Shown here in pieces: positions 1 to 64,000 of a stretch of DNA of 64,000 nucleotides; the stretch's first letter is position 1, and every line of letters begins with the position of its first letter. Made by a program: the position numbers and the translations under genes. The stretch lies in contig NZ_AP018718.1 of NCBI RefSeq assembly GCF_003966565.1, forward strand, positions 2,418,001 through 2,482,000, written 5' to 3'. This DNA is from Sulfuricystis multivorans (lineage in GTDB: Bacteria; Pseudomonadota; Gammaproteobacteria; Burkholderiales; Rhodocyclaceae). The notes beneath the pieces were generated by a model that saw only the letters and a list, made by a program, of their open reading frames with translations, made no database searches and had not been told where the DNA came from.

Positions 1-537
1 TTGGCGGCGCTGGGCAGGTTGCTTCCGGTCGGGCAGGGGCTGACCGAGCGCGTCGTGACGATCACCGGCCCGGGGGTCGCCCGTCCCGGCGACTACATCG
101 TGCCGATCGGCACGCCGCTTTCCTTCATCCTCGATTTCGCCGGCGCGTTTGACGCCCAGGCGAAGGAAGTAATCCTCGGCGGACCGATGATGGGCCAGGC
201 GGCGGCCTCGCTCGAGGTGCCGATCACCAAGGGCATCTCCGGCATCGTCGTGATGCGTGCCCAAGACATGCAGCTCGATAGAGAGCGCAAGATCTACCCG
301 TGCATCAAGTGCGCGCAGTGCGTCGAATCCTGTCCGATGGGACTCAATCCGTCGATGCTCGGCATGCTCGCCGCCAAGCGCGAATACGACCTGATGGGTA
401 GCCGCTATCACCTCGGTGAATGCTTCGAGTGCGGCTGCTGTTCCTATGTCTGTCCCTCGAACATCCCGCTGGTGCAGCAATTTCGCGTCGCGAAACAAAT
501 CCTGCGCGAGAAGGCGGTGGCACGGAAATCGTCATGA
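1..537 (+). CDS. rnfC: RnfC, electron transport complex subunit C (5' end outside window)
   Basis: C-terminal 178 residues of RnfC, the soluble iron-sulfur subunit of the membrane-bound Rnf complex, which couples electron transfer between ferredoxin and NAD to ion movement. Two ferredoxin-type clusters are visible: CxxCxxCxxxCP at residues 101-112 of the visible part and CxxCxxCxxxCP at 141-152, each able to hold a 4Fe-4S centre. The frame is open to the window edge, so the true start lies upstream and the TTG at position 1 is not meaningful. The stop overlaps the rnfD start as ATGA, which indicates translational coupling in the operon. Confidence 0.95.
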   Translation: MAALGRLLPVGQGLTERVVTITGPGVARPGDYIVPIGTPLSFILDFAGAFDAQAKEVILGGPMMGQAAASLEVPITKGISGIVVMRAQDMQLDRERKIYPCIKCAQCVESCPMGLNPSMLGMLAAKREYDLMGSRYHLGECFECGCCSYVCPSNIPLVQQFRVAKQILREKAVARKSS

Positions 538-1712
538 CCATCGAGATTCGTTCCGCTCCGCACATCAAAGCGCCAAGAAACGTGGCGATGATCATGCGCC
601 ACGTCGTCTTCTCGCTCATGCCGGTGTGCGCCTTCTTCGTCTATCAATATGGCCTTTCCGCGCTCGCCTCGCTCCTCGTCGTCACGGGAAGCTGCCTTCT
701 CACGGAACGGCTGTTCGTCAAGACCGGCACGCAGGCCGGCGACATCTCCGACTTTTCCGCGGTGATCACCGGGCTCTTGCTCGCGCTGTCGCTGCCGCCG
801 GCATTCCCCCTGTGGATGGGCGCCGTCGCCGGCTTCGTCGCCATCGCGCTCGGCAAGGCGCTGACAGGCGGCATCGGCTTCAATGTCTTCAACCCGGCGC
901 TGGTCGGCCGCGCCTTCGTGCAGGCGGCCTTCCCCCAGGCGATCGCGACCTATTCGCCGTCGTTTTTGCCCGGCCGCTTCAGCGAGTTCGTGCCCTCCTC
1001 ACTCGCCTGGCCGTTGATGCAGCCAGCCGATCTGATGCTCTGGCTCAAGGTGAAGCAGCTCGACGCACTGGCCGCCGCAACCCCCTTGGCACGCTGGAAA
1101 TTCGAGGGCGTGCTCGCCGGCGCCGAAGAGCTGCTCACATCACTTTCCGGCCACATGGCGGTGGGCCCCTCGCCTTTGCTGATCCTGCTGTGCGGCAGCT
1201 ATCTCGCCGTGCGGCGCTTCCTCGACTGGCGCATTCCGGCGGCGATCCTCGGCAGCGCGGGCTTGACTGCCTGGCTCCTCTTCGCACTTTCGCCCGAGCG
1301 TTTCCCGAATCCGTTCTTCATGTTGTTCTCGGGCGGCTTGATCCTCGGCGCGGTCTATATGGCCACCGACATGGCGACTTCGCCGGTCACCCCGAAGGGC
1401 ATGTGGGTCTATGGCGCGCTGATCGGCTTGCTGACCGTGATCATCCGCTATTACAGCGGCCTGCCGGAAGGGGTGATGTATGCGATCCTGATTGCGAATG
1501 CCGCCACCCCGCTGATCGAAAAGGTGACGCAGCCGACGCCCTTCGGCAAGAGCGCGCTGGCCAAGATCGGCCATGCCAAGCGCGGTGCCTCATATCCGCT
1601 GCATCCGGGCTACATTTCACGCGAGGAGGCGCATGCGGTGACGCCGAAGAAGCGTTTCCTCTGGAACAAGCCGAAGCGCGATGAACGTCACAAACCAGGT
1701 GAGCACCGATGA
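534..1712 (+). CDS. rnfD: RnfD, membrane subunit of the Rnf complex
   Basis: About 392 residues with many hydrophobic segments; an integral membrane subunit that carries covalently bound FMN in this family. I chose the ATG at 534, which overlaps the rnfC stop and gives the usual RnfD N-terminus (MTIEIRSAPHIKAP); upstream in-frame starts lie inside rnfC. The expected flavinylation site is read as DALAAATPL with Thr183. The family motif normally has Ser/Thr-Gly or similar just before Ala-Thr, so this site is somewhat degenerate. The C-terminal tail past about residue 345 is charged. The gene overlaps rnfG by 4 nt. Confidence 0.93.
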   Translation: MTIEIRSAPHIKAPRNVAMIMRHVVFSLMPVCAFFVYQYGLSALASLLVVTGSCLLTERLFVKTGTQAGDISDFSAVITGLLLALSLPPAFPLWMGAVAGFVAIALGKALTGGIGFNVFNPALVGRAFVQAAFPQAIATYSPSFLPGRFSEFVPSSLAWPLMQPADLMLWLKVKQLDALAAATPLARWKFEGVLAGAEELLTSLSGHMAVGPSPLLILLCGSYLAVRRFLDWRIPAAILGSAGLTAWLLFALSPERFPNPFFMLFSGGLILGAVYMATDMATSPVTPKGMWVYGALIGLLTVIIRYYSGLPEGVMYAILIANAATPLIEKVTQPTPFGKSALAKIGHAKRGASYPLHPGYISREEAHAVTPKKRFLWNKPKRDERHKPGEHR

Positions 1713-2425
1713 ATCACATGAGCCAAACCCTGCCGCAGATGACGCCGCCGGCGGCGATGATCCGTACGCTGGGACTCATCGCCGCAATCTGCGGCACGAT
1801 CATCGTCGCCGCCTATCAGGGCACCTACGGCGCCGTGCAGGAAAACAAGCGCATCGCCGTCGAGCGCGGGGTGTTCCGCGTGATCCCGACCGCCAAGTCG
1901 ATCGTCGAATACATCGCTCTGCCGACCGGCACAGTCGAAAAAGTCGGCGGCTTCGGGACGGCACCCTCGGCAGGAGCGGGCGGGACGGCGCCCGCCGGCG
2001 CGATCCGCTTCTTCGCCGGCTATGACGAAGCCGGCCGGCTCGTCGGCATCGCGGCCGAGGGCGCCGCGAAGGGCTATGCCGACAACGTGCGCATCCTGTT
2101 TGCCTGGGAGCCGACCAGCCGGAAGATTACCGGCTTTGGCGTCGTCGCCGCGCGCGAAACGCCGGGGATCGGCGACAAGGTCAGCAAGGATCGCGATTTT
2201 CTCGCCAACTTCCCGCTCGCTGCCGAGGTGGCGGAAGACGGCAAAGCGCTTGCCCACGAGATTCGCACCGTCAAGCACGGCACGAAGACGCATCCTTGGG
2301 AAATCGATGCCATCGCCGGGGCGACGATCACCTCGCGTGCCGTCGGCCGCGCGATCAACGATACGGCGCAAGCCTTGCTGCCGCGCATCGCGCCGCATCT
2401 GGACCAGTTGAAGGAAAAGCCATGA
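1709..2425 (+). CDS. rnfG: RnfG, FMN-binding subunit of the Rnf complex
   Basis: 238 residues: an N-terminal membrane anchor (about residues 18-36) followed by a periplasmic FMN-binding domain. The covalent flavin site is seen as D200-A-I-A-G-A-T206, the pattern recognised by the flavin transferase ApbE, with Ala in place of the usual Ser/Thr at 203. A segment rich in Gly, Ala and Pro (about 83-98) looks like a species-specific loop. It starts at the ATGA overlap with rnfD; a second ATG three codons on is possible. No apbE gene is in the window. Confidence 0.93.
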   Translation: MNHMSQTLPQMTPPAAMIRTLGLIAAICGTIIVAAYQGTYGAVQENKRIAVERGVFRVIPTAKSIVEYIALPTGTVEKVGGFGTAPSAGAGGTAPAGAIRFFAGYDEAGRLVGIAAEGAAKGYADNVRILFAWEPTSRKITGFGVVAARETPGIGDKVSKDRDFLANFPLAAEVAEDGKALAHEIRTVKHGTKTHPWEIDAIAGATITSRAVGRAINDTAQALLPRIAPHLDQLKEKP

Positions 2426-3066
2426 GCCAGACTGCCACCACCTGGGAAGAATTCATGGAGGGTGTCTGGCGCCAGAACCCGGTGTTCGTGATGGTGCTGG
2501 GCCTGTGTCCGTCACTCGCCGTCACCGTCTCGGCGGTCAACGCCCTATCGATGGGGCTCGCCACCACCTTCGTGCTGACCTGCTCCTGCCTGCTGGTGTC
2601 ATTGCTGCGCAAGCTGATCCCGAAGGAGGTCCGCATCGCCACCTACATCGTCATCATCGCCACCTTCGTCACCGTCGTCGATTATCTGATCCAGGCCATC
2701 AGCCTGGCGCTTTACGATGCGCTCGGCGCCTTCATCCAGCTCATCGTCGTCAACTGCATCATCCTTGGCCGCGCCGAAGCGCATGCTTCGAAACATCCGC
2801 CGCTGACCGCCGTCGTCAATGCACTCGGCATGAGCGCCGGCTTCACGCTCGGCCTGCTGGCCCTCGGCAGCGTGCGCGAGATTCTCGGTGCCGGCACTTT
2901 GTTCGGCCTGCCGCTGTTCGGCGAACATTTCCAACCCTGGGTGGTGATGGTGCTGCCGCCGGGCGGTTTCTTCGTGCTCGGCCTGTGGTTGCTGGTATTC
3001 GCCGCCGGCACGCGTTGGCGCCAGCATCGCCAGGCCAGTCGGCAGGAGGTGAAGCAACATGCATGA
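2422..3066 (+). CDS. rnfE: RnfE, membrane subunit of the Rnf complex
   Basis: 214 residues and strongly hydrophobic, homologous to RnfA and to NqrD/NqrE. The sequence MVLGLCPSLAVTVSA near the N-terminus and the NCIILGRAEA segment near residue 112 are typical; the paired Cys residues in these helices hold the intramembrane iron centre in the RnfA/RnfE pair. The start at 2422 overlaps the rnfG stop by 4 nt, and the 3' end overlaps rnfA by 8 nt. Longer in-frame extensions lie inside rnfG and were rejected. Confidence 0.94.
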   Translation: MSQTATTWEEFMEGVWRQNPVFVMVLGLCPSLAVTVSAVNALSMGLATTFVLTCSCLLVSLLRKLIPKEVRIATYIVIIATFVTVVDYLIQAISLALYDALGAFIQLIVVNCIILGRAEAHASKHPPLTAVVNALGMSAGFTLGLLALGSVREILGAGTLFGLPLFGEHFQPWVVMVLPPGGFFVLGLWLLVFAAGTRWRQHRQASRQEVKQHA

Positions 3067-3637
3067 ATCCGTCGCGCAGATCTTCCTCAACGCTTTCCTC
3101 GCCAACAACTTCGTGCTGGCGATGTTTCTCGGCCTGTGTCCGTTCATCGGCGTCTCGGGCAAGCTCGAGACCGCCGCCCCGATGGGCGCGGCGACCACTT
3201 TCGTGATGCTCGTCGCCTCGCTATGCGCCTATGGCCTCAATCTGTTGCTCGCCTATTTCAATCTCGAATTCCTGCGCCTGATCGCCTATATCGTGATCAT
3301 TGCCTCGGCCGTGCAGCTCGTCGAGATGGTGCTGAAAAAATACAGCCCGGCACTGTTCCGCGCGCTGGGCATCTATCTGCCGCTGATCACCACCAACTGC
3401 GCGGTGCTCGGCGTGGCGCTGTTCCAGACCGCGCGCGAATACGACTTCGTGCAGTCGGTCTCTTTCGCCTTGGGCGCTGGGGCCGGCTTCACGCTGGCCT
3501 TGGTGTTGATGGCCAGTGTGCGCGAACGGCTACGGCTTTCCGACGTGCCTGCCGTCGCCCAGGGCACCGCCTTGTCGCTGATGCTTGCCGGCATCCTGTC
3601 GCTCTCCTTCATGGGTTTCGCGGGACTGGGCGGATGA
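3059..3637 (+). CDS. rnfA: RnfA, membrane subunit of the Rnf complex
   Basis: 192 residues, the normal RnfA length, with six predicted membrane helices. The helix motifs LGLCPFIGVSGKLETA and TTNCAVLGVALF carry the Cys residues expected to bind the intramembrane Fe centre together with RnfE. The operon order visible here is C-D-G-E-A, unlike the enterobacterial A-B-C-D-G-E order; rnfB does not follow rnfA and must be upstream or elsewhere. The stop overlaps the next small gene as ATGA. Confidence 0.95.
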   Translation: MHESVAQIFLNAFLANNFVLAMFLGLCPFIGVSGKLETAAPMGAATTFVMLVASLCAYGLNLLLAYFNLEFLRLIAYIVIIASAVQLVEMVLKKYSPALFRALGIYLPLITTNCAVLGVALFQTAREYDFVQSVSFALGAGAGFTLALVLMASVRERLRLSDVPAVAQGTALSLMLAGILSLSFMGFAGLGG

Positions 3638-3819
3638 GCACCTGGCTCATCACCATCGTGCTGGTGTTCGCGCTGATGATCGGCGGCATCGTCGTGGATC
3701 GGTTCTACCGCGCTTTCGCCGCTCGTCATCCGCAGCTCGGGCCTTTCCGTAAGAACGAGGGGGGCTGTGGTTGTTGTGGTAGCAAATGCGACAAGCCTGA
3801 TGCTGGCTGTACGGATTAG
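3634..3819 (+). CDS. Small Cys-rich membrane protein at the end of the rnf operon (NqrM-like architecture)
   Basis: 61 residues: one N-terminal membrane helix (about residues 4-21), a short basic/aromatic stretch, then a C-terminal tail with five Cys (GGCGCCGSKCDKPDAGC). It starts at the ATGA overlap with rnfA, so it is the last gene of the operon. The layout of one helix plus a Cys-rich cytosolic tail is that of NqrM, the factor that matures the iron centre between NqrD and NqrE, the homologues of RnfE and RnfA. A matching role for Rnf is an inference from architecture and position only. FeoB-associated Cys-rich proteins have a similar layout. Confidence 0.6.
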   Translation: MSTWLITIVLVFALMIGGIVVDRFYRAFAARHPQLGPFRKNEGGCGCCGSKCDKPDAGCTD

Positions 3820-3831
3820 CGTGAAACACAA

Positions 3832-4039
3832 GGGAAACGCTGAAGAAGGCCGCGAGCGAGATGCAGCGCTAGGCGCACGGAGCGCAGCGACCGAGACATA
3901 ACATGGAGTTAGGCGAGGGAGCGACAACGAAGTTGCGGCGAAGGCTAACCTCGGCTTTGCCGAGGTTAAGCGAAGCGGCCGAAGCCAACACCGCGCAACG
4001 CGGCGATGCGCCCGCGCAGCAACTTATTCAGCGTTTCCC
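3832..4039. repeat. Repeat family A, copy 1 (hairpin-bracketed intergenic element)
   Basis: Core shared with copies near 33.2-33.4 and 35.4-35.6 kb. It contains an internal perfect 8-bp stem with a 5-nt loop (3947-3967) and other GC-rich inverted segments. The core is closed by arms at 3832-3847 and 4024-4039 that are complementary to each other over about 13 bp (GGGAAACGCTGAA) but differ in sequence from the arms of the other copies. No coding potential. It occupies the first half of the 382-bp gap between the rnf operon and the convergent sixA. Confidence 0.8.
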
Positions 4040-4110
4040 AGGGCAATAAGTGCGCCATAACCTCAGTTTCCTAGACGGCAGCCAAACTTCGCAGCGCTTG
4101 CCGCGCTGAC

Positions 4111-4205
4111 AGTCTCCCACCCGCGAGGGGGGCTTAAGGGTGGGCGGGTGTTTGCGCAAGGGTGTTTCATCCTCTGCGGGCGTCAGTGTGTGACATGCGC
4201 GTTAG
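4111..4205 (-). repeat. Repeat family D, copy 1 (3' of sixA)
   Basis: About 95 bp, closely similar to 10571-10668. Both copies begin exactly at the TAA stop of the minus-strand gene they follow and extend downstream as a GC-rich stretch with a potential hairpin near 4111-4135. An ATG lies 32 nt beyond the stop in both copies, but the two reading frames diverge after about 13 codons, so a conserved peptide is unlikely. It may serve as a transcript end. Confidence 0.65.
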
Positions 4206-4666
4206 CTCAGCATCTCTGGGTGGATCACCGCGCGCAGCACGGTCTGATCGCGGCCTTCGCGGCTGCGCTTGGTGAACCACCAGACCGCGGCTTTCTTGAA
4301 GCTCCAGTCGGCCTCGACGCCGGAAAGCAGTAAGGCGGCAAGGCGTCCCAGCGTCGGTTGGTGACCGATCAGCAGCACCGCGCCCGAATGCTCGGGCCAC
4401 TGGGCGACGGCGAGCAGATCGGCGGCATCGGCGCCGACGCCGATTTTTGGCTCGATCTCGAAAGGCAGGGCGAGCGCATGCGCGGTCTGCTGGGTGCGCA
4501 TCGTCGGGCTGACGAGGATGCGGGTTTTCTTCGGCAACTGCGCCCTGAGCCATTTCGCCATCACATGGGCCTGCTTGTCGCCGCGCGCGGTGAGCCGGCG
4601 CTTGGCATCCAGCTGACCTGCCTTGGCTTCTTCGGCCTCGGCATGACGCCACAGAATCAGATCCAT
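4202..4666 (-). CDS. sixA: SixA-type phosphohistidine phosphatase, histidine phosphatase family
   Basis: 154 residues, the size of compact SixA-type members of the histidine phosphatase superfamily. It starts MDLILWRHAEAEE, with the catalytic Arg7-His8 pair in the first strand; LVSPTMRTQQTA and LLIGHQPTLGRL supply the other phosphate-pocket residues. Family members remove phosphate from phosphohistidine, for example on phosphotransfer proteins. I chose the ATG at 4666; the longer frame runs back into the CYTH/CHAD gene. It lies just downstream of that gene on the same strand, a common pairing. The substrate is unknown. Confidence 0.85.
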   Translation of the reverse strand: MDLILWRHAEAEEAKAGQLDAKRRLTARGDKQAHVMAKWLRAQLPKKTRILVSPTMRTQQTAHALALPFEIEPKIGVGADAADLLAVAQWPEHSGAVLLIGHQPTLGRLAALLLSGVEADWSFKKAAVWWFTKRSREGRDQTVLRAVIHPEMLS

Positions 4667-4697
4667 TTTCACTCCGCCTCCATCAGGGTCGCGCAGC

Positions 4698-6263
4698 TTA
4701 CGCTGCAGCTGTGACGGAACGATGACACTCGCGCAGCCGAGGCAGGCGCAACGTACCCAGCCGTTCGATATCATCGCGCACCTTTGCCAGCAGTTTCTGG
4801 TAGCGCGGGCCATGCCAGCCAGCAATCAGGCTGACGGCCTCGCGCAGCGCCGGGTCACTGCCAGCGCAAGCCGTCAACAGCGCACCGGCATTGGCCAGAT
4901 CGTTGATCTGGCCCAGTACGTCCTGCAGCTCGGCAAGACGTTCGAGGAGACGGCGTGTCGGCTTCTTCGCGGCGAGCGGCACGAAGAATTCCAGCGCATA
5001 GCGCAGCCGTTTGATGCCGATGCGCAACGCATGCAGCGTTTCGGGCTTCGCGGCATCGGCCTCACTGGCCAGGGCGAGCACCGATCGGCGTAGGCGCTTT
5101 ATGCGCTTTTGCGCGAACGCCGGCAACTCTGCCGTGACGACATCGGCAGAGGCCTCCGTCGTTTGCCCTTCCGGTTCCACTGCGATGATGCCATGCGTCA
5201 GGGCAAGGAGTTCGATGACGATCTGGCCATAGCGTGGCGTACGCAACAGATGTTGTGCTTGCCGACGGGCGGCCGATCGGCGCTCGGTGATGCTACCGAT
5301 CAGCGCAGCCAGACGCGGTTCTTCGGGCAGCGCGGCAAGCACGGGCTGAGCAATCTCGGCGAGCAGCACGTCGTAATCACGTGCCTGTCCCAGCGGCCGC
5401 ATCAGTTCGCGCAGCAAGGGCCGCATGCGATCGGAAAAGTCTGCTGGCAACAGCGATCGGAACAGCCGCAGCGCAGCACGCAGCCGGCGCAGCGCGATGC
5501 GCATTTGATGGATGTATTCCGGATCGTCACTCTCCAGCGCATGAGCATGGTTGCGCTGCAGCTGATCGAGGCTGGCAGCCGCGATGGCGCGGAATGCCTC
5601 GTGCGGGCGCATTCCTGCCGTGAGGGGAACCAGCGTGGCGCGGGCGGGCGCCGGCGTCGTCTGTAAAAACAGTGCATAACCGCGGTCCGCCTTGGAAAGC
5701 GGCGCAGGAATGAGTGGCACGCGTTCGGCCAGGCGGCGTGCGAGAGCGAACAGCTCGGTGGCATCGCCCGTGGTGAGCTCGATCTCCACTTCCGAAATCG
5801 ACTCGCGCCGGCCAGCGGCGGCGATCCAGCCGCGGTCGAGCGCGAGCTCGATGCGCGTTTCGCGCGGCAGCTCGAATGTCCAGGCGATTCGTCGGAAACT
5901 GGTCTCGAAGACCGGCGTAAGCCGTGTGACGATCTTCGGCCGTTCCAGCCACGCGCGCACTTCGGCATCGTCGATCGGTGAAAAGTCGAAATGCCCCGCA
6001 TAAGGCGTTTCCCATTCCGGGCGCGTGGAAAGCCCGCCGGCATCTCTACCGGCGCACTTGACCGTTTGCAGCCAGAGCTTGCCTGTGAAGCGCAGCCGCA
6101 AAGCGATACCACGGCGGCGCAAAGCGAAGTCGGGCGTGTCGTAGTAGAGATTGGTCAGCCGATGGACTTCCTTGCGCGCCGCCTGCCTGAGCAACGGCTG
6201 GCGCAGGAAAGCGCGTTGCGCGGCTTCCGGCAAAGCCAGCTTGAGCTCGATCTCCTCTGCCAT
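4698..6263 (-). CDS. CYTH and CHAD domain protein (inorganic triphosphatase/polyphosphate-associated)
   Basis: 521 residues. The N-terminal CYTH domain (about 1-205) opens with the diagnostic ExExK motif (E4, E6, K8), which binds metal and triphosphate; E. coli YgiF of this architecture hydrolyses inorganic triphosphate. The C-terminal CHAD domain (about 215-510) is helical, with repeated histidine and basic motifs (HQMRIALRRLRAALRLF and LHALRIGIKRLRYALEFF) that bind polyphosphate. It probably acts in polyphosphate metabolism, with the adjacent SixA-like phosphatase as partner. The start is the ATG giving the canonical MAEEIELKL. Confidence 0.9.
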   Translation of the reverse strand: MAEEIELKLALPEAAQRAFLRQPLLRQAARKEVHRLTNLYYDTPDFALRRRGIALRLRFTGKLWLQTVKCAGRDAGGLSTRPEWETPYAGHFDFSPIDDAEVRAWLERPKIVTRLTPVFETSFRRIAWTFELPRETRIELALDRGWIAAAGRRESISEVEIELTTGDATELFALARRLAERVPLIPAPLSKADRGYALFLQTTPAPARATLVPLTAGMRPHEAFRAIAAASLDQLQRNHAHALESDDPEYIHQMRIALRRLRAALRLFRSLLPADFSDRMRPLLRELMRPLGQARDYDVLLAEIAQPVLAALPEEPRLAALIGSITERRSAARRQAQHLLRTPRYGQIVIELLALTHGIIAVEPEGQTTEASADVVTAELPAFAQKRIKRLRRSVLALASEADAAKPETLHALRIGIKRLRYALEFFVPLAAKKPTRRLLERLAELQDVLGQINDLANAGALLTACAGSDPALREAVSLIAGWHGPRYQKLLAKVRDDIERLGTLRLPRLRECHRSVTAAA

Positions 6264-6403
6264 GGCACGGCGATTGTAAGGCGGCGATCGGGCGAAATTG
6301 TTACAGTGTCTTGTCGGGTGACGGTACCGTTGCCGCTCGCTGGCTAGGCAAAAAATATCCGTACAATCAAAGAACGCTTTGACGAGAACCGCGAAGATCC
6401 GAC

Positions 6404-6861
<458 letters not shown>

Positions 6862-6865
<4 letters not shown>

Positions 6866-7656
6866 CTTGGATCGCCGGTTATCTCGTGCTTGGCGCCGTG
6901 GCCGGCTTCTTCGCCGGACTGCTGGGAGTCGGTGGCGGCGCGATCATGGTGCCGGTGCTGGCGCTGATGTTCGCCGCGCAGGGCTTTGCCGATGCTCAGG
7001 TGATGCATCTGGCGCTCGGCACCTCGATGGCGGCGATCGTGTTCTCCTCGATTTCCAGTCTGCGTGCGCATCATCGTCATGGCGCGGTGCGCTGGCCGAT
7101 CGTTAGAAGCATCGCGCCGGGGATCCTCATTGGCACCTTTCTCGGCGCGCAGCTCGCGAGCCTGATCCCCACCCGACCGCTGGCGATCTTCTTCACCGTG
7201 TTCATGAGCTATGTCGCCTTGCAGATGCTCGCCAACATCAAGCCGAAACCTTCGCGGCAGCTGCCGGGGCCTGTCGGCATGTTCCTCGTCGGCAGTGGCA
7301 TCGGCGCGATTTCGGCTCTGGCCGCGATCGGCGGCGGCTCGCTGTCGGTGCCGTTCATGGTCTGGTGCAACGTCAGGATGCACGAGGCTATCGGCACCTC
7401 GGCGGCGATCGGCTTTCCGATCGCGCTCGCCGGAACGGCCGGGTATCTCTTCGGCGGCTGGTCAGCTACCGATCTGCCAACATGGAGCATCGGCTACATC
7501 TACCTGCCGGCGCTGGCCGCCTGTGTCATGATGAGCATGCTCACCGCACCTTGGGGGGCCAAGGTCGCGCATCGGCTGCCGGTGGCGACGCTGAAAAAAA
7601 TCTTCGCTGCGCTGATCCTGTTGCTGCTGGCGAAGATGCTGCACGGGCTGCTTTGA
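6862..7656 (+). CDS. TauE/SafE family sulfite/anion exporter
   Basis: 264 residues with about eight membrane helices and the duplicated TauE/SafE architecture: GFFAGLLGVGGGAIMVPVL in the first half and GAISALAAIGGGSLSVPFM in the second are the paired glycine-rich motifs of this family. Members export sulfite, sulfoacetate or similar organosulfur anions; the substrate cannot be read here. I chose the GTG at 6862, which overlaps the EVE stop, because upstream codons belong to the EVE gene. The pairing with an EVE gene recurs in proteobacteria but has no clear functional meaning. Confidence 0.85.
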
Positions 7657-7687
7657 GCAGCCACGTCTTTCCTACGCGACGAATCTT

Positions 7688-9394
7688 TCACAAGCGCTCT
7701 GGACGCTTTTTCGTCAGCACGCGCCACAGCCAGCCGCCTTCCTCGTAGCCGGTGACGAGGTAGTGGAGGACATTGCGATTGCGTGCGATGAGCTCCTGCT
7801 CGGCACGCGCCGCGGCGGTGCCGACGAAGAGGATCTGATCGCCGACCGACAGCACGGTCGTGTCATGCGGCAACAGCGTATCGGTCTCGTCGCGACGCAG
7901 GGCCAGCGCCGCGCAGGCAAGACGCCGCTCGCGCTCGGCAGGATCGTGCGTCAAGGCCGCCAGCGGCACATCGCGGCCCTCGGCGATCCAAGAGACGATC
8001 GCGGTCGCCACATTGTCGTCGATCGACAGCTGCCAGCACAGCGGTACGGCCGAACCCAGCTCGATGCGCAGCCGCGACTGCAAAGCCCAAGCCCAGTCGT
8101 CGCCCTGCGCTTCGGCGGCACGCAAAAAATCCGGCAGCAGCGGCTTGGTCAGCCGCGCCAGCGCCTCATGGGCGATGATCTCGGCCGGGGCCATGATCAT
8201 CTCGGGCTGCAATGCGGCAAAAAGCTCGGCCCGGCTTTGCTGGTTTTGCCGCAGCACGATGAAGATTTCCGGATTCAGCACGCGTGCGGCGAGTGCGATC
8301 GATAGATTGGTCAAATCATCGTCAGTGGCCGCGATCAGCCCGTCGGCGCGATCCACGCCGGCGGCGCGCAATACCTCCGGCTCCACGCCGCTGCCGACGA
8401 CCATCGTAAAGCCGTGCGCTTCGCGAGCATACTGGTCGATCAACGCGATTTCCATCCCTTCGCGCTTAAGCTCCGCAACCAGAGAATGACCGAAGCGACC
8501 GTAACCGCAGACGATCCAGCGCCCACGCGGCGGATCGCGCGTGGCGGCGAGCATCGTGCCTGGCGTGCCGGTCAACCAGTCATGCAGGCGATATAGCGCC
8601 GGCGCATGGATCGCCAAGGCCAGCAGCCGCGCGAAGGTAGCGAACGGGTTGATCGTCTGCGTCGCGCCGAAAGCGAGCATGCGCTGCGCGATCGCATCGT
8701 GCTCGACACGCAGGATCACCGGCAATTGCGGGCGCAGCAGGCGCGCATGCGCGGCGATCGCCAGGTTTGCCTGGTCGTCGTTGGTCAGCGCCAGGATGCC
8801 GCGGCAGAAACGATGCTGCAGTCCGGCAGCGAACAGATTCTGGGTCTGCGCCGCATCGGCGGCGAGCGCCGGCGTCTCGCTGCGGAAATCCTCGAGCTCC
8901 AGCTCGGCCAGACGATTCTCATCGAGATCGATCGCCACGGCGCGGGCATCCATCTTGTCCAGCGCCGTGAGCACCTTGCCGCCCGTCTCGCCACAACCGC
9001 AAACGATGTAGAACGGTTCGGCCAGATGCTCGACGCGCCGCTTGAAACGCCCGGCCGAGAGCGCCTGCTGGAAGGCGCGGTCGGAGAACAGCGCCAGGAT
9101 GGAGAGGATCGCGTAGGTCCACACGATCACCGTGGCATAGATGATCGCCGTCACCCACATCCGCTGCGCCTCCGAGAACGCCTGCGGGATTTCGCCAAAG
9201 CCGATCGTCGTCGCCGTGTAGCTGACGAAATAGAAGGCATGCAAGAAAGACAACGGCGCCGTGGGCTTGCCTTGCGCATCGACGCCCGGAATCAGCGTCA
9301 GGCCGAGGATCGAGACGGCATAGACAGCGATCAGCAGGATCAGCGGCGCGCGCATGCGCCGCAGGACGATGAAGAACGCGCTACCCGGATGCAT
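7688..9394 (-). CDS. Ion channel protein with two TrkA-N (RCK) domains, K+ channel-like
   Basis: 568 residues. Two N-terminal membrane helices flank a pore loop with the filter-like sequence TTIGFGE (about residues 62-68), similar to the TVGYG filter of K+ channels. Two Rossmann TrkA-N domains follow, the first with IVCGCGETGG (about 131) and the second with IVCGYGRFGH (about 293). The C-terminal region resembles a degenerate TrkA-C. Such proteins gate potassium flux in response to nucleotides or ligands. The gene ends a three-gene minus-strand group with the small membrane protein and the ParA-like ATPase upstream. Confidence 0.85.
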   Translation of the reverse strand: MHPGSAFFIVLRRMRAPLILLIAVYAVSILGLTLIPGVDAQGKPTAPLSFLHAFYFVSYTATTIGFGEIPQAFSEAQRMWVTAIIYATVIVWTYAILSILALFSDRAFQQALSAGRFKRRVEHLAEPFYIVCGCGETGGKVLTALDKMDARAVAIDLDENRLAELELEDFRSETPALAADAAQTQNLFAAGLQHRFCRGILALTNDDQANLAIAAHARLLRPQLPVILRVEHDAIAQRMLAFGATQTINPFATFARLLALAIHAPALYRLHDWLTGTPGTMLAATRDPPRGRWIVCGYGRFGHSLVAELKREGMEIALIDQYAREAHGFTMVVGSGVEPEVLRAAGVDRADGLIAATDDDLTNLSIALAARVLNPEIFIVLRQNQQSRAELFAALQPEMIMAPAEIIAHEALARLTKPLLPDFLRAAEAQGDDWAWALQSRLRIELGSAVPLCWQLSIDDNVATAIVSWIAEGRDVPLAALTHDPAERERRLACAALALRRDETDTLLPHDTTVLSVGDQILFVGTAAARAEQELIARNRNVLHYLVTGYEEGGWLWRVLTKKRPERL

Positions 9395-9447
9395 CAGCCG
9401 GCCCGAGAACTGCTGCAGGAGGTCATGGCGGCGATGGGGATACCGGG

Positions 9448-9831
9448 CTAGCGCCGCATCATCACCGTTTCGGCAACGAGGATCGCCAGCGAGACGATGT
9501 TGGCGAGCAAGGCGCCGCCGGACAGCGACACCACGCTGGCGGTGATCATCGGCGACATGCCTTCGCCCGTGACATGGACGGCGATGGCCCAGACGCTCGC
9601 CGCGGCGATCAGCTGCAGGTCGGCGACCAGGCTGGTGGCCAAATGGATCGCGCCGATCTGGGTGCGATCGCCGAATTTCAGCACCGTGGCGATCAGATTG
9701 ACGATGATCGCTGCGAATAGCTCATAGATGTGGTGCAACTCGGGTCGGTCGATGTCGCCGATGAAGAAGCCGAAGTTCAGCGTCGCCGCCAAAACGATGA
9801 AGAAACCGAAGACGACCTTCTCAAAATTCAT
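9448..9831 (-). CDS. Small conserved membrane protein (DUF6394-like)
   Basis: 127 residues with four hydrophobic segments, beginning MNFEKVVFGFFIVLAATLNF. The well-conserved central block contains HIYELFAAIIVNLIATVLKF and then DRTQIGA. I recognise it as a conserved proteobacterial membrane family usually found beside the channel/TrkA-N gene; no activity is known. I chose the ATG at 9831, which overlaps the ParA-like stop (ATGA); the longer frame runs into that gene. The 53-bp spacing to the channel gene suggests co-expression, so it may be a channel accessory subunit (inference). Confidence 0.7.
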   Translation of the reverse strand: MNFEKVVFGFFIVLAATLNFGFFIGDIDRPELHHIYELFAAIIVNLIATVLKFGDRTQIGAIHLATSLVADLQLIAAASVWAIAVHVTGEGMSPMITASVVSLSGGALLANIVSLAILVAETVMMRR

Positions 9832-10469
9832 GACCGCTCCTCGATAGTCCCTTCCGCCCAGCGTAGGATCGGCTGCCATTGCTCCCAATCCTGCGCAGCG
9901 CGTCTTGGGGAAAGTTCGAAAATCGTCAACCCGTGCGCTGCGGCCTGCACGTAGTTCTGCGTGTCGCGCAGATGGGCGATTACCGGCAGCCCGGTGTCCT
10001 GAAGGAAGCGCTCGAGCTCGGCAGCCGCGCGCGTGCGCGCATCGACGCGCATGCCGACGACGACGATCTCGACCGGGTGTTTGCGCAGCGCTTTTTCTTC
10101 GAGCAGTTCGTCGAGAAAGCGGCGCGTGGCAAGGATGTCGAACAGCGAAGGGGCAAGCGGCACGATCAGCCTGTCGACCAGCTTGATCAGATGCGCGAGC
10201 TTCTTGCCGTGCAGCCCGGCAGGGGTGTCGAGCACGGCATGGGTGGTGCCTGCGGGCGGACGAGCCGGTTCGTCAGGGCGAATTTCCCAGGTCGAGATTC
10301 TCGGCAAAAGCTGTGAGCGCAACCGCAGCCACGCCGCCGTCGATTGCTGGCGGTCGACGTCACCAAGCATCACGCGGTGACCGAGCCGTGCCAGGCCACC
10401 GGCGAGGTTGGTCGCCAACGTGCTCTTGCCGACCCCCCCCTTGGGGTTCGCGATCAGACAGGTTTGCAT
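9828..10469 (-). CDS. ParA/MinD-family ATPase
   Basis: 213 residues. The deviant Walker A motif KGGVGKS (residues 10-16), typical of ParA/MinD-type ATPases, opens the protein; LGDVDRQQS and THAVLDTPAGLHGK correspond to the A' and Walker B regions. There is no DNA-binding N-terminal domain and no partner parB nearby, so this is one of the short orphan ParA-like proteins rather than a chromosome partition system. It is coupled by a 4-nt overlap to the small membrane protein and so probably belongs with the channel module. The cargo it positions is unknown. Confidence 0.8.
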   Translation of the reverse strand: MQTCLIANPKGGVGKSTLATNLAGGLARLGHRVMLGDVDRQQSTAAWLRLRSQLLPRISTWEIRPDEPARPPAGTTHAVLDTPAGLHGKKLAHLIKLVDRLIVPLAPSLFDILATRRFLDELLEEKALRKHPVEIVVVGMRVDARTRAAAELERFLQDTGLPVIAHLRDTQNYVQAAAHGLTIFELSPRRAAQDWEQWQPILRWAEGTIEERS

Positions 10470-10570
10470 GGCGGGTTATGGTAACAGGCTTAACGTGACA
10501 TCCGGTCAGCCATGCCCTCGACGTTCGCGGCTCGACCAGCAGTCAGCGATCGCGGCGAAAGCCGCCCACA

Positions 10571-10668
10571 AAGTCTCCCCGCCAGCGAGGGCGGGGCTCA
10601 AGGGTGGGCTGGGGTTTGCGCATGGGGTTTTCATCCTCCGCGGCCGAAAGTGTCCGTCATGCGTGTTA
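10571..10668 (-). repeat. Repeat family D, copy 2 (3' of maeB)
   Basis: About 98 bp, the counterpart of 4111-4205, again starting at the TAA stop of the preceding minus-strand gene. It includes the GC hairpin CCCCGCC...GGCGGGG (about 10577-10596). A third, shorter copy in the other orientation is at 24903-24945. The rest of the 196-bp gap between maeB and the ParA-like gene shows nothing I can name. Confidence 0.65.
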
Positions 10669-12969
10669 GATGCTCAAATGGTTGGCATCGACCACCGCCA
10701 GCGCCGTCATATTCACCAGCCGGCGCACCGTCGCCGTCGGCGTCAGGATATGCACCGGTTTGGCGGCGCCGAGCAGGATCGGCCCGACGGTGATGCCTTC
10801 GCCATTGGTCTCCTTGAGCAGGTTGAAGGCGATGTTGGCAGCATCGACGTTGGGCATGATCAGCAGGTTCGCTTCGCCCTTCAGGCGACTACCCGGATAG
10901 GCGCGCTTGCGGATCGCCTCGTTCAACGCGGCATCGCCGTGCATCTCGCCATCGACCTCCAGCCCCGGGGCACGCGCGGCGATGATCTCGAGGGCACGCG
11001 CCATCTTGCGCGTCGCATCGGTCGGCACACTGCCGAAGTTCGAGTGCGACAGGAGCGCTACCTTCGGCACCAGGCCGAAACGCCGCACTTCGTCCGCCGC
11101 CATCAGCGTGATGTCAGCGATCAGCCCCGCATCTGGATCTTCATTGACGTAAGTGTCGCAGACGAACAGCGTATGCCGCGGCAGAAGCAGCAGGTTCATC
11201 GCCGCGAAGCAGTGAGCGCGGGGTTTGAGGCCGATCACATCGCTGACATGGCGCAGGTGCTGGGCGTGACGGCCAACGGTGCCGCACAGCATCGCATCGA
11301 CATCGCCCCGTTTCAGGAGCATCGCGCCGATCAAGGTGGTGTCGGAGCGCAGCATCTGCTTGGCCAACTCGGGCGTGACCCCCTGGCGGCCCATCAGCGC
11401 GTGGTATTCGTTGCACAGCTCGCGGTAGCGCGGATCGGAAAGCGGATTGACGAGCTCGAAATCGAGGCCGGCGCGGATGCGCAGGCCGGCGCGGGCGATG
11501 CGCATCTCGATCACCTCCGGCCGGCCGATCAGCACCGGGGTTGCCAGCCCTTCGTCGCGCACCGCCTGCACCGCATGCAGCACGCGTTCGTCCTCACCCT
11601 CGCAATAGATGACACGGCGCGGCGCCAGTTTCGCGGCGGCAAACACCGGCTTCATCACGAAACCGGAGTGATAGACGAAGTTGTCGAGCTTTTCCCGGTA
11701 GGCTGCGAGATCCGTGATCGGCCTTGTTGCCACGCCGGATTCCGCCGCCGCCTGAGCGACGGCCGGCGCGATCTTGACGATCAGCCGTGGATCGAAAGGC
11801 TTGGGGATCAAGTATTCCGGGCCGAAGCCGACCGACTCTCCGCCATAGGCCATCGCCACGACGTCGGAAGCCTCGGCCTGCGCGAGTTCGGCCAGCGCAC
11901 GCACGGCGGCGAGCTTCATCTGCTCGGTGATCGTCGTCGCGCCGGCGTCGAGCGCACCGCGGAAGATGAAGGGAAAGCACAGGACGTTGTTGACCTGGTT
12001 CGGATAATCCGAACGGCCGGTGGCGATGATCGCATCGTCGCGCACCGCGCGCACTTCTTCGGGCAGAATCTCGGGTGTCGGGTTGGCGAGGGCGAGGATC
12101 AGGGGTTTGGTCGCCATCTTCGCCACCATCTCTTTCTTGAGCACACCGCCGGCCGAAAGCCCGAGAAACACGTCAGCGCCAACGATGGCCTCGCCGAGCG
12201 TGCGCATCTCGGTTCGCTTGGCGTAACGCGCTTTGAGCGGGTCCATCTCCTCTTGGCGGCCCTCGAACACCAGCCCGTGGATATCGGTGACCCAGATGTT
12301 CTCGACCCGCACACCGAGCTGGACGAGGAGATCCAGACAGGCGAGCGCCGCCGCGCCGGCGCCGGAGGTGACGAGCTTCACCTCCTCGATTTTCTTGCCG
12401 ACGAGCGCGAGGCCGTTGAGGATGAAGGCCCCGACGACGATCGCTGTGCCATGCTGGTCGTCGTGGAAGACGGGGATCTTCATGCGCTCCCGGAGCTTGG
12501 CCTCGATGTAAAAACATTCGGGCGCCTTGATGTCTTCCAGATTGATGCCGCCAAAGGTCGGTTCCAGCGCCGCGATCATGTCGATCAGCTTGTCGGGATC
12601 GCGCTCGTCAAGCTCGATGTCGAAGACGTCGATGCCGGCGAACTTCTTGAACAGCACCCCCTTTCCTTCCATCACCGGCTTGGCGGCCAAGGGCCCGATG
12701 TTGCCCAGCCCCAGCACCGCCGTGCCGTTGGTGACCACCCCGACCAGATTGGCGCGCGCGGTCAGCCGGCTCACGGCCGCCGGATCGGCGACGATCGCAT
12801 GGCAGGCGGCCGCCACGCCCGGCGAATAGGCGAGCGCCAAATCGCGCTGGTTGGTCAGCCCCTTGGTCGGAATGACCGCGATTTTCCCTGGGGTCGGGAA
12901 AGTGTGATACTCGATGGCGGCCGCCGAGAGATCCGCGCCTGCCTCGTCGTTTTTCGTTTCTCCACTCAT
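10666..12969 (-). CDS. maeB: NADP-dependent malic enzyme with C-terminal phosphotransacetylase-like domain
   Basis: 767 residues, the length of MaeB-type hybrid malic enzymes. The N-terminal part (about 1-430) is the malic domain and NAD(P)-binding fold, with YSPGVAAAC, the active-site FHDDQHGTA and the dinucleotide loop [11 protein letters not shown]. The C-terminal part (about 440-767) resembles phosphate acetyltransferase and is usually regulatory, not catalytic. It converts malate to pyruvate with NADPH formation. I chose the ATG at 12969 (MSGETKND); an in-frame ATG nine codons upstream is less typical. It is a single gene, with a MITE-like element beginning 39 bp upstream of its start. 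Confidence 0.93.
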
Positions 12970-13008
12970 GATCTTGGCGTTATTGAAATCGCGCAATGTT
13001 ACTCTTCA

Positions 13009-13217
13009 ACCCAGATTGTCCATTGGAACGCGAGCGGGTATCAAAAGCGAGGGCGAGCAGGTTTGCGTCCCCGCGACGAGCCAATAACGGTGTCTATTGG
13101 CGACGAGCGCGGGCGCAAAGATGCCGCCCGCAGGCAGAAAGCCGCCACGTAGGGCATTTAAACGCGATTTCGAACACCTCATGAAGCTCCTCGCTCGGTC
13201 TAATGGACAATCTGGGT
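13009..13217. mobile_element. MITE-like element B, copy 1
   Basis: 209 bp with perfect 16-bp terminal inverted repeats (ACCCAGATTGTCCATT at the left, its complement at the right), flanked by a 3-bp direct repeat TCA (13006-13008 and 13218-13220). It has no open reading frame of note, so it is non-autonomous. A second copy in the opposite orientation lies at 42598-42804. The 3-bp TNA-type target duplication resembles that of some IS5-family groups, but I saw no transposase. It fills most of the 321-bp gap between maeB and the hydrolase. Confidence 0.85.
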
Positions 13218-13257
13218 TCAAGACACCTGCCAAGCTTTCGCCCCAACGTGCCGGGGT

Positions 13258-13280
13258 GCCGTCCCGCCAGCGCCGACTTT
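13258..13280. repeat. Short GC-rich repeat (GTCCCGCCAGCGCCGA type)
   Basis: The sequence GCCGTCCCGCCAGCGCCGAC followed by TTT sits 11 bp beyond the stop of the convergent hydrolase gene. The same 16-20 bp string recurs at 15187-15210 (minus strand, inside the helicase gene), 24950-24973 (inside ogt) and 51675-51698 (at the hemL stop). Confidence 0.6.
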
Positions 13281-13290
13281 CGTTCCGGGC

Positions 13291-14067
13291 TTAGCCGAGG
13301 AAATCCATCAGCAGGCGGGTGAAGCCATCCGCCTGCTCGATCACCAGCTGGTGAGAGGCATTCGCCAGCATCTCGAATCGCGCGCCAGGGATCGCCTCGG
13401 CAATGGCCCGATTCGCCGCCGGCGGCGTGCCGGGGTCATCCGCCCCGCAGACGACCAGCGTCGGCGCCCTGATCGCGCCGAGCCGATCGGTGAGATCGAG
13501 CGAAGAAATCGCCGCGCCCCAGCCGGCATAGCCTGCGACGGGGGTGGCCGCCACCATTGCGCCGATCCTTGCCATCACCTCGGGGTGGGCGGCGCGATAC
13601 GGCGCGGTAAACCACCGTTCGAGCGTGCCGGCGACATGCGCCTGCATCCCCTGGGTGCGGGCGACGGCGATCCGCTCATCCCACAAGGGTTTCGCCTCGG
13701 GCGGCACGCGGCTTATCGTGCTCACCAGCACCAAGCGGTCGAGCCGCTCGGGATGTGTAAGGGCAAACTGCTGGCCGAGCATGCCGCCCATCGACAGGCC
13801 GACGAAATGCGTGCGCTCGATCTTCAATGCATCGAGCAGGCCGACGAGGTCAGCGACGAGCATCGGCCAGGTGTAAGGCCCTTCCGGCGCCGAGGTTTGC
13901 CCATGCCCGCGCGCGTCATAGCGCAATACGGTGAAGCGTTTGCCGAGTTCGGCGGCAAGATCGTCCCACAGCGAAAGATCGGTCGCCAGCGAATGGACGA
14001 GGGTGACGACCGGCCCGCTGCCTTCGATCCGGTAATGGATGTCGATGCCGTTGGCACTAACTTTCAT
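13291..14067 (-). CDS. Alpha/beta hydrolase, 3-oxoadipate enol-lactonase-like
   Basis: 258 residues. Classical alpha/beta hydrolase features: an oxyanion region at VHSLATD, the nucleophile elbow GLSMGG with Ser92, an acid in VVCGADDPGTPP and the catalytic His in LANASHQLVIEQ near the C-terminus. Overall it is closest in pattern to PcaD (3-oxoadipate enol-lactonase) and relatives, but no other beta-ketoadipate pathway gene is in the window, so the substrate is uncertain. An AGGAG ribosome site precedes the ATG at 14067, which lies inside the 3' end of the upstream hydrolase gene (11-nt overlap). Confidence 0.8.
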   Translation of the reverse strand: MKVSANGIDIHYRIEGSGPVVTLVHSLATDLSLWDDLAAELGKRFTVLRYDARGHGQTSAPEGPYTWPMLVADLVGLLDALKIERTHFVGLSMGGMLGQQFALTHPERLDRLVLVSTISRVPPEAKPLWDERIAVARTQGMQAHVAGTLERWFTAPYRAAHPEVMARIGAMVAATPVAGYAGWGAAISSLDLTDRLGAIRAPTLVVCGADDPGTPPAANRAIAEAIPGARFEMLANASHQLVIEQADGFTRLLMDFLG

Positions 14068-14974
14068 GGACTGCTCCTTTTGCCAAGAGATGACGTGACA
14101 AGAACTCAAGCACAGCATCGATGCCGGCGTCCATCTCGGCGTATTCATCGTGGCTGCCGGCGATGAGCAACAACTCTACTGCATCGTGGGCGCGGTTCGC
14201 AAAGATCTGCCGCACCTCTTCAACCGGCACGGTTTCATCCGCCGTGCCATGGGCAAGCAGCACCGGCCAGCGCACTGTGCGGATCGTATTCACCGGCGCG
14301 ATGGCGTCGAAGCGGTGGCCGATCGCGTGCTGCACATAGCCGAGGATGGCCCAGCCAAGCGGCCAGTAGGGGATGTGCTTCCATGCCAGCCAGCGACGCA
14401 TCATCGCCTCGGGATGAGCGAAGGCGGCGATGCTGACGCCGGCGGCCAGCGGTGCACCGCGTGCGGCGGCGAACAGGCAGGCGCCGGCTCCGACCGAATG
14501 GCCGATCGCCGCGACGCGCGCCGCATCGATGCCGACCTGCTGCCGCAGCCAGGCAAGAGCGTGCTCGAGGTCCTCGGCGAAACGCGGCAGCGAAGCGAAA
14601 CTGTCGTCATCGCTCATGCCATGGCACCGCGCATCGAATAGCAACTGGGCATATCCTGCCCGATGCAGCGGGCCGGCCAGCGGCAGCATCGTTTCGGCAT
14701 TGCCGCCCCAGCCATGCAGCAGCACGACCGCCGGGGCCGTCTGCCTTTGTGCTGGGATGAACCAGCCGCGCAGCGTACGTCCGTTGCTGGTCGGGAATGC
14801 GACGGTGCGGAACGTCAGGCCGAGATCGGCGGGCGTGCTCCGCTCGATCAGGCGCGGCGCGGCCAGTGCGCGGCGGATCGCCCAGCTGGCAAGCAGCAGG
14901 AAAACAAGGACGAGCAGCAGGCCCAGCGACAGGCCGAGAGCAAGGCTCAACTCAGACCGCCTCCAGTTTCGCAA
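14057..14974 (-). CDS. Membrane-anchored alpha/beta hydrolase
   Basis: 305 residues. A strong hydrophobic segment at about 10-33 anchors the protein in the inner membrane. The hydrolase domain has LLHGWGGN (oxyanion loop), nucleophile Ser160 in GHSVGAG, an acid in LLAHGTADETVP and a late His (AGSHDEY). It resembles the prolyl-oligopeptidase-like or BAAT-like hydrolases of unknown substrate. The start overlaps the 3' end of the helicase gene by 23 nt and the end overlaps the next hydrolase, so all three are probably one transcript. Confidence 0.75.
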   Translation of the reverse strand: MRNWRRSELSLALGLSLGLLLVLVFLLLASWAIRRALAAPRLIERSTPADLGLTFRTVAFPTSNGRTLRGWFIPAQRQTAPAVVLLHGWGGNAETMLPLAGPLHRAGYAQLLFDARCHGMSDDDSFASLPRFAEDLEHALAWLRQQVGIDAARVAAIGHSVGAGACLFAAARGAPLAAGVSIAAFAHPEAMMRRWLAWKHIPYWPLGWAILGYVQHAIGHRFDAIAPVNTIRTVRWPVLLAHGTADETVPVEEVRQIFANRAHDAVELLLIAGSHDEYAEMDAGIDAVLEFLSRHLLAKGAVHES

Positions 14975-17288
14975 CCGACAGCGCCAGCCACTTCATGCCG
15001 GCGTCGCCGAAATTGACCTGCACGCGCGCATCATGACCGCTGCCTTCGGCATTGACGATCACACCAAGACCGAATTTCGCATGTCTCACCGTCTGGCCGA
15101 TGCGCAAGCCCGAATCGGGCCGCGAGCGCGCATAAGTCGGCGCTGGCGGAAATGAGGACGTCCCGCCGGGCGCCGCCCCACCTCGGAAGGTCGGCGCTGG
15201 CGGGACGGCACCAGCTCGGGTCGCACGCGCATTGAGAGTCTTGATGAGCGCAGCCGGAATCTCGTCGATGAAGCGCGAAGGCAGGTTGTAGCGCGTCTGG
15301 CCGTGCAGCAGGCGCATCTGCGCATGGGTCAGATACAGGCGTTTTCTGGCGCGCGTGACGGCGACATACATGAGGCGCCGTTCTTCCTCGAGGCCCTTCT
15401 CTTCGACGAGCGAATTCTCGTGCGGAAACAATCCTTCCTCCAGCCCGCAGATGAAGACGACGTCGAATTCGAGTCCCTTCGCGGCATGCACGGTCATCAG
15501 CTGCAGCGCGTCCTCCCCTTCGCCGGCCTGGTGCTCGCCGGCCTCGAGCGCGGCATGGGCGAGGAAGGCGGCGAGATCGCCGGAGAGCTCGCCTTCGCCG
15601 TCTGCCGCGCCTTCCTCGGCGATGAAGGCGGCGGCGGCATTGACGAGCTCGTCGAGGTTGGCGAGCCGCTCCTGGCCTTCCTTTTCGTTGCGGTAATGCT
15701 CACGCAGGCCGGAAAGGTCCAGCACATGCTCGACGAGCTCGGGCAGCGGCAAATGCGCTGCTGCGCGCAGCTTATCGATCAACTCCGCAAATGCCGCGAG
15801 CTTGGCGCCACCGGCGCCGGCCACATGAGGGATCGCCGCATAAAGGCTCGTCCCCCGTGCCATCGCGGCGTCGGCGAGCAGCTCGAGTGTTCTCGCGCCG
15901 ATCCCGCGCGTCGGGAAATTGACGACGCGGGAAAACGCCGTGTCGTCGTCGGGATTGGCGATCAGCCGCAGATAGGCGAGCGCATGCTTGATCTCGGCGC
16001 GCTCGAAGAAGCGCAGGCCGCCATAGACGCGGTAGGGAATGCCGGCATTGAACAAGGCGTGTTCGAGCGCGCGGGACTGCGCATTGCTGCGGTAGAGCAA
16101 CGCGATCTCGTGGCGAGCATGACCCTCGGCGACCAGTGCCCCAACCTCCTCGACGATGAAGCGCGCCTCGTCATTGTCCGAATACGCCTCGAAGAGGCGG
16201 ATCGGCTCGCCCGCGCCCGCTTCGGTCCACAGGTTCTTGCCGAGCCGCGAGGGGTTGTTTTTGATGATCGCGTTGGCGGCGTCGAGGATGTTGCCGTGCG
16301 AACGGTAGTTCTGCTCGAGGCGAATCACATTCTTGACCGCGAACTCACGCTCGAAGTCGCGCATGTTGCCGACTTCCGCACCGCGGAAGGCATAGATGGA
16401 TTGATCGTCATCACCGACGCAGAACAAAGACCCGCCCCCCTCGACCTCCCCTCGCGGGGGGAAGCTTCCGAGCTCGCTGCGCTCGTCTGTTACGGGCGAC
16501 TCCGTTGCACCGTCAGCGCGGGTTGCGGCTTCGCCGCGTGCCGGCCGGCCTTGGGACGGCCCTGCGCCCGGCCTGCGCCCTATCTGACCGGCCAGCAGCT
16601 TCAGCCAGCGGTATTGCAGGCGGTTGGTATCCTGGAACTCATCGACGAGGATGTGGCGGAAGCGCTCCTGGTAATGGCGGCGGATCGGCTCATTGCGCTC
16701 CAAAAGTTCGTAGGCACGCAGCAGCAATTCGGCGAAATCGACCACGCCCTCCTTCTGGCACTGTTCCTCATAGGCGGCGTAAAGCTCGACGCGCTTTTTC
16801 GTCCAGTCATCCCAAGCTTCGACCGCGGCCGGCCGCCGGCCGGCCTCCTTCTGCGCGTTGATGAACCAGGTGATCTCGCGCGGCGGATATTTCTCGTCAG
16901 AGACGTTCAGGGTCTTCAAAAGCCGTTTCACCGCGGCGAGCTGGTCGGCCGCGTCGAGGATCTGAAACAGCTGCGGCAGATGGGCATCACGGTAGTGCGC
17001 CCGCAACATGCGGTTCGCCAAGCCGTGGAAAGTACCGATCCACATCCCGCGCAGATTCATCGGCAGCATCGCCGACAGGCGCACGAGCATCTCTTTCGCC
17101 GCCTTGTTGGTGAAGGTGACGGCGAGCACCCCCTGGGGGGTGACCTGCCCGGTCGAGATCAGCCAGGCGATCCGGGTGGTGAGCACCCGCGTCTTGCCGC
17201 TACCTGCGCCGGCGAGGATCAGGGCATGCTGCGGCGGCAGGGTGACCGCAGCCAGCTGCGGTTCGTTGAGACCTTTCAGTAGATTCAA
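14952..17288 (-). CDS. uvrD: UvrD/Rep-family DNA helicase with two unusual repeat-derived segments
   Basis: 778 residues, superfamily 1A 3'-5' helicase active in excision repair and replication. Motif I is AGAGSGKT, motif II with its neighbours reads VDEFQDTN and VGDDDQSIYAFRG, and motif VI is LMYVAVTRARKRLYLTH. It starts with TTG at 17288 (MNLLKGLNEPQLAAV). Two stretches are odd. Residues of about 235-287, between the DEFQDTN strand and FCVGDDDQS, are a roughly 50-residue Gly/Pro/Arg-rich insertion of low-complexity GC repeat type. Residues of about 693-719, in the linker before the C-terminal domain, carry two VPPAPT/FPPAPT units. UvrD is more likely than PcrA or Rep by context. Confidence 0.88.
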   Translation of the reverse strand: MNLLKGLNEPQLAAVTLPPQHALILAGAGSGKTRVLTTRIAWLISTGQVTPQGVLAVTFTNKAAKEMLVRLSAMLPMNLRGMWIGTFHGLANRMLRAHYRDAHLPQLFQILDAADQLAAVKRLLKTLNVSDEKYPPREITWFINAQKEAGRRPAAVEAWDDWTKKRVELYAAYEEQCQKEGVVDFAELLLRAYELLERNEPIRRHYQERFRHILVDEFQDTNRLQYRWLKLLAGQIGRRPGAGPSQGRPARGEAATRADGATESPVTDERSELGSFPPRGEVEGGGSLFCVGDDDQSIYAFRGAEVGNMRDFEREFAVKNVIRLEQNYRSHGNILDAANAIIKNNPSRLGKNLWTEAGAGEPIRLFEAYSDNDEARFIVEEVGALVAEGHARHEIALLYRSNAQSRALEHALFNAGIPYRVYGGLRFFERAEIKHALAYLRLIANPDDDTAFSRVVNFPTRGIGARTLELLADAAMARGTSLYAAIPHVAGAGGAKLAAFAELIDKLRAAAHLPLPELVEHVLDLSGLREHYRNEKEGQERLANLDELVNAAAAFIAEEGAADGEGELSGDLAAFLAHAALEAGEHQAGEGEDALQLMTVHAAKGLEFDVVFICGLEEGLFPHENSLVEEKGLEEERRLMYVAVTRARKRLYLTHAQMRLLHGQTRYNLPSRFIDEIPAALIKTLNARATRAGAVPPAPTFRGGAAPGGTSSFPPAPTYARSRPDSGLRIGQTVRHAKFGLGVIVNAEGSGHDARVQVNFGDAGMKWLALSVAKLEAV
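15134..15210 (-). repeat. Two copies of the short GC-rich repeat inside the helicase gene
   Basis: On the minus strand, 15187-15210 and 15134-15152 both carry CCGCCAGCGCCGAC/T. They are read as VPPAPTF and FPPAPTY within the disordered linker before the C-terminal domain, separated by a Gly/Ala-rich spacer. The same string occurs in intergenic DNA at 13258 and 51675 and in ogt. Confidence 0.65.
16426..16590 (-). repeat. In-frame low-complexity insertion in the helicase gene
   Basis: About 165 bp (a multiple of three within my reading) of GC-rich DNA with short inverted segments such as CCTCCCC...GGGGGG lies between codons for LLAGQ and FCVGDDDQS, which are nearly adjacent in ordinary UvrD proteins. 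It encodes a Gly/Pro/Arg/Glu-rich loop. The boundaries are approximate because the parent sequence is not available. Confidence 0.6.
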
Positions 17289-17332
17289 TGGCTTAGCCTT
17301 TTCGTCAAAGTATGTAGTCTAGCCGATGGGGC

Positions 17333-17360
17333 TTGAACTTTTCTGGCGACGCTCTATCTT
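17333..17360 (+). promoter_or_regulatory. Putative sigma-70 promoter of the small gene
   Basis: TTGAAC (17333-17338), a 16-bp spacer and TATCTT (17355-17360) upstream of the 110-residue gene. The match is moderate. A perfect palindrome follows just downstream. Confidence 0.4.
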
Positions 17361-17369
17361 ATGGTTAAA

Positions 17370-17384
17370 TGTTGCAGTGCAACA
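17370..17384. promoter_or_regulatory. 15-bp palindrome, putative operator
   Basis: TGTTGCAGTGCAACA is a perfect odd palindrome located 10 bp after the putative -10 and 25 bp before the ATG, a place where a repressor would block transcription. TGCA-containing palindromes of this kind occur upstream of phasin genes controlled by PhaR in PHB-forming bacteria; assignment to PhaR is a guess. Confidence 0.5.
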
Positions 17385-17408
17385 AAATTGCACTCGAAAG
17401 GAATTGCC

Positions 17409-17741
17409 ATGAAACCGATCAATCCGAAAATCCTGCCCTGGCTGGCTCACAAGGCCGGCATTGCCGAACATCGTGCCGAAATCCTCTGGCACATCGCCTG
17501 CCACCATGCGGCCCACGTCATCGGCAAGACCGACACCCCTGCCTACTGGGCCACAGCGGTGGATCGCCTGCTCGAGCTCATCGCCGCCGAGCGTCTGCGC
17601 GAGGATGCCGCTTCCTTCGGCTGGCGTCGCTGGGCTCGTCTCTACCGCGACCTGTGGCAGGTGCCGATCGCCTGTCTTGATGCACTGATGCTCAACAGCC
17701 AGCGGGGCTGGCGGCATCTGAAACCGCTCTCTTTCGGCTGA
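17409..17741 (+). CDS. Conserved hypothetical protein, 110 residues
   Basis: A soluble, mostly helical small protein beginning MKPINPKILPWLAHKAGI. It is rich in Trp and His (six Trp), with a central amphipathic block (AYWATAVDRLLELIAAERL). An AAAGGA ribosome site lies 7 nt before the ATG at 17409; longer frames upstream lack one. It has its own promoter-like elements and a palindromic operator candidate. I do not recognise a function, though it looks like a family restricted to betaproteobacteria. It is followed at once by element C copy 1. Confidence 0.7.
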   Translation: MKPINPKILPWLAHKAGIAEHRAEILWHIACHHAAHVIGKTDTPAYWATAVDRLLELIAAERLREDAASFGWRRWARLYRDLWQVPIACLDALMLNSQRGWRHLKPLSFG

Positions 17742-17770
17742 TCCATCCCCCCAGCCAGAAGACCAGTGCC

Positions 17771-17925
17771 ATAATTCTAAAAATCAGTTGGACGCGCCCG
17801 ATGGTGCGTGCCAGCTGGAGCAAAGCGGTGTCACCTTCAAGGTGAGCGCAATCAGTGATAATTCTTTTGATCCCCAGGGGCATTTCTCGCCTCCAGGAGC
17901 GGTCAACTGGGGTTTTTTGGATAAT
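17771..17925. mobile_element. Short inverted-repeat element C, copy 1 (155 bp)
   Basis: Bounded by ATAATTCTAAAAATCAGTTG at the left and CAACTGGGGTTTTTTGGATAAT-like sequence at the right, which are imperfect inverted repeats. Its interior ends match those of 18951-19195 in the opposite orientation. It lies 29 bp after the small gene and ends 6 bp before the ATG of the diguanylate cyclase gene. No transposase. The right end brings a GGATAAT -10-like box close to that start codon. Confidence 0.75.
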
Positions 17926-17931
17926 GATGAC

Positions 17932-18950
17932 ATGAACCTCGGCACGGTCCGTCATCGCTTGCACAATGACTTCCAACTGGCGATCCTGACATTGTTGGGT
18001 TCGCTGGCAGTGTTGAGCATCACGCCTTTCGCCATCTATCGCGCCATCGATCACGAATGGGTGCCTTTCGTGATGGATGTCGGCATCATCGCGGTCATCA
18101 GCGGCGGGCTCTGGTATGCCTGGCGAAGTGGCGACAGCGAGCGCCCCAGCACGATTCTTTCCTATTTCGTCGGCGTGATGGCCATAGTCGCCTCCCATGT
18201 GCTGGGCAAGCAAGGGACTTACTGGATTTATCCGGCGTTGATCGCCAATTTTTTCCTCACCCAGCGCAAGCATGCCCTCATCATCGCGGCAGCAGTGCTC
18301 GCGCTGATCATGGCGACCGGCGGGTGGCATCGAGAAACGCACGAGGCGGCATCGTTTGCGGTGACGCTGATCCTGTCCGTCTTGCTCGCCTATGTGTTCG
18401 CCTATCGCACTGCCGAGCAACGTGAACAGCTCCAACGCTTGGCCTCGCTGGATGCGCTGACCGGCATCCACAACCGGCGCGGGCTGCTGCGCGAGCTCGA
18501 ACGCGCACGGAGAATCCTCGCCCGCGACGGCCGAGCTCACGGCCTGCTGATACTCGATCTCGATCATTTCAAGCAGATCAACGACCGCTTCGGCCATGCC
18601 CGGGGCGACGAAGTACTGATCCGTTTCGCCCGCCTGCTTGCAAACTCCCTCCGCCCGCACGACCGGCTGTTTCGCTATGGCGGCGAGGAATTCGTCGTCC
18701 TGACCCAGGCCGAGGATGCAGGCACCCTTCGCGCCATTGCCGAGAAATTGCGTTTGGCCGCCGAGAATGGGCTCGACGATGGGCATGGCCAAGCCGTGAC
18801 CACTTCGATCGGCGGCGCGATCCTGCGTACTGACGAGAGCATCGAAACCTGGCTCGCACGCGCCGATGGTGCGCTGTATCTCGCCAAGCATGGCGGTCGC
18901 AACCGCGTCGTCATCGATACCGAAGCCGGAAAGGAAGCCCCGGCGGGCAT

Positions 18951-18954
<4 letters not shown>
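17932..18954 (+). CDS. Membrane diguanylate cyclase (GGDEF protein)
   Basis: 340 residues from the ATG at 17932. About six hydrophobic segments span residues 15-165, followed by a cytoplasmic GGDEF domain that starts at SLDALTGIHNRRGL. The active-site motif is GGEEF at residues 250-254, an accepted active variant, with LDLDHFKQINDRFGH upstream; an RxxD inhibitory site is not obvious. It makes cyclic di-GMP from two GTP. The frame is open back to 17788, so a start inside element C is possible. The TAA stop is supplied by the terminal repeat of element C copy 2, so the gene fills the interval between two inverted elements. Confidence 0.88.
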
Positions 18955-21809
<2,855 letters not shown>

Positions 21810-21810
<1 letters not shown>

Positions 21811-22310
21811 TGCGCGCCATCGTCCTCGCCCTTGCCCTGCTGCTCTCGGCCTGCGGCTTCCAGCTCAGGGGCAGCTACGACCTGCCTTGGGAAACGCTGG
21901 CGATTTCCGGCCTGCCGGAAAACAGCGAGCTGTATTTCCAGATCAAGCGCAGCATCGAATCCGGCTCCCTGACCAAGGTGGTCACCGACAGCAAACAAGC
22001 CAGAGCCTCCCTCGTGGTGCTGCGCAACGACCAGCACAAGAGCATCCTCTCGCTGTCGGCGAAGGGTCTGGTGCGCGAATACCAACTGACGCGCAGTTTC
22101 ATGTTCAAGGTCCAGGACGCCAGCGGCAAGCCGATCCAGCCCCCTACCCAGATCGTCCTGCAACGCGAGATGACCTTCGACGACGAGCACGTCTTCGCGA
22201 AGGAAGCGGAAGAAGCGATCATCTGGCGCGAGATGCAGAGCGATCTCGTCCAGCAACTGATGCGCCGGCTCGCCGCCGGCAAGGCGCGGCCCGCTACCGC
22301 AGGCGGTTGA
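21810..22310 (+). CDS. lptE: LPS-assembly lipoprotein LptE
   Basis: 166 residues. A lipoprotein signal peptide ends with lipobox LSAC and Cys15, followed by GFQLRGSYDLPWETLAISG, the usual mature start of LptE. LptE plugs the LptD barrel in the outer membrane and helps deliver lipopolysaccharide to the surface. The ATG shares its A with the leuS stop; the leuS-lptE-holA order is conserved in proteobacteria, and holA follows after 4 bp. Confidence 0.92.
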
Positions 22311-22314
22311 TGCC

Positions 22315-23643
22315 GTGATCCTGCGCCCCGAACAACTTCATGCCCACCTCGAAAAGCCCCTGCAGCCACTCTACGTGCTGCACGGTGACGAGCCGCTGCT
22401 GACCACGGAGGCCGGCGATCTGCTGCGCGCCGCGGCGCGCCGGCAAGGCTACACGGATCGCACGGTGCTCGTCGTCACCCCTTCTTTCAAGTGGGAAGAA
22501 CTGTTCCATGCCGCCGGCAACCTGTCGCTGTTCGGAGGCCGCGCGTTCATCGATCTGCGCATTCCAACCGGCAAGCCGGGCCGCGATGGCGCCGAAGCGT
22601 TGCAACGCTACGCCCGCGCGCTACCTGCCGAGACCATTACGCTCATCACGCTGCCGGAAATGGATTGGCGCGCTCGAAAAGCGGCATGGTTTGCCGCGCT
22701 CGCCGGGGTCGGGGTGGTCATCGAAGGCAATGCCCCGCCGGTAGCGATGCTGCCGCAGTGGATCAGTCGGCGCCTCGCTGCGCAAGGCCAATCGGCGTCT
22801 GCCGAGGCTCTCGAATTCATCGCGCTCAATGTCGAAGGCAATCTCCTCGCCGCACATCAGGAAATCCAGAAACTCGGACTCCTTTATCCGCCGGGCGAAT
22901 TGTCGCTGCAGCAGGTCTCCGCCGCGGTGCTGAACGTCGCCCGCTATGACATCGACGACCTGAAGAACGCTCTGCAAGCGAAGGATGCCGCGCGCGCCGC
23001 ACGCACGCTCGAAGGTTTGAAGGCCGAAGACGCCGCCCCGCCGCTGGTGCTCTGGGTGCTGGCCACTGAGGCCAGAAGCCGCGCGCAACGCGCCGCCGCC
23101 TCCGTTCCGCCCTCGCAAAGTCAGCCTCCTAGGGGGTCGGCGTCCGGCGTCGCTCACGGCCGCTCCGCCCCCGCCTGCGGCGGGTCCCCCTCCGCTGTTC
23201 GCGCCGCCGCCTCCGTTCCGCCCTCGCAAAGTCAGCCTCCTAGGGGGTCGGCGTCCGGCGTCGCTCACGGCCGCTCCGCCCCCGCCTGCGGCGGGTCCCC
23301 CTCCGCTGTTCGCGCCGCCGCCTCCGTTCCGCCCTCGCAAAGTCAGCCTCCTAGGGGGTCGGCGTCCGGCGTCGCTCACGGCCGCTCCGCCCCCGCCTAC
23401 GGCGGGTCCCCCTCCGCTGTTCGCGCCGCCGCCTCCGTTCCGCCCTCGCAAAGTGAGCCCCCTGGGGGGTCGGCGTCCGGCGTCGCTCACGGCCGCTCCG
23501 CCCCCGCCTACGGCGGGTCCCCCTCCGCTGTTCGCGCCGCCCTATTGCATGCGGCGCGGATCGATCGCATCATCAAGGGGTTGAGCAGTGGGGACGTTTG
23601 GGATGAATTCCTGCAACTTGCGTTGCGATTGACGAGAGCATGA
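22315..23643 (+). CDS. holA: DNA polymerase III delta subunit with a four-unit internal tandem repeat
   Basis: 442 residues, about 100 more than usual. It is the clamp-loader subunit that opens the beta clamp. The GTG start at 22315 gives [23 protein letters not shown] and [10 protein letters not shown] are typical of domain I. Residues of about 260-410 are four in-frame 37-residue repeats rich in Ser, Pro, Gly and Ala. The recognisable C-terminal helices ([20 protein letters not shown]) resume directly after them. About 40 residues of domain III expected between [11 protein letters not shown] and that helix are not seen, so the repeat appears to replace structured sequence. The reading frame is intact to the overlap with proA. 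Confidence 0.88.
23101..23544 (+). repeat. Four 111-bp tandem repeats inside holA
   Basis: Four head-to-tail units of 111 bp, starting at 23101, 23212, 23323 and 23434. Units 1 and 2 are identical; units 3 and 4 differ at a few positions (for example TGC to TAC, and CAGCCTCCTAGG to GAGCCCCCTGGG). Each encodes 37 residues and keeps the frame. The near-identity of the units suggests recent expansion, and copy number may vary among strains. Confidence 0.95.
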
Positions 23644-24902
23644 CGATGGATATCAAAAGCTACATGGAAACGCTCGGCCGCCAAGCGCGTGAAGCCTCGC
23701 GCGCGATGGCTAAGGCGACCACCGCAGCGAAGAATGCGGCGCTCCTTGCCATGGCGGCCGACATCCGCGCGCACCGTGACGAGCTTCTTGCCGCGAACGC
23801 CGAAGACGTCGCCGAGGCGAAGGCCAACGGGCTCGATCCGGCAATGCTCGACCGCTTGACGATCACCGCCAGGAGCGTCGAAGCGATGGCGCAAGGACTC
23901 GAGCAGGTAGCCGCGCTTCCCGATCCGATCGGCGAGATTTCGGACATGAAATACCGCCCCTCCGGCATCCAGGTCGGCAAGATGCGCGTGCCGCTCGGTG
24001 TCATCGGCATCATCTATGAAGCGCGGCCGAATGTGACGGCGGATGCCGCGGCGCTGTGCCTCAAGTCCGGAAACGCAGCGATCTTGCGCGGCGGCAAGGA
24101 AGCGATCCGCTGCAATCAGGCGATCGCCGCCTGTGTGCGGCGGGGCTTGACCGTCGCCGCTCTGCCGGAAACTGCGGTGCAGGTGGTGCAGACCACCGAC
24201 CGCGCCGCGGTAGGCCATCTCGTGGCGATGCCCGAATACGTCGATGTGATCGTGCCGCGCGGCGGCAAGGGCTTGATCGAGCGCATCTCGAAGGAGGCGC
24301 GCGTGCCGGTGATCAAGCATCTGGACGGCAACTGCCACGTCTATATCGACACCGCCGCCGATCCGGGAAAAGCGCTGAAAATTCTGGAGAACGCCAAATG
24401 CCAACGGCTGGGTACTTGCAACACCGCCGAATCGCTGCTCGTCGCCCGCCCCGTCGCGGCCACACTGCTGCCGCAGCTGGCGGCGATGCTCATCCAGCAC
24501 AGCGTCGAGATCCGCGGCTGCCCCGAGACCTGCGCGCTCGTGCCGCAGGCGAAACCGGCGACGGAGGAGGATTACTACACCGAATACCTCGCCGCGATCA
24601 TCTCCTGCAAGGTGGTCGCCGACGTCGATGAGGCGATCGCCCACATCAACAAGTATTCCTCCGCGCACACCGAGGCGATCGTCACCGAAGACTACACCCA
24701 TGCGATGCGTTTTCTGCGCGAGGTCGACTCGTCCTCCGTCATGGTCAATGCCTCGACGCGCTTCGCCGATGGTTTCGAATACGGGCTGGGCGCCGAGATC
24801 GGCATCTCGACCGACAAGTTCCATGCGCGCGGGCCGGTCGGCCTCGAGGGCCTCACTTCGCAGAAATGGATCGTCTTCGGCAACGGCGAAGTGCGGTCGT
24901 GA
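23640..24902 (+). CDS. proA: Gamma-glutamyl phosphate reductase
   Basis: 420 residues, the normal ProA length. It reduces glutamyl-5-phosphate to glutamate semialdehyde with NADPH in proline synthesis. The aldehyde dehydrogenase-like fold is seen in [14 protein letters not shown] and the catalytic Cys in [11 protein letters not shown]; the C-terminal [20 protein letters not shown] is characteristic. The start overlaps the holA stop (ATGA) and the stop overlaps the GTG start of ogt (GTGA). proB is not in the window. Confidence 0.95.
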
Positions 24903-25399
24903 GCCCGCCCACCCCCAGCCCCGCCCTCTCGGGCGGGGAGACTTTGTGTGCCGTCCTGCCAGCGCCGAGCTTCAGCATCGGCATCCGCTGCAACGACGAT
25001 GCGATCGCCGAGATCGTCTATCTCGAGCCGTGCCCCGAAATCAAGCCCTCCTCGGCGTTGGCGAAAGAGGCCGTGCGCCAGTTACGCGCTTATCTGAAAG
25101 ACCCGCGCTTTCTCTTCTCGCTGCCGCTCGCCCTCGCCGGCACGGCCTTCCAGCGCCGGGTCTGGGCCGGTATTACGACCATTCCCGCCGGCGCGACGCA
25201 GACCTATGGCGAGCTGGCGCGCACGCTCGGCAGCAGCCCACGCGCCGTCGGCAATGCCTGCGGTGCCAATCCCTATCCCCTCGTCATCCCCTGCCATCGC
25301 GTCGTCGCCGCAGGCGGCAAGTTGGGCGGCTTCGCCCGCCAACGCGGCGGTTTCCTGCTCGAAGTGAAGCGCTGGCTGCTCGCGCATGAGGGAGCCTGA
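24899..25399 (+). CDS. ogt: Methylated-DNA-protein-cysteine methyltransferase
   Basis: 166 residues from the GTG at 24899, which overlaps the proA stop. It removes alkyl groups from O6-alkylguanine by suicidal transfer to a Cys. The active-site motif is [13 protein letters not shown], with [17 protein letters not shown] as the DNA-binding helix-turn-helix. The first 25 residues are encoded by repeat family D plus the GTCCTGCCAGCGCCGA repeat (read as [18 protein letters not shown]), so either the protein gained a repeat-derived N-terminus or translation begins later, for instance at the TTG at 24944. The 3' end overlaps xerD by 14 nt. Confidence 0.85.
24903..24973 (+). repeat. Family D copy 3 joined to the short GC-rich repeat, at the start of ogt
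   Basis: CCCCGCCCTCTCGGGCGGGG hairpin-forming sequence and GAGACTTTGTG match family D copy 2 in reverse orientation. They run straight into GCCGTCCTGCCAGCGCCGAG, a variant of the short repeat at 13258 and 51675. The segment lies in the first codons of ogt. Confidence 0.65.
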
Positions 25400-26291
25400 T
25401 CGCGCACTCATCGACGAGTTCGTCGACAGTCTGTGGCTTGCCGACGGGCTGGCGAAGAACACGCTCGCCGCCTACCGTTCCGATCTCGCCCTGTTCGCCG
25501 CCTGGCTGGATGAGCGCCAGCGCACTTTGCTCGATGCGCAGGAAGCGGATGTCGACGCCTGGCTTGCCCACCTGCATCGGCGCAGCGAACGGGTTCGGCC
25601 GACGACGCTCAGACGCTTTCTGGCTTCCTTGCGGCGTTTCTACCGCTGGCTCATCGAACAAGGGCGACGCGCGCACGATCCGCTGCTCAACATCCAGCCA
25701 CCGGTCGTCGCCGAACGTTTCCCGAAGACGCTGTCGGAAAAGAACGTCGAGGCGCTACTGGCCGCGCCGGACGTGGCAAAGCCGCTGGGCCTGCGCGACC
25801 GGGCGCTGCTGGAACTCCTCTACGCCACGGGCTTACGCGTCTCCGAGCTCGTGGCCCTCAAGCTCTTCAATCTGAGCCTCGACGACCGCGTCGTACGCAC
25901 CTTCGGCAAAGGCGGCAAAGAGCGCCTCGTGCCGCTGGGCGAAGTGGCGGCCGAATGGCTGCAACGCTGGCTGCGCGAGGGACGGCCACGGCTCCTCAAG
26001 GGCCGCTCCAGCGATCACGTATTCGTCACCACGCGCGGCGTCGGCATGACGCGCCAGATGGCCTGGACGCTGATCAAGAAACATGCCGTGGCCGCCGGCA
26101 TCCCGCGCGAGAAAATTTCGCCGCATGTGCTGCGCCATGCCTTCGCGACCCATCTCATCAATCACGGCGCCGACCTGCGCGTCGTCCAGCTTCTGCTCGG
26201 CCATGCCGACATCTCGACGACGCAGATCTACACCCACGTCGCTCGGGCACGGCTCAAGCAACTGCATGCGCAGCATCACCCGCGCGGCTGA
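25386..26291 (+). CDS. xerD: Tyrosine recombinase XerD
   Basis: 301 residues. XerD works with XerC at the dif site to resolve chromosome dimers. The N-terminal SAM-like core-binding domain spans about 1-95, then the catalytic domain with the full set: Arg151 (TGLRVSEL), Lys175 (FGKGGKER), His247 and Arg250 (PHVLRHAF), His273 (LLGHADIS) and nucleophile Tyr282 (QIYTHV). XerD rather than XerC is favoured by the overall pattern and the position after ogt. No dif-like site is obvious nearby. It is convergent with folB, with no gap. Confidence 0.9.
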   Translation: MREPDRALIDEFVDSLWLADGLAKNTLAAYRSDLALFAAWLDERQRTLLDAQEADVDAWLAHLHRRSERVRPTTLRRFLASLRRFYRWLIEQGRRAHDPLLNIQPPVVAERFPKTLSEKNVEALLAAPDVAKPLGLRDRALLELLYATGLRVSELVALKLFNLSLDDRVVRTFGKGGKERLVPLGEVAAEWLQRWLREGRPRLLKGRSSDHVFVTTRGVGMTRQMAWTLIKKHAVAAGIPREKISPHVLRHAFATHLINHGADLRVVQLLLGHADISTTQIYTHVARARLKQLHAQHHPRG

Positions 26292-26642
26292 TCAAGCCCG
26301 CGCCCGCTCGATCTGCACGCCGACGCGCTTGACACCCTTGGCGATGCCGACCTTGGCGATCGACACCTTGACCCAGGGAGCGCGAAATTCGTCGAGCAGC
26401 AGCGCGATCACGAATTCACCCAGCGTCTCCAGCAGATTGAAATGGCGCTGGGCGAGTTCCTCGCGGATGCGCGCGATCACTTGCGCGTAGTCGATGGTCT
26501 TGGTGATGTCGTCGTCCTGCGCCGCCTCATCGGGCACGCCGAAGGTGAGCGACAGTTCCAGCGTCTGCGGCGCGACGCGTTCGCGCGCATAGATGCCGAC
26601 ATGAGCCTCGACGCGCATTTCCTCGATGAAGATGAAGTCCAT
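26292..26642 (-). CDS. folB: Dihydroneopterin aldolase
   Basis: 116 residues, the usual size. It converts 7,8-dihydroneopterin to 6-hydroxymethyl-dihydropterin in folate synthesis. The sequence starts MDFIFIEEMRVEAHVGIYARE, with the conserved Glu in the active-site region, and has DYAQVIARI and LLETLGEFV (second catalytic block). It is read divergently from plsY with a 32-bp gap and ends against the xerD stop. Confidence 0.92.
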   Translation of the reverse strand: MDFIFIEEMRVEAHVGIYARERVAPQTLELSLTFGVPDEAAQDDDITKTIDYAQVIARIREELAQRHFNLLETLGEFVIALLLDEFRAPWVKVSIAKVGIAKGVKRVGVQIERARA

Positions 26643-26674
26643 GAAGCGGCCTCGAATAGAATGACGGGCATTCT

Positions 26675-27274
26675 ATGGAATCCACCGCCCTTTACCTAAT
26701 CCTCGGCTATCTGATCGGTTCGATCCCGTTCGCGGTGATCGTCTCGAAGCTCTTCGGACTTGCCGATCCACGCCGGCATGGCTCGGGCAATCCGGGCGCC
26801 ACCAACGTGCTGCGCACCGGCAACAAGCTCGCCGCCGCACTGACCCTGCTCGGCGATGCGGCCAAGGGCTGGCTTCCGATGTTTCTCGCCGCGAAACTCG
26901 CGGCAAGCGGGACGGCACAGACGCTCGTCGGCCTCGCCGCTTTTCTCGGCCACCTGTTCCCGGTGTTTCTCAAGTTCAAGGGCGGCAAGGGGGTGGCCAC
27001 CGCGCTGGGCGTGCTGATCGGCTTGGATGGCTGGCTCGCTTTCGGAGCAGCACTGACCTGGCTGGTCACTGCCATCATCACCCGCTATTCGTCGCTCGCC
27101 GCGCTCTTGGCGGCGTGCGTCGCAATGGCCCTGGCCTTCCTGCGTCACGGCAGCGACGCGGTCTCGCTCGTCATAGGCGCCATATGCCTCATCTTGATCT
27201 GGCGGCACAAGGCCAACATCGTGCGCCTGATCGAAGGTACGGAAAGCCGTATCGGCAATCGGACTAAGTCGTAG
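26675..27274 (+). CDS. plsY: Glycerol-3-phosphate acyltransferase PlsY
   Basis: 199 residues with five membrane helices. It transfers the acyl group from acyl-phosphate to glycerol-3-phosphate, the first step in phospholipid synthesis. The motifs [10 protein letters not shown] (after DPRR) and FKGGKGVAT form the acyl-phosphate and glycerol-phosphate sites. The 3' end overlaps the convergent tsaD by 11 bp. The folB-plsY-tsaD arrangement is common in betaproteobacteria. Confidence 0.93.
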
Positions 27275-28283
27275 TCAACGGCCAGCGCGGCCGGACGACG
27301 AACGCACCGTTGTGCGCCCTGGCATCGACCAAACCAGCTTGCAGGCGCAGCGCGCCGGCGAAGGCGATCATCGCGCCATTGTCGGTGCACAAGGCCAGCT
27401 CCGGATAGCAGACGCGAATGCCCGCCTGGCCCGCTTCGAGATTCAGACGTTCCCGCAGCCGCCTGTTCGCGCCGACGCCGCCGGCGACGACCAGGGTTTT
27501 CAACCCGGTCACGCTGCAGGCGGCCAGCGCCTTCGTCGCCACGACCTCCGTCGCAGCTTCCTGGAACTCCGCGGCAAGATCGGCCTTGTCTTGCTCGGTG
27601 AGCGCTCGCTCGCGAACGGCAGTGAGCACCGCCGTCTTGAGGCCGGAGAAGCTGAACATGAAATCGCCGCTATTGATCATCGGGCGCGGCAGCTTGAAGC
27701 GGCCCGGCTTTCCCGTTTCGGCGAGCTTCGCGAGCGCCGGGCCGCCGGGGTAGCCCAGACCCAAGAGCTGCGCCGTCTTGTCGAAGGCTTCGCCAGCGGC
27801 ATCGTCGAGCGATTCACCCATCAGCTCGTAAGCGCCCACTCCGGTCACGCGCATGATTTGGGTGTGGCCGCCGGAGACCAGCAGTGCGATGAAGGGGAAG
27901 GCGGGCGGATCATGCGCCAGCAGCGGCGAGAGCAGGTGGCCTTCGAGGTGATGGATCGGCAGCGCCGGAACCCCCAAGGCGAGCGCGAGACTCGCCGCGA
28001 AGCTCGCCCCGGTGAGCAAGGCGCCAGCAAGACCTGGCCCTGCTGTGTAGGCGATCGCGTCGATGTCCGCCCTCGCACACTGGCTCTCGGCCAGCACCTG
28101 CTCGAACAGTGGCACGAGACGGCGGATGTGGTCGCGCGAGGCGAGCTCGGGCACCACGCCGCCGTACGCTTCGTGCATGGCCACCTGCGAATGCACCGCA
28201 TGGGCGAGCAAGCCGCGCACGCCGTCGTACAGGGCGACGCCGGTTTCGTCGCAGGAGGATTCGATGCCCAGCACCAACATCAT
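27264..28283 (-). CDS. tsaD: tRNA N6-adenosine threonylcarbamoyltransferase TsaD
   Basis: 339 residues. It transfers the threonylcarbamoyl group to A37 of ANN-decoding tRNAs, with TsaB and Tsa[15 protein letters not shown] is the ASKHA phosphate loop, [11 protein letters not shown] holds the metal-binding His pair, and [12 protein letters not shown] is the late nucleotide loop. The first ATG at 28283 is followed directly by a second; either may be used. It is divergent from rpsU, a near-universal arrangement, and the 79-bp gap holds the rpsU promoter. Confidence 0.95.
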
Positions 28284-28294
28284 GAAATTTTACT

Positions 28295-28322
28295 TTGACA
28301 TCGGCGCCAAAATGGCTAGAAT
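28295..28322 (+). promoter_or_regulatory. Sigma-70 promoter of the rpsU-yqeY-dnaG-rpoD operon
   Basis: A consensus -35 TTGACA (28295-28300), a 16-bp spacer and TAGAAT (28317-28322), 40 bp upstream of the rpsU ATG and divergent from tsaD. This is the strongest promoter match I see in the window. Confidence 0.8.
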
Positions 28323-28362
28323 GCGCGGCTTTCATCACTTCAACCGATTAGGAAGCCACCGC

Positions 28363-28575
28363 ATGCCCGGTATTCGCGTCAAGGAAAACGAGCCGTTCGA
28401 GGTCGCCATCCGCCGCTTCAAGCGCACCATCGAAAAGGCCGGCATACTCACCGAGCTGCGTTCGCGCGAGTTCTACGAGAAGCCCACCGCCGAGCGCAAG
28501 CGCAAGCTGTCTGCCGCGATCAAGCGCCACCACAAGCGCATCCGCAGCCAGCTCCTGCCGCCGAAGCTGTACTGA
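28363..28575 (+). CDS. rpsU: 30S ribosomal protein S21
   Basis: 70 residues, very basic ([18 protein letters not shown]), normal S21 length. It binds the small ribosomal subunit near the anti-Shine-Dalgarno region. The start is the ATG giving [20 protein letters not shown]; upstream in-frame codons overlap the promoter. It is the first gene of the macromolecular synthesis operon, and a hairpin terminator/attenuator follows 20 bp after the stop. Confidence 0.95.
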
Positions 28576-28595
28576 TCCCTTTCCGATTTCCCGCG

Positions 28596-28619
28596 AAAAC
28601 CGCCTATGTGGGCGGTTTT
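28596..28619 (+). terminator. Hairpin attenuator/terminator between rpsU and yqeY
   Basis: AAAACCGCC (28596-28604), a 6-nt loop and GGCGGTTTT (28611-28619), followed by GGTGTTT. It probably ends part of the transcription after rpsU, so that the ribosomal protein is made in excess over primase and sigma factor, as in the E. coli operon. Confidence 0.75.
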
Positions 28620-28643
28620 GGTGTTTGTCGAAGGAGATTCGCC

Positions 28644-29093
28644 ATGAGCTTGAAGGAACGCATCCTAGATGACATGAAAACCGCTCTCAAGGCGAAGGAA
28701 ACCGCGCGCCTGGGCGCCTTGCGCCTGCTCATCGCAGCGATCAAGCAGCGGGAAGTCGATGAGCGGATTCAACTCGACGATGCCGGGGTGATCGGTGTCA
28801 TCGAGAAGATGATCAAGCAGCGCAAGGACTCGATCGCCCAGTATGAAGCCGCCAAGCGCCAGGATCTCGCCGACGCCGAGAAATTCGAGATCGAAGTCCT
28901 GTCGGCCTACATGCCTGAGCCATTGTCGGCCGACGAAGTCGCCGCCATCGTCGCGCAGGCGATCGCCGAATCGGGCGCCAAGGCAATGGCCGAGATGGGC
29001 AAGGTGATGGCGCTCGTCAAGCCCAAGATCGCCGGCCGCGCCGACATGGTCGAGGCTTCCAGGCTGGTGAAAGCCAAACTGTCAGGTCGATGA
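28644..29093 (+). CDS. yqeY: GatB/YqeY domain protein
   Basis: 149 residues. Helical YqeY domain, related to the tRNA-binding tail of GatB, with MSLKERILDDMKTALKAKE at the start and EIEVLSAYMPEPLS in the middle. Its role is not firmly known; a link to tRNA-dependent amidotransfer is only by homology. I chose the ATG at 28644, after an AAGGAG ribosome site; the longer frame runs through the attenuator. It lies 19 bp before dnaG. Confidence 0.9.
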   Translation: MSLKERILDDMKTALKAKETARLGALRLLIAAIKQREVDERIQLDDAGVIGVIEKMIKQRKDSIAQYEAAKRQDLADAEKFEIEVLSAYMPEPLSADEVAAIVAQAIAESGAKAMAEMGKVMALVKPKIAGRADMVEASRLVKAKLSGR

Positions 29094-29112
29094 GCGGCGC
29101 ATAATCGCGCCG

Positions 29113-30846
29113 ATGATCCCGGAAAGTTTCATTCAGGAACTGCTCGCCCGCGTCGACATCGTCGATGTCGTCGAGCGCTACGTGCCGCTCAAGAAAGCCG
29201 GCGCCAATTACCAGGCCTGCTGTCCGTTCCATACCGAGAAGACGCCGTCCTTCACCGTGAGCCCATCGAAGCAGTTCTACCACTGCTTCGGCTGCGGCGC
29301 GCACGGCAGCGCGATCGGTTTTCTGATGCAATACAGCGGCCTCTCCTTCGTCGAGGCCGTCGAGGAGCTCGCCGGCTCGATCGGTTTGACCGTCCCGCGC
29401 GAAGTGAGTGTCCGCTCGCAGGAAAAAGTCCGCCAGCAGCCGCTCACCGAACGCATGGCGCGTGCCGCGCGCTTCTACAAGGAGCAGCTCAAGGCCAGCC
29501 CCAAAGCCATCGATTACCTGAAGGGGCGGGGACTGACCGGCGAGATTGCCGCGAAATACGGCCTGGGCTATGCGCCCGACGACTGGCAAGGGCTCACGCA
29601 AGTATTCGCCGACTATGCCGATCCGGCGCTGGTCGAATGCGGGCTCGTCATCGAGAACGAACAGGGCCGGCGCTACGACCGCTTCCGTGACCGCATCATG
29701 TTCCCGATCCAGGATGCGCGCGGCAACGTCATCGGCTTCGGCGGCCGCGTGCTGGGGTCGGGCGAGCCCAAGTATCTGAACTCGCCCGAGACGCCGCTGT
29801 TCCGCAAAGGCGAGGAGCTCTACGGATTGCCCCAGGCGCGGCAGGCAATCCGCGCCGAAGCTAGCGTCATCGTCGTCGAAGGCTATATGGATGTCGTCTC
29901 GCTCGCCCAGTTCGGTGTCAATAACGCGGTGGCCACCCTCGGTACGGCGACCACGGCCACGCATGTGCGGAAACTGCTGCGCCTTACGGACAAGGTGGTG
30001 TTCTGCTTCGATGGTGATGCAGCCGGGCGCAAGGCGGCCTGGCGTGCGCTGGAAGCCAGTCTCGAGGTGCTGGCAGACGACAAGCTGATAGGTTTTCTGT
30101 TCCTGCCGGCCGAGCACGACCCGGACAGCTTCGTCCGCGCCGAAGGAGCGGAGGCCTTCCGCCGGCTTGCCGCCCAGCCGACGACCCTGACCGAATTCTT
30201 CATGAGCGAGCTGAAATCCGGCGTCGATCTCACCACGCCCGAAGGGCGCGCCCGTCTCGTCCATGAGGCGAAACCGTTTTTGAAGAAACTGGCCGCCCCC
30301 CTCCTGCGCCTGCAGCTTGTCCGTGCGCTGGCCGAAGCTGCGCTGCTGTCGACGGCCGAAATCGAATCGCTGTGCGGCTTGAAACCGATACCACGTGGTC
30401 GGCTCGCACCGCCGCAGACGCGACAACGGCCTCGGCCTGCCGCGCTCGAGCGCACGCTGCTCCTCACCGTATTGCGCCGCCCTGAGCGTGCCGCGCGCCT
30501 GCCGCTCGAATTGATCTTGCGTGACAGCCCCGAAGGGGAGGCTTTATGGGCCATCGTCGCCGCGATCGAACAGGCCGCACTGCCGGTGGGAAATCTCGGT
30601 CTGCTGCTTGAACATTTCCGCGACAGCCCCCATGAAGCGATCATCGCGACGCTGGCGGCGGAAAGCGAAACGTTCGCCAGCGACGAAGGGGAGCTCGAAG
30701 CGGTTTTCGCCGATGCCGTCGAGCAGCTGCATCGTCGTGCGCTCTCCCGACAGATCGACCAGCTGACGGCCAAGGCCCGCGCCGGAACGCTCAGCCCCGA
30801 AGAGCGACGCCGACTGCCGGAGCTCCTTGCGCTCAAAAGGTCTTGA
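29113..30846 (+). CDS. dnaG: DNA primase
   Basis: 577 residues. It makes RNA primers at the replication fork. N-terminal CHC2 zinc finger: Cys37, His40, Cys58, Cys61. The TOPRIM core has VVEGYMDVVSLAQFG and the acidic FCFDGDAAGR. The C-terminal helicase-binding domain (about 435-577) is poorly conserved, as usual. The RNA polymerase domain is at about 110-430. It lies between yqeY and rpoD in the expected order. Confidence 0.95.
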   Translation: MIPESFIQELLARVDIVDVVERYVPLKKAGANYQACCPFHTEKTPSFTVSPSKQFYHCFGCGAHGSAIGFLMQYSGLSFVEAVEELAGSIGLTVPREVSVRSQEKVRQQPLTERMARAARFYKEQLKASPKAIDYLKGRGLTGEIAAKYGLGYAPDDWQGLTQVFADYADPALVECGLVIENEQGRRYDRFRDRIMFPIQDARGNVIGFGGRVLGSGEPKYLNSPETPLFRKGEELYGLPQARQAIRAEASVIVVEGYMDVVSLAQFGVNNAVATLGTATTATHVRKLLRLTDKVVFCFDGDAAGRKAAWRALEASLEVLADDKLIGFLFLPAEHDPDSFVRAEGAEAFRRLAAQPTTLTEFFMSELKSGVDLTTPEGRARLVHEAKPFLKKLAAPLLRLQLVRALAEAALLSTAEIESLCGLKPIPRGRLAPPQTRQRPRPAALERTLLLTVLRRPERAARLPLELILRDSPEGEALWAIVAAIEQAALPVGNLGLLLEHFRDSPHEAIIATLAAESETFASDEGELEAVFADAVEQLHRRALSRQIDQLTAKARAGTLSPEERRRLPELLALKRS

Positions 30847-30857
30847 TCTATAAAGTG

Positions 30858-30863
30858 TATAAT
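30858..30863 (+). promoter_or_regulatory. Possible -10 box of an internal rpoD promoter
   Basis: A perfect TATAAT lies 31 bp before the rpoD ATG, in the 47-bp gap after dnaG. No good -35 at 16-18 bp (AAAAGG at 17). Internal rpoD promoters, including heat-shock ones, are known in other bacteria, but here the call rests on the -10 alone. Confidence 0.4.
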
Positions 30864-30893
30864 TTAACGTTTCTCTGTGCCTGAAGTCGAACC

Positions 30894-33188
30894 ATGTCCA
30901 AATCCGCCGCGAAGCAGACCAAGACGCCTACCCGCAAAACTGCCGCGAAATCCGTCAGCAAACCGGCCAAGGCCGGGGAGCAATCTGCTGCGAAAAAAGT
31001 GGTCAAGCCCATCGCTGCCGCAAAGCCCGTGCTGAAAAAAGCTGCGCCCGCCGCGCCAAAGCCGACGCCTAAGCCGGTGGGAAAGGCTACGGCCGCGGCT
31101 CATGAGGTCACTGAAAAAGCCACGAAAAAAGCCGCTCAGCCCAAGGTGCAGGACAACCCGGTCGCAGACTTCGCCTCTTCGCCCGCAAAAGAGCAGAACA
31201 AGGCCGCCGTCGCCGCTTCTCCCGCAGCCAGCGTCGTGCAGCCCTCCCCTGCCTCCGCCAAGCTTTCGGCCAAGGCCAAGAAGCTGCGCGACAAGCAGAT
31301 GCTGGCCGCCTTCGAACAGGCGCAGCCGACGCTGGCAGATCTCGAATCGCGCCGCACGCGCCTGAAGACGCTGATCACGCTGGGCAAGGAGCGCGGCTAT
31401 CTGACCTATGCCGAGATCAACGACCATCTGCCGGATGACATCGTCGATGCAGAGCAGATCGAGTCGATCATCAGCACCTTCAACGACATGGGCATCCAGG
31501 TCTATGACCAGCCGCCCGCTCCGGAAGAAATTTTGCTCGCCGAGCAGACCGCCGCGCCTGTCGATGCCGACGAAGCCGAGGAAGAGGCCGAACAAGCACT
31601 TTCCTCCGTCGATTCCGAGTTCGGCCGTACCACCGACCCGGTGCGCATGTACATGCGCGAGATGGGCACGGTGGAGCTCTTGACGCGCGAAGGCGAGATC
31701 GAAATCGCCAAGCGCATCGAGGAAGGCTTGCGCCACATGGTGCAGGCGATTTCGGCTTGCCCGACGACCATCGCCGAGATTCTCGACATGGCCGACAAGG
31801 TGGCCAAGGACGAGGTGCGCGTCGACGAGCTGGTCGATGGCCTGATCGACCCGAACGCCCCGGCCGAGGATCTCGAAGCCGAAGAAGCGGCTGACCTGGC
31901 CGAAGACCTTGGCGAAGAGCTCGACATCGACGACGAGGAAGCCGCCCAGGCGCGAGTCTCCGCCTCGCTGCTACAGCTCAAGAAGGATGCGCTGGAACGC
32001 TTCGCGGTGATCCGCCAGCTCTACGGCAAGCTGATGCAGACCTTGGCCAAGAAGGGCTCGCAGGACAAGGCGTATCTGAAGATCCAAAAGCAGATCAGCG
32101 AAGAACTGATGAACATCCGTTTCACCGCGCGCACCATCGAGCGCCTGTGCGATTCGGTGCGCGGCATGGTCGAGGCGGTGAGGAACCACGAACGCAAGAT
32201 CCTCCACTTGTGCGTGGACAAGGCGCACATGCCACGCAACCACTTCATCAAGGTCTTTCCCGGCAACGAGACCAATCTGGAGTGGCTCAAGAACGAGGTG
32301 CAGTCGAAGCAGCCCTATGCCGCAGCGCTGATGCGCGCCGCACCGGCGATCCTCGAAGAACAGCAAAAGCTCATCGATCTACAGAACCGTCTCGGCATCC
32401 CGCTCAAAGAGCTCAAAGAGATCAACAAACAGATGTCGACGGGCGAAGCGAAGGCACGCCGCGCCAAGCGCGAGATGACCGAGGCGAACCTGCGCCTGGT
32501 GATCTCGATCGCGAAGAAATACACCAACCGCGGCCTGCAGTTCCTCGACCTGATCCAGGAAGGCAACATCGGTCTGATGAAGGCGGTGGACAAATTCGAA
32601 TACCGCCGCGGCTACAAGTTCTCGACCTACGCCACCTGGTGGATTCGCCAGGCCATCACGCGCTCGATCGCCGACCAGGCGCGCACGATCCGCATCCCGG
32701 TGCACATGATCGAAACGATCAACAAGATGAACCGCATCTCGCGGCAGATCCTGCAAGAGACCGGCCAGGAGCCGGATCCGGCGACATTGGCGGAAAAGAT
32801 GGACATGCCCGAGGACAAGATTCGCAAAATCCTCAAGATCAGCAAGGAGCCGATCTCGATGGAGACGCCGATCGGCGACGACGACGATTCCCATCTGGGC
32901 GATTTCATCGAGGACACGACGACGCTGGCGCCGGCGGACGCCGCGTTGTATGCCTCCTTGCGCGAGATCACCAAAGAAGTGCTCGACAGCCTGACGCCGC
33001 GCGAGGCCAAGGTATTGCGCATGCGTTTCGGCATCGAGATGAACACCGACCACACGCTCGAAGAGGTGGGCAAGCAGTTCGACGTCACGCGCGAGCGCAT
33101 CCGTCAGATCGAGGCCAAAGCGCTCCGGAAGCTCCGTCACCCGTCGCGCTCGGAGAAGCTCAGAAGCTTCCTCGACGGCGCAGAGTAA
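30894..33188 (+). CDS. rpoD: RNA polymerase sigma factor RpoD (sigma-70)
   Basis: 764 residues. Primary sigma factor. Region 1.1 follows an unusual N-terminal extension (about 1-125) that is almost entirely Lys, Ala and Pro, reminiscent of histone H1-like proteins. Region 1.2 starts near [16 protein letters not shown]; the long acidic non-conserved region precedes 2.1-2.4 ([20 protein letters not shown] and [16 protein letters not shown]); region 4.2 is [20 protein letters not shown]. Such KA-rich N-termini occur in some betaproteobacterial RpoD proteins. The TAA stop forms the base of a terminator hairpin. Confidence 0.96.
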
Positions 33189-33217
33189 CGGCCTGTTCCT
33201 CGCTATAACAGGCCGTT
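33187..33217 (+). terminator. Hairpin after rpoD, overlapping repeat family A copy 2
   Basis: AACGGCCTGT (33187-33196), an 11-nt loop and ACAGGCCGTT (33208-33217), a perfect 10-bp stem beginning in the rpoD stop codon. There is no T run after it on the plus strand; GAAAAAC follows. The same right arm can instead pair with GTTTTTCAACGGCCTG at 33399-33414, 180 bp further on, so two hairpins are mutually exclusive. Confidence 0.65.
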
Positions 33218-33414
33218 GAAAAACGTCACGAGGATGGCCAGATGCAAGGCGTTTGGTGCGCAGCGACCGAAGTCTATCAATAAGATAGGCGAGGGAGCGA
33301 CAACGAAGTTGCGGCGAAGGCTAACCTCGGTTTTGCCGAGGTTGAGCGAAGCGGCCGAAGCCAACACCGCGCAACGCGGAAGAACGCCCACCGCAGTAGT
33401 TTTTCAACGGCCTG
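33209..33414. repeat. Repeat family A, copy 2
   Basis: Same core as 3832-4039, including the GGCGAGGGAGCGACAACGAA stretch (33288-33307) and the stem AACCTCGG/CCGAGGTT. It is bracketed by perfectly complementary 16-bp arms at 33209-33224 and 33399-33414 (CAGGCCGTTGAAAAAC and complement). The right arm includes the stop and last codons of the convergent gabD. Confidence 0.85.
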
Positions 33415-34870
33415 ATAAGCCGAGGCAGACGTATTTGATTTCGAGGAATTCCTCGAGACCGTATTTCGAGCCTTCGCGGCCGATGCCCGATTGCTTGACG
33501 CCGCCGAAGGGCGCCGCTTCATTGGCGATCAGGCCGACATTCACGCCGACCATGCCGTATTCGAGCGCCTCGGCGACACGCCACACCCTTCCCAGATCGC
33601 GGGCATAAAAATAGGCTGCTAGGCCATATTCGGTGGCATTGGCCAGCCGGATCGCCTCGGCCTCGTCCTTGAAGCTGAACAGCGGCGCCACCGGCCCGAA
33701 AGTTTCCTCGCGCGCGCAGCGCATCTCGGGCGTGACGTCGGCGAGCACCGTCGGCTCGAAAAAGGTGCCGCCCCGGGTGTGACGATGGCCGCCGGTGAGC
33801 ACGCGCGCGCCTTTGGCCACGGCATCATCGATATGGGCCTCGACTTTGGCGAGCGCCTGGGCATCGATCAGCGGCCCAAGGCTTACGCCTTCCTCGGTGC
33901 CGGCGCCGACTTTCAGTTCGGCCACCCTTGCCGCGAGTTTGTGCGCAAACTCCTCGTAGACGCCTTCCTGGATCAGCAGCCGGTTGGCACAGACGCAGGT
34001 CTGGCCGGTATTGCGGTATTTCGACGCCATCGCCCCGGCCACCGCGGCATCGACATCGGCATCGTCGAAGACGATGAACGGCGCATTGCCACCCAGTTCG
34101 AGGGAAATCTTCTTCAGCGTCGGCGCACACTGCGCCATCAACATCCGGCCGACTTCGGTCGAGCCGGTGAAGGAGAGCTTGCGCACGGTCGGATTGGCGG
34201 TGAGCTCACCGCCGATGACCGGCGCGTTCGCGGCTGAAGCCGTGACGATGTTGAATACCCCGGCCGGGAAGCCGGCGCGCTCGGCCAGTACCGCCAGCGC
34301 CAACGCGGTGAGCGGCGTCTGCTCGGCGGGCTTCACCACCACGGTGCAGCCGGCGGCAAGGGCCGGGGCGACCTTGCGCGTGATCATCGCGCAGGGGAAA
34401 TTCCACGGCGTGATCGCCGCACAGACGCCGACCGGTTGTTTGAGCACCAGCAGGCGCTGGTGGGCAGTGGTTTGGGGGATCACGTCGCCATAGGCGCGCT
34501 TTCCTTCTTCCGCGAACCATTCGACGAAACTGGCGGCATACAGCACTTCGCCCCGGGCTTCCGCCAAGGGCTTGCCCTGCTCGGAGGTCATCAAAAGCGC
34601 CAGATCGTCGGCATGGGCGACGATCAGATCAAACCACTTCCTCAGGATCGCGCTGCGCTGCTTGGCGGTCAGTTCGCGCCAGGCCGGCCAGGCCGCATTG
34701 GCCGCCTCGATCGCGCGGCGCGTCTCTATCGCGCCCATGTCCGGCACCTCGGCCAGCTTTTCGCCGCTGGCTGGATCGTAGACCGCCACGGTGGCGGCGC
34801 TGTCGGCGTCGATCCAGGCGCCGCAGATGAACGCCTGCTGGCGGAAGAGATCGGGATCGCGCAATTGCAT
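33404..34870 (-). CDS. gabD: NAD(P)-dependent succinate-semialdehyde dehydrogenase
   Basis: 488 residues, aldehyde dehydrogenase superfamily, GabD-like. The Glu site is LELGGNAPFIVFDDADVD and the catalytic Cys is in NTGQTCVCANR; ITPWNFPCAMITRKVAPALA is the cofactor-binding region and KQSGIGREGSKYGLEEFLEIKY the typical C-terminus. It oxidises succinate semialdehyde to succinate; a related semialdehyde substrate cannot be excluded. I chose the ATG at 34870, 9 nt after an AGGAG ribosome site. Its last codons (GLSGR and the stop) lie in the arm of a family A repeat. Confidence 0.88.
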   Translation of the reverse strand: MQLRDPDLFRQQAFICGAWIDADSAATVAVYDPASGEKLAEVPDMGAIETRRAIEAANAAWPAWRELTAKQRSAILRKWFDLIVAHADDLALLMTSEQGKPLAEARGEVLYAASFVEWFAEEGKRAYGDVIPQTTAHQRLLVLKQPVGVCAAITPWNFPCAMITRKVAPALAAGCTVVVKPAEQTPLTALALAVLAERAGFPAGVFNIVTASAANAPVIGGELTANPTVRKLSFTGSTEVGRMLMAQCAPTLKKISLELGGNAPFIVFDDADVDAAVAGAMASKYRNTGQTCVCANRLLIQEGVYEEFAHKLAARVAELKVGAGTEEGVSLGPLIDAQALAKVEAHIDDAVAKGARVLTGGHRHTRGGTFFEPTVLADVTPEMRCAREETFGPVAPLFSFKDEAEAIRLANATEYGLAAYFYARDLGRVWRVAEALEYGMVGVNVGLIANEAAPFGGVKQSGIGREGSKYGLEEFLEIKYVCLGLSGR

Positions 34871-34928
34871 GGTCTTGCTCCTTTTTTTCGTGGGCTCGAT
34901 GATGAGTCTACCGGAACACAATCCTTAC

Positions 34929-35420
34929 ATGCGCTGGCTTTTTCCGCTCGCCCTGCTGCTCCTCGTCGCCGGCTGTGGAACGCTCACCCAGGTGCCGCCC
35001 GCATCCCGCAACGTCATTTGGGAAGACCGCCAGCCAGTCGATCCACGTGCCCATGAGGTGGTGATGTTCGCGCTGGGTTTGCTGGACACCGGCTATCGCT
35101 TCGGCGGCAAGAACCCGGACGCTGGCTTCGATTGCAGCGGCATGGTCAGCTATGTCTTCGAGAAGGCCGCCGGTATGCGGCTTTCTGGTTCGGCCGCCGA
35201 CATCGCGCAACAGGGCCGGCCGGTGAATGGCGAGGGCTTACGCCCCGGCGATCTGGTGTTCTTCAACACCCGCAACCAACCCCATTCGCATGTCGGCATC
35301 TATGTCGGCAATGGGCGCTTCGTGCATGCGCCTTCGAGCAACGGCAAGGTACGCATCGACAGCCTCATGTCCGGCTGGTTCGCGACACGCTTCGAAGAAG
35401 CACGCAGCTATTTCGACTGA
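34929..35420 (+). CDS. NlpC/P60-family lipoprotein (cell wall endopeptidase)
   Basis: 163 residues. A lipoprotein signal peptide (MRWLFPLALLLLVAGC, lipobox LVAGC) is followed by an NlpC/P60 cysteine peptidase domain with the catalytic Cys in FDCSGMVSYVF and His in SHVGIYVGNGRFVHAP. Enzymes of this family cut peptidoglycan stem peptides. I chose the ATG at 34929; upstream starts at 34899 and 34902 would only lengthen the n-region. It is divergent from gabD and convergent with the small membrane protein gene across a family A repeat. Confidence 0.88.
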   Translation: MRWLFPLALLLLVAGCGTLTQVPPASRNVIWEDRQPVDPRAHEVVMFALGLLDTGYRFGGKNPDAGFDCSGMVSYVFEKAAGMRLSGSAADIAQQGRPVNGEGLRPGDLVFFNTRNQPHSHVGIYVGNGRFVHAPSSNGKVRIDSLMSGWFATRFEEARSYFD

Positions 35421-35423
35421 GCT

Positions 35424-35620
35424 TGTGAAAAAATTCGTCGCGAGCGGGCCGATGGCAAGACGCACGGAGCGCAGCGAACGAGACATCCATATAGGTAGGC
35501 GAGGGAGCGACAACGAAGTTGCGGCGAAGGCTCACTTTGGCTTTGCCGAGGTTAAGCGAAGCGGCCGAAGCCAACACCGCGCAACGCAGCCAGCGGCACG
35601 CGCAGCAGAATTTTTCACGA
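35424..35620. repeat. Repeat family A, copy 3
   Basis: The core matches copies 1 and 2 (same GGCGAGGGAGCGACAACGAA block at 35499-35518), with a partly mutated stem. Arms at 35424-35436 (TGTGAAAAAATTC) and 35608-35620 (GAATTTTTCACGA) are complementary apart from one extra A. The left arm begins 4 nt after the lipoprotein stop and the right arm contains the stop of the convergent gene. Confidence 0.8.
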
Positions 35621-36037
35621 GCGCTGACGCAGGGCATTGCGCGCCACCCGATACACCGTGCCACATGGCAGCCGGATCGATTTTGGGCGGGTGAGATCGT
35701 GGTTGCGCCAGATCGCAGCGAGCCAGAATAGGCCGCCGAATGCGGCGCCTGCCAAGACGAACAGAAGTGCGACGAGGCCGAACAGATAAGGGCCGGCATA
35801 GAACGGCAACGCGCACAACAAGCCAGCGAGCGCGCCAAGCAGCGTGAAGCGCCAAAGTTCCCATACGCCATGCCGGCAACAGTAATACAGTGATGGCAGA
35901 CCGACCACCAGCACGCTGACGAAGACACCCCACGCGCCACAGCCGGCAGCGCAACCTCCCTCACCCGGTCCCAACCAGAAGATCAGTCCAGCGAGCAGCC
36001 CCGCGGCACCAAACAGGGCTAGCATGACGCGACGCAT
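35615..36037 (-). CDS. Small membrane protein of unknown function
   Basis: 140 residues with four hydrophobic segments (about 4-22, 34-52, 62-82 and 86-108), Cys-rich at the first loop (GEGGCAAGCGAWG), and a basic C-terminal tail. I do not recognise the family. The start at 36037 (MRRVM) or the internal ATG four codons on are both possible. It is convergent with the NlpC/P60 gene and shares its stop with the arm of family A copy 3. Confidence 0.55.
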   Translation of the reverse strand: MRRVMLALFGAAGLLAGLIFWLGPGEGGCAAGCGAWGVFVSVLVVGLPSLYYCCRHGVWELWRFTLLGALAGLLCALPFYAGPYLFGLVALLFVLAGAAFGGLFWLAAIWRNHDLTRPKSIRLPCGTVYRVARNALRQRS

Positions 36038-36112
36038 TCCATCCCTCCTCCCCCGGCAGATTTTCCAGGCTATGGCCGGGATGGAGGGATTGTGCCACGG
36101 GTTGGATGTCGC

Positions 36113-36457
36113 TCAGTAGACCGTCACCGGTTGCCAGCCTTCCGGGCAATAGGGCACATTCGGATAGTAGGCTTGATAGCTCTGGCAGAACCAGGCGGTA
36201 CGCGGCGGAAGGGGTGGTGGCGGCGCCACGACCACCGCCGGGGCGGCGACGACCGGCCGCGGTGGCATGATCGCAACGAGGGCGCTGCCCAGCGCGATCC
36301 CGCCCAGCAGCCAGGCCAGTGGCGCGGCACGATGCAGGTGATGGTGGTGATGCTCGACCGGTGGTCCATAGTAACGCCCATGACCGTGCGGACCGGCCTG
36401 CGCGGGCAGGGAAGTCGCCAGTAGGGCGGCGGCGGAAGCGATGGCGAGTTTTTTCAT
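36113..36457 (-). CDS. Small secreted His/Pro-rich protein
   Basis: 114 residues from the ATG at 36457, 8 nt after a strong AGGAGG ribosome site. A Sec signal peptide (MKKLAIASAAALLATSLPAQA) is followed by a His-rich stretch (VEHHHHHLHRAAP), a hydrophobic segment (about 58-72) and a Val/Pro-rich run ending with two Cys in an aromatic tail (WFCQSYQAYYPNVPYC). The YPxVxxCPxGW ending is shared by many small bacterial envelope proteins. The function is unknown; metal binding by the His run is possible. Confidence 0.7.
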   Translation of the reverse strand: MKKLAIASAAALLATSLPAQAGPHGHGRYYGPPVEHHHHHLHRAAPLAWLLGGIALGSALVAIMPPRPVVAAPAVVVAPPPPLPPRTAWFCQSYQAYYPNVPYCPEGWQPVTVY

Positions 36458-36529
36458 GGGGGCTACCTCCTGCTCCCTACAACGCCGTCCCGCCACGAGC
36501 TGCTGACAATGGATTTGTAAGGTTTTGTG

Positions 36530-37390
36530 TCATAGCCCGTGCTGCCTGAACCAGGCGATGAGTCGCTGCCAGCCATCCTCGGCCGCATCCTTCCGATAGG
36601 TCGGACGGTAATCGGCATGGAAGGCGTGGCCCGCCTCTGGATAGATCACGATCTGCGAGCGTCCGCCCGCCTTTGCAAGCGCTGTTTTCATCGCCTCGAC
36701 ATCGTCGAGCGGGATGCCCTGATCCTTGCCGCCGTAAAGGCCGAGCACTGCGCCCTCGATTTCGCCGGCAATATCGAGCGGCCATTGCGGCGTGCGTTCA
36801 TTGACCTCGCCGTCGATGCGGCCATACCAGGCGACGGCCGCCTTGACGTTCGGATTGTGAGCGGCATACAGCCAGGTGATGCGGCCACCCCAGCAAAAGC
36901 CGGTGATGCCCAACCGGCCCGGATCGCCGCCGTTCTTCGCCGCCCAGGCTGCACAGGCATCGAGATCGGCCAGCACTTCCTTGTCCGGCACTTTCGCGAC
37001 GATCGCCGAGAGGATCTCCTGCACATTGGTCATCTTCTTCGGATCGCCATGACGGAAAAAAAGCTCCGGCGCGATCGCCAGATAACCGAGCTTGGCGAGC
37101 CGCCGGCAGACGTCGGCGATGTATTCATGCACGCCGAAGATTTCCGAGACGACGAGGATGGTCGGCAGGTTTTGGCCGCCTTCGGGCTGCGCCCGGTAGG
37201 CCGGCAGCTCGCCCACCCGGATTTCGCCGGCAGCCAGCCCACTACTGTCGGTTTTGATCGCACTCTGCGCGATGACCGGCTGGACGGCCAGCGCGAAGCC
37301 GGCACCGAGCGCAGTGGCGACGAAGCCACGACGATCCAGCTTCGCGGCCGGTAACAGGCTGTCGAAATCGGGGTTATCGCTTTTCTTCAT
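36530..37390 (-). CDS. Dienelactone hydrolase family protein, Tat-exported
   Basis: 286 residues. The N-terminus has a twin-arginine signal (DRRGFVATALGAGFALAV), so it is folded before export to the periplasm. The mature part is a dienelactone hydrolase (carboxymethylenebutenolidase-like) with nucleophile Cys in GFCWGGR, Asp in LYGGKDQGIP and His in PEAGHAFHADYRP. No chlorocatechol pathway genes are near, so the true substrate is unknown. It stands alone, with 41 bp between its start and the rng stop. Confidence 0.85.
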   Translation of the reverse strand: MKKSDNPDFDSLLPAAKLDRRGFVATALGAGFALAVQPVIAQSAIKTDSSGLAAGEIRVGELPAYRAQPEGGQNLPTILVVSEIFGVHEYIADVCRRLAKLGYLAIAPELFFRHGDPKKMTNVQEILSAIVAKVPDKEVLADLDACAAWAAKNGGDPGRLGITGFCWGGRITWLYAAHNPNVKAAVAWYGRIDGEVNERTPQWPLDIAGEIEGAVLGLYGGKDQGIPLDDVEAMKTALAKAGGRSQIVIYPEAGHAFHADYRPTYRKDAAEDGWQRLIAWFRQHGL

Positions 37391-37431
37391 GGGGTTCTCC
37401 TCTCTCCGCTGGATGCTTCATGAATCTGGGT

Positions 37432-38880
37432 TCAGATCAGCACGATATCGTACTGCTCCTGCGTATAACTCGGCTCGGCCTGCAACGACACATCCCGGCC
37501 GATGAAATCGGAGAGCATCGCCAGCGCCTGCGATTCCTCGTCGAGAAACAGGTCGATCACCGCCGGTGAGGCGAGCACGCGCATTTCGCGCGCATCGAAC
37601 TGGCGAGCCTCGCGCAGCAGCTCGCGCAGGATTTCATAAGCAACGGTCTGCGCGGTCTTGACGACACCGCGTCCGCCGCAGGTCGGGCAGGGTTCGCAGA
37701 GGATCTGGGCGAGCGATTCGCGGGTGCGCTTGCGGGTCATCTCGACCAGGCCGAGCTGGGTAAAGCCGTTGACCGTGATGCGCGTGTGGTCGCGTGCGAG
37801 CGCCTTGTTCAGCTCGGCGAGCACGGCGCTGCGATGCTCGCTCGATTCCATGTCGATGAAATCGACGATGATGATGCCGCCGAGATTGCGCAGCCGCAGC
37901 TGGCGCGCGATGGTCTGCGCCGCTTCGAGGTTGGTCTTGAAGATCGTGTCGTCGAAATTGCGCGCACCGACGAAGGCGCCGGTATTGACGTCGATGGTGG
38001 TGAGCGCCTCGGTCTGGTCGATGATCAGATAGCCGCCGGACTTGAGATCGACGCGCCGCGCCAGCGCCTTCTGGATCTCGTCCTCGACGCCGTAGAGATC
38101 GAACAGCGGCCGCTCGCCAGTGTAGTGGGTCAGCAATGGCGCCAGCTGCGGCATGAATTCCTGCGCGAAGGCGAGCAGCTTGTGGAAGTTCTCGCGCGAA
38201 TCGACGAGGATGCGGGTCGTCTCCGCACCGGCCAGATCGCGCAGCACGCGCTGGGCGAGGTTGAGGTCGTGGTGCAGCACCATCGGCGCGTTGCCGTTTT
38301 GCGCCCGGTGGCGGATTTCCTGCCAGAGGCGGCGCAGATAGGCGATGTCGGCGGCAAGCTCCTCGTCGGAAGCATTCTCGGCCATCGTGCGCACGATGTA
38401 GCCACCGGCCTCGTCCGGCGGCAACAACTGCTGGATGCGCTCGCGCAGCCGCTCGCGACCGGCTTCGTCTTCGATCTTTTGCGAAATGCCGATGTGCCTT
38501 TCCTGCGGCAGATAGACCAGCAGCCGGCCGGCGAGCGAGATTTGCGTCGACAGGCGCGCGCCCTTGCCACCGATCGGGTCTTTGAGCACCTGCACCATCA
38601 GCGTCTCGCCTTCGCGGATCAGGCGTTCGATCGGCCGCCCGTTGCCGTTCTTCTCGCCGAAGATGTCGGCGACGTGCAAAAAGGCGGTGCGCTCCAGGCC
38701 CACCTCGACGAAGGCCGACTGCATGCCGGGCAGCACGCGCACGACGCGGCCGAGATAGACGTTGCCGACGATGCCGCGGCCGCCGGCCCGCTCGATGTGC
38801 AGCTCCTGCACGGCGCCTTGCAGCATCAGCGCGACGCGCGTCTCCTGCGGCGTGATGTTGATCAGGAATTCTTCGCTCAT
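37432..38880 (-). CDS. rng: Ribonuclease G
   Basis: 482 residues, the length of RNase G and shorter than RNase E. It processes 16S rRNA 5' ends and degrades mRNA. The S1 domain (about 35-125) begins NVYLGRVVRVLPGMQSAFVE; the catalytic Asp residues are in TTIDVNTGAFVG and IIVDFIDM, and the Zn-link Cys pair is CPTCGGRG. I chose the ATG at 38880 (MSEEFLINITPQETRVAL), which overlaps the maf stop by 4 nt. It is the last gene of the nadD-rsfS-rlmH-maf-rng cluster. Confidence 0.94.
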   Translation of the reverse strand: MSEEFLINITPQETRVALMLQGAVQELHIERAGGRGIVGNVYLGRVVRVLPGMQSAFVEVGLERTAFLHVADIFGEKNGNGRPIERLIREGETLMVQVLKDPIGGKGARLSTQISLAGRLLVYLPQERHIGISQKIEDEAGRERLRERIQQLLPPDEAGGYIVRTMAENASDEELAADIAYLRRLWQEIRHRAQNGNAPMVLHHDLNLAQRVLRDLAGAETTRILVDSRENFHKLLAFAQEFMPQLAPLLTHYTGERPLFDLYGVEDEIQKALARRVDLKSGGYLIIDQTEALTTIDVNTGAFVGARNFDDTIFKTNLEAAQTIARQLRLRNLGGIIIVDFIDMESSEHRSAVLAELNKALARDHTRITVNGFTQLGLVEMTRKRTRESLAQILCEPCPTCGGRGVVKTAQTVAYEILRELLREARQFDAREMRVLASPAVIDLFLDEESQALAMLSDFIGRDVSLQAEPSYTQEQYDIVLI

Positions 38881-39494
38881 ATCGGATAACCAAGATCGCG
38901 CAACAGGAGCGCCGTCTCGCACAGCGGCAAGCCGGCGATGCCGGAGAAACTGCCGCGGATTTCCGCGACGAAGATCGCCGCGCGCCCCTGGATGCCGTAG
39001 GCGCCCGCCTTGTCGTGCGGCTCACCGGTCGCGACATAGCGGCGCATCTCCGCATCGGTGAGCTCACGGAAGCGTACTTCGCTGATCGATAAGCGCGATT
39101 CGATGCGCGCCTGATAGGCTACCGCCACCGCCGTCAGCACGCGGTGGGCGCGGCCGGACAGGCGGCTCAGGATCGCCAGCGCGTCGGCAGCGTCACGCGG
39201 CTTGCCGATGATTTCGCCGTCGAGATCGAGGGTGGTGTCGGCGGCCAGCACGATGCGTTGCGGCAGATGGCGCAAGGCCTGGAGCCGCTGGCCGAAACGC
39301 GCCTTGGCCAGCGCCACGCGCAGCGCATACGCTTCGGGCGCTTCACCGGGCAATGCTTCCTCGCTGATCTCGGGGTCGCTGCGCGGTCCGCCGCGGAACG
39401 GCAGCAGATCGAAGCGCACGCCGATCTGCGTCAAGAGCTCACGCCGGCGCGGGCTTTGCGAGGCGAGATGGATGCGCGCATCGAGCGTAGCCAT
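38877..39494 (-). CDS. maf: Maf-family nucleotide pyrophosphatase
   Basis: 205 residues. Maf signature LASQSPRRRELL at the N-terminus, then LAADTTLDLDGEIIGKP with the catalytic Asp, and KAGAYGIQGRAA. Maf proteins hydrolyse dTTP/UTP or modified nucleotides, and this subgroup (YhdE-like) prefers dTTP and UTP. It lies 1 bp after rlmH and overlaps rng. Confidence 0.92.
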   Translation of the reverse strand: MATLDARIHLASQSPRRRELLTQIGVRFDLLPFRGGPRSDPEISEEALPGEAPEAYALRVALAKARFGQRLQALRHLPQRIVLAADTTLDLDGEIIGKPRDAADALAILSRLSGRAHRVLTAVAVAYQARIESRLSISEVRFRELTDAEMRRYVATGEPHDKAGAYGIQGRAAIFVAEIRGSFSGIAGLPLCETALLLRDLGYPI

Positions 39495-39495
39495 G

Positions 39496-39966
39496 TCATT
39501 CGCGGTGGTAGGGATGGCCGGCGTTCAGGCTCGCGGCGCGATACAAGGCCTCGGCCAGCACCACGCGCGCCAGACCATGCGGCAGCGTCAGCGACGATAG
39601 ACGCAAGGTTTCGTGAGCGGTGTCTTTGAGCGCCGGATCGAGGCCATCGGGGCCACCGATCAGCAAGGCGACATCGTCGCCGCCGCTCATCCATTCGGCA
39701 AGCCGGCGGGCGAGCGAGCGCGTGTCGAGCGCTGCGCCGCGCTCGTCGAGCACGACGCGGCGGCAGCGGACAGGCAGCGCCGCTGCGATGCGTTTCGCTT
39801 CCGCCGCCATCATGGCAGCCACCGTCTTGCCGGTGCTGCGCGGTTCGGGCCTGATTTCGATGAGTTCCAGCGGCAACTCGCGCGGCATGCGTCGCGCGTA
39901 TTCGGCGAAGCCGGCGTTCATCCAGTCCGGCAGGCGTGTGCCCACGGCGACCACGACGAGTTTCAC
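39496..39966 (-). CDS. rlmH: 23S rRNA (pseudouridine1915-N3)-methyltransferase RlmH
   Basis: 156 residues, SPOUT methyltransferase. It starts with GTG at 39966 ([16 protein letters not shown]), overlapping the rsfS stop as GTGA. The C-terminal knot is clear: [11 protein letters not shown] and [17 protein letters not shown], ending NAGHPYHRE as in nearly all RlmH proteins. It methylates Psi1915 in helix 69 of 23S rRNA on 70S ribosomes. Confidence 0.94.
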
Positions 39967-40319
39967 GCCTGCCGGGCGGCCGGCGCAGCGCGCTTGGGCC
40001 GGGTCTGCCAAAGCGATTCGAGGTCGTAATAGGCGCGCGTCTTCGGCAGCATCACATGGCAGACGAGATCACCGCAATCGACCAGCACCCAGCTGCCTTC
40101 CTCCTCGCCTTCGACGCCGAGGATCTCACCGCCGGCGGCGCGCACTTTCTCCTCGACGTTTTTCGCCAGCGCGCGCACCTGGCGGGTGGAATCGCCCGTG
40201 GCGATGACGATGCGCCCGAACAGCTCGGAGAGCTTACGGGTGTTGATGACCTCGATGTCCTTGCCTTTGACGTCTTCGAGCGCCGTGACGACGATGCGCT
40301 GCAATTTGCGGATGTCCAT
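39963..40319 (-). CDS. rsfS: Ribosomal silencing factor RsfS
   Basis: 118 residues. It binds ribosomal protein L14 and blocks subunit joining during starvation. Typical sequences are [26 protein letters not shown] and [14 protein letters not shown] followed by [10 protein letters not shown]. The C-terminal tail is basic and Ala-rich. It sits between nadD (3-bp gap) and rlmH (4-nt overlap). Confidence 0.94.
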
Positions 40320-40322
40320 GAA

Positions 40323-40997
40323 TCAGTCGCGATAAAGGTGATGGCGGCGAATATAGTCGAGAACCGCCGGCGGCAGCAATTCGAGGAGCCTAGCGTCGGA
40401 CGCGCCGGCAGCGATCAGCCTCCGCACCTCGGTGGCCGAGACGGTACCGGCGATGAGCTCGAAGGCATGGATGCCGCCGGCAGGCGCATGCGAAAAATCG
40501 GCGCTGGAAAGACGGCAGCGGCCGAAGAGATCGGCAAGCTGGCCGGACAGCCCCGTCAGCGGAAAGCCCGGCCGGGTCGCCACTGCAATGTGGGCAAGCC
40601 GGAGAATGTCCTCCCAGCGGTGCCACTTGGGCAGCCCATAAAAGGCATCGGCGCCCATCAAGAGCACCAGCGGCCGATCGGAGCCATAGTGCCGGCGCAG
40701 GCGCTCGAGCGTATTCACCGTGTAGCTCGGCAGCGCGCTCTTCGCCTCGCTGTCGTCGAGCTGATAGCGCGGCTCACCGGCGATCGCCAGCCGCACCATC
40801 GCCAGCCGGTCCTCGACGCTCGCCCGGGGCGGGGCACGATGTGGCGGATGGCCGGCAGGAATCCAGCGCACCTTGACCAGCCCCAGCCGGTCGAGCGCGG
40901 CCAAGCCTAGCGCGAGATGCGCCCGATGCACCGGATCGAAGGTGCCGCCCATGATGCCTACGGCATCATTGCTGGCGGTGCCGAGCGGCTCAAGCAT
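40323..40997 (-). CDS. nadD: Nicotinate-nucleotide adenylyltransferase
   Basis: 224 residues. It adenylates nicotinate mononucleotide in NAD synthesis. The nucleotidyltransferase motif GGTFDPVHRAHL begins at residue 17 and the C-terminal SATEVRRLIAAG corresponds to the ISSTxIR motif. The N-terminal ten residues ahead of the motif are slightly long; a GTG or internal start is possible. It overlaps the upstream membrane protein gene by 8 nt. Confidence 0.93.
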   Translation of the reverse strand: MLEPLGTASNDAVGIMGGTFDPVHRAHLALGLAALDRLGLVKVRWIPAGHPPHRAPPRASVEDRLAMVRLAIAGEPRYQLDDSEAKSALPSYTVNTLERLRRHYGSDRPLVLLMGADAFYGLPKWHRWEDILRLAHIAVATRPGFPLTGLSGQLADLFGRCRLSSADFSHAPAGGIHAFELIAGTVSATEVRRLIAAGASDARLLELLPPAVLDYIRRHHLYRD

Positions 40998-41787
40998 GCG
41001 TTGCGTCGGCGGCCGTGAAGATGTCCCGGTAGCTCGCGTAGATGCTCGCCGTCAGCACCGGCGCGACGAGGAAGACGAGGACCATGCGCAGCACGACGAA
41101 CGCGGCGGAGAGCGCCATGCCGGAGATCTGCGCCACGAGAATCAGGATGAAGCCGGGCAGGATGCCGGCGACAATGATGGCCGCCAGCGAGAACATCACC
41201 ATCGCGCGCCAATTGCGCAAGGAAGCGACGGTGCTGAAAAACAGTGATTTCGCCGGCGTGACGCTATCCCAGCCGACCAGGAAGGGCGCGAACCAGAAGG
41301 CGATGATCAGCGGCGTGGCCAATAACAGCACTTGCGCGAGTTTGCCGAGTACTGCCGCCTGCATGGCGGGATCGACCGGGGCATCGGGCGCGTCGGACAG
41401 CAGCGCGTTCGCGAAAGGGTCTTCGCCGCCGCCGATCAGGGTCGCGAACAGCACGACCAGCAGCGCGCCAGCAAGTTGCAGTCCGCCCAGTCGCAGCAGC
41501 GCGGGAAAGTTGTTGTCACGGCCGGAGAGCCCGGCGAGCAGCGCTCTCTTGCTTGGAGGCTGTTGCCGGTCGACGATGCGGCAAGCATTGGCGACGGTCA
41601 GCGTCATCGCCGGCAGCAGCACTGGCAGCAACACGGGTCCGATCAGCGGCAGCAGCGCGAACAGCTGCACGGCGAGCAGATAGACGAGCGTGACGGCCGT
41701 GATCAACGGCGGGTTGCGGCGAAACAGCCGGAACCCTTCGAACAGCCAGAAAACGCCGCGGGCCGCGGGCAGGAGACGCGCTTGCAT
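40990..41787 (-). CDS. BPSS1780-type conserved membrane protein
   Basis: 265 residues with about six membrane helices, beginning MQARLLPAARGVFWLFEGFRLF. It matches the pattern of a betaproteobacterial membrane protein family (BPSS1780-like) found near nadD and similar genes; no activity is known. I chose the ATG at 41787 because the 25 codons before it are Cys/Arg-rich and fall in the gap after the DUF2782 gene. It is part of the long minus-strand operon. Confidence 0.75.
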   Translation of the reverse strand: MQARLLPAARGVFWLFEGFRLFRRNPPLITAVTLVYLLAVQLFALLPLIGPVLLPVLLPAMTLTVANACRIVDRQQPPSKRALLAGLSGRDNNFPALLRLGGLQLAGALLVVLFATLIGGGEDPFANALLSDAPDAPVDPAMQAAVLGKLAQVLLLATPLIIAFWFAPFLVGWDSVTPAKSLFFSTVASLRNWRAMVMFSLAAIIVAGILPGFILILVAQISGMALSAAFVVLRMVLVFLVAPVLTASIYASYRDIFTAADATHA

Positions 41788-41803
41788 GGCCCAGCGCGGT
41801 GAC

Positions 41804-42157
41804 TCAGAAAGTGTGGATGACCCACATCGGCACGGACATCCCCTTGTCGACGATCGCGGCATCCACCGGCGCGAAGGTGCCGGTGCCGGTGCGATCGACG
41901 AGGTAATAAGGCTTGCCGTGCGCCGGCGTCACCTTGATCATGTAAAGCCGTCCGTTGATCCGGAATTCCTCGACCTTGTCCTCCCCCTGCTTGCGGATCG
42001 TCACCTGGGGCTCGAGCGTGGCGTCGTCGATGAGGCCGGGCGGAGGGGGCGGCGGCTCAGGCAGCGGCTCGAGCGCAGGCTTCGTCTGGGCAAAGACAGT
42101 AGCAAAGCAACCCAGCGCAAGAAGCGCGAGGGCATTACGAAGCGGGTGAAATTTCAT
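41804..42157 (-). CDS. DUF2782 family periplasmic protein
   Basis: 117 residues. A Sec signal peptide (about 1-23, ending VFAQ) is followed by a Pro-rich stretch (LPEPPPPPPG) and a compact domain with VTIRKQGEDKVEEFRINGRL and YMIKVTPAHGKPYYLVD. This is the DUF2782 family, usually found close to polA, as here. The function is unknown. It is 13 bp from the DUF2442 gene upstream on the same strand. Confidence 0.82.
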   Translation of the reverse strand: MKFHPLRNALALLALGCFATVFAQTKPALEPLPEPPPPPPGLIDDATLEPQVTIRKQGEDKVEEFRINGRLYMIKVTPAHGKPYYLVDRTGTGTFAPVDAAIVDKGMSVPMWVIHTF

Positions 42158-42170
42158 GGACTACCTTTCA

Positions 42171-42470
42171 TCACGCGGCGAGGCGGTGCTCGATCGCAGC
42201 GCGGCACAGATCAGGAATGTAAGCACCCTCGTCGAGGGAGGGGAAATAAAGATCGAAGCCGCCGCCTTCGACCCGCACGTCGGAAAGATCGGCCTCCTCC
42301 GGCAGGCCCAGAGCGGCGACCGGAATCGCGATTTCGCCATCACCTTGCAACGAGAGCACGAGGCGACGCAAGACACGGTCGTAACGCGCGGCGACGGCTC
42401 GCGGTTCGCGACGACGCAGCGCCTCGCCGCGCTCGAAGGCGCGCGCGATGGCTTCGTCAAGCGGTTCCAT
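42171..42470 (-). CDS. DUF2442 family protein (partner of a broken DUF4160 gene)
   Basis: 99 residues. After an Arg-rich N-terminal half, the segment RLVLSLQGDGEIAIPVAAL then FDLYFPSLDEGAYIPDL matches the DUF2442 pattern (beta-rich, ending with a W/F-P-x-L-D-x-x-x-x-P-D/x-L motif). DUF2442 proteins are normally encoded next to DUF4160 proteins and are annotated as putative type II antitoxins, although the activity is little tested. The upstream DUF4160 gene overlaps it by 14 nt and is disrupted, so this gene appears intact but orphaned. Confidence 0.7.
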   Translation of the reverse strand: MEPLDEAIARAFERGEALRRREPRAVAARYDRVLRRLVLSLQGDGEIAIPVAALGLPEEADLSDVRVEGGGFDLYFPSLDEGAYIPDLCRAAIEHRLAA

Positions 42471-42917
42471 GCATCCGTCTCCAGGCTTCGCACAACATCG
42501 TTTGGTTGGCCGCGATGGCGCAGGTCAATTCCTTCAATACGTCGGGACGAATGCCGAAAGCAGAGATTGGCAGCGGCATCCCGCCTGCGCAGTTTAACCC
42601 AGATTGTCCATTAGACCGGGCTGATTCGCCATGAGCATTCGATACGATCATTTCAACGCCCTACGCGGCGGTTTTCGAGCTGCGGGCGGCATTTTTGCGC
42701 CCCCGCTCCTCGCCAATAAACATGGTTATTGGCTCGTCGCGGAAACGCAAACCTGCTCGCCCTCGCCTTCGAAACCCGCTCGCGTTCCAATGGACAATCT
42801 GGGTTTAAGGCAATTTTCGCCCGGCCGCCCGGGCCCGACGACATGCACATGAGGCGGGGGATGGTCGAGCGAGTACATCATGATGCGCCAGCCCGCGATG
42901 CGCAGCAACGTGCCCAT
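42457..42917 (-). pseudogene. DUF4160 gene, disrupted by MITE-like element B and a frameshift
   Basis: The minus-strand frame starts at 42917 (MGTLLRIAGWRIMMYSLDHP then PPHVHVVGPG), the classic DUF4160 N-terminus, and overlaps the LOG stop as ATGA. The C-terminal half (LNCAGGMPLPI then FGIRPDVLKELTCAIAANQT and AWRRMHG) lies beyond the element, at 42597-42457. Removing the element with one TAA target copy restores KIALNCAGG exactly, but in a frame one off from the N-terminal part. A 1-nt change in the GC run near 42828-42845 must therefore also have happened. The protein cannot be made in full. Confidence 0.8.
42598..42804. mobile_element. MITE-like element B, copy 2
   Basis: 207 bp, opposite orientation to the copy at 13009-13217, with the same perfect 16-bp ends and a 3-bp duplication TTA (42595-42597 and 42805-42807). 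The interior matches the first copy over most of its length with scattered changes. It is inserted in the DUF4160 gene, where the flanking codons prove insertion rather than shared ancestry of the intergenic DNA. Confidence 0.88.
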
Positions 42918-43645
42918 CAGAGATTGAGCAGCAGATCGTGTTCGGCCGGAATACGCTCGAAGCCGCGCCCTTCGTAGTGCCGGAAGATCGCCGCGACGAT
43001 CTCTTCCGGCTCGTCGATGATCTGGATCAGCTCCATGTCTTCCGGGTTGATCATGCCTTCTGCCACGAGGCGGCCGCGGAACCAGTCGATGAGCCCGTCC
43101 CAGAAGCCGTTGCCGACGAGAATCAGCGGAATGCGCGGCGACTTGTTGGTCTGGATCAGCGTCAGCGCCTCGACCAGCTCGTCGAGCGTGCCGAAGCCAC
43201 CGGGCATCACCACATAGGCGCTGGCAAAGCGCACGAACATGTACTTGCGGGCGAAGAAGTGACGGAAGGTCTGCGAGATGTCCTGATAGGGGTTGGCTTT
43301 CTGCTCCATCGGCAGCTGGATGTTCAGCCCGATCGACGGGCTCTTGCCGAAGAAGGCGCCTTTGTTGGCGGCCTCCATCACACCTGGACCGCCGCCCGAG
43401 ATCACCGAAAACCCGGCATCGGACAAGAGCCGCGCGATGCGCTCGGTCATCCGATACCACGGCGAATCGGGCTTGATGCGTGCGGAGCCGAAGATCGACA
43501 CCGCCGGACGCACCGCTGCCAGACGCTCGGTCGCCTCGACGAACTCTGACATAATGCCGAATACCCGCCAGGCCTCGCGCGCCGAATCGGCGGGTGCGGC
43601 CAGCCGGGGATCGGCGATCTTCGGCAATTTGTCTTTCGCGCTCAT
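42917..43645 (-). CDS. LOG family protein (putative cytokinin riboside 5'-monophosphate phosphoribohydrolase)
   Basis: 242 residues. Rossmann-like LOG/TIGR00730 protein with the signatures SGGGPGVMEAANKGA and MPGGFGTLDEL. Members cleave ribose-5-phosphate from nucleotide monophosphates; the bacterial substrate is often AMP or unknown. The first gene of the minus-strand operon running down to rng. Its start is only 9 bp from the divergent polA start, so the promoters of both must lie within coding DNA or the start is further in, for example at MSEFVEATERL. Confidence 0.87.
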   Translation of the reverse strand: MSAKDKLPKIADPRLAAPADSAREAWRVFGIMSEFVEATERLAAVRPAVSIFGSARIKPDSPWYRMTERIARLLSDAGFSVISGGGPGVMEAANKGAFFGKSPSIGLNIQLPMEQKANPYQDISQTFRHFFARKYMFVRFASAYVVMPGGFGTLDELVEALTLIQTNKSPRIPLILVGNGFWDGLIDWFRGRLVAEGMINPEDMELIQIIDEPEEIVAAIFRHYEGRGFERIPAEHDLLLNL

Positions 43646-43654
43646 TTCTTCCGC

Positions 43655-46351
43655 ATGCTCCTGCTCGTAGACGGTTCGTCGTATTTATACCGCGCTTTTC
43701 ACGCCCTGCCCGATCTGAAAAGCCGCACTGGCCAGCCCACCGGGGCAATCTATGGCGTGATCAACATGCTGCGCCGCCTCGTCAATGACTATCCACAGGC
43801 GACACGGCGCGCCGTCGTCTTCGACGCCAAGGGCAAGACCTTTCGCGAGGACTGGTATCCGGAATACAAGGCGCACCGGCCGCCGATGCCCGAAGAGCTC
43901 GTCGCTCAGATCGAGCCGCTGCATGCGCTCATCCGCGCGCTCGGCTGGCCGCTTCTGTGCATCGAAGGGGTGGAAGCCGACGACGTGATCGCCACGCTCG
44001 CCACACAAGCCGCCGCGCAAGGAGAAGACTGCGTGATCTCCACCGGCGACAAGGATTTGGCCCAGCTCGTCGATCGCCACATCACGCTGGTCAATACCAT
44101 GACGAACGAAAAGCTCGACGTTCCCGCCGTAGAGGAAAAGTTCGGCGTGCCACCGCAACGCATCAATGATTATCTGGCGCTCGTCGGCGATGCGGTCGAC
44201 AACGTGCCGGGGGTGGCCAAGGTGGGCCCCAAGACCGCGGCGAAATGGCTGCAGCAATACGGCTCGCTCGATGCCCTCATCGCGCATGCCGATGAAATCG
44301 GCGGCGTGGTCGGCGAAAACCTGCGCAAGCACCTCGACTTCCTGCCGCTGGGCAGAAAGCTCGTCACCGTCGTGCGCGATCTCGATCTGCCGGCGCTCGA
44401 TCTTACGCCCACGGCGCCGGACATCGACAAGCTCAGGGCGCTGTATGCCGAACTCGACTTCAAGAGCTGGCTTGCCGAGCTGGACAGCAGCAAAGCCGGC
44501 GCGGCCGAGACGGCACCGGCGCCACTCGATCCCGCCCACCCCGACCGCTCGGCTTACGAATGCATCCTCACCGAGGCGCAGCTCGATGCGTGGCTGGCGC
44601 GCATCATGAGCGCCGAGCTCGTCGCCTTCGATACCGAAACCACGGCGCTCGATCCGATGGCCGCGAAACTCGTCGGCCTGTCGTTTGCCATCGCGCCGGG
44701 CGAGGCCGCCTATTTGCCGCTTAGCCACAGTTACGCCGGCGCACCCGCACAGCTGCCACTCGAGGCGACGCTGGAAAAGCTTCGCCCCTGGCTCGAATCG
44801 GCGCAGCACAAGAAGCTCGGCCAGCACCTCAAGTACGACCGCCATGTGCTGGCCAATCATGGCATCGACCTGTGTGGCGTGCATGACGACACGCTGCTCG
44901 AATCCTATGTGCTCGAAGCGCACGAATCGCACGAGCTCGGCGCATTGGCCAAACGCCATTGCGGGCTCGCGACGATTTCCTACGATGAGCTCACCGGCAA
45001 GGGTGCTAACCGCATCTCCTTCGCGCAGGTGCCGATCGAGCGCGCCACCGCCTATGCCGCCGAGGATGCCGATGTGACGCTGCGGGTGCATCGCGTGCTC
45101 GCCCCACGTCTTGCCGCCGAAGAAAGGCTCGAGCGCCTCTATCGCGAGATCGAGCTGCCGGTCGCCGAAATCCTCTTCCGCATGGAGCGCCATGGCGTGC
45201 TGATCGACACCCGGTCGCTGGCCGAACAAAGCGACGCGCTCGGCCGCCGGCTCCTCGAAATCGAAGCCGAGGCCCATATGCTCGCCGGCCAGCCGTTCAA
45301 CCTCAACTCGCCGAAGCAGCTCGGCGAAATCCTCTTCGAGCGACTCAAGCTTCCGGTGCTGAAGAAAACCCCTTCGGGCGGCCCTTCGACCGACGAGGAG
45401 GTGCTCGCCAGGCTCGCCGAGGATTACCCGCTGCCCAAACGCCTGCTCGAACACCGCAGCCTGGCGAAACTGAAGGGCACTTACACCGACAAGCTGCCGA
45501 AGATGGTCAATCCCGTCACCGGTCGCGTGCATACGAGCTTCTCGCAGGCCGTGGCGGTGACTGGCCGGCTTGCCTGTGCCGATCCGAACCTGCAAAACAT
45601 CCCGATCCGCACTCCGGAGGGCCGCAAGATCCGCGCCGCCTTCATCGCCCCGCCGGGGTGCCGTCTGGTGAGCGCCGATTATTCACAGGTGGAGCTCCGG
45701 ATCATGGCGCATCTGTCCAATGATGCGGGGCTACTCGACGCCTTCGCCCGCGGCGAAGACATCCACCGCGCCACCGCCGCCGAGGTGTTCGGCGTGACCC
45801 CCTTGGAGGTGACCAGCGAACAGCGCCGCGCCGCGAAGGCGATCAACTTCGGCCTGATCTATGGCATGAGCGCCTTTGGACTGGCCAAGCAGATCGGCAT
45901 CGAGCGTGGCTTGGCCCAGGCCTATATCGACCGCTATTTCGCGCGTTATCCAGGGGTGGCGCGTTACATGGAACAAACCCGCACAAAGGCGCGCGAGCAG
46001 GGCTTCGTCGAAACGGTGTTCGGTCGAAGGCTTTGGCTGCCGGAGATTCGCTCAGGAAGCCAAGGGCGCCGCCAGGCTGCGGAACGCGCCGCGATCAACG
46101 CGCCGATGCAGGGCACCGCGGCAGACTTGATCAAGCTGGCGATGATCAACGTGCAGAACTGGTTGGATGCGGAAAAGCTGCGCTCGGTCCTGATCCTGCA
46201 AGTGCATGACGAGCTGGTGCTCGAAGTGCCGGAAGACGAGCTCGAAGTCGTGAAAGAGGCCTTGCCGAAGCTGATGAGCGGAGTGGCCAAGCTCGCCGTG
46301 CCGCTCGTCGCCGAAGTCGGCGTAGGCCGCAACTGGGACGAGGCGCATTGA
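43655..46351 (+). CDS. polA: DNA polymerase I
   Basis: 898 residues with all three domains. The 5' nuclease (about 1-290) starts LLLVDGSSYLYRAF and has GVEADDVIATLA. The 3'-5' exonuclease (about 300-490) keeps the metal-binding acids in AFDTETTALD and is probably active. The polymerase domain has DYSQVELRIMAHLS (motif A), RRAAKAINFGLIYGMSAFGL (motif B) and LQVHDELVLEVPEDE (motif C). Functions are Okazaki fragment maturation and repair. The start is the ATG giving MLLLVDGSS. Confidence 0.96.
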   Translation: MLLLVDGSSYLYRAFHALPDLKSRTGQPTGAIYGVINMLRRLVNDYPQATRRAVVFDAKGKTFREDWYPEYKAHRPPMPEELVAQIEPLHALIRALGWPLLCIEGVEADDVIATLATQAAAQGEDCVISTGDKDLAQLVDRHITLVNTMTNEKLDVPAVEEKFGVPPQRINDYLALVGDAVDNVPGVAKVGPKTAAKWLQQYGSLDALIAHADEIGGVVGENLRKHLDFLPLGRKLVTVVRDLDLPALDLTPTAPDIDKLRALYAELDFKSWLAELDSSKAGAAETAPAPLDPAHPDRSAYECILTEAQLDAWLARIMSAELVAFDTETTALDPMAAKLVGLSFAIAPGEAAYLPLSHSYAGAPAQLPLEATLEKLRPWLESAQHKKLGQHLKYDRHVLANHGIDLCGVHDDTLLESYVLEAHESHELGALAKRHCGLATISYDELTGKGANRISFAQVPIERATAYAAEDADVTLRVHRVLAPRLAAEERLERLYREIELPVAEILFRMERHGVLIDTRSLAEQSDALGRRLLEIEAEAHMLAGQPFNLNSPKQLGEILFERLKLPVLKKTPSGGPSTDEEVLARLAEDYPLPKRLLEHRSLAKLKGTYTDKLPKMVNPVTGRVHTSFSQAVAVTGRLACADPNLQNIPIRTPEGRKIRAAFIAPPGCRLVSADYSQVELRIMAHLSNDAGLLDAFARGEDIHRATAAEVFGVTPLEVTSEQRRAAKAINFGLIYGMSAFGLAKQIGIERGLAQAYIDRYFARYPGVARYMEQTRTKAREQGFVETVFGRRLWLPEIRSGSQGRRQAAERAAINAPMQGTAADLIKLAMINVQNWLDAEKLRSVLILQVHDELVLEVPEDELEVVKEALPKLMSGVAKLAVPLVAEVGVGRNWDEAH

Positions 46352-46378
46352 GCTGATCGCGACGCTGGTGGAGCTCGA

Positions 46379-47218
46379 TCAAAGTCCCGATTCATCCAAC
46401 ATGTTACGGGCATCCTTGATCACTTCATCGAGCTGCTGCTCGTCCAGCATCAAGTAGTCGAGGACGTTCGCTCCACGCTTTTGCCATTCGATACTGGGTG
46501 AAACCCTATATGTCTCGCTTTCGATGTACTGCGCCAGCAGCGCGAGAGCAATCAGGTTAAGCGACTCAGACGGTAGATGGGAGGTGAAAACATCCAAGTC
46601 GTGATGCTGGGCGATGGCTGCACGGATATGCTCCGGAAGCTGCCAGCCTTTGGCGAGTAGGGCGCCTACCAGCGCGTGGTTGGTACCAAGCTCGGCATCC
46701 TCGACGTCCGTGAAACTGCGGTTCATTTCGGAATTTGCCATGCGCAGCACCTCCTTATAGTTCGGAAAGCGACGCATCAGCAAAGGGATGCCAGCGTTGT
46801 GGAAAAGGCCGAAAAGATGGGCGTCCTCCTTGGTGGCGCAGTCCAGCACTTGTGCCAGGTAAGCAGCGACGAGGGCGGTTCGCGCGGCTTCGTCCCAGAA
46901 GCGATCCAGCCCCTGGGTGGGTACGGCATTGCGAAGGGCAAGGCTCATCACCAGGGTGCCGATGTTCTTCATGCCGAGCATGCTGACGCCGTGTTCGATC
47001 GAGGTGACCTGCCGCCGTAGCCCAAAGAAGGGTGAGTTGACCGTCTTCAGGACGGCGGCGGCGAGGCCCACGTCAGTGGAAATGAGCTGGCTGATACGCC
47101 GTAAGTCGGGTTCATCCTTGCCGCGCTCCTCCAGAACTGCGTTGACGATGGCAGGGCGTGGCGGGATGGCCACGCCAGCGATGATTTTCTCGGCTTCCGC
47201 TTGGGAAAGATCGGCCAT
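46379..47218 (-). CDS. HDOD domain protein
   Basis: 279 residues from the ATG at 47218, made almost entirely of one HDOD domain: IPPRPAIVNAVLEE at the start, ISTDVGLAAAVLKTVNSPFF and VSMLGMKNIGTLVMSLALRN. HDOD proteins are usually non-enzymatic signalling adaptors linked to cyclic di-GMP or stress pathways. No catalytic HD pair is complete. Upstream in-frame starts exist (to 47296) and no clear ribosome site decides the choice. It is convergent with polA. Confidence 0.8.
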   Translation of the reverse strand: MADLSQAEAEKIIAGVAIPPRPAIVNAVLEERGKDEPDLRRISQLISTDVGLAAAVLKTVNSPFFGLRRQVTSIEHGVSMLGMKNIGTLVMSLALRNAVPTQGLDRFWDEAARTALVAAYLAQVLDCATKEDAHLFGLFHNAGIPLLMRRFPNYKEVLRMANSEMNRSFTDVEDAELGTNHALVGALLAKGWQLPEHIRAAIAQHHDLDVFTSHLPSESLNLIALALLAQYIESETYRVSPSIEWQKRGANVLDYLMLDEQQLDEVIKDARNMLDESGL

Positions 47219-47383
47219 GATGTTCGAAATCGTGACGAGATGGTCGAAAATGGAATGCTTACAACGTTCAACCGTCACTGACGGCTTTGCATGCACCCTA
47301 TTGCCCCGGATTATCCGTTAAACCAGAACGAGGTCAAATCCGGTCGTTGCATTCCGCATTCGTCGAAAAGGACCGTTGCCCCA

Positions 47384-48583
47384 TCACTCCGTCCTGAGCG
47401 CCTCGACCGGATCGAGCCGGGCGGCATTGCGCGCCGGCAGCACGCCGGCAGCAAGCCCGATGGTGACGGCCACACCCTCGGCGAGTAGGACGAAAGACAG
47501 CGGGGTTTGTACCGGCAGCGCTGGGAAAATGAGATGCGCGAGCCAAGCGATGCTTGAACCCGCGAGCAGCCCCATGAGCCCTCCCGTTGCGGCGAGCGCG
47601 ATCGCCTCGGCGAGAAAAATGCCGAGGATGGTGCGCTCGCGGGCGCCCAGCGCTTTGAGCAGGCCGATCTCGTTGGTGCGCTCGGTCACCGCGATGGTCA
47701 TGATCGTGACGATGCCCACCGCCCCGACCAAAAGCGAAATGCCGCCCAAGGCGCCGACCGCCAGCGTCAGCACGTTGAGGATCTTGGACAGCGTCTTGAG
47801 CATGTCCTCTTGTGTCGTCAGCGTGAAATCCTCGCGGCCGTGCCGTGCCGCCAGCGCCGTCTTCACGCCCGTCGCGACATCATTGGCGACCAGCCCTTCG
47901 CGATAGGTGAGATGGATGCGCATCAATCCTGCGCGGTTGTAGAGCTCGAGCGCCCGCGCGGTGGGAATGAATACCGTGTCGTCGAGGTCCATGCCGAGGA
48001 ACTGGCCTTTCGGCGCGGCCACACCGATGATGCGAAACTGCATGCCGCCGATGCGGATGCGCTGGCCGAGCGCCGGGTCGCTGCCGAACAGTTCCTGTTT
48101 GAGCTTCGGCCCGAGCACGGCGAGCGGGCGGGCATGCTCGAGATCTTCGTCCGGCAGGAAGCTGCCGCTTAGCATCGTCATCTTCATGATTTCCAGCGTG
48201 CCGGGGCCGACGCCCTGCACCGTGGTGCGGCGCAGCCGGCCGTTGGCGGCGACTTCCGAATTGCCCCAGACGTTCGGCGTCACCGCGACGATGCCTGGGA
48301 CGCGCGCGAGGGCTTCGGCATCCTCGAGCGTGAGCAGCCGCACCGTGGTCTGCAGGCCGCCGGGCCCGCCGGAGGCACGGGTCTTGCCCGGCGCGATCTC
48401 GATGACATTGGTGCCGAACTGCGTGAATTCTTCGAGCACGAAGCGATGCACGCCCTCGCCGATGCTGGTGAGCAGGATCACCGCCGCGATGCCGACGGCA
48501 ATGCCCAGCAGCGTGAGGAAACTGCGCATGCGATGGGCTAGGAGCGCACGCGCCGAGAGCGAAAGCAGGTCGCGGGCGAGCAT
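47384..48583 (-). CDS. ABC transporter permease, MacB/FtsX-like (second permease)
   Basis: 399 residues. MacB-type permease: an N-terminal helix (about 20-42), a large periplasmic MacB_PCD domain (about 45-265), then three FtsX helices with ERTNEIGLLKALGARERTI between them. The C-terminal PARNAARLDPVEALRTE is the family signature. It is the last gene of a four-gene exporter operon, starting 2 bp after the first permease. It lacks an ATPase domain, so it pairs with the first permease and the separate ATPase. Confidence 0.87.
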   Translation of the reverse strand: MLARDLLSLSARALLAHRMRSFLTLLGIAVGIAAVILLTSIGEGVHRFVLEEFTQFGTNVIEIAPGKTRASGGPGGLQTTVRLLTLEDAEALARVPGIVAVTPNVWGNSEVAANGRLRRTTVQGVGPGTLEIMKMTMLSGSFLPDEDLEHARPLAVLGPKLKQELFGSDPALGQRIRIGGMQFRIIGVAAPKGQFLGMDLDDTVFIPTARALELYNRAGLMRIHLTYREGLVANDVATGVKTALAARHGREDFTLTTQEDMLKTLSKILNVLTLAVGALGGISLLVGAVGIVTIMTIAVTERTNEIGLLKALGARERTILGIFLAEAIALAATGGLMGLLAGSSIAWLAHLIFPALPVQTPLSFVLLAEGVAVTIGLAAGVLPARNAARLDPVEALRTE

Positions 48584-48585
48584 GA

Positions 48586-49788
48586 TCAGCGTTTCATCAG
48601 GGCTTCGACCGGGTCGAGCCGCGCGGCGCGGTTCGCCGGCAGCACGCCGAACAGGAGCCCGGTTGCGAGCGCGGTGATCAACGCGGCGATCACCGCCCAG
48701 TCGGGCGGATAGGCCGGCAGCACGGGCAGCGCGCGGCGCAGCGCGAATGCGCCGGTCTGGCCGAGCAGGAAGCCAACCAGCGCGCCGGCGGCGGAAAGCA
48801 GCGCGGCTTCGGCGAGGAAGGCGCTGCGAATCGCCGCGTTTTCCGCCCCCAGCGCCTTGAGCAGCCCGATCTCACTGGTGCGCTGCGCCACCGCCACCAG
48901 CATCACATTCATCACCAGGATACCGGCCACCGCGAGGCTGATCGCGGCGATCCCGGCCACCCCATAGGTGAGCGTGGCAAGGATGCGATCGAAGGTGGCG
49001 AGCACCGCATCCTGCGTGATCACGGTGACGTCTTCCTCGCCGTCGTGGCGCGCCTTGAGGATGGCAAGCACCTGTGCCTTCGCCTGCTCGATCAGCGAAC
49101 GGTCCTTCGCCTCGACGAGGATGCGAAACAGCGTGTTCGAATTGAACATCGCCAAAGCGACGGCCACCGGCACGATGACGATCTCGTCGGCATTCATGCC
49201 CAGGCCCTGGCCGCTTTGCGCCAGGACGCCGATCACGCGCATGCGCCGATCGCCAATGCGCAGCACCTGGCCGATCGCTGGTGTGGCGCCGAACAGCTCG
49301 GTCTGGATCTTCGCGCCGATCACGGCCACGCCGGCATTCGGTTCCTCGGCGGGCAAAAAGCGGCCCTGAGCGAGCGCCATGCGCCTCAATTTCAGGTAGT
49401 CGGCATTGGTGCCGACGAGGGTGACGTCGCGCAGCTTGCCATTCCAGACGGCTTCCGACGTGCCCACGGCGATCGGCGCGGTACGCAACACCGCCGGGGC
49501 GCGTGTCAGGGCCTGGCCGTCCTCGACCGTCAGATCGCGCGGCGTGTTGGTGATCGCATTCACCGGATTGAAGCCGCCAGTCTCGGAACGCCCCGGCAGG
49601 ACGATCACCAGGCTGCTGCCCAGCGAAGCGAACTCATTGACCACATAGCGGCGCGCGCCATCGCCCAGCGCCGTGAGCACCACCACGGCGGCCACCCCGA
49701 TCGCCATCGCCAGCACCATCAGGAAGGTGCGCAGCGGATAGCCGGCGGCGGCCCGCGTGGCGAAGCGCAGAGTGTCAGCCGGCTTCAT
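48586..49788 (-). CDS. ABC transporter permease, MacB/FtsX-like (first permease)
   Basis: 400 residues with the same architecture as its neighbour: N-terminal helix (LRTFLMVLAMAIGVAAVVVL), periplasmic domain, three C-terminal helices with RTSEIGLLKALGAENAAI and the ending NRAARLDPVEALMKR. The pair probably arose by duplication and may form a heterodimer. Its start overlaps the ATPase gene by 14 nt. Confidence 0.87.
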   Translation of the reverse strand: MKPADTLRFATRAAAGYPLRTFLMVLAMAIGVAAVVVLTALGDGARRYVVNEFASLGSSLVIVLPGRSETGGFNPVNAITNTPRDLTVEDGQALTRAPAVLRTAPIAVGTSEAVWNGKLRDVTLVGTNADYLKLRRMALAQGRFLPAEEPNAGVAVIGAKIQTELFGATPAIGQVLRIGDRRMRVIGVLAQSGQGLGMNADEIVIVPVAVALAMFNSNTLFRILVEAKDRSLIEQAKAQVLAILKARHDGEEDVTVITQDAVLATFDRILATLTYGVAGIAAISLAVAGILVMNVMLVAVAQRTSEIGLLKALGAENAAIRSAFLAEAALLSAAGALVGFLLGQTGAFALRRALPVLPAYPPDWAVIAALITALATGLLFGVLPANRAARLDPVEALMKR

Positions 49789-50455
49789 CGACGATCTTGC
49801 GCCCGTCCTGCATCACGATGCGCCGCCGCGCCCGGGCGCCGAGGCTTCCATCGTGGGTGACCATGATCAGCGTCACGCCATTGGCGTTGAGCGTCTCGAG
49901 TAGATGCACGACCTCCTCGCCGGTGGCGTGATCCAGGTTCCCGGTCGGCTCGTCGGCGAGGATCAGCGCCGGCCGCATGATCGTCGCGCGCGCGATGGCA
50001 ACCCGCTGGCGCTGGCCGCCCGAGAGCTGGTCGGGACGGTGGTCGGCGCGGTGGGCGAGACCGAAATCCTCCAACGCCTTGGCAACGCGCGCGACGCGCT
50101 CGGCCGGAGGGACGCCGGCCAGCATCAATGGCAGTGCGATGTTTTCCGCCGCCGTGAGCCGCGGCACGAGATGAAAGCTCTGGAACACGAAACCGATCTT
50201 CTCGCATCTGACGCGTGCCCGTTCGTCGGCGGAAAGTTCAGTCACATCGCGGCCTTCGAGCCGGTAAGTGCCGGCATTGGGCCGGTCGAGGAGCCCCAGG
50301 AGATTGAGCAGCGTCGATTTTCCCGAGCCCGAGGCGCCCATCACTGCGACATATTCGCCCGCTTCGACGACGAGATCGAGGTTCGCCAGCGCATGCACTT
50401 CGCTGTCACCGAGGCGAAAGATGCGCTCGATGCCGACAAGCTCGATCAAGGGCAT
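49775..50455 (-). CDS. ABC transporter ATP-binding protein, MacB/LolD-like
   Basis: 226 residues. Walker [11 protein letters not shown]-loop [12 protein letters not shown], signature [14 protein letters not shown] and Walker [13 protein letters not shown], all of the MacB/LolD class. It powers the two downstream permeases. I chose the ATG at 50455 ([13 protein letters not shown]), which shares bases with the stop of the adaptor gene; the Arg-rich codons before it come from the adaptor gene in another frame. Confidence 0.9.
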
Positions 50456-51603
50456 CACTTGCCCCCGGCGGCGGATTCTTCGACGACGTACGCGCCGGGC
50501 TTGACACCCTCCTTCTCGAGCGAGAGCACGATGCGGCTGCCGGCGCTCAAACCTTCGCGCACTTCGGTCCATTCCCAGTTGGCCAATCCCGGCTTGACCT
50601 GCTGGGCCTTTAGCCTGCCATCGGCAGGGATGACGAGCACCCGGTTGCCTTCCTGCAACGCGGCGGTGGGAATGCGCAACACGTCGTCGCGCGCTTCGAG
50701 CAGGACCTCGACATCGGCGCTATAGCCGACGAGCAGGCCCTTCGCCTCGTCGGGCGTATCGAAATCGACTTCGACATCGACGGTGCGCGCCTGCTTCTCG
50801 AGCGCCGTCACGAATGGCGCGACGCGCCGCACGTGGCCGGCGAAGACGCGGTTCGGATAGGCATCGAGGCGGATTCTCACCGCTTGGCCGGTCTTGATCT
50901 TCGGCGCGTCGAGCTCATCCATCGGCGCCTTGACGTAGAGGCAGGTGTCATCGATCAGGTCGATCGCCGGCGGCGTCGGCACGCCCGGCGGCGACGGCGT
51001 CGAATATTCGCCGACCTCGCCGACGATCTTCGCCACCGTGCCGGCGAAGGGCGCAGTGATCACGGTGCGTGAAAGGTCGGCGCGCGCGGCGGCGACTTGC
51101 CGTTCGGCGGTCACGATGTCTTTCTGGGCGCTCGAACAGGCGGTGCGTCGTGCCTTGGCCTCCGTGCGCGCGCTCTCGGCGCGCGAGCTCGACACGAACC
51201 CCTTGGCCGCAAGTGCCTCCTGGCGGCTTGCCTCCCGCTCGGCGTTGTCGGCGACGGTGCAGGCCTCATTGGCGCGACTCTTGGCGCTAGCGAGCTGCGC
51301 CTCGGCCACCTGCGCGCGGGCGGACAGATCGTCGCGCCATAGGCGCATCAGCACCTGGCCGGCTTCGACCCGGTCGCCCTCCTTGACGCCGAGATACTCG
51401 ATGCGCCCGCCGGCAATCGTCGACAGCTTGGTGCGCTGGCAGGATTCGATGCTGCCGGCGCGCGTGTTGGCAAGCGTCGCTTCGACGCGCCCGGTCTCGA
51501 CTCGATGGACGCGCACCGAAATCGGCTTGGGTCGGGTAAACCACCAACCGCCGGCCGCGACGACAGCAATCAGCGCAATGAGGGTGAGCAGGGACTTCTT
51601 CAT
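50455..51603 (-). CDS. Periplasmic adaptor (membrane fusion) protein, MacA-like
   Basis: 382 residues. An N-terminal membrane anchor (about 5-22) is followed by a biotinyl-lipoyl-like domain (GGRIEYLGVKEGDRVEAGQV), a helical hairpin with many Ala, Glu and Arg (about 90-165), then the second half of the lipoyl domain (LSRTVITAPFAGTVAKIVGE) and beta-barrel domains. It links the inner-membrane ABC exporter to an outer-membrane factor, which is not in the window. First gene of the exporter operon. The exported substrate is not predictable. Confidence 0.87.
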   Translation of the reverse strand: MKKSLLTLIALIAVVAAGGWWFTRPKPISVRVHRVETGRVEATLANTRAGSIESCQRTKLSTIAGGRIEYLGVKEGDRVEAGQVLMRLWRDDLSARAQVAEAQLASAKSRANEACTVADNAEREASRQEALAAKGFVSSSRAESARTEAKARRTACSSAQKDIVTAERQVAAARADLSRTVITAPFAGTVAKIVGEVGEYSTPSPPGVPTPPAIDLIDDTCLYVKAPMDELDAPKIKTGQAVRIRLDAYPNRVFAGHVRRVAPFVTALEKQARTVDVEVDFDTPDEAKGLLVGYSADVEVLLEARDDVLRIPTAALQEGNRVLVIPADGRLKAQQVKPGLANWEWTEVREGLSAGSRIVLSLEKEGVKPGAYVVEESAAGGK

Positions 51604-51674
51604 GCGTTCGTCACCGGACAACGACGTGAAGGCGCGATTCTACGCCCCGCGCGGCGCGGTTCGCGCCGCAGCGC

Positions 51675-51698
51675 ACCGTCCCGCCAGCGCCGAATTTC
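51675..51698. repeat. Short GC-rich repeat at the hemL stop
   Basis: ACCGTCCCGCCAGCGCCGAA followed by TTTC ends inside the hemL stop codon. It is the same string as at 13258-13280, where it also lies next to the stop of a minus-strand gene. The rest of the 93-bp gap to the adaptor gene shows nothing else I can name. Confidence 0.55.
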
Positions 51699-52977
51699 AA
51701 TGGCCGGCGAACACCGCCTCGGCCGCTGCGATGGTCGCCGCGATGTCGGCATCACTGTGTGCCGCCGAGACGAAACCCGCCTCGAAGGCCGAGGGCGCGA
51801 AATAGACGCCTTTTTCCAGCATCGCGTGGAAGAAGCGGTTGAAGGCATCACGGTCGCAGGCCATCACCTCGGCATAGGAGGTCGGCGGCGTGGCGGCGAA
51901 ATAGAGGCCGAACATGCCGCCGACCGACTGGGCGGAAAAGGTCACGCCATGCTTCTTCGCCGCAGCGACGAGCCCTTCGACCAGCGATTTGGTCTTGGCC
52001 GTCAGCGTCTCGTAGAAGCCCGGGGCGGCGATCTTCTTCAGCGTCGTGAGGCCGGCGGCGACCGAGAGCGGATTGCCGGAGAGCGTGCCGGCCTGATAGA
52101 CGGGCCCCAACGGCGCGATCTTGGCCATGATGTCGCGCCGGCCGCCGAAGGCGCCCAGCGGCATGCCGCCGCCGACCACCTTGCCGAACGTCGACAGATC
52201 TGGCGTGATGCCAAACAAGCCCTGCGCCGAACCGGGGCCCACGCGAAAGCCGGTCATCACCTCGTCGAAGATCAGCACCGCGCCGTAGCGCGTGCAAAGC
52301 TCGCGCATCGTCGTCAGGAACTCGGGCTTGGGCGCGACGAGGTTCATGTTGCCGGCCACCGGCTCGACGATCACGCAGGCGATCTCATTGCCATGCCGGG
52401 CGAAGGCATCGCGCAATTGCTGCGCGTCGTTGTAATCGAGCACCAGCGTGTGCTGGGCCAGATCCGCCGGCACGCCGGCCGACGAAGGATTGCCAAGGGT
52501 GAGCATGCCGGAGCCGGCCTTGACCAGCAGGCTGTCGGCATGGCCGTGATAGCAGCCCTCGAATTTGACCAGCATGTCGCGGCCGGTAAAACCCCGGGCC
52601 AGCCGGATCGCGCTCATCACGGCCTCGGTGCCGGATGAGACGAGGCGCACCATCTCCAGGCTCGGCACACGGGCGACCAGCAGTTCGGCGAGCTCGATCT
52701 CGGCCTCGGTCGGCGCGCCGAAGGAGAGTCCCTTCGCAGCGGCTTCCTGCACGGCGCGCACGGTGTCGGGATCGGCATGGCCGAGGATCAACGGTCCCCA
52801 GGAGCCGACATAGTCGAGATAGCGCCTGCCGTCGGCATCCCAGACGCAGGCGCCCTCGCCGCGGGTGAAGAAGCGCGGCACGCCGCCCACCGAACGGAAG
52901 GCGCGCACAGGCGAATTGACGCCGCCGGGAATCAAAGCTTGGGCACGGGCGAACAGTTCCTCGTTGCGGGTGGTCAT
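51697..52977 (-). CDS. hemL: Glutamate-1-semialdehyde 2,1-aminomutase
   Basis: 426 residues. PLP enzyme that makes 5-aminolevulinate in the C5 haem pathway. Class III aminotransferase features: [33 protein letters not shown] with the PLP-binding Asp, and the Schiff-base Lys in [17 protein letters not shown]. The start overlaps the thiE stop by 4 nt. The co-location of haem and thiamine genes is common in betaproteobacteria. Confidence 0.95.
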
Positions 52978-53633
52978 GAACGGTGTTCCTTGAACAGCTG
53001 GTTGAACTTTTCGGCTTGCTTCCTGATGTCCATCGCGTCGAACAGATCCGAGAGCACGGCGATCATGTCGGCGCCGGCCTCCAGCACCTGGCGGGCGTTG
53101 CCCGTCGTGATGCCGCCGATGCCGACCACCGGTACCGGAAAACGCCGCTTCGCCTCGCGGATCACGTCGAGCGAGGCGCGCGTCGCCTGCGGCTTGCTGA
53201 CCGAAGGAAACAGGCTGCCGAAGGCGATGTAATCGGCGCCGGCTTCCACCGCCACTTCGGCGCGCGCCAGGTCGGCGTAACAGGAGACGCCGAGGATGCG
53301 ATTCGGCCCCAACGCCTCGCGTGCGGTTTTCAGACTGCCGCCCGGCAGATCGTCACGCCCGACATGCGCGCCGTGGGCGCCGATCTCGACCGCCAGCCAG
53401 ACGTCGTCATTGATGATCAGCTTCGCGCCATGGGCGTTGCAGACCTTCAGCAACGCGGCGGCCTCGACGCGACGCAAGTCTGTCGGTGCGAGCTTGTTGC
53501 GGTATTGCACCCAGCGCACGCCGCCCGCCAGGGCGCTTTCGACCAGCGCCGTCAGACGTGGCAGCAGGTTGTCGTCGGGGGTGAGCGCATAGACGCCAAA
53601 GAGCGCCGGAGCGCTTTCAGCCGAGGCAGGCAT
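52974..53633 (-). CDS. thiE: Thiamine-phosphate synthase
   Basis: 219 residues, TIM-barrel ThiE. It joins HMP-pyrophosphate and thiazole phosphate. Seen motifs are VQYRNKL (substrate-binding strand), [35 protein letters not shown] and [11 protein letters not shown]. The start at 53633 lies 17 nt inside the thiD 3' end, a close coupling. It needs a separate thiG pathway for the thiazole half, not in the window. Confidence 0.93.
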
Positions 53634-54465
53634 ATTCGACCCCCGCCGTGGTGTCAGTCGGCCGGAACGCGCTCATCCACAGCCGGTTCGGAATGTGCTG
53701 ACCCATCCCGGGCCGAAAACCCGCGGCGAGGCTCTGCCAGGTGTATTCCTGCGCCGCGCGCACCGCATCCGGAATCGTTTGCCCCCAGGCGAGATTCGCG
53801 GCGATCGCCGAGGCGAGCGTGCAGCCCGAGCCGTGGAAGCTCCCCGCCAGGCGTTGCCAACGGCAGCTTTGCACTGGACCGTGTGAGCCATAGAGGGTAT
53901 TGACGACGCTGGCGTCCGGCTCATGCGTGCCGGTGACCAGCACATACCGGCTGCCGGCCTCGATCAGGCGCCGCGCGCATTCCGGAAGACTCGCGGTCGC
54001 CGGGCCGAGCTCCTGCGCCAGCCGCCGCGCTTCGAGGCTGTTCGGCGTCAGGATGTCGGTGTGCGGCAGGATCAGCTCGATCATCGCCTCGACGGCATCC
54101 TCGTCGGCGAAGGCATCGCCCCGGCCGGAGGCCAGCACCGGATCGAACACCACCGGCGTCTCTGGGTAATCCGAGAGCACCTCGGCTACCGCGCTGATGG
54201 CCTCGACGCTGCCGAGCAAGCCGAGCTTGAAGGCGGCCACCGGCATGTCTTCGAGCAGCGCCCGCGCCTGGCTCGATACCCAGTCTGCGTCGAGCGGCAG
54301 CACCTCTTCGACGCCGACCGTATCCTGCACGGTGAGCGCGGTCACCACGGTGGTCGGCTGGCAACCGTGCGCGGCGAGCGTGAGCAGATCGGCCTGCAAT
54401 CCTGCCCCGCAGGTCGGATCGGATGCGGCGATGCTCATGACGACGGGCGGGACGGAAGAGTGCAT
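53617..54465 (-). CDS. thiD: Hydroxymethylpyrimidine/phosphomethylpyrimidine kinase
   Basis: 282 residues. Ribokinase-like kinase of thiamine synthesis: SIAASDPTCGAGLQADLLTL at the N-terminus, KLGLLGS, DPVLASGRGD (family: DPVMVAKSGD) and the late anion hole HGSGCTLASAIAANLA. The GTG and CGT codons upstream of 54465 are Arg/Ala-rich and were rejected. The first gene of the thiD-thiE-hemL group. I saw no TPP riboswitch in the 56-bp gap upstream. Confidence 0.92.
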   Translation of the reverse strand: MHSSVPPVVMSIAASDPTCGAGLQADLLTLAAHGCQPTTVVTALTVQDTVGVEEVLPLDADWVSSQARALLEDMPVAAFKLGLLGSVEAISAVAEVLSDYPETPVVFDPVLASGRGDAFADEDAVEAMIELILPHTDILTPNSLEARRLAQELGPATASLPECARRLIEAGSRYVLVTGTHEPDASVVNTLYGSHGPVQSCRWQRLAGSFHGSGCTLASAIAANLAWGQTIPDAVRAAQEYTWQSLAAGFRPGMGQHIPNRLWMSAFRPTDTTAGVEYACLG

Positions 54466-54521
54466 GGCAGTTGAAGGCGGCGCGCGGCGAGGATGCGCCG
54501 ATTGTAACCGAAAGGCCCGCG

Positions 54522-55928
54522 TCAGACGGGCGCGCGCAGCCGGCCAAAACGCGCCAGCGTGCGCTGCCGCGCCGCCGCGTGATCGACGATCGGCGGCGGA
54601 TAATCGAGCGGCGGTGTTGGCATCTGCCACGGCGCATGGATGAACTCGTCCGGCACGCCGGAAAGCTCAGGCACGTAACGGCGGATGAAGCGGCCCTGCG
54701 GGTCGAATTTCTGCGCTTGCGTCACCGGATTGAAGATGCGAAACCACGGCTGCGCATCGCAGCCGGTGCCGGCCGCCCACTGCCAGCCGCCATTGTTGCT
54801 GGCAAGTTCATAATCGAGCAACCAACGCGCAAAGTGGGCTTCGCCCCGGCGCCAGTCGATACCGAGATCCTTGGTGAGAAAGGAAGCCGAGACCATGCGC
54901 AACCGGTTGTGCATCCAGCCGGTTTGCAAGAGCTGCCTTTGCGCCGCATCGACGAGCGGGTAGCCCGTGCGTCCCTCGCACCAGGCGGCGAACAGCTCGG
55001 GCGCCTCATCCCAGACCAGTGCGTCGAATTCGCGCCGATAGCAATGATCGACGACATCGGGACGCTGCCAGAGGATCATCTGGTAGAACTCGCGCCAGAT
55101 CAACTCGTCAAGCCAGGCTTTCGCACCTGCGCCTTCTGGGGTCAGGCTGCGTTCCAGCGCCGCGGCCACCAGCCGCCGGATCGACACCGTGCCGAAGCGC
55201 AGATGCGGCGAAAGATAAGACACGCCTTTCACGGCCGGGTAATCGCGCGTCTCACGGTAGCGCTCGATGCGCGTCAGGAAATCCTCGAACAGCCGCGCGC
55301 CGCCGCTCATGCCGCAGGGAATCTTCAAGTCGGTCGGAACGAAACCGATTTCCTCCAAAGTCAGCGCTGGCAAGCCGGCACGGGGTGCCACGAGCTGGTC
55401 CGGCCGCGGCTGGCAGCGGTGCTCGGCCAGGTCCGCTGGGGCAAGGCGCGCCCGCCAGGCCCGCGCATAGGGGGTGAAAACCGAAAACGGTTTGCCCTCG
55501 CGCGTCGAAATCTCGTCGCGCTCGAAGATCGTCTGATCCTTGTGATCGATGAAGCGCCGCCCGTCGGCGGAAAGCCGCGCCGCCACGGCGGCATCGCGTC
55601 GTCGGGCAAATGGCTCGTGGTCGCGATTGGCATGCACGCTGGCCACGCCCAGCTGTGCCGCCAGGCGCGGAATTTCCTCGACCGCCCGGCCGTGGCGAAT
55701 GATCAGCCCGCCGCCCTTGGCCCGCAGCGCGGCATCGAGCTCCAGCACCGCGCGGTGGATGAAATCGACCCGACGATCGGCCTTCGGCAGTCCCGCGAGG
55801 ATATCGGTGTCGAAGACGAAGGCGCAATGGACTCGCCCCGCCTCGCGCAACGCCGCGGCGAGCGCAGCATGGTCGAAGTCGCGCAGATCGCGGCGGAACC
55901 AGACGAGGGCAGCCGAGTCTTTTTTCAT
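54522..55928 (-). CDS. phrB: Deoxyribodipyrimidine photolyase
   Basis: 468 residues. Class I CPD photolyase/cryptochrome family. The N-terminal antenna domain starts [17 protein letters not shown]; the FAD-binding domain has [12 protein letters not shown], the [20 protein letters not shown] segment and [15 protein letters not shown]. Repairs UV-induced cyclobutane dimers using light. The closing segment [20 protein letters not shown] is typical of photolyases rather than cryptochromes. It is divergent from algH with only 26 bp between starts. Confidence 0.93.
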
Positions 55929-55954
55929 GGCAAGAGATTACAATCAGCAAAACT

Positions 55955-56542
55955 ATGAGCACGAGCAAATTCGAACCCGCCAGCCTCGCGAATCACTTCC
56001 TGATCGCGATGCCGTCGCTGACCGATCCGCATTTCGCGCGCACCCTGACCTATGTGTGCGAACACAATGCCGAGGGAGCGCTGGGCATCATCGTCAATAA
56101 GCCGCTCGAAATCGATCTCGGCACCTTGTTCGAGCGCGTCAGCGTACCGCTTTCGCGCGGTGAGAAGCTGGAGCGCTATCGCGGCTTGCCGGTCTATTTC
56201 GGCGGCCCGGTGCAGACAGACCGTGGTTTCGTGCTGCACCGACCGGCCGGCCGGTGGCAATCGACGCTCATCGTCACGAGCGAGATCGCCCTGACCAGCT
56301 CGCGCGACATCCTCGAATCGATGAGCGAAACGGGCGAACCCGCCGACGTGCTGGTCTCGCTCGGCTATGCCGGCTGGGCGCCCGGCCAGCTCGAATGGGA
56401 ACTGTCGCAGAATGCCTGGCTGACCGTCGCCGCGCAGCCGGACATCATCTTCTCGCTGCCGCCGGCAGAGCGTCTTGGCGCCGCGATGCGTCTGCTGGGC
56501 ATCGATTTCGGTCAGCTTTCCGAAGTTGCCGGCCATGCCTGA
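55955..56542 (+). CDS. algH: YqgE/AlgH family protein
   Basis: 195 residues, UPF0301. [31 protein letters not shown]-type N-terminus, with GIIVNKPL and [16 protein letters not shown]. The function is not clear; it was linked to alginate regulation in Pseudomonas. It is followed by ruvX, as in most proteobacteria, and its stop overlaps the ruvX ATG by 8 nt. Confidence 0.93.
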
Positions 56543-56990
56543 GCAGGGATCAGGGGTCAGGGGTCAGGGGTCGGAAACGGTGATGGCCTTCGATTTCGGC
56601 GCGAAGCGCATTGGTGTCGCGATCGGCGAAAGCCTGCTCTCCCACGCGCGGCCGCTGACGACGATCGACGCCGAAGCCAACGCGCTGCGCTTCGCGGCGA
56701 TCGACCGGTTGATCAGCGAGTGGCGACCGGCGCGTCTCGTCGTCGGCCGTCCGGCCCACGCCGACCGCGAATCCCCCCATGAATTCGCCGCGCGCTGCGA
56801 GCGCTTCGCACGCCAGCTCGCCGGGCGCTACCGGCTGCCGGTCGAGTTCGCCGACGAACGTTACAGCTCCCTCGAAGCCGAGGCACGACAGGTCGGCGAC
56901 AAGCGCAAGGCGCGGCTCGATGCCGAAGCCGCTGCGGTGATCCTTCAAGCCTGGTTCAATGAGCATGCTGACGATTCCACCCGTTCCTGA
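56535..56990 (+). CDS. ruvX: Putative pre-16S rRNA nuclease (Holliday junction resolvase-like)
   Basis: 151 residues from the ATG at 56535. RNase H-like YqgF fold: [27 protein letters not shown] and [12 protein letters not shown], with the catalytic acids present, and [14 protein letters not shown] at the end. It trims the 16S rRNA 5' end. Normal relatives start MPE..TxLAFDFG; here 11 residues ([11 protein letters not shown]) encoded by heptamer repeats sit between MPE and TVMAFDFG. If translation begins at GTG 56580 or ATG 56583, the repeat would be untranslated. Confidence 0.9.
56544..56573 (+). repeat. Heptamer repeats at the start of ruvX
   Basis: CAGGGA, then three TCAGGGG units and TCGG. 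The array ends with the same TCAGGGGTCGG as the leuS array, and is in the same reading frame relative to the repeat (Ser-Gly-x-Arg-x-Gln-Gly-Ser-Glu). Confidence 0.8.
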
Positions 56991-57471
56991 ACTGATCGAC
57001 CGCCTGGCCGGGCAAATGCGGCCGGCCATCACTGCCGAAACGGTGCTGGTCGGCATCCATACCGGTGGCGCCTGGGTTGCCGAGGCCTTGCATGCCACCC
57101 TCGGCCTGGCCACGCCGTTGGCGACCATCGACGTTTCCTTCCACCGCGACGACCACCATCTCGGCAGCGGACTGCGCGCCGGCGGCCGCGTCTCTCACCT
57201 GCCCGAAAATGTCGAGGGGGCGCACCTCATCCTCGTCGATGACGTGCTCTACACCGGCCGCACGGTGCGCGCAGCCTTGAACGAGCTGTTCGACTACGGC
57301 CGGCCGGGACGCGTCGATCTAGCCGTGCTCGTCGATCGCGGCGGTCGCGAGCTGCCGATCGCGCCCACCTGGTGCGCCTTTGTCCTGCCCGAACCACTGC
57401 CAGCAATCGAGAGCCTCGATCTGATGCGCGATGCGGACGGTCAGATGCGTTTTCGCCCGGGGAAAAAATGA
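56959..57471 (+). CDS. pyrR: PyrR, uracil phosphoribosyltransferase/pyr regulator
   Basis: 170 residues. The PRPP loop is [17 protein letters not shown], with [12 protein letters not shown] in the PyrR-specific region. In Gram-positives PyrR attenuates pyr transcription by RNA binding; in betaproteobacteria a regulatory role is less clear and it may only act as an enzyme. I saw no obvious PyrR-type leader hairpin here. It overlaps ruvX by 32 nt and pyrB by 4 nt. Confidence 0.92.
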
Positions 57472-58457
57472 CCAACGCCAATCCGCAGCTAAACGATCAC
57501 GGCGAGCTGATCCATCTGCTCAGCCTCGAAGGGCTGTCACGCGAGATGCTGCTTGGCATCCTCGATCGCGCCGAGCCCTTCACCCAGGTGGCCGAGCGCG
57601 AGGTGAAGAAGGTGCCACTGCTGCGAGGGAAAAGCGTCTTCAACCTGTTCTTCGAGAATTCGACGCGCACGCGCACCACCTTCGAAATCGCCGCCAAGCG
57701 CCTGTCGGCCGACGTGATCAATCTCAACATCAACACCTCGTCGGCGGCGAAGGGCGAATCCCTGCTCGACACGGTCGACAATCTCGCCGCGATGCAGGCC
57801 GATATGTTCGTCGTGCGCCACGCATCCTCCGGCGCCCCCTACCTGATCGCGCGGCATCTGGCCGCCACCGGCCGCCACCACATCCATGTCGTCAATGCCG
57901 GCGATGGGCGCCATGCGCACCCCACCCAGGGCCTGCTCGACATGTATACGATCCGACACTACAAGAAGGATTTCACGAAGCTCTCGGTCGCGGTGGTCGG
58001 CGACATCCTGCACTCGCGCGTGGCGCGCAGCCAGTTGCATGCGCTGGCCACGCTCGGCGTGCCGGACATCCGCCTGGTGGGCCCCAAGACCCTGCTGCCC
58101 ACCGCCGCCGCGCAGATGATTCCCAACGCGCCGCTTTCCGTCCATCACGATCTGACCCGGGGCCTTGCCGGCGTCGATGTGGTGATGATGCTGCGCCTGC
58201 AGAACGAGCGCATGCAAGGGGCGCTCCTGCCTTCCCCGCAGGAATACTTCAAGTCCTGGGGGCTGACGGCGGAGAAGCTCCTACTCGCCAAGCCCGACGC
58301 GATCGTCATGCATCCGGGGCCGATGAATCGCGGCATCGAGATCGACTCGGCCGTGGCCGACGGCAAGCAGGCAGTGATCCTGCCGCAAGTCACCTTCGGC
58401 ATCGCCGTGCGCATGGCAGTGATGAGCATGCTGGCCGGGGGAGGGGCTGCGCAATGA
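57468..58457 (+). CDS. pyrB: Aspartate carbamoyltransferase catalytic subunit
   Basis: 329 residues. Carbamoyl-phosphate site [13 protein letters not shown] and [12 protein letters not shown], with [12 protein letters not shown] near the C-terminus. It makes carbamoyl-aspartate in pyrimidine synthesis. I chose the ATG at 57468 that overlaps the pyrR stop. In this class (as in Pseudomonas) the active ATCase holoenzyme needs the inactive DHOase-like protein encoded next. Confidence 0.94.
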
Positions 58458-59752
58458 AGATCGAAATCAAGAACGGCCATGTGATCGATCCGGGCAGCGG
58501 CTTCGATCGACCGGCCAGCGTGTTCATCGCCGCAGCCAAGATCGTCGGCGTGGGTGAGACGGCGCCGCGTGGCTTTTCCGCCGATGCCGTGCTCGATGCA
58601 AGCGGCTGCGTGGTCTGTCCGGGACTGATCGACCTTTCGGCGCGTCTGCGCGAGCCCGGCTGCGAATACAAGGCCACGCTCGAATCGGAAATGGCGGCCG
58701 CGGCCGCCGGCGGCGTCACGCGGCTGGTCTGCCCGCCGGATACCGATCCGCCGCTCGATGAGCCTGGCCTGGTCGAGATGCTGAAATACCGCGCGCGCCA
58801 GCCGGGGTTCGCCGAGGTCCATCCGGTCGGCGCGCTGACCATCGGCTTGGCCGGCCAACGGCTGACCGAAATGGCCGAGCTTCACGAAGCCGGCTGCATT
58901 GCCTTCGGCCAGGCCAGCGTCTGTATCGTCGACACGCAGGTGTTGATGCGCGCGATGCAATATGCGGCGACGTTCGATTTTCCGGTTTGGCTGCAGGCCC
59001 AGGATGCCTATCTGGCCAAGGGCGGCGTCGCCCACGAAGGCGCGGTTGCCGCGCGGCTGGGCCTGCCGGGCATTCCGGTGAGCGCGGAAACCGTCGCGTT
59101 GGCCACGATCATCGAGCTCGCCCGCGCCACCGGCGTGCGCCTGCACGTGCGGCGTCTCTCCTCGGCCGCGGGACTGGCAATGATCCGCGCCGCGCGTGCC
59201 GAAGGCTTGAACATCACCTGCGACGTGACGATCAACCACCTGCATCTGTGCGACGAGGACATCGGCTTCTTCGATCCGATGGCGCGCCTCGATCCGCCGT
59301 TGCGGTCTGCCGCCGACCGCGATGCGCTGGCGGCGGGGCTGGCCGACGGCAGCATCGACGCGCTGGTCTCCGATCACACCCCGGTCGATGATGATGCCAA
59401 GCAGCTGCCGTTCGATCAGGCGGAAGCCGGCGCAACCGGTCTCGAGCTATTGCTGCCGCTGACGCTGAAATGGGCCGAAGCGCAGGGCATCGGGCTTGTC
59501 AAGGCACTTGCCAAAATCACCTCCGAGCCGGCACGCATCCTCGGTCTGACGAAGGGCTGCGGCGCCCTCGCGCCCGGCGCGGTGGCCGACCTGTGCATCT
59601 TCGATCCACACGCCGAATTCACGGTCACGCGCGAGCGCCTCAAAAGCCAGGGCAAGAACACGCCTTTCCTCGGCCAGACATTGCGGGGCGAGGTGCGCTA
59701 CACGCTGACGGCCGGACATCTGGCCTATTCCACTGACGGACTGCTGCGATGA
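58454..59752 (+). CDS. pyrX: Inactive dihydroorotase-like ATCase partner (PyrC'/PyrX)
   Basis: 432 residues. Amidohydrolase fold related to dihydroorotase, but the metal-binding HxH before LREPG is lost (read LSARLREPG instead of HVHLREPG), and the later catalytic positions read VRRLSSA in place of the usual HxS. In Pseudomonas an equivalent inactive subunit is required for ATCase assembly. A separate active pyrC must exist elsewhere. It overlaps pyrB and the DUF1840 gene by 4 nt each. Confidence 0.9.
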
Positions 59753-60081
59753 TCGTCACCTTCAAATCGCAAGCCAGCGCCGACGTGATCTATTTCGGCG
59801 ACGTGGCGCAGCGGCTGATGGAATTGATGGGCAAGGAACCCGCCGAGCGGGGCATCGTCACCGTCGAAGAGCTGCCGGAGGCGATCGCGCGGCTCAAGGC
59901 CGCGATCGACGCGGATCGGGAAGCCCACCGCCAGCTCGTCCAGGCCGACGAGCCAGGCAGTGAGTCGCTGCCGGAAGGCGGTACCCGGCCGCGCGTCTCG
60001 CTCACCCAGCGCGCGCTGCCACTCCTGGCGATGCTGGAAGAATCCCTCGCGGCGGGAAAGCCCGTGGTCTGGGGGATCTGA
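59749..60081 (+). CDS. DUF1840 family protein
   Basis: 110 residues: [20 protein letters not shown] at the start, GKEPAERGIVTVEELPEAIA in the middle and VSLTQRALPLLAML then GKPVVWGI at the end, the DUF1840 pattern of betaproteobacteria. No function is known. It is coupled to pyrX by ATGA and ends 1 bp before the convergent hypothetical gene. Confidence 0.85.
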   Translation: MIVTFKSQASADVIYFGDVAQRLMELMGKEPAERGIVTVEELPEAIARLKAAIDADREAHRQLVQADEPGSESLPEGGTRPRVSLTQRALPLLAMLEESLAAGKPVVWGI

Positions 60082-60549
60082 TCAGTGCGTCTTTTCGTCG
60101 TTGTTCCGGCCGATGAAACTGACCGGGAACACTACCTGTTCTTCGGCGTGCCGCATCGGCATGCTCTCGTAGTCGGGCATCTGCGCCTCGATACCGCTGG
60201 CCTGCACCAATTTTTGTAGGAGGATCTGCACCTGCTCGTCGTACCAGTGGCTGTCGATGCGCGTCGGGATGAAACGCAGCTCCCGCACACTGTCCGGCAC
60301 TTCCTCTGGGGCGAGGATTTCGAACGCGGCATAGGCGTTCGAGAAAAACGGGCCGGCGATGAATCTGAGCTGCCAGTCGCCCTCGCCGTCGTATTCGATG
60401 ATGAAGATGCGCGCGCCTTCGGCGGTCTGCTCATCTGCGTCGGTCACTTCGCCGAATACCGGCATCGCGCAGAAAGCGGCCTGGCGCTTCTGCATCACAT
60501 AAGCCACCGCTTCCTTGAAAGAGAGGCGGCCATCGTTTTCTTGTTCCAT
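60082..60549 (-). CDS. Conserved hypothetical protein downstream of metH
   Basis: 155 residues, acidic and soluble, beginning MEQENDGRLSFKEAVAYVMQ. Contains several Trp and aromatic residues (WQLRFIAGPFFSNAYAAFEI), but no motif I recognise. I chose the ATG at 60549, after a GGAGACG ribosome site 8 nt ahead. It starts 20 bp after the metH stop on the same strand and is probably co-transcribed with metH. Confidence 0.65.
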   Translation of the reverse strand: MEQENDGRLSFKEAVAYVMQKRQAAFCAMPVFGEVTDADEQTAEGARIFIIEYDGEGDWQLRFIAGPFFSNAYAAFEILAPEEVPDSVRELRFIPTRIDSHWYDEQVQILLQKLVQASGIEAQMPDYESMPMRHAEEQVVFPVSFIGRNNDEKTH

Positions 60550-60569
60550 TTTCGTCTCCTGGGTTGGGG

Positions 60570-64000
<3,431 letters not shown>

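Follow-up and report, generated by a model that had tools for sequence, protein, structure and literature searches.

The gene holA encodes the DNA polymerase III delta subunit and lies at 22315..23643 on the + strand of a 64,000-nucleotide stretch of the Sulfuricystis multivorans genome (hereafter the window), where it specifies a protein of 442 aa including an insertion. The insertion is a tandem array, and it sits where part of the delta subunit is missing. How did an essential replication protein come to carry such an array, where did the repeated unit come from, and does the array replace what was lost?

A tandem array in the frame of holA

Tandem Repeats Finder placed the array at 23089-23541, with a period of 111, 4.1 copies, 98% matches, no indels and a score of 871. 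Four 111-bp units occupy 23089-23532 and are followed by a 9-bp remainder, CGCGCCGCC, which is also the start of every unit. Unit 1 (23089..23199, + strand, 111 bp, 37 residues) and unit 2 (23200..23310, +) are identical, unit 3 (23311..23421, +) differs from unit 1 by 1 base (C>Y) and unit 4 (23422..23532, +) by 4 bases (Q>E, P>P, R>G and C>Y); of the 4 base changes that separate units 1 and 4, 3 are nonsynonymous. Within the ORF at 22315-23643 (+; 442 aa) the array is read in frame, and because 111 = 3 x 37 and the frame used is stop-free, each copy adds 37 residues, so that the product of the array is 148 added residues, rich in Ser/Pro/Gly/Ala. A 51-base stretch of the unit matched four times in the 64-kb window at ≤3 mismatches and not once in 100 shuffles. 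The initial annotation had described four 111-bp units, two of them identical, in frame, and both Tandem Repeats Finder and the comparison of units bear this out; it had located the array at 23092-23544, which is the right place with the wrong coordinates. Its suggestion of recent copy-number change agrees with the two identical units and with arrays at a comF-like gene that differ in unit number between two genomes.

Three of the six frames of the unit are stop-free, and 1653 of 2000 shuffles have more. Selection for open frames is not supported, as stop-free frames are no commoner than in shuffles of the same composition; since they are equally common there, the element need not be adapted to coding.

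Tandem repeats are a usual place for assembly errors. We regard an artefact of assembly or binning as very unlikely: the assembly (2.81 Mb) consists of 3 contigs with completeness 100 and contamination 0, the array is placed at 2.44 Mb in a contig of 2.56 Mb, its units differ by substitutions, and the comF-like array is present in two separate assemblies.

An older loss in domain III

The ORF matched Pfam DNA_pol3_delta at 27.1 bits (cut-off 21), and its product has 86% identity to the orthologue in the genome G003 and matches E. coli delta with E 4e-30; a family profile of ten HolA proteins matched 1jqj_C with E 3.4e-46. Most HolA proteins of relatives measure 292-298 aa, as trimmed for the junction comparison. 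Alignment of the HolA profile with 1jqj_C shows that ∼39 residues are absent opposite E. coli delta 260-298, leaving domain III incomplete. The claims that ∼40 residues of domain III are missing and that the C-terminal sequence resumes right after the array both stand. The possibility of a second holA copy was also checked. A search of the genome with holA gave three matches, of which the second (E 2e-7) is a related repeat beside a comF-like gene and the third has an E value of 0.85; the search found one holA, and no other delta subunit was found in the genome.

To place the loss of the ∼39-residue block relative to the array, HolA was compared among relatives. holA was found in 61 of 61 genomes, and the HolA junction was read in 28 of 29 fetched loci, with L048 left out, as were the second holA-like matches of G004 and G010. 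Block and repeat are both absent at the best holA locus of all 18 other genomes of the genus that were compared (18/18). The block is absent, again without the repeat, from the sister genera represented by G019, G026 and G032, and the remaining 7 loci among the 28 read keep it. In a second set, of named genomes, 44 of 80 kept loci were read, 6 of those without a readable C-terminus; the block is absent in 14 (L136-L147, L149 and L150, with Rhodocyclaceae and two Sulfuritalea MAGs among them) and present in 24, including one Sulfuritalea MAG, L152. As the block is absent without the repeat in genus-mates and sister genera, the deletion of ∼39 residues came before the insertion of the repeat. 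Small extras at the array site are tolerated in G016 and in L144, L145 and L146. Taken by themselves, these comparisons also delineate a clade of Rhodocyclaceae without ∼39 collar-domain residues of delta (L025-L044, L049, L136-L147, L149 and L150).

The initial annotation had suggested that the repeat substitutes for structured sequence lost from domain III, and we considered whether it could do the structural work of that block. The repeats do sit where the block is missing. However, the 18 genus-mates and the 3 sister genera manage without the block, without the repeat and without a replacement of similar size (G016 has a few extra residues), and the units, rich in Ser/Pro/Gly/Ala, differ mainly by substitutions that change the residue. 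The proposal is not borne out by these comparisons, and we hold it to be highly improbable.

Relatives of the unit and the origin of the array

Comparison with relatives defines the insertion site. The left copy of a 9-bp direct repeat, CGCGCCGCC, lies at 23089..23097 and the right copy at 23533..23541, where it is joined to CTATTGCATGCG, a sequence that is continued in relatives. At the uninterrupted site of relatives such as L025, L027, L029 and L037, CGCGCCGCC occurs once (the G017 site reads CGCACCGCC in its place), and in the window it occurs at both array ends and at every junction, so that 444 bp, exactly 4 x 111, have been added. The 102 bp between the 9-mers are absent from holA orthologues.

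Sequences related to the unit occur at other loci. A DNA search found the unit or its core in 8 of 101 genomes, our own included. We built a sequence model of the 111-bp unit, R2, from the holA, own comF and lnt copies, which leaves G017 as the only independent genome, and ran it over 19 genomes of the genus, scoring 150 first-look candidates per genome. It matched four units in holA and two beside the end of the comF-like gene here, two full units and one partial unit at this gene in G017, and a single unit in lnt of G003; the full units outside holA scored E 7e-20 or better. The four matches in holA read the array as an element (T type) at 23094..23537 on the - strand, over model positions 2-111, and are not independent, the model having been built partly from holA units. 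In G015 and G010, intergenic DNA gave weak matches; many other, short ones correspond to the cores of a second, 87-bp type of element (S type), with which the 111-bp unit has a GC-rich core in common. R2 detected no unit in comF of other genomes of the genus and nothing in 22 loci around the holA and RAYT genes of relatives.

The gene bearing the second T-type array, which we take to be comF, was found in 18 of the 19 genomes of the genus, and the gene ends of 8 relatives run straight through with no array (10 of 17 loci read). T-type arrays occupy the 3' end of this one comF-like gene at G000:C1:2267383-2267603 in our genome (L006) and at G017:C1:2401316-2401611 (L088), with two units in the former and two plus a partial unit in the latter. 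The last residues and the stop of the comF-like frame come from the first unit. A unit private to holA was rejected given the related copies at the comF-like gene and lnt. Judged by similarity between loci, the T-type element is a member of a small family dispersed in this Rhodocyclaceae genus, and the term minisatellite, used in the initial annotation, is apt for the tandem expansion and incomplete as a label for the unit.

In the array of the comF-like gene in our genome, the nine bases GGCGACGCG stand at each end and again where the units meet, and in the holA and comF arrays alike the overlap falls on a common element boundary and measures exactly 9 bp. GGCGGCGCG, from holA on the minus strand, and GGCGACGCG, from comF, differ by one base. 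The lnt copy of G003 has no 9-bp duplication, and the flanks of the weak intergenic relatives in G015 and G010 share little. The 9-bp repeats suggest, rather than prove, a target-site duplication. Because the 9-mers are one base apart and the lnt copy lacks a duplication, insertion at a preferred sequence or micro-homology could also account for them, and a preference for the target, or micro-homology between it and the end of the element, must be taken seriously as another explanation.

Two other origins for the array have to be weighed against insertion of an element. Tandem duplication at holA itself, perhaps seeded by the native 9-mer and without any mobile insertion, has in its favor that CGCGCCGCC is native and could seed slippage, and that 54-bp tandem arrays occur at 5 of 20 sampled stretches of our genome that carry the motif described below; against it, the 102 bp between the 9-mers are not in orthologues and yet are related to comF and lnt sequence, and we consider such a local origin doubtful. 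It could also be argued that the array is a selected, length-variable linker in which unit number tunes the clamp loader. Identical units, a frame-neutral length and the different unit numbers of the two comF-like arrays would fit, but a change in unit number keeps the frame, so there is no on/off switch, and relatives do without the array; we think selection of this kind unlikely.

A single insertion of a dispersed element into holA, followed by tandem amplification, is the origin that we favor and consider probable, and it would have given a probably disordered, near-neutral loop of 148 residues. An ancestor had lost ∼39 residues of the collar domain, and a later insertion would have targeted the same place. 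A GC-rich T-type element of ∼102 bp would then have entered holA in minus orientation, leaving a 9-bp direct repeat, and the 111-bp segment (element plus 9 bp) would have reached four tandem copies through slippage or unequal recombination. Unit 4 is the most diverged, followed by unit 3 and then by the identical units 1 and 2, an order consistent with growth from one end. The outcome would be a working delta subunit that carries a probably disordered, near-neutral loop. What the sequences show is an array with its 9-bp repeats, a site that is uninterrupted in relatives, related elements elsewhere and the older deletion; we infer transposition, slippage, disorder, neutrality and a protein that is made and works.

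The S-type element was searched for with an 87-bp model, R1. Matches were most numerous in G003, with 24 besides the lnt core, followed by G017 (4), G002 (2), G007 (2), G008 (1) and G018 (one weak partial match); in the window, beside the holA array, the best match had an E value of 0.045. Changes on both sides were seen in 12 of 23 pairs of the S hairpin (37 matches, 35 distinct), compared with 4.5 ± 1.3 in shuffles and 2-4 in slid controls, in an alignment that was fitted to the hairpin structure tested. A predicted S-type hairpin is thus supported by covariation. Folding energy was not clearly better than that of shuffles for the T unit (z 1.18 and 0.04) or for three single S sequences, two of them both strands of one copy (z -0.57, -0.04 and -1.49).

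Of 47 open frames read across the S elements and the lnt copy, 20, one per locus, were scanned with Pfam. A family scored above the cut-off in 13 of the 20, six had no family and one fell below the cut-off. The families were HemY, Peptidase_S13, an MR_MLE enzyme, ABC_tran, ACR_tran, DsbD, T2SSE, AhpC-TSA, a DPBB/SPOR protein, an RNA methyltransferase, lnt, a topoisomerase IV/gyrase subunit A (in G007) and a molybdopterin enzyme. In G003, 11 of the 24 S copies lie in open frames with a Pfam family above the cut-off; such counts of elements in frame are counts of survivors, gene-breaking insertions falling outside them. At the element, 22 residues of the ABC transporter and 14 of the PBP4-like protein are additional to those of solved homologues (PBP4 in the latter case); the alignments of the RNA methyltransferase and the topoisomerase to their solved homologues stop short of the element.

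The closest known kind of element appears to be the Rickettsia palindromic elements, which two reviews describe as short, dispersed and often in frame in conserved genes (PMC10969869; PMC2229807), with sizes of 105-146 bp (PMC2229807) or ∼150 bp (PMC10969869). As far as those descriptions go, the elements found here resemble them in size and in their settings, which are intergenic DNA as well as the reading frames of unrelated conserved genes. The dispersed in-frame copies, of T type in holA and lnt and of S type in the 11 of 24 G003 copies, add to the resemblance, as would the predicted hairpin of the 87-bp relatives, which covariation supports and folding energy does not. In contrast to the Rickettsia elements, those described here belong to another bacterial group, are GC-rich and show tandem amplification inside one gene. 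The likeness is one of description, and the frames here are no more open than in shuffles.

REP/BIME sequences with RAYT are likewise short and repeated, and a hairpin is predicted in the 87-bp relatives; unlike them, the elements described here are not restricted to intergenic DNA. A RAYT (Y1_Tnp) gene is present in 5 of the 19 genomes of the genus, among them G002 and G007 with their 2 S copies each. Y1_Tnp (PF01797) had no match in the repeat-rich genomes G000, G003 and G017. No transposase was linked to the element; a REP/RAYT system is not supported. With coding minisatellites, or VNTRs, the array has in common near-identical tandem units of a length divisible by 3, but the holA unit has relatives at other loci. 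Titles and abstract openings in the literature gave no report matching the holA case among those on palindromic elements in coding genes, REP in Rhodocyclaceae, short dispersed repeats in Betaproteobacteria or tandem repeats within essential genes, and none of a tandem repeat in holA or the clamp loader delta subunit.

An uptake-like motif and the meaning of the array

Both ends of the S elements resemble those of a 24-26-bp motif, AAAGTCGGCGCTGGCGGGACGGCA(CC). The holA unit has a hairpin core in common with the S elements, but is not sited in the motif. Our genome contains 189 copies of the motif at ≤3 mismatches, 90 and 99 per strand, and 18 of the 19 genomes of the genus contain 30 to 435 copies (G005 has none). 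Outside the genus, at least one copy was found in 18 of 82 genomes and more than five in only 4 (G019 with 86, G026 with 280, G055 with 151 and G040 with 11), and a reversed-pattern control gave 0 copies in each of the 101 genomes. The window holds copies at 13257-13280 (-), 15187-15210 (+), 21679-21702 (+) and 24949-24972 (-), plus 8 matches at 3 to 5 mismatches.

We examined how the motif sites compare among orthologues. At folA, 13 orthologues vary in length by 3-6 bases where the motif lies, and their likeness to it is graded, with the motif absent from two. At the leuS motif (21679-21702), 5 of 6 orthologues are gap-free and one has 12 extra bases. None of 6 relatives aligned clearly at the uvrD site; at 24949-24972 one of 6 is gap-free (L136), two give poor or gapped alignments, and the site is not covered in the other three. 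The reading of the motif as an inserted REP was set aside, since folA orthologues differ by 3-6 bases and not 24; ispE, too, has no extra residues at the motif in comparison with 8ckh. At folA and leuS, it therefore looks as if the motif evolves in place, in the manner of DNA uptake sequences.

Other repeats were seen in the same frames and genome. The leuS frame also holds a 14-bp tandem repeat (GGGATCAGAGGTCA, 3.9 copies) at 21290-21344, in a linker that is variable, both in sequence and in length, across 7 relatives. In the UvrD helicase (14955-17318, -), the motif is in frame near 15135-15212, between Pfam UvrD_C and PcrA_UvrD_tudor, in a region reading GAVPPAPTF...SFPPAPTYA; some 54 bp from it there is a second partial motif. 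Our genome has 40 exact copies of the motif, of which the first 21 along the contig were examined in 20 stretches. Five of these stretches (L254, L255, L258, L259 and L260) carry 54-bp tandem arrays with the motif, in 2.3 to 4.8 copies; L258 and L260, the two scanned, are in frame in NnrS and DUF3108 proteins. At L262 (C1 near 1062344), the motif lies in an open frame of a Cas9-like protein (HNH_4, RuvC_III).

Known uptake sequences are reported to have many copies on both strands, also inside genes, and to evolve by substitution in place (PMC1939737). The motif resembles the DUS and USS of Neisseriaceae and Pasteurellaceae, so described, in occurring on both strands and in genes and in seemingly evolving by substitution in place. 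It is unlike them in its core of 24-26 bp compared with 9-10 bp (PMC1939737) and in its 189 copies here compared with thousands (PMC3630211), and it belongs to another clade. Searches of the literature gave no report of an uptake signal for Rhodocyclales or Rhodocyclaceae. A DNA uptake sequence is a lead, and not a result.

A joint reading of these observations, which we put forward as tentative and less likely than not, is that a Rhodocyclaceae clade may have an uptake-signal-like motif in hundreds of copies, many of them in genes, with hairpin elements inside motif copies (by consensus adding ∼60 bp, 20 codons, more) and with tandem units of 54 bp and 111 bp, all of them steps of three bases. 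Together, these would add in-frame linkers to HolA, UvrD, DsbD, topoisomerase IV subunit A and Lnt. If true, uptake signals would then be present in three lineages, this one being the third, and the clade would show an ongoing, frame-neutral remodelling of the core proteome.

For the delta subunit, the locus is a natural experiment, in which an essential replication protein was first shortened by ∼39 residues and then, in a single lineage, lengthened by 148 at the same place, and the order of loss and gain can be read from relatives. For the wider group, it points to another set of bacteria whose conserved genes carry dispersed elements in frame, in this case also amplified in tandem. The motif, in turn, would offer a testable claim on natural transformation in Rhodocyclaceae.
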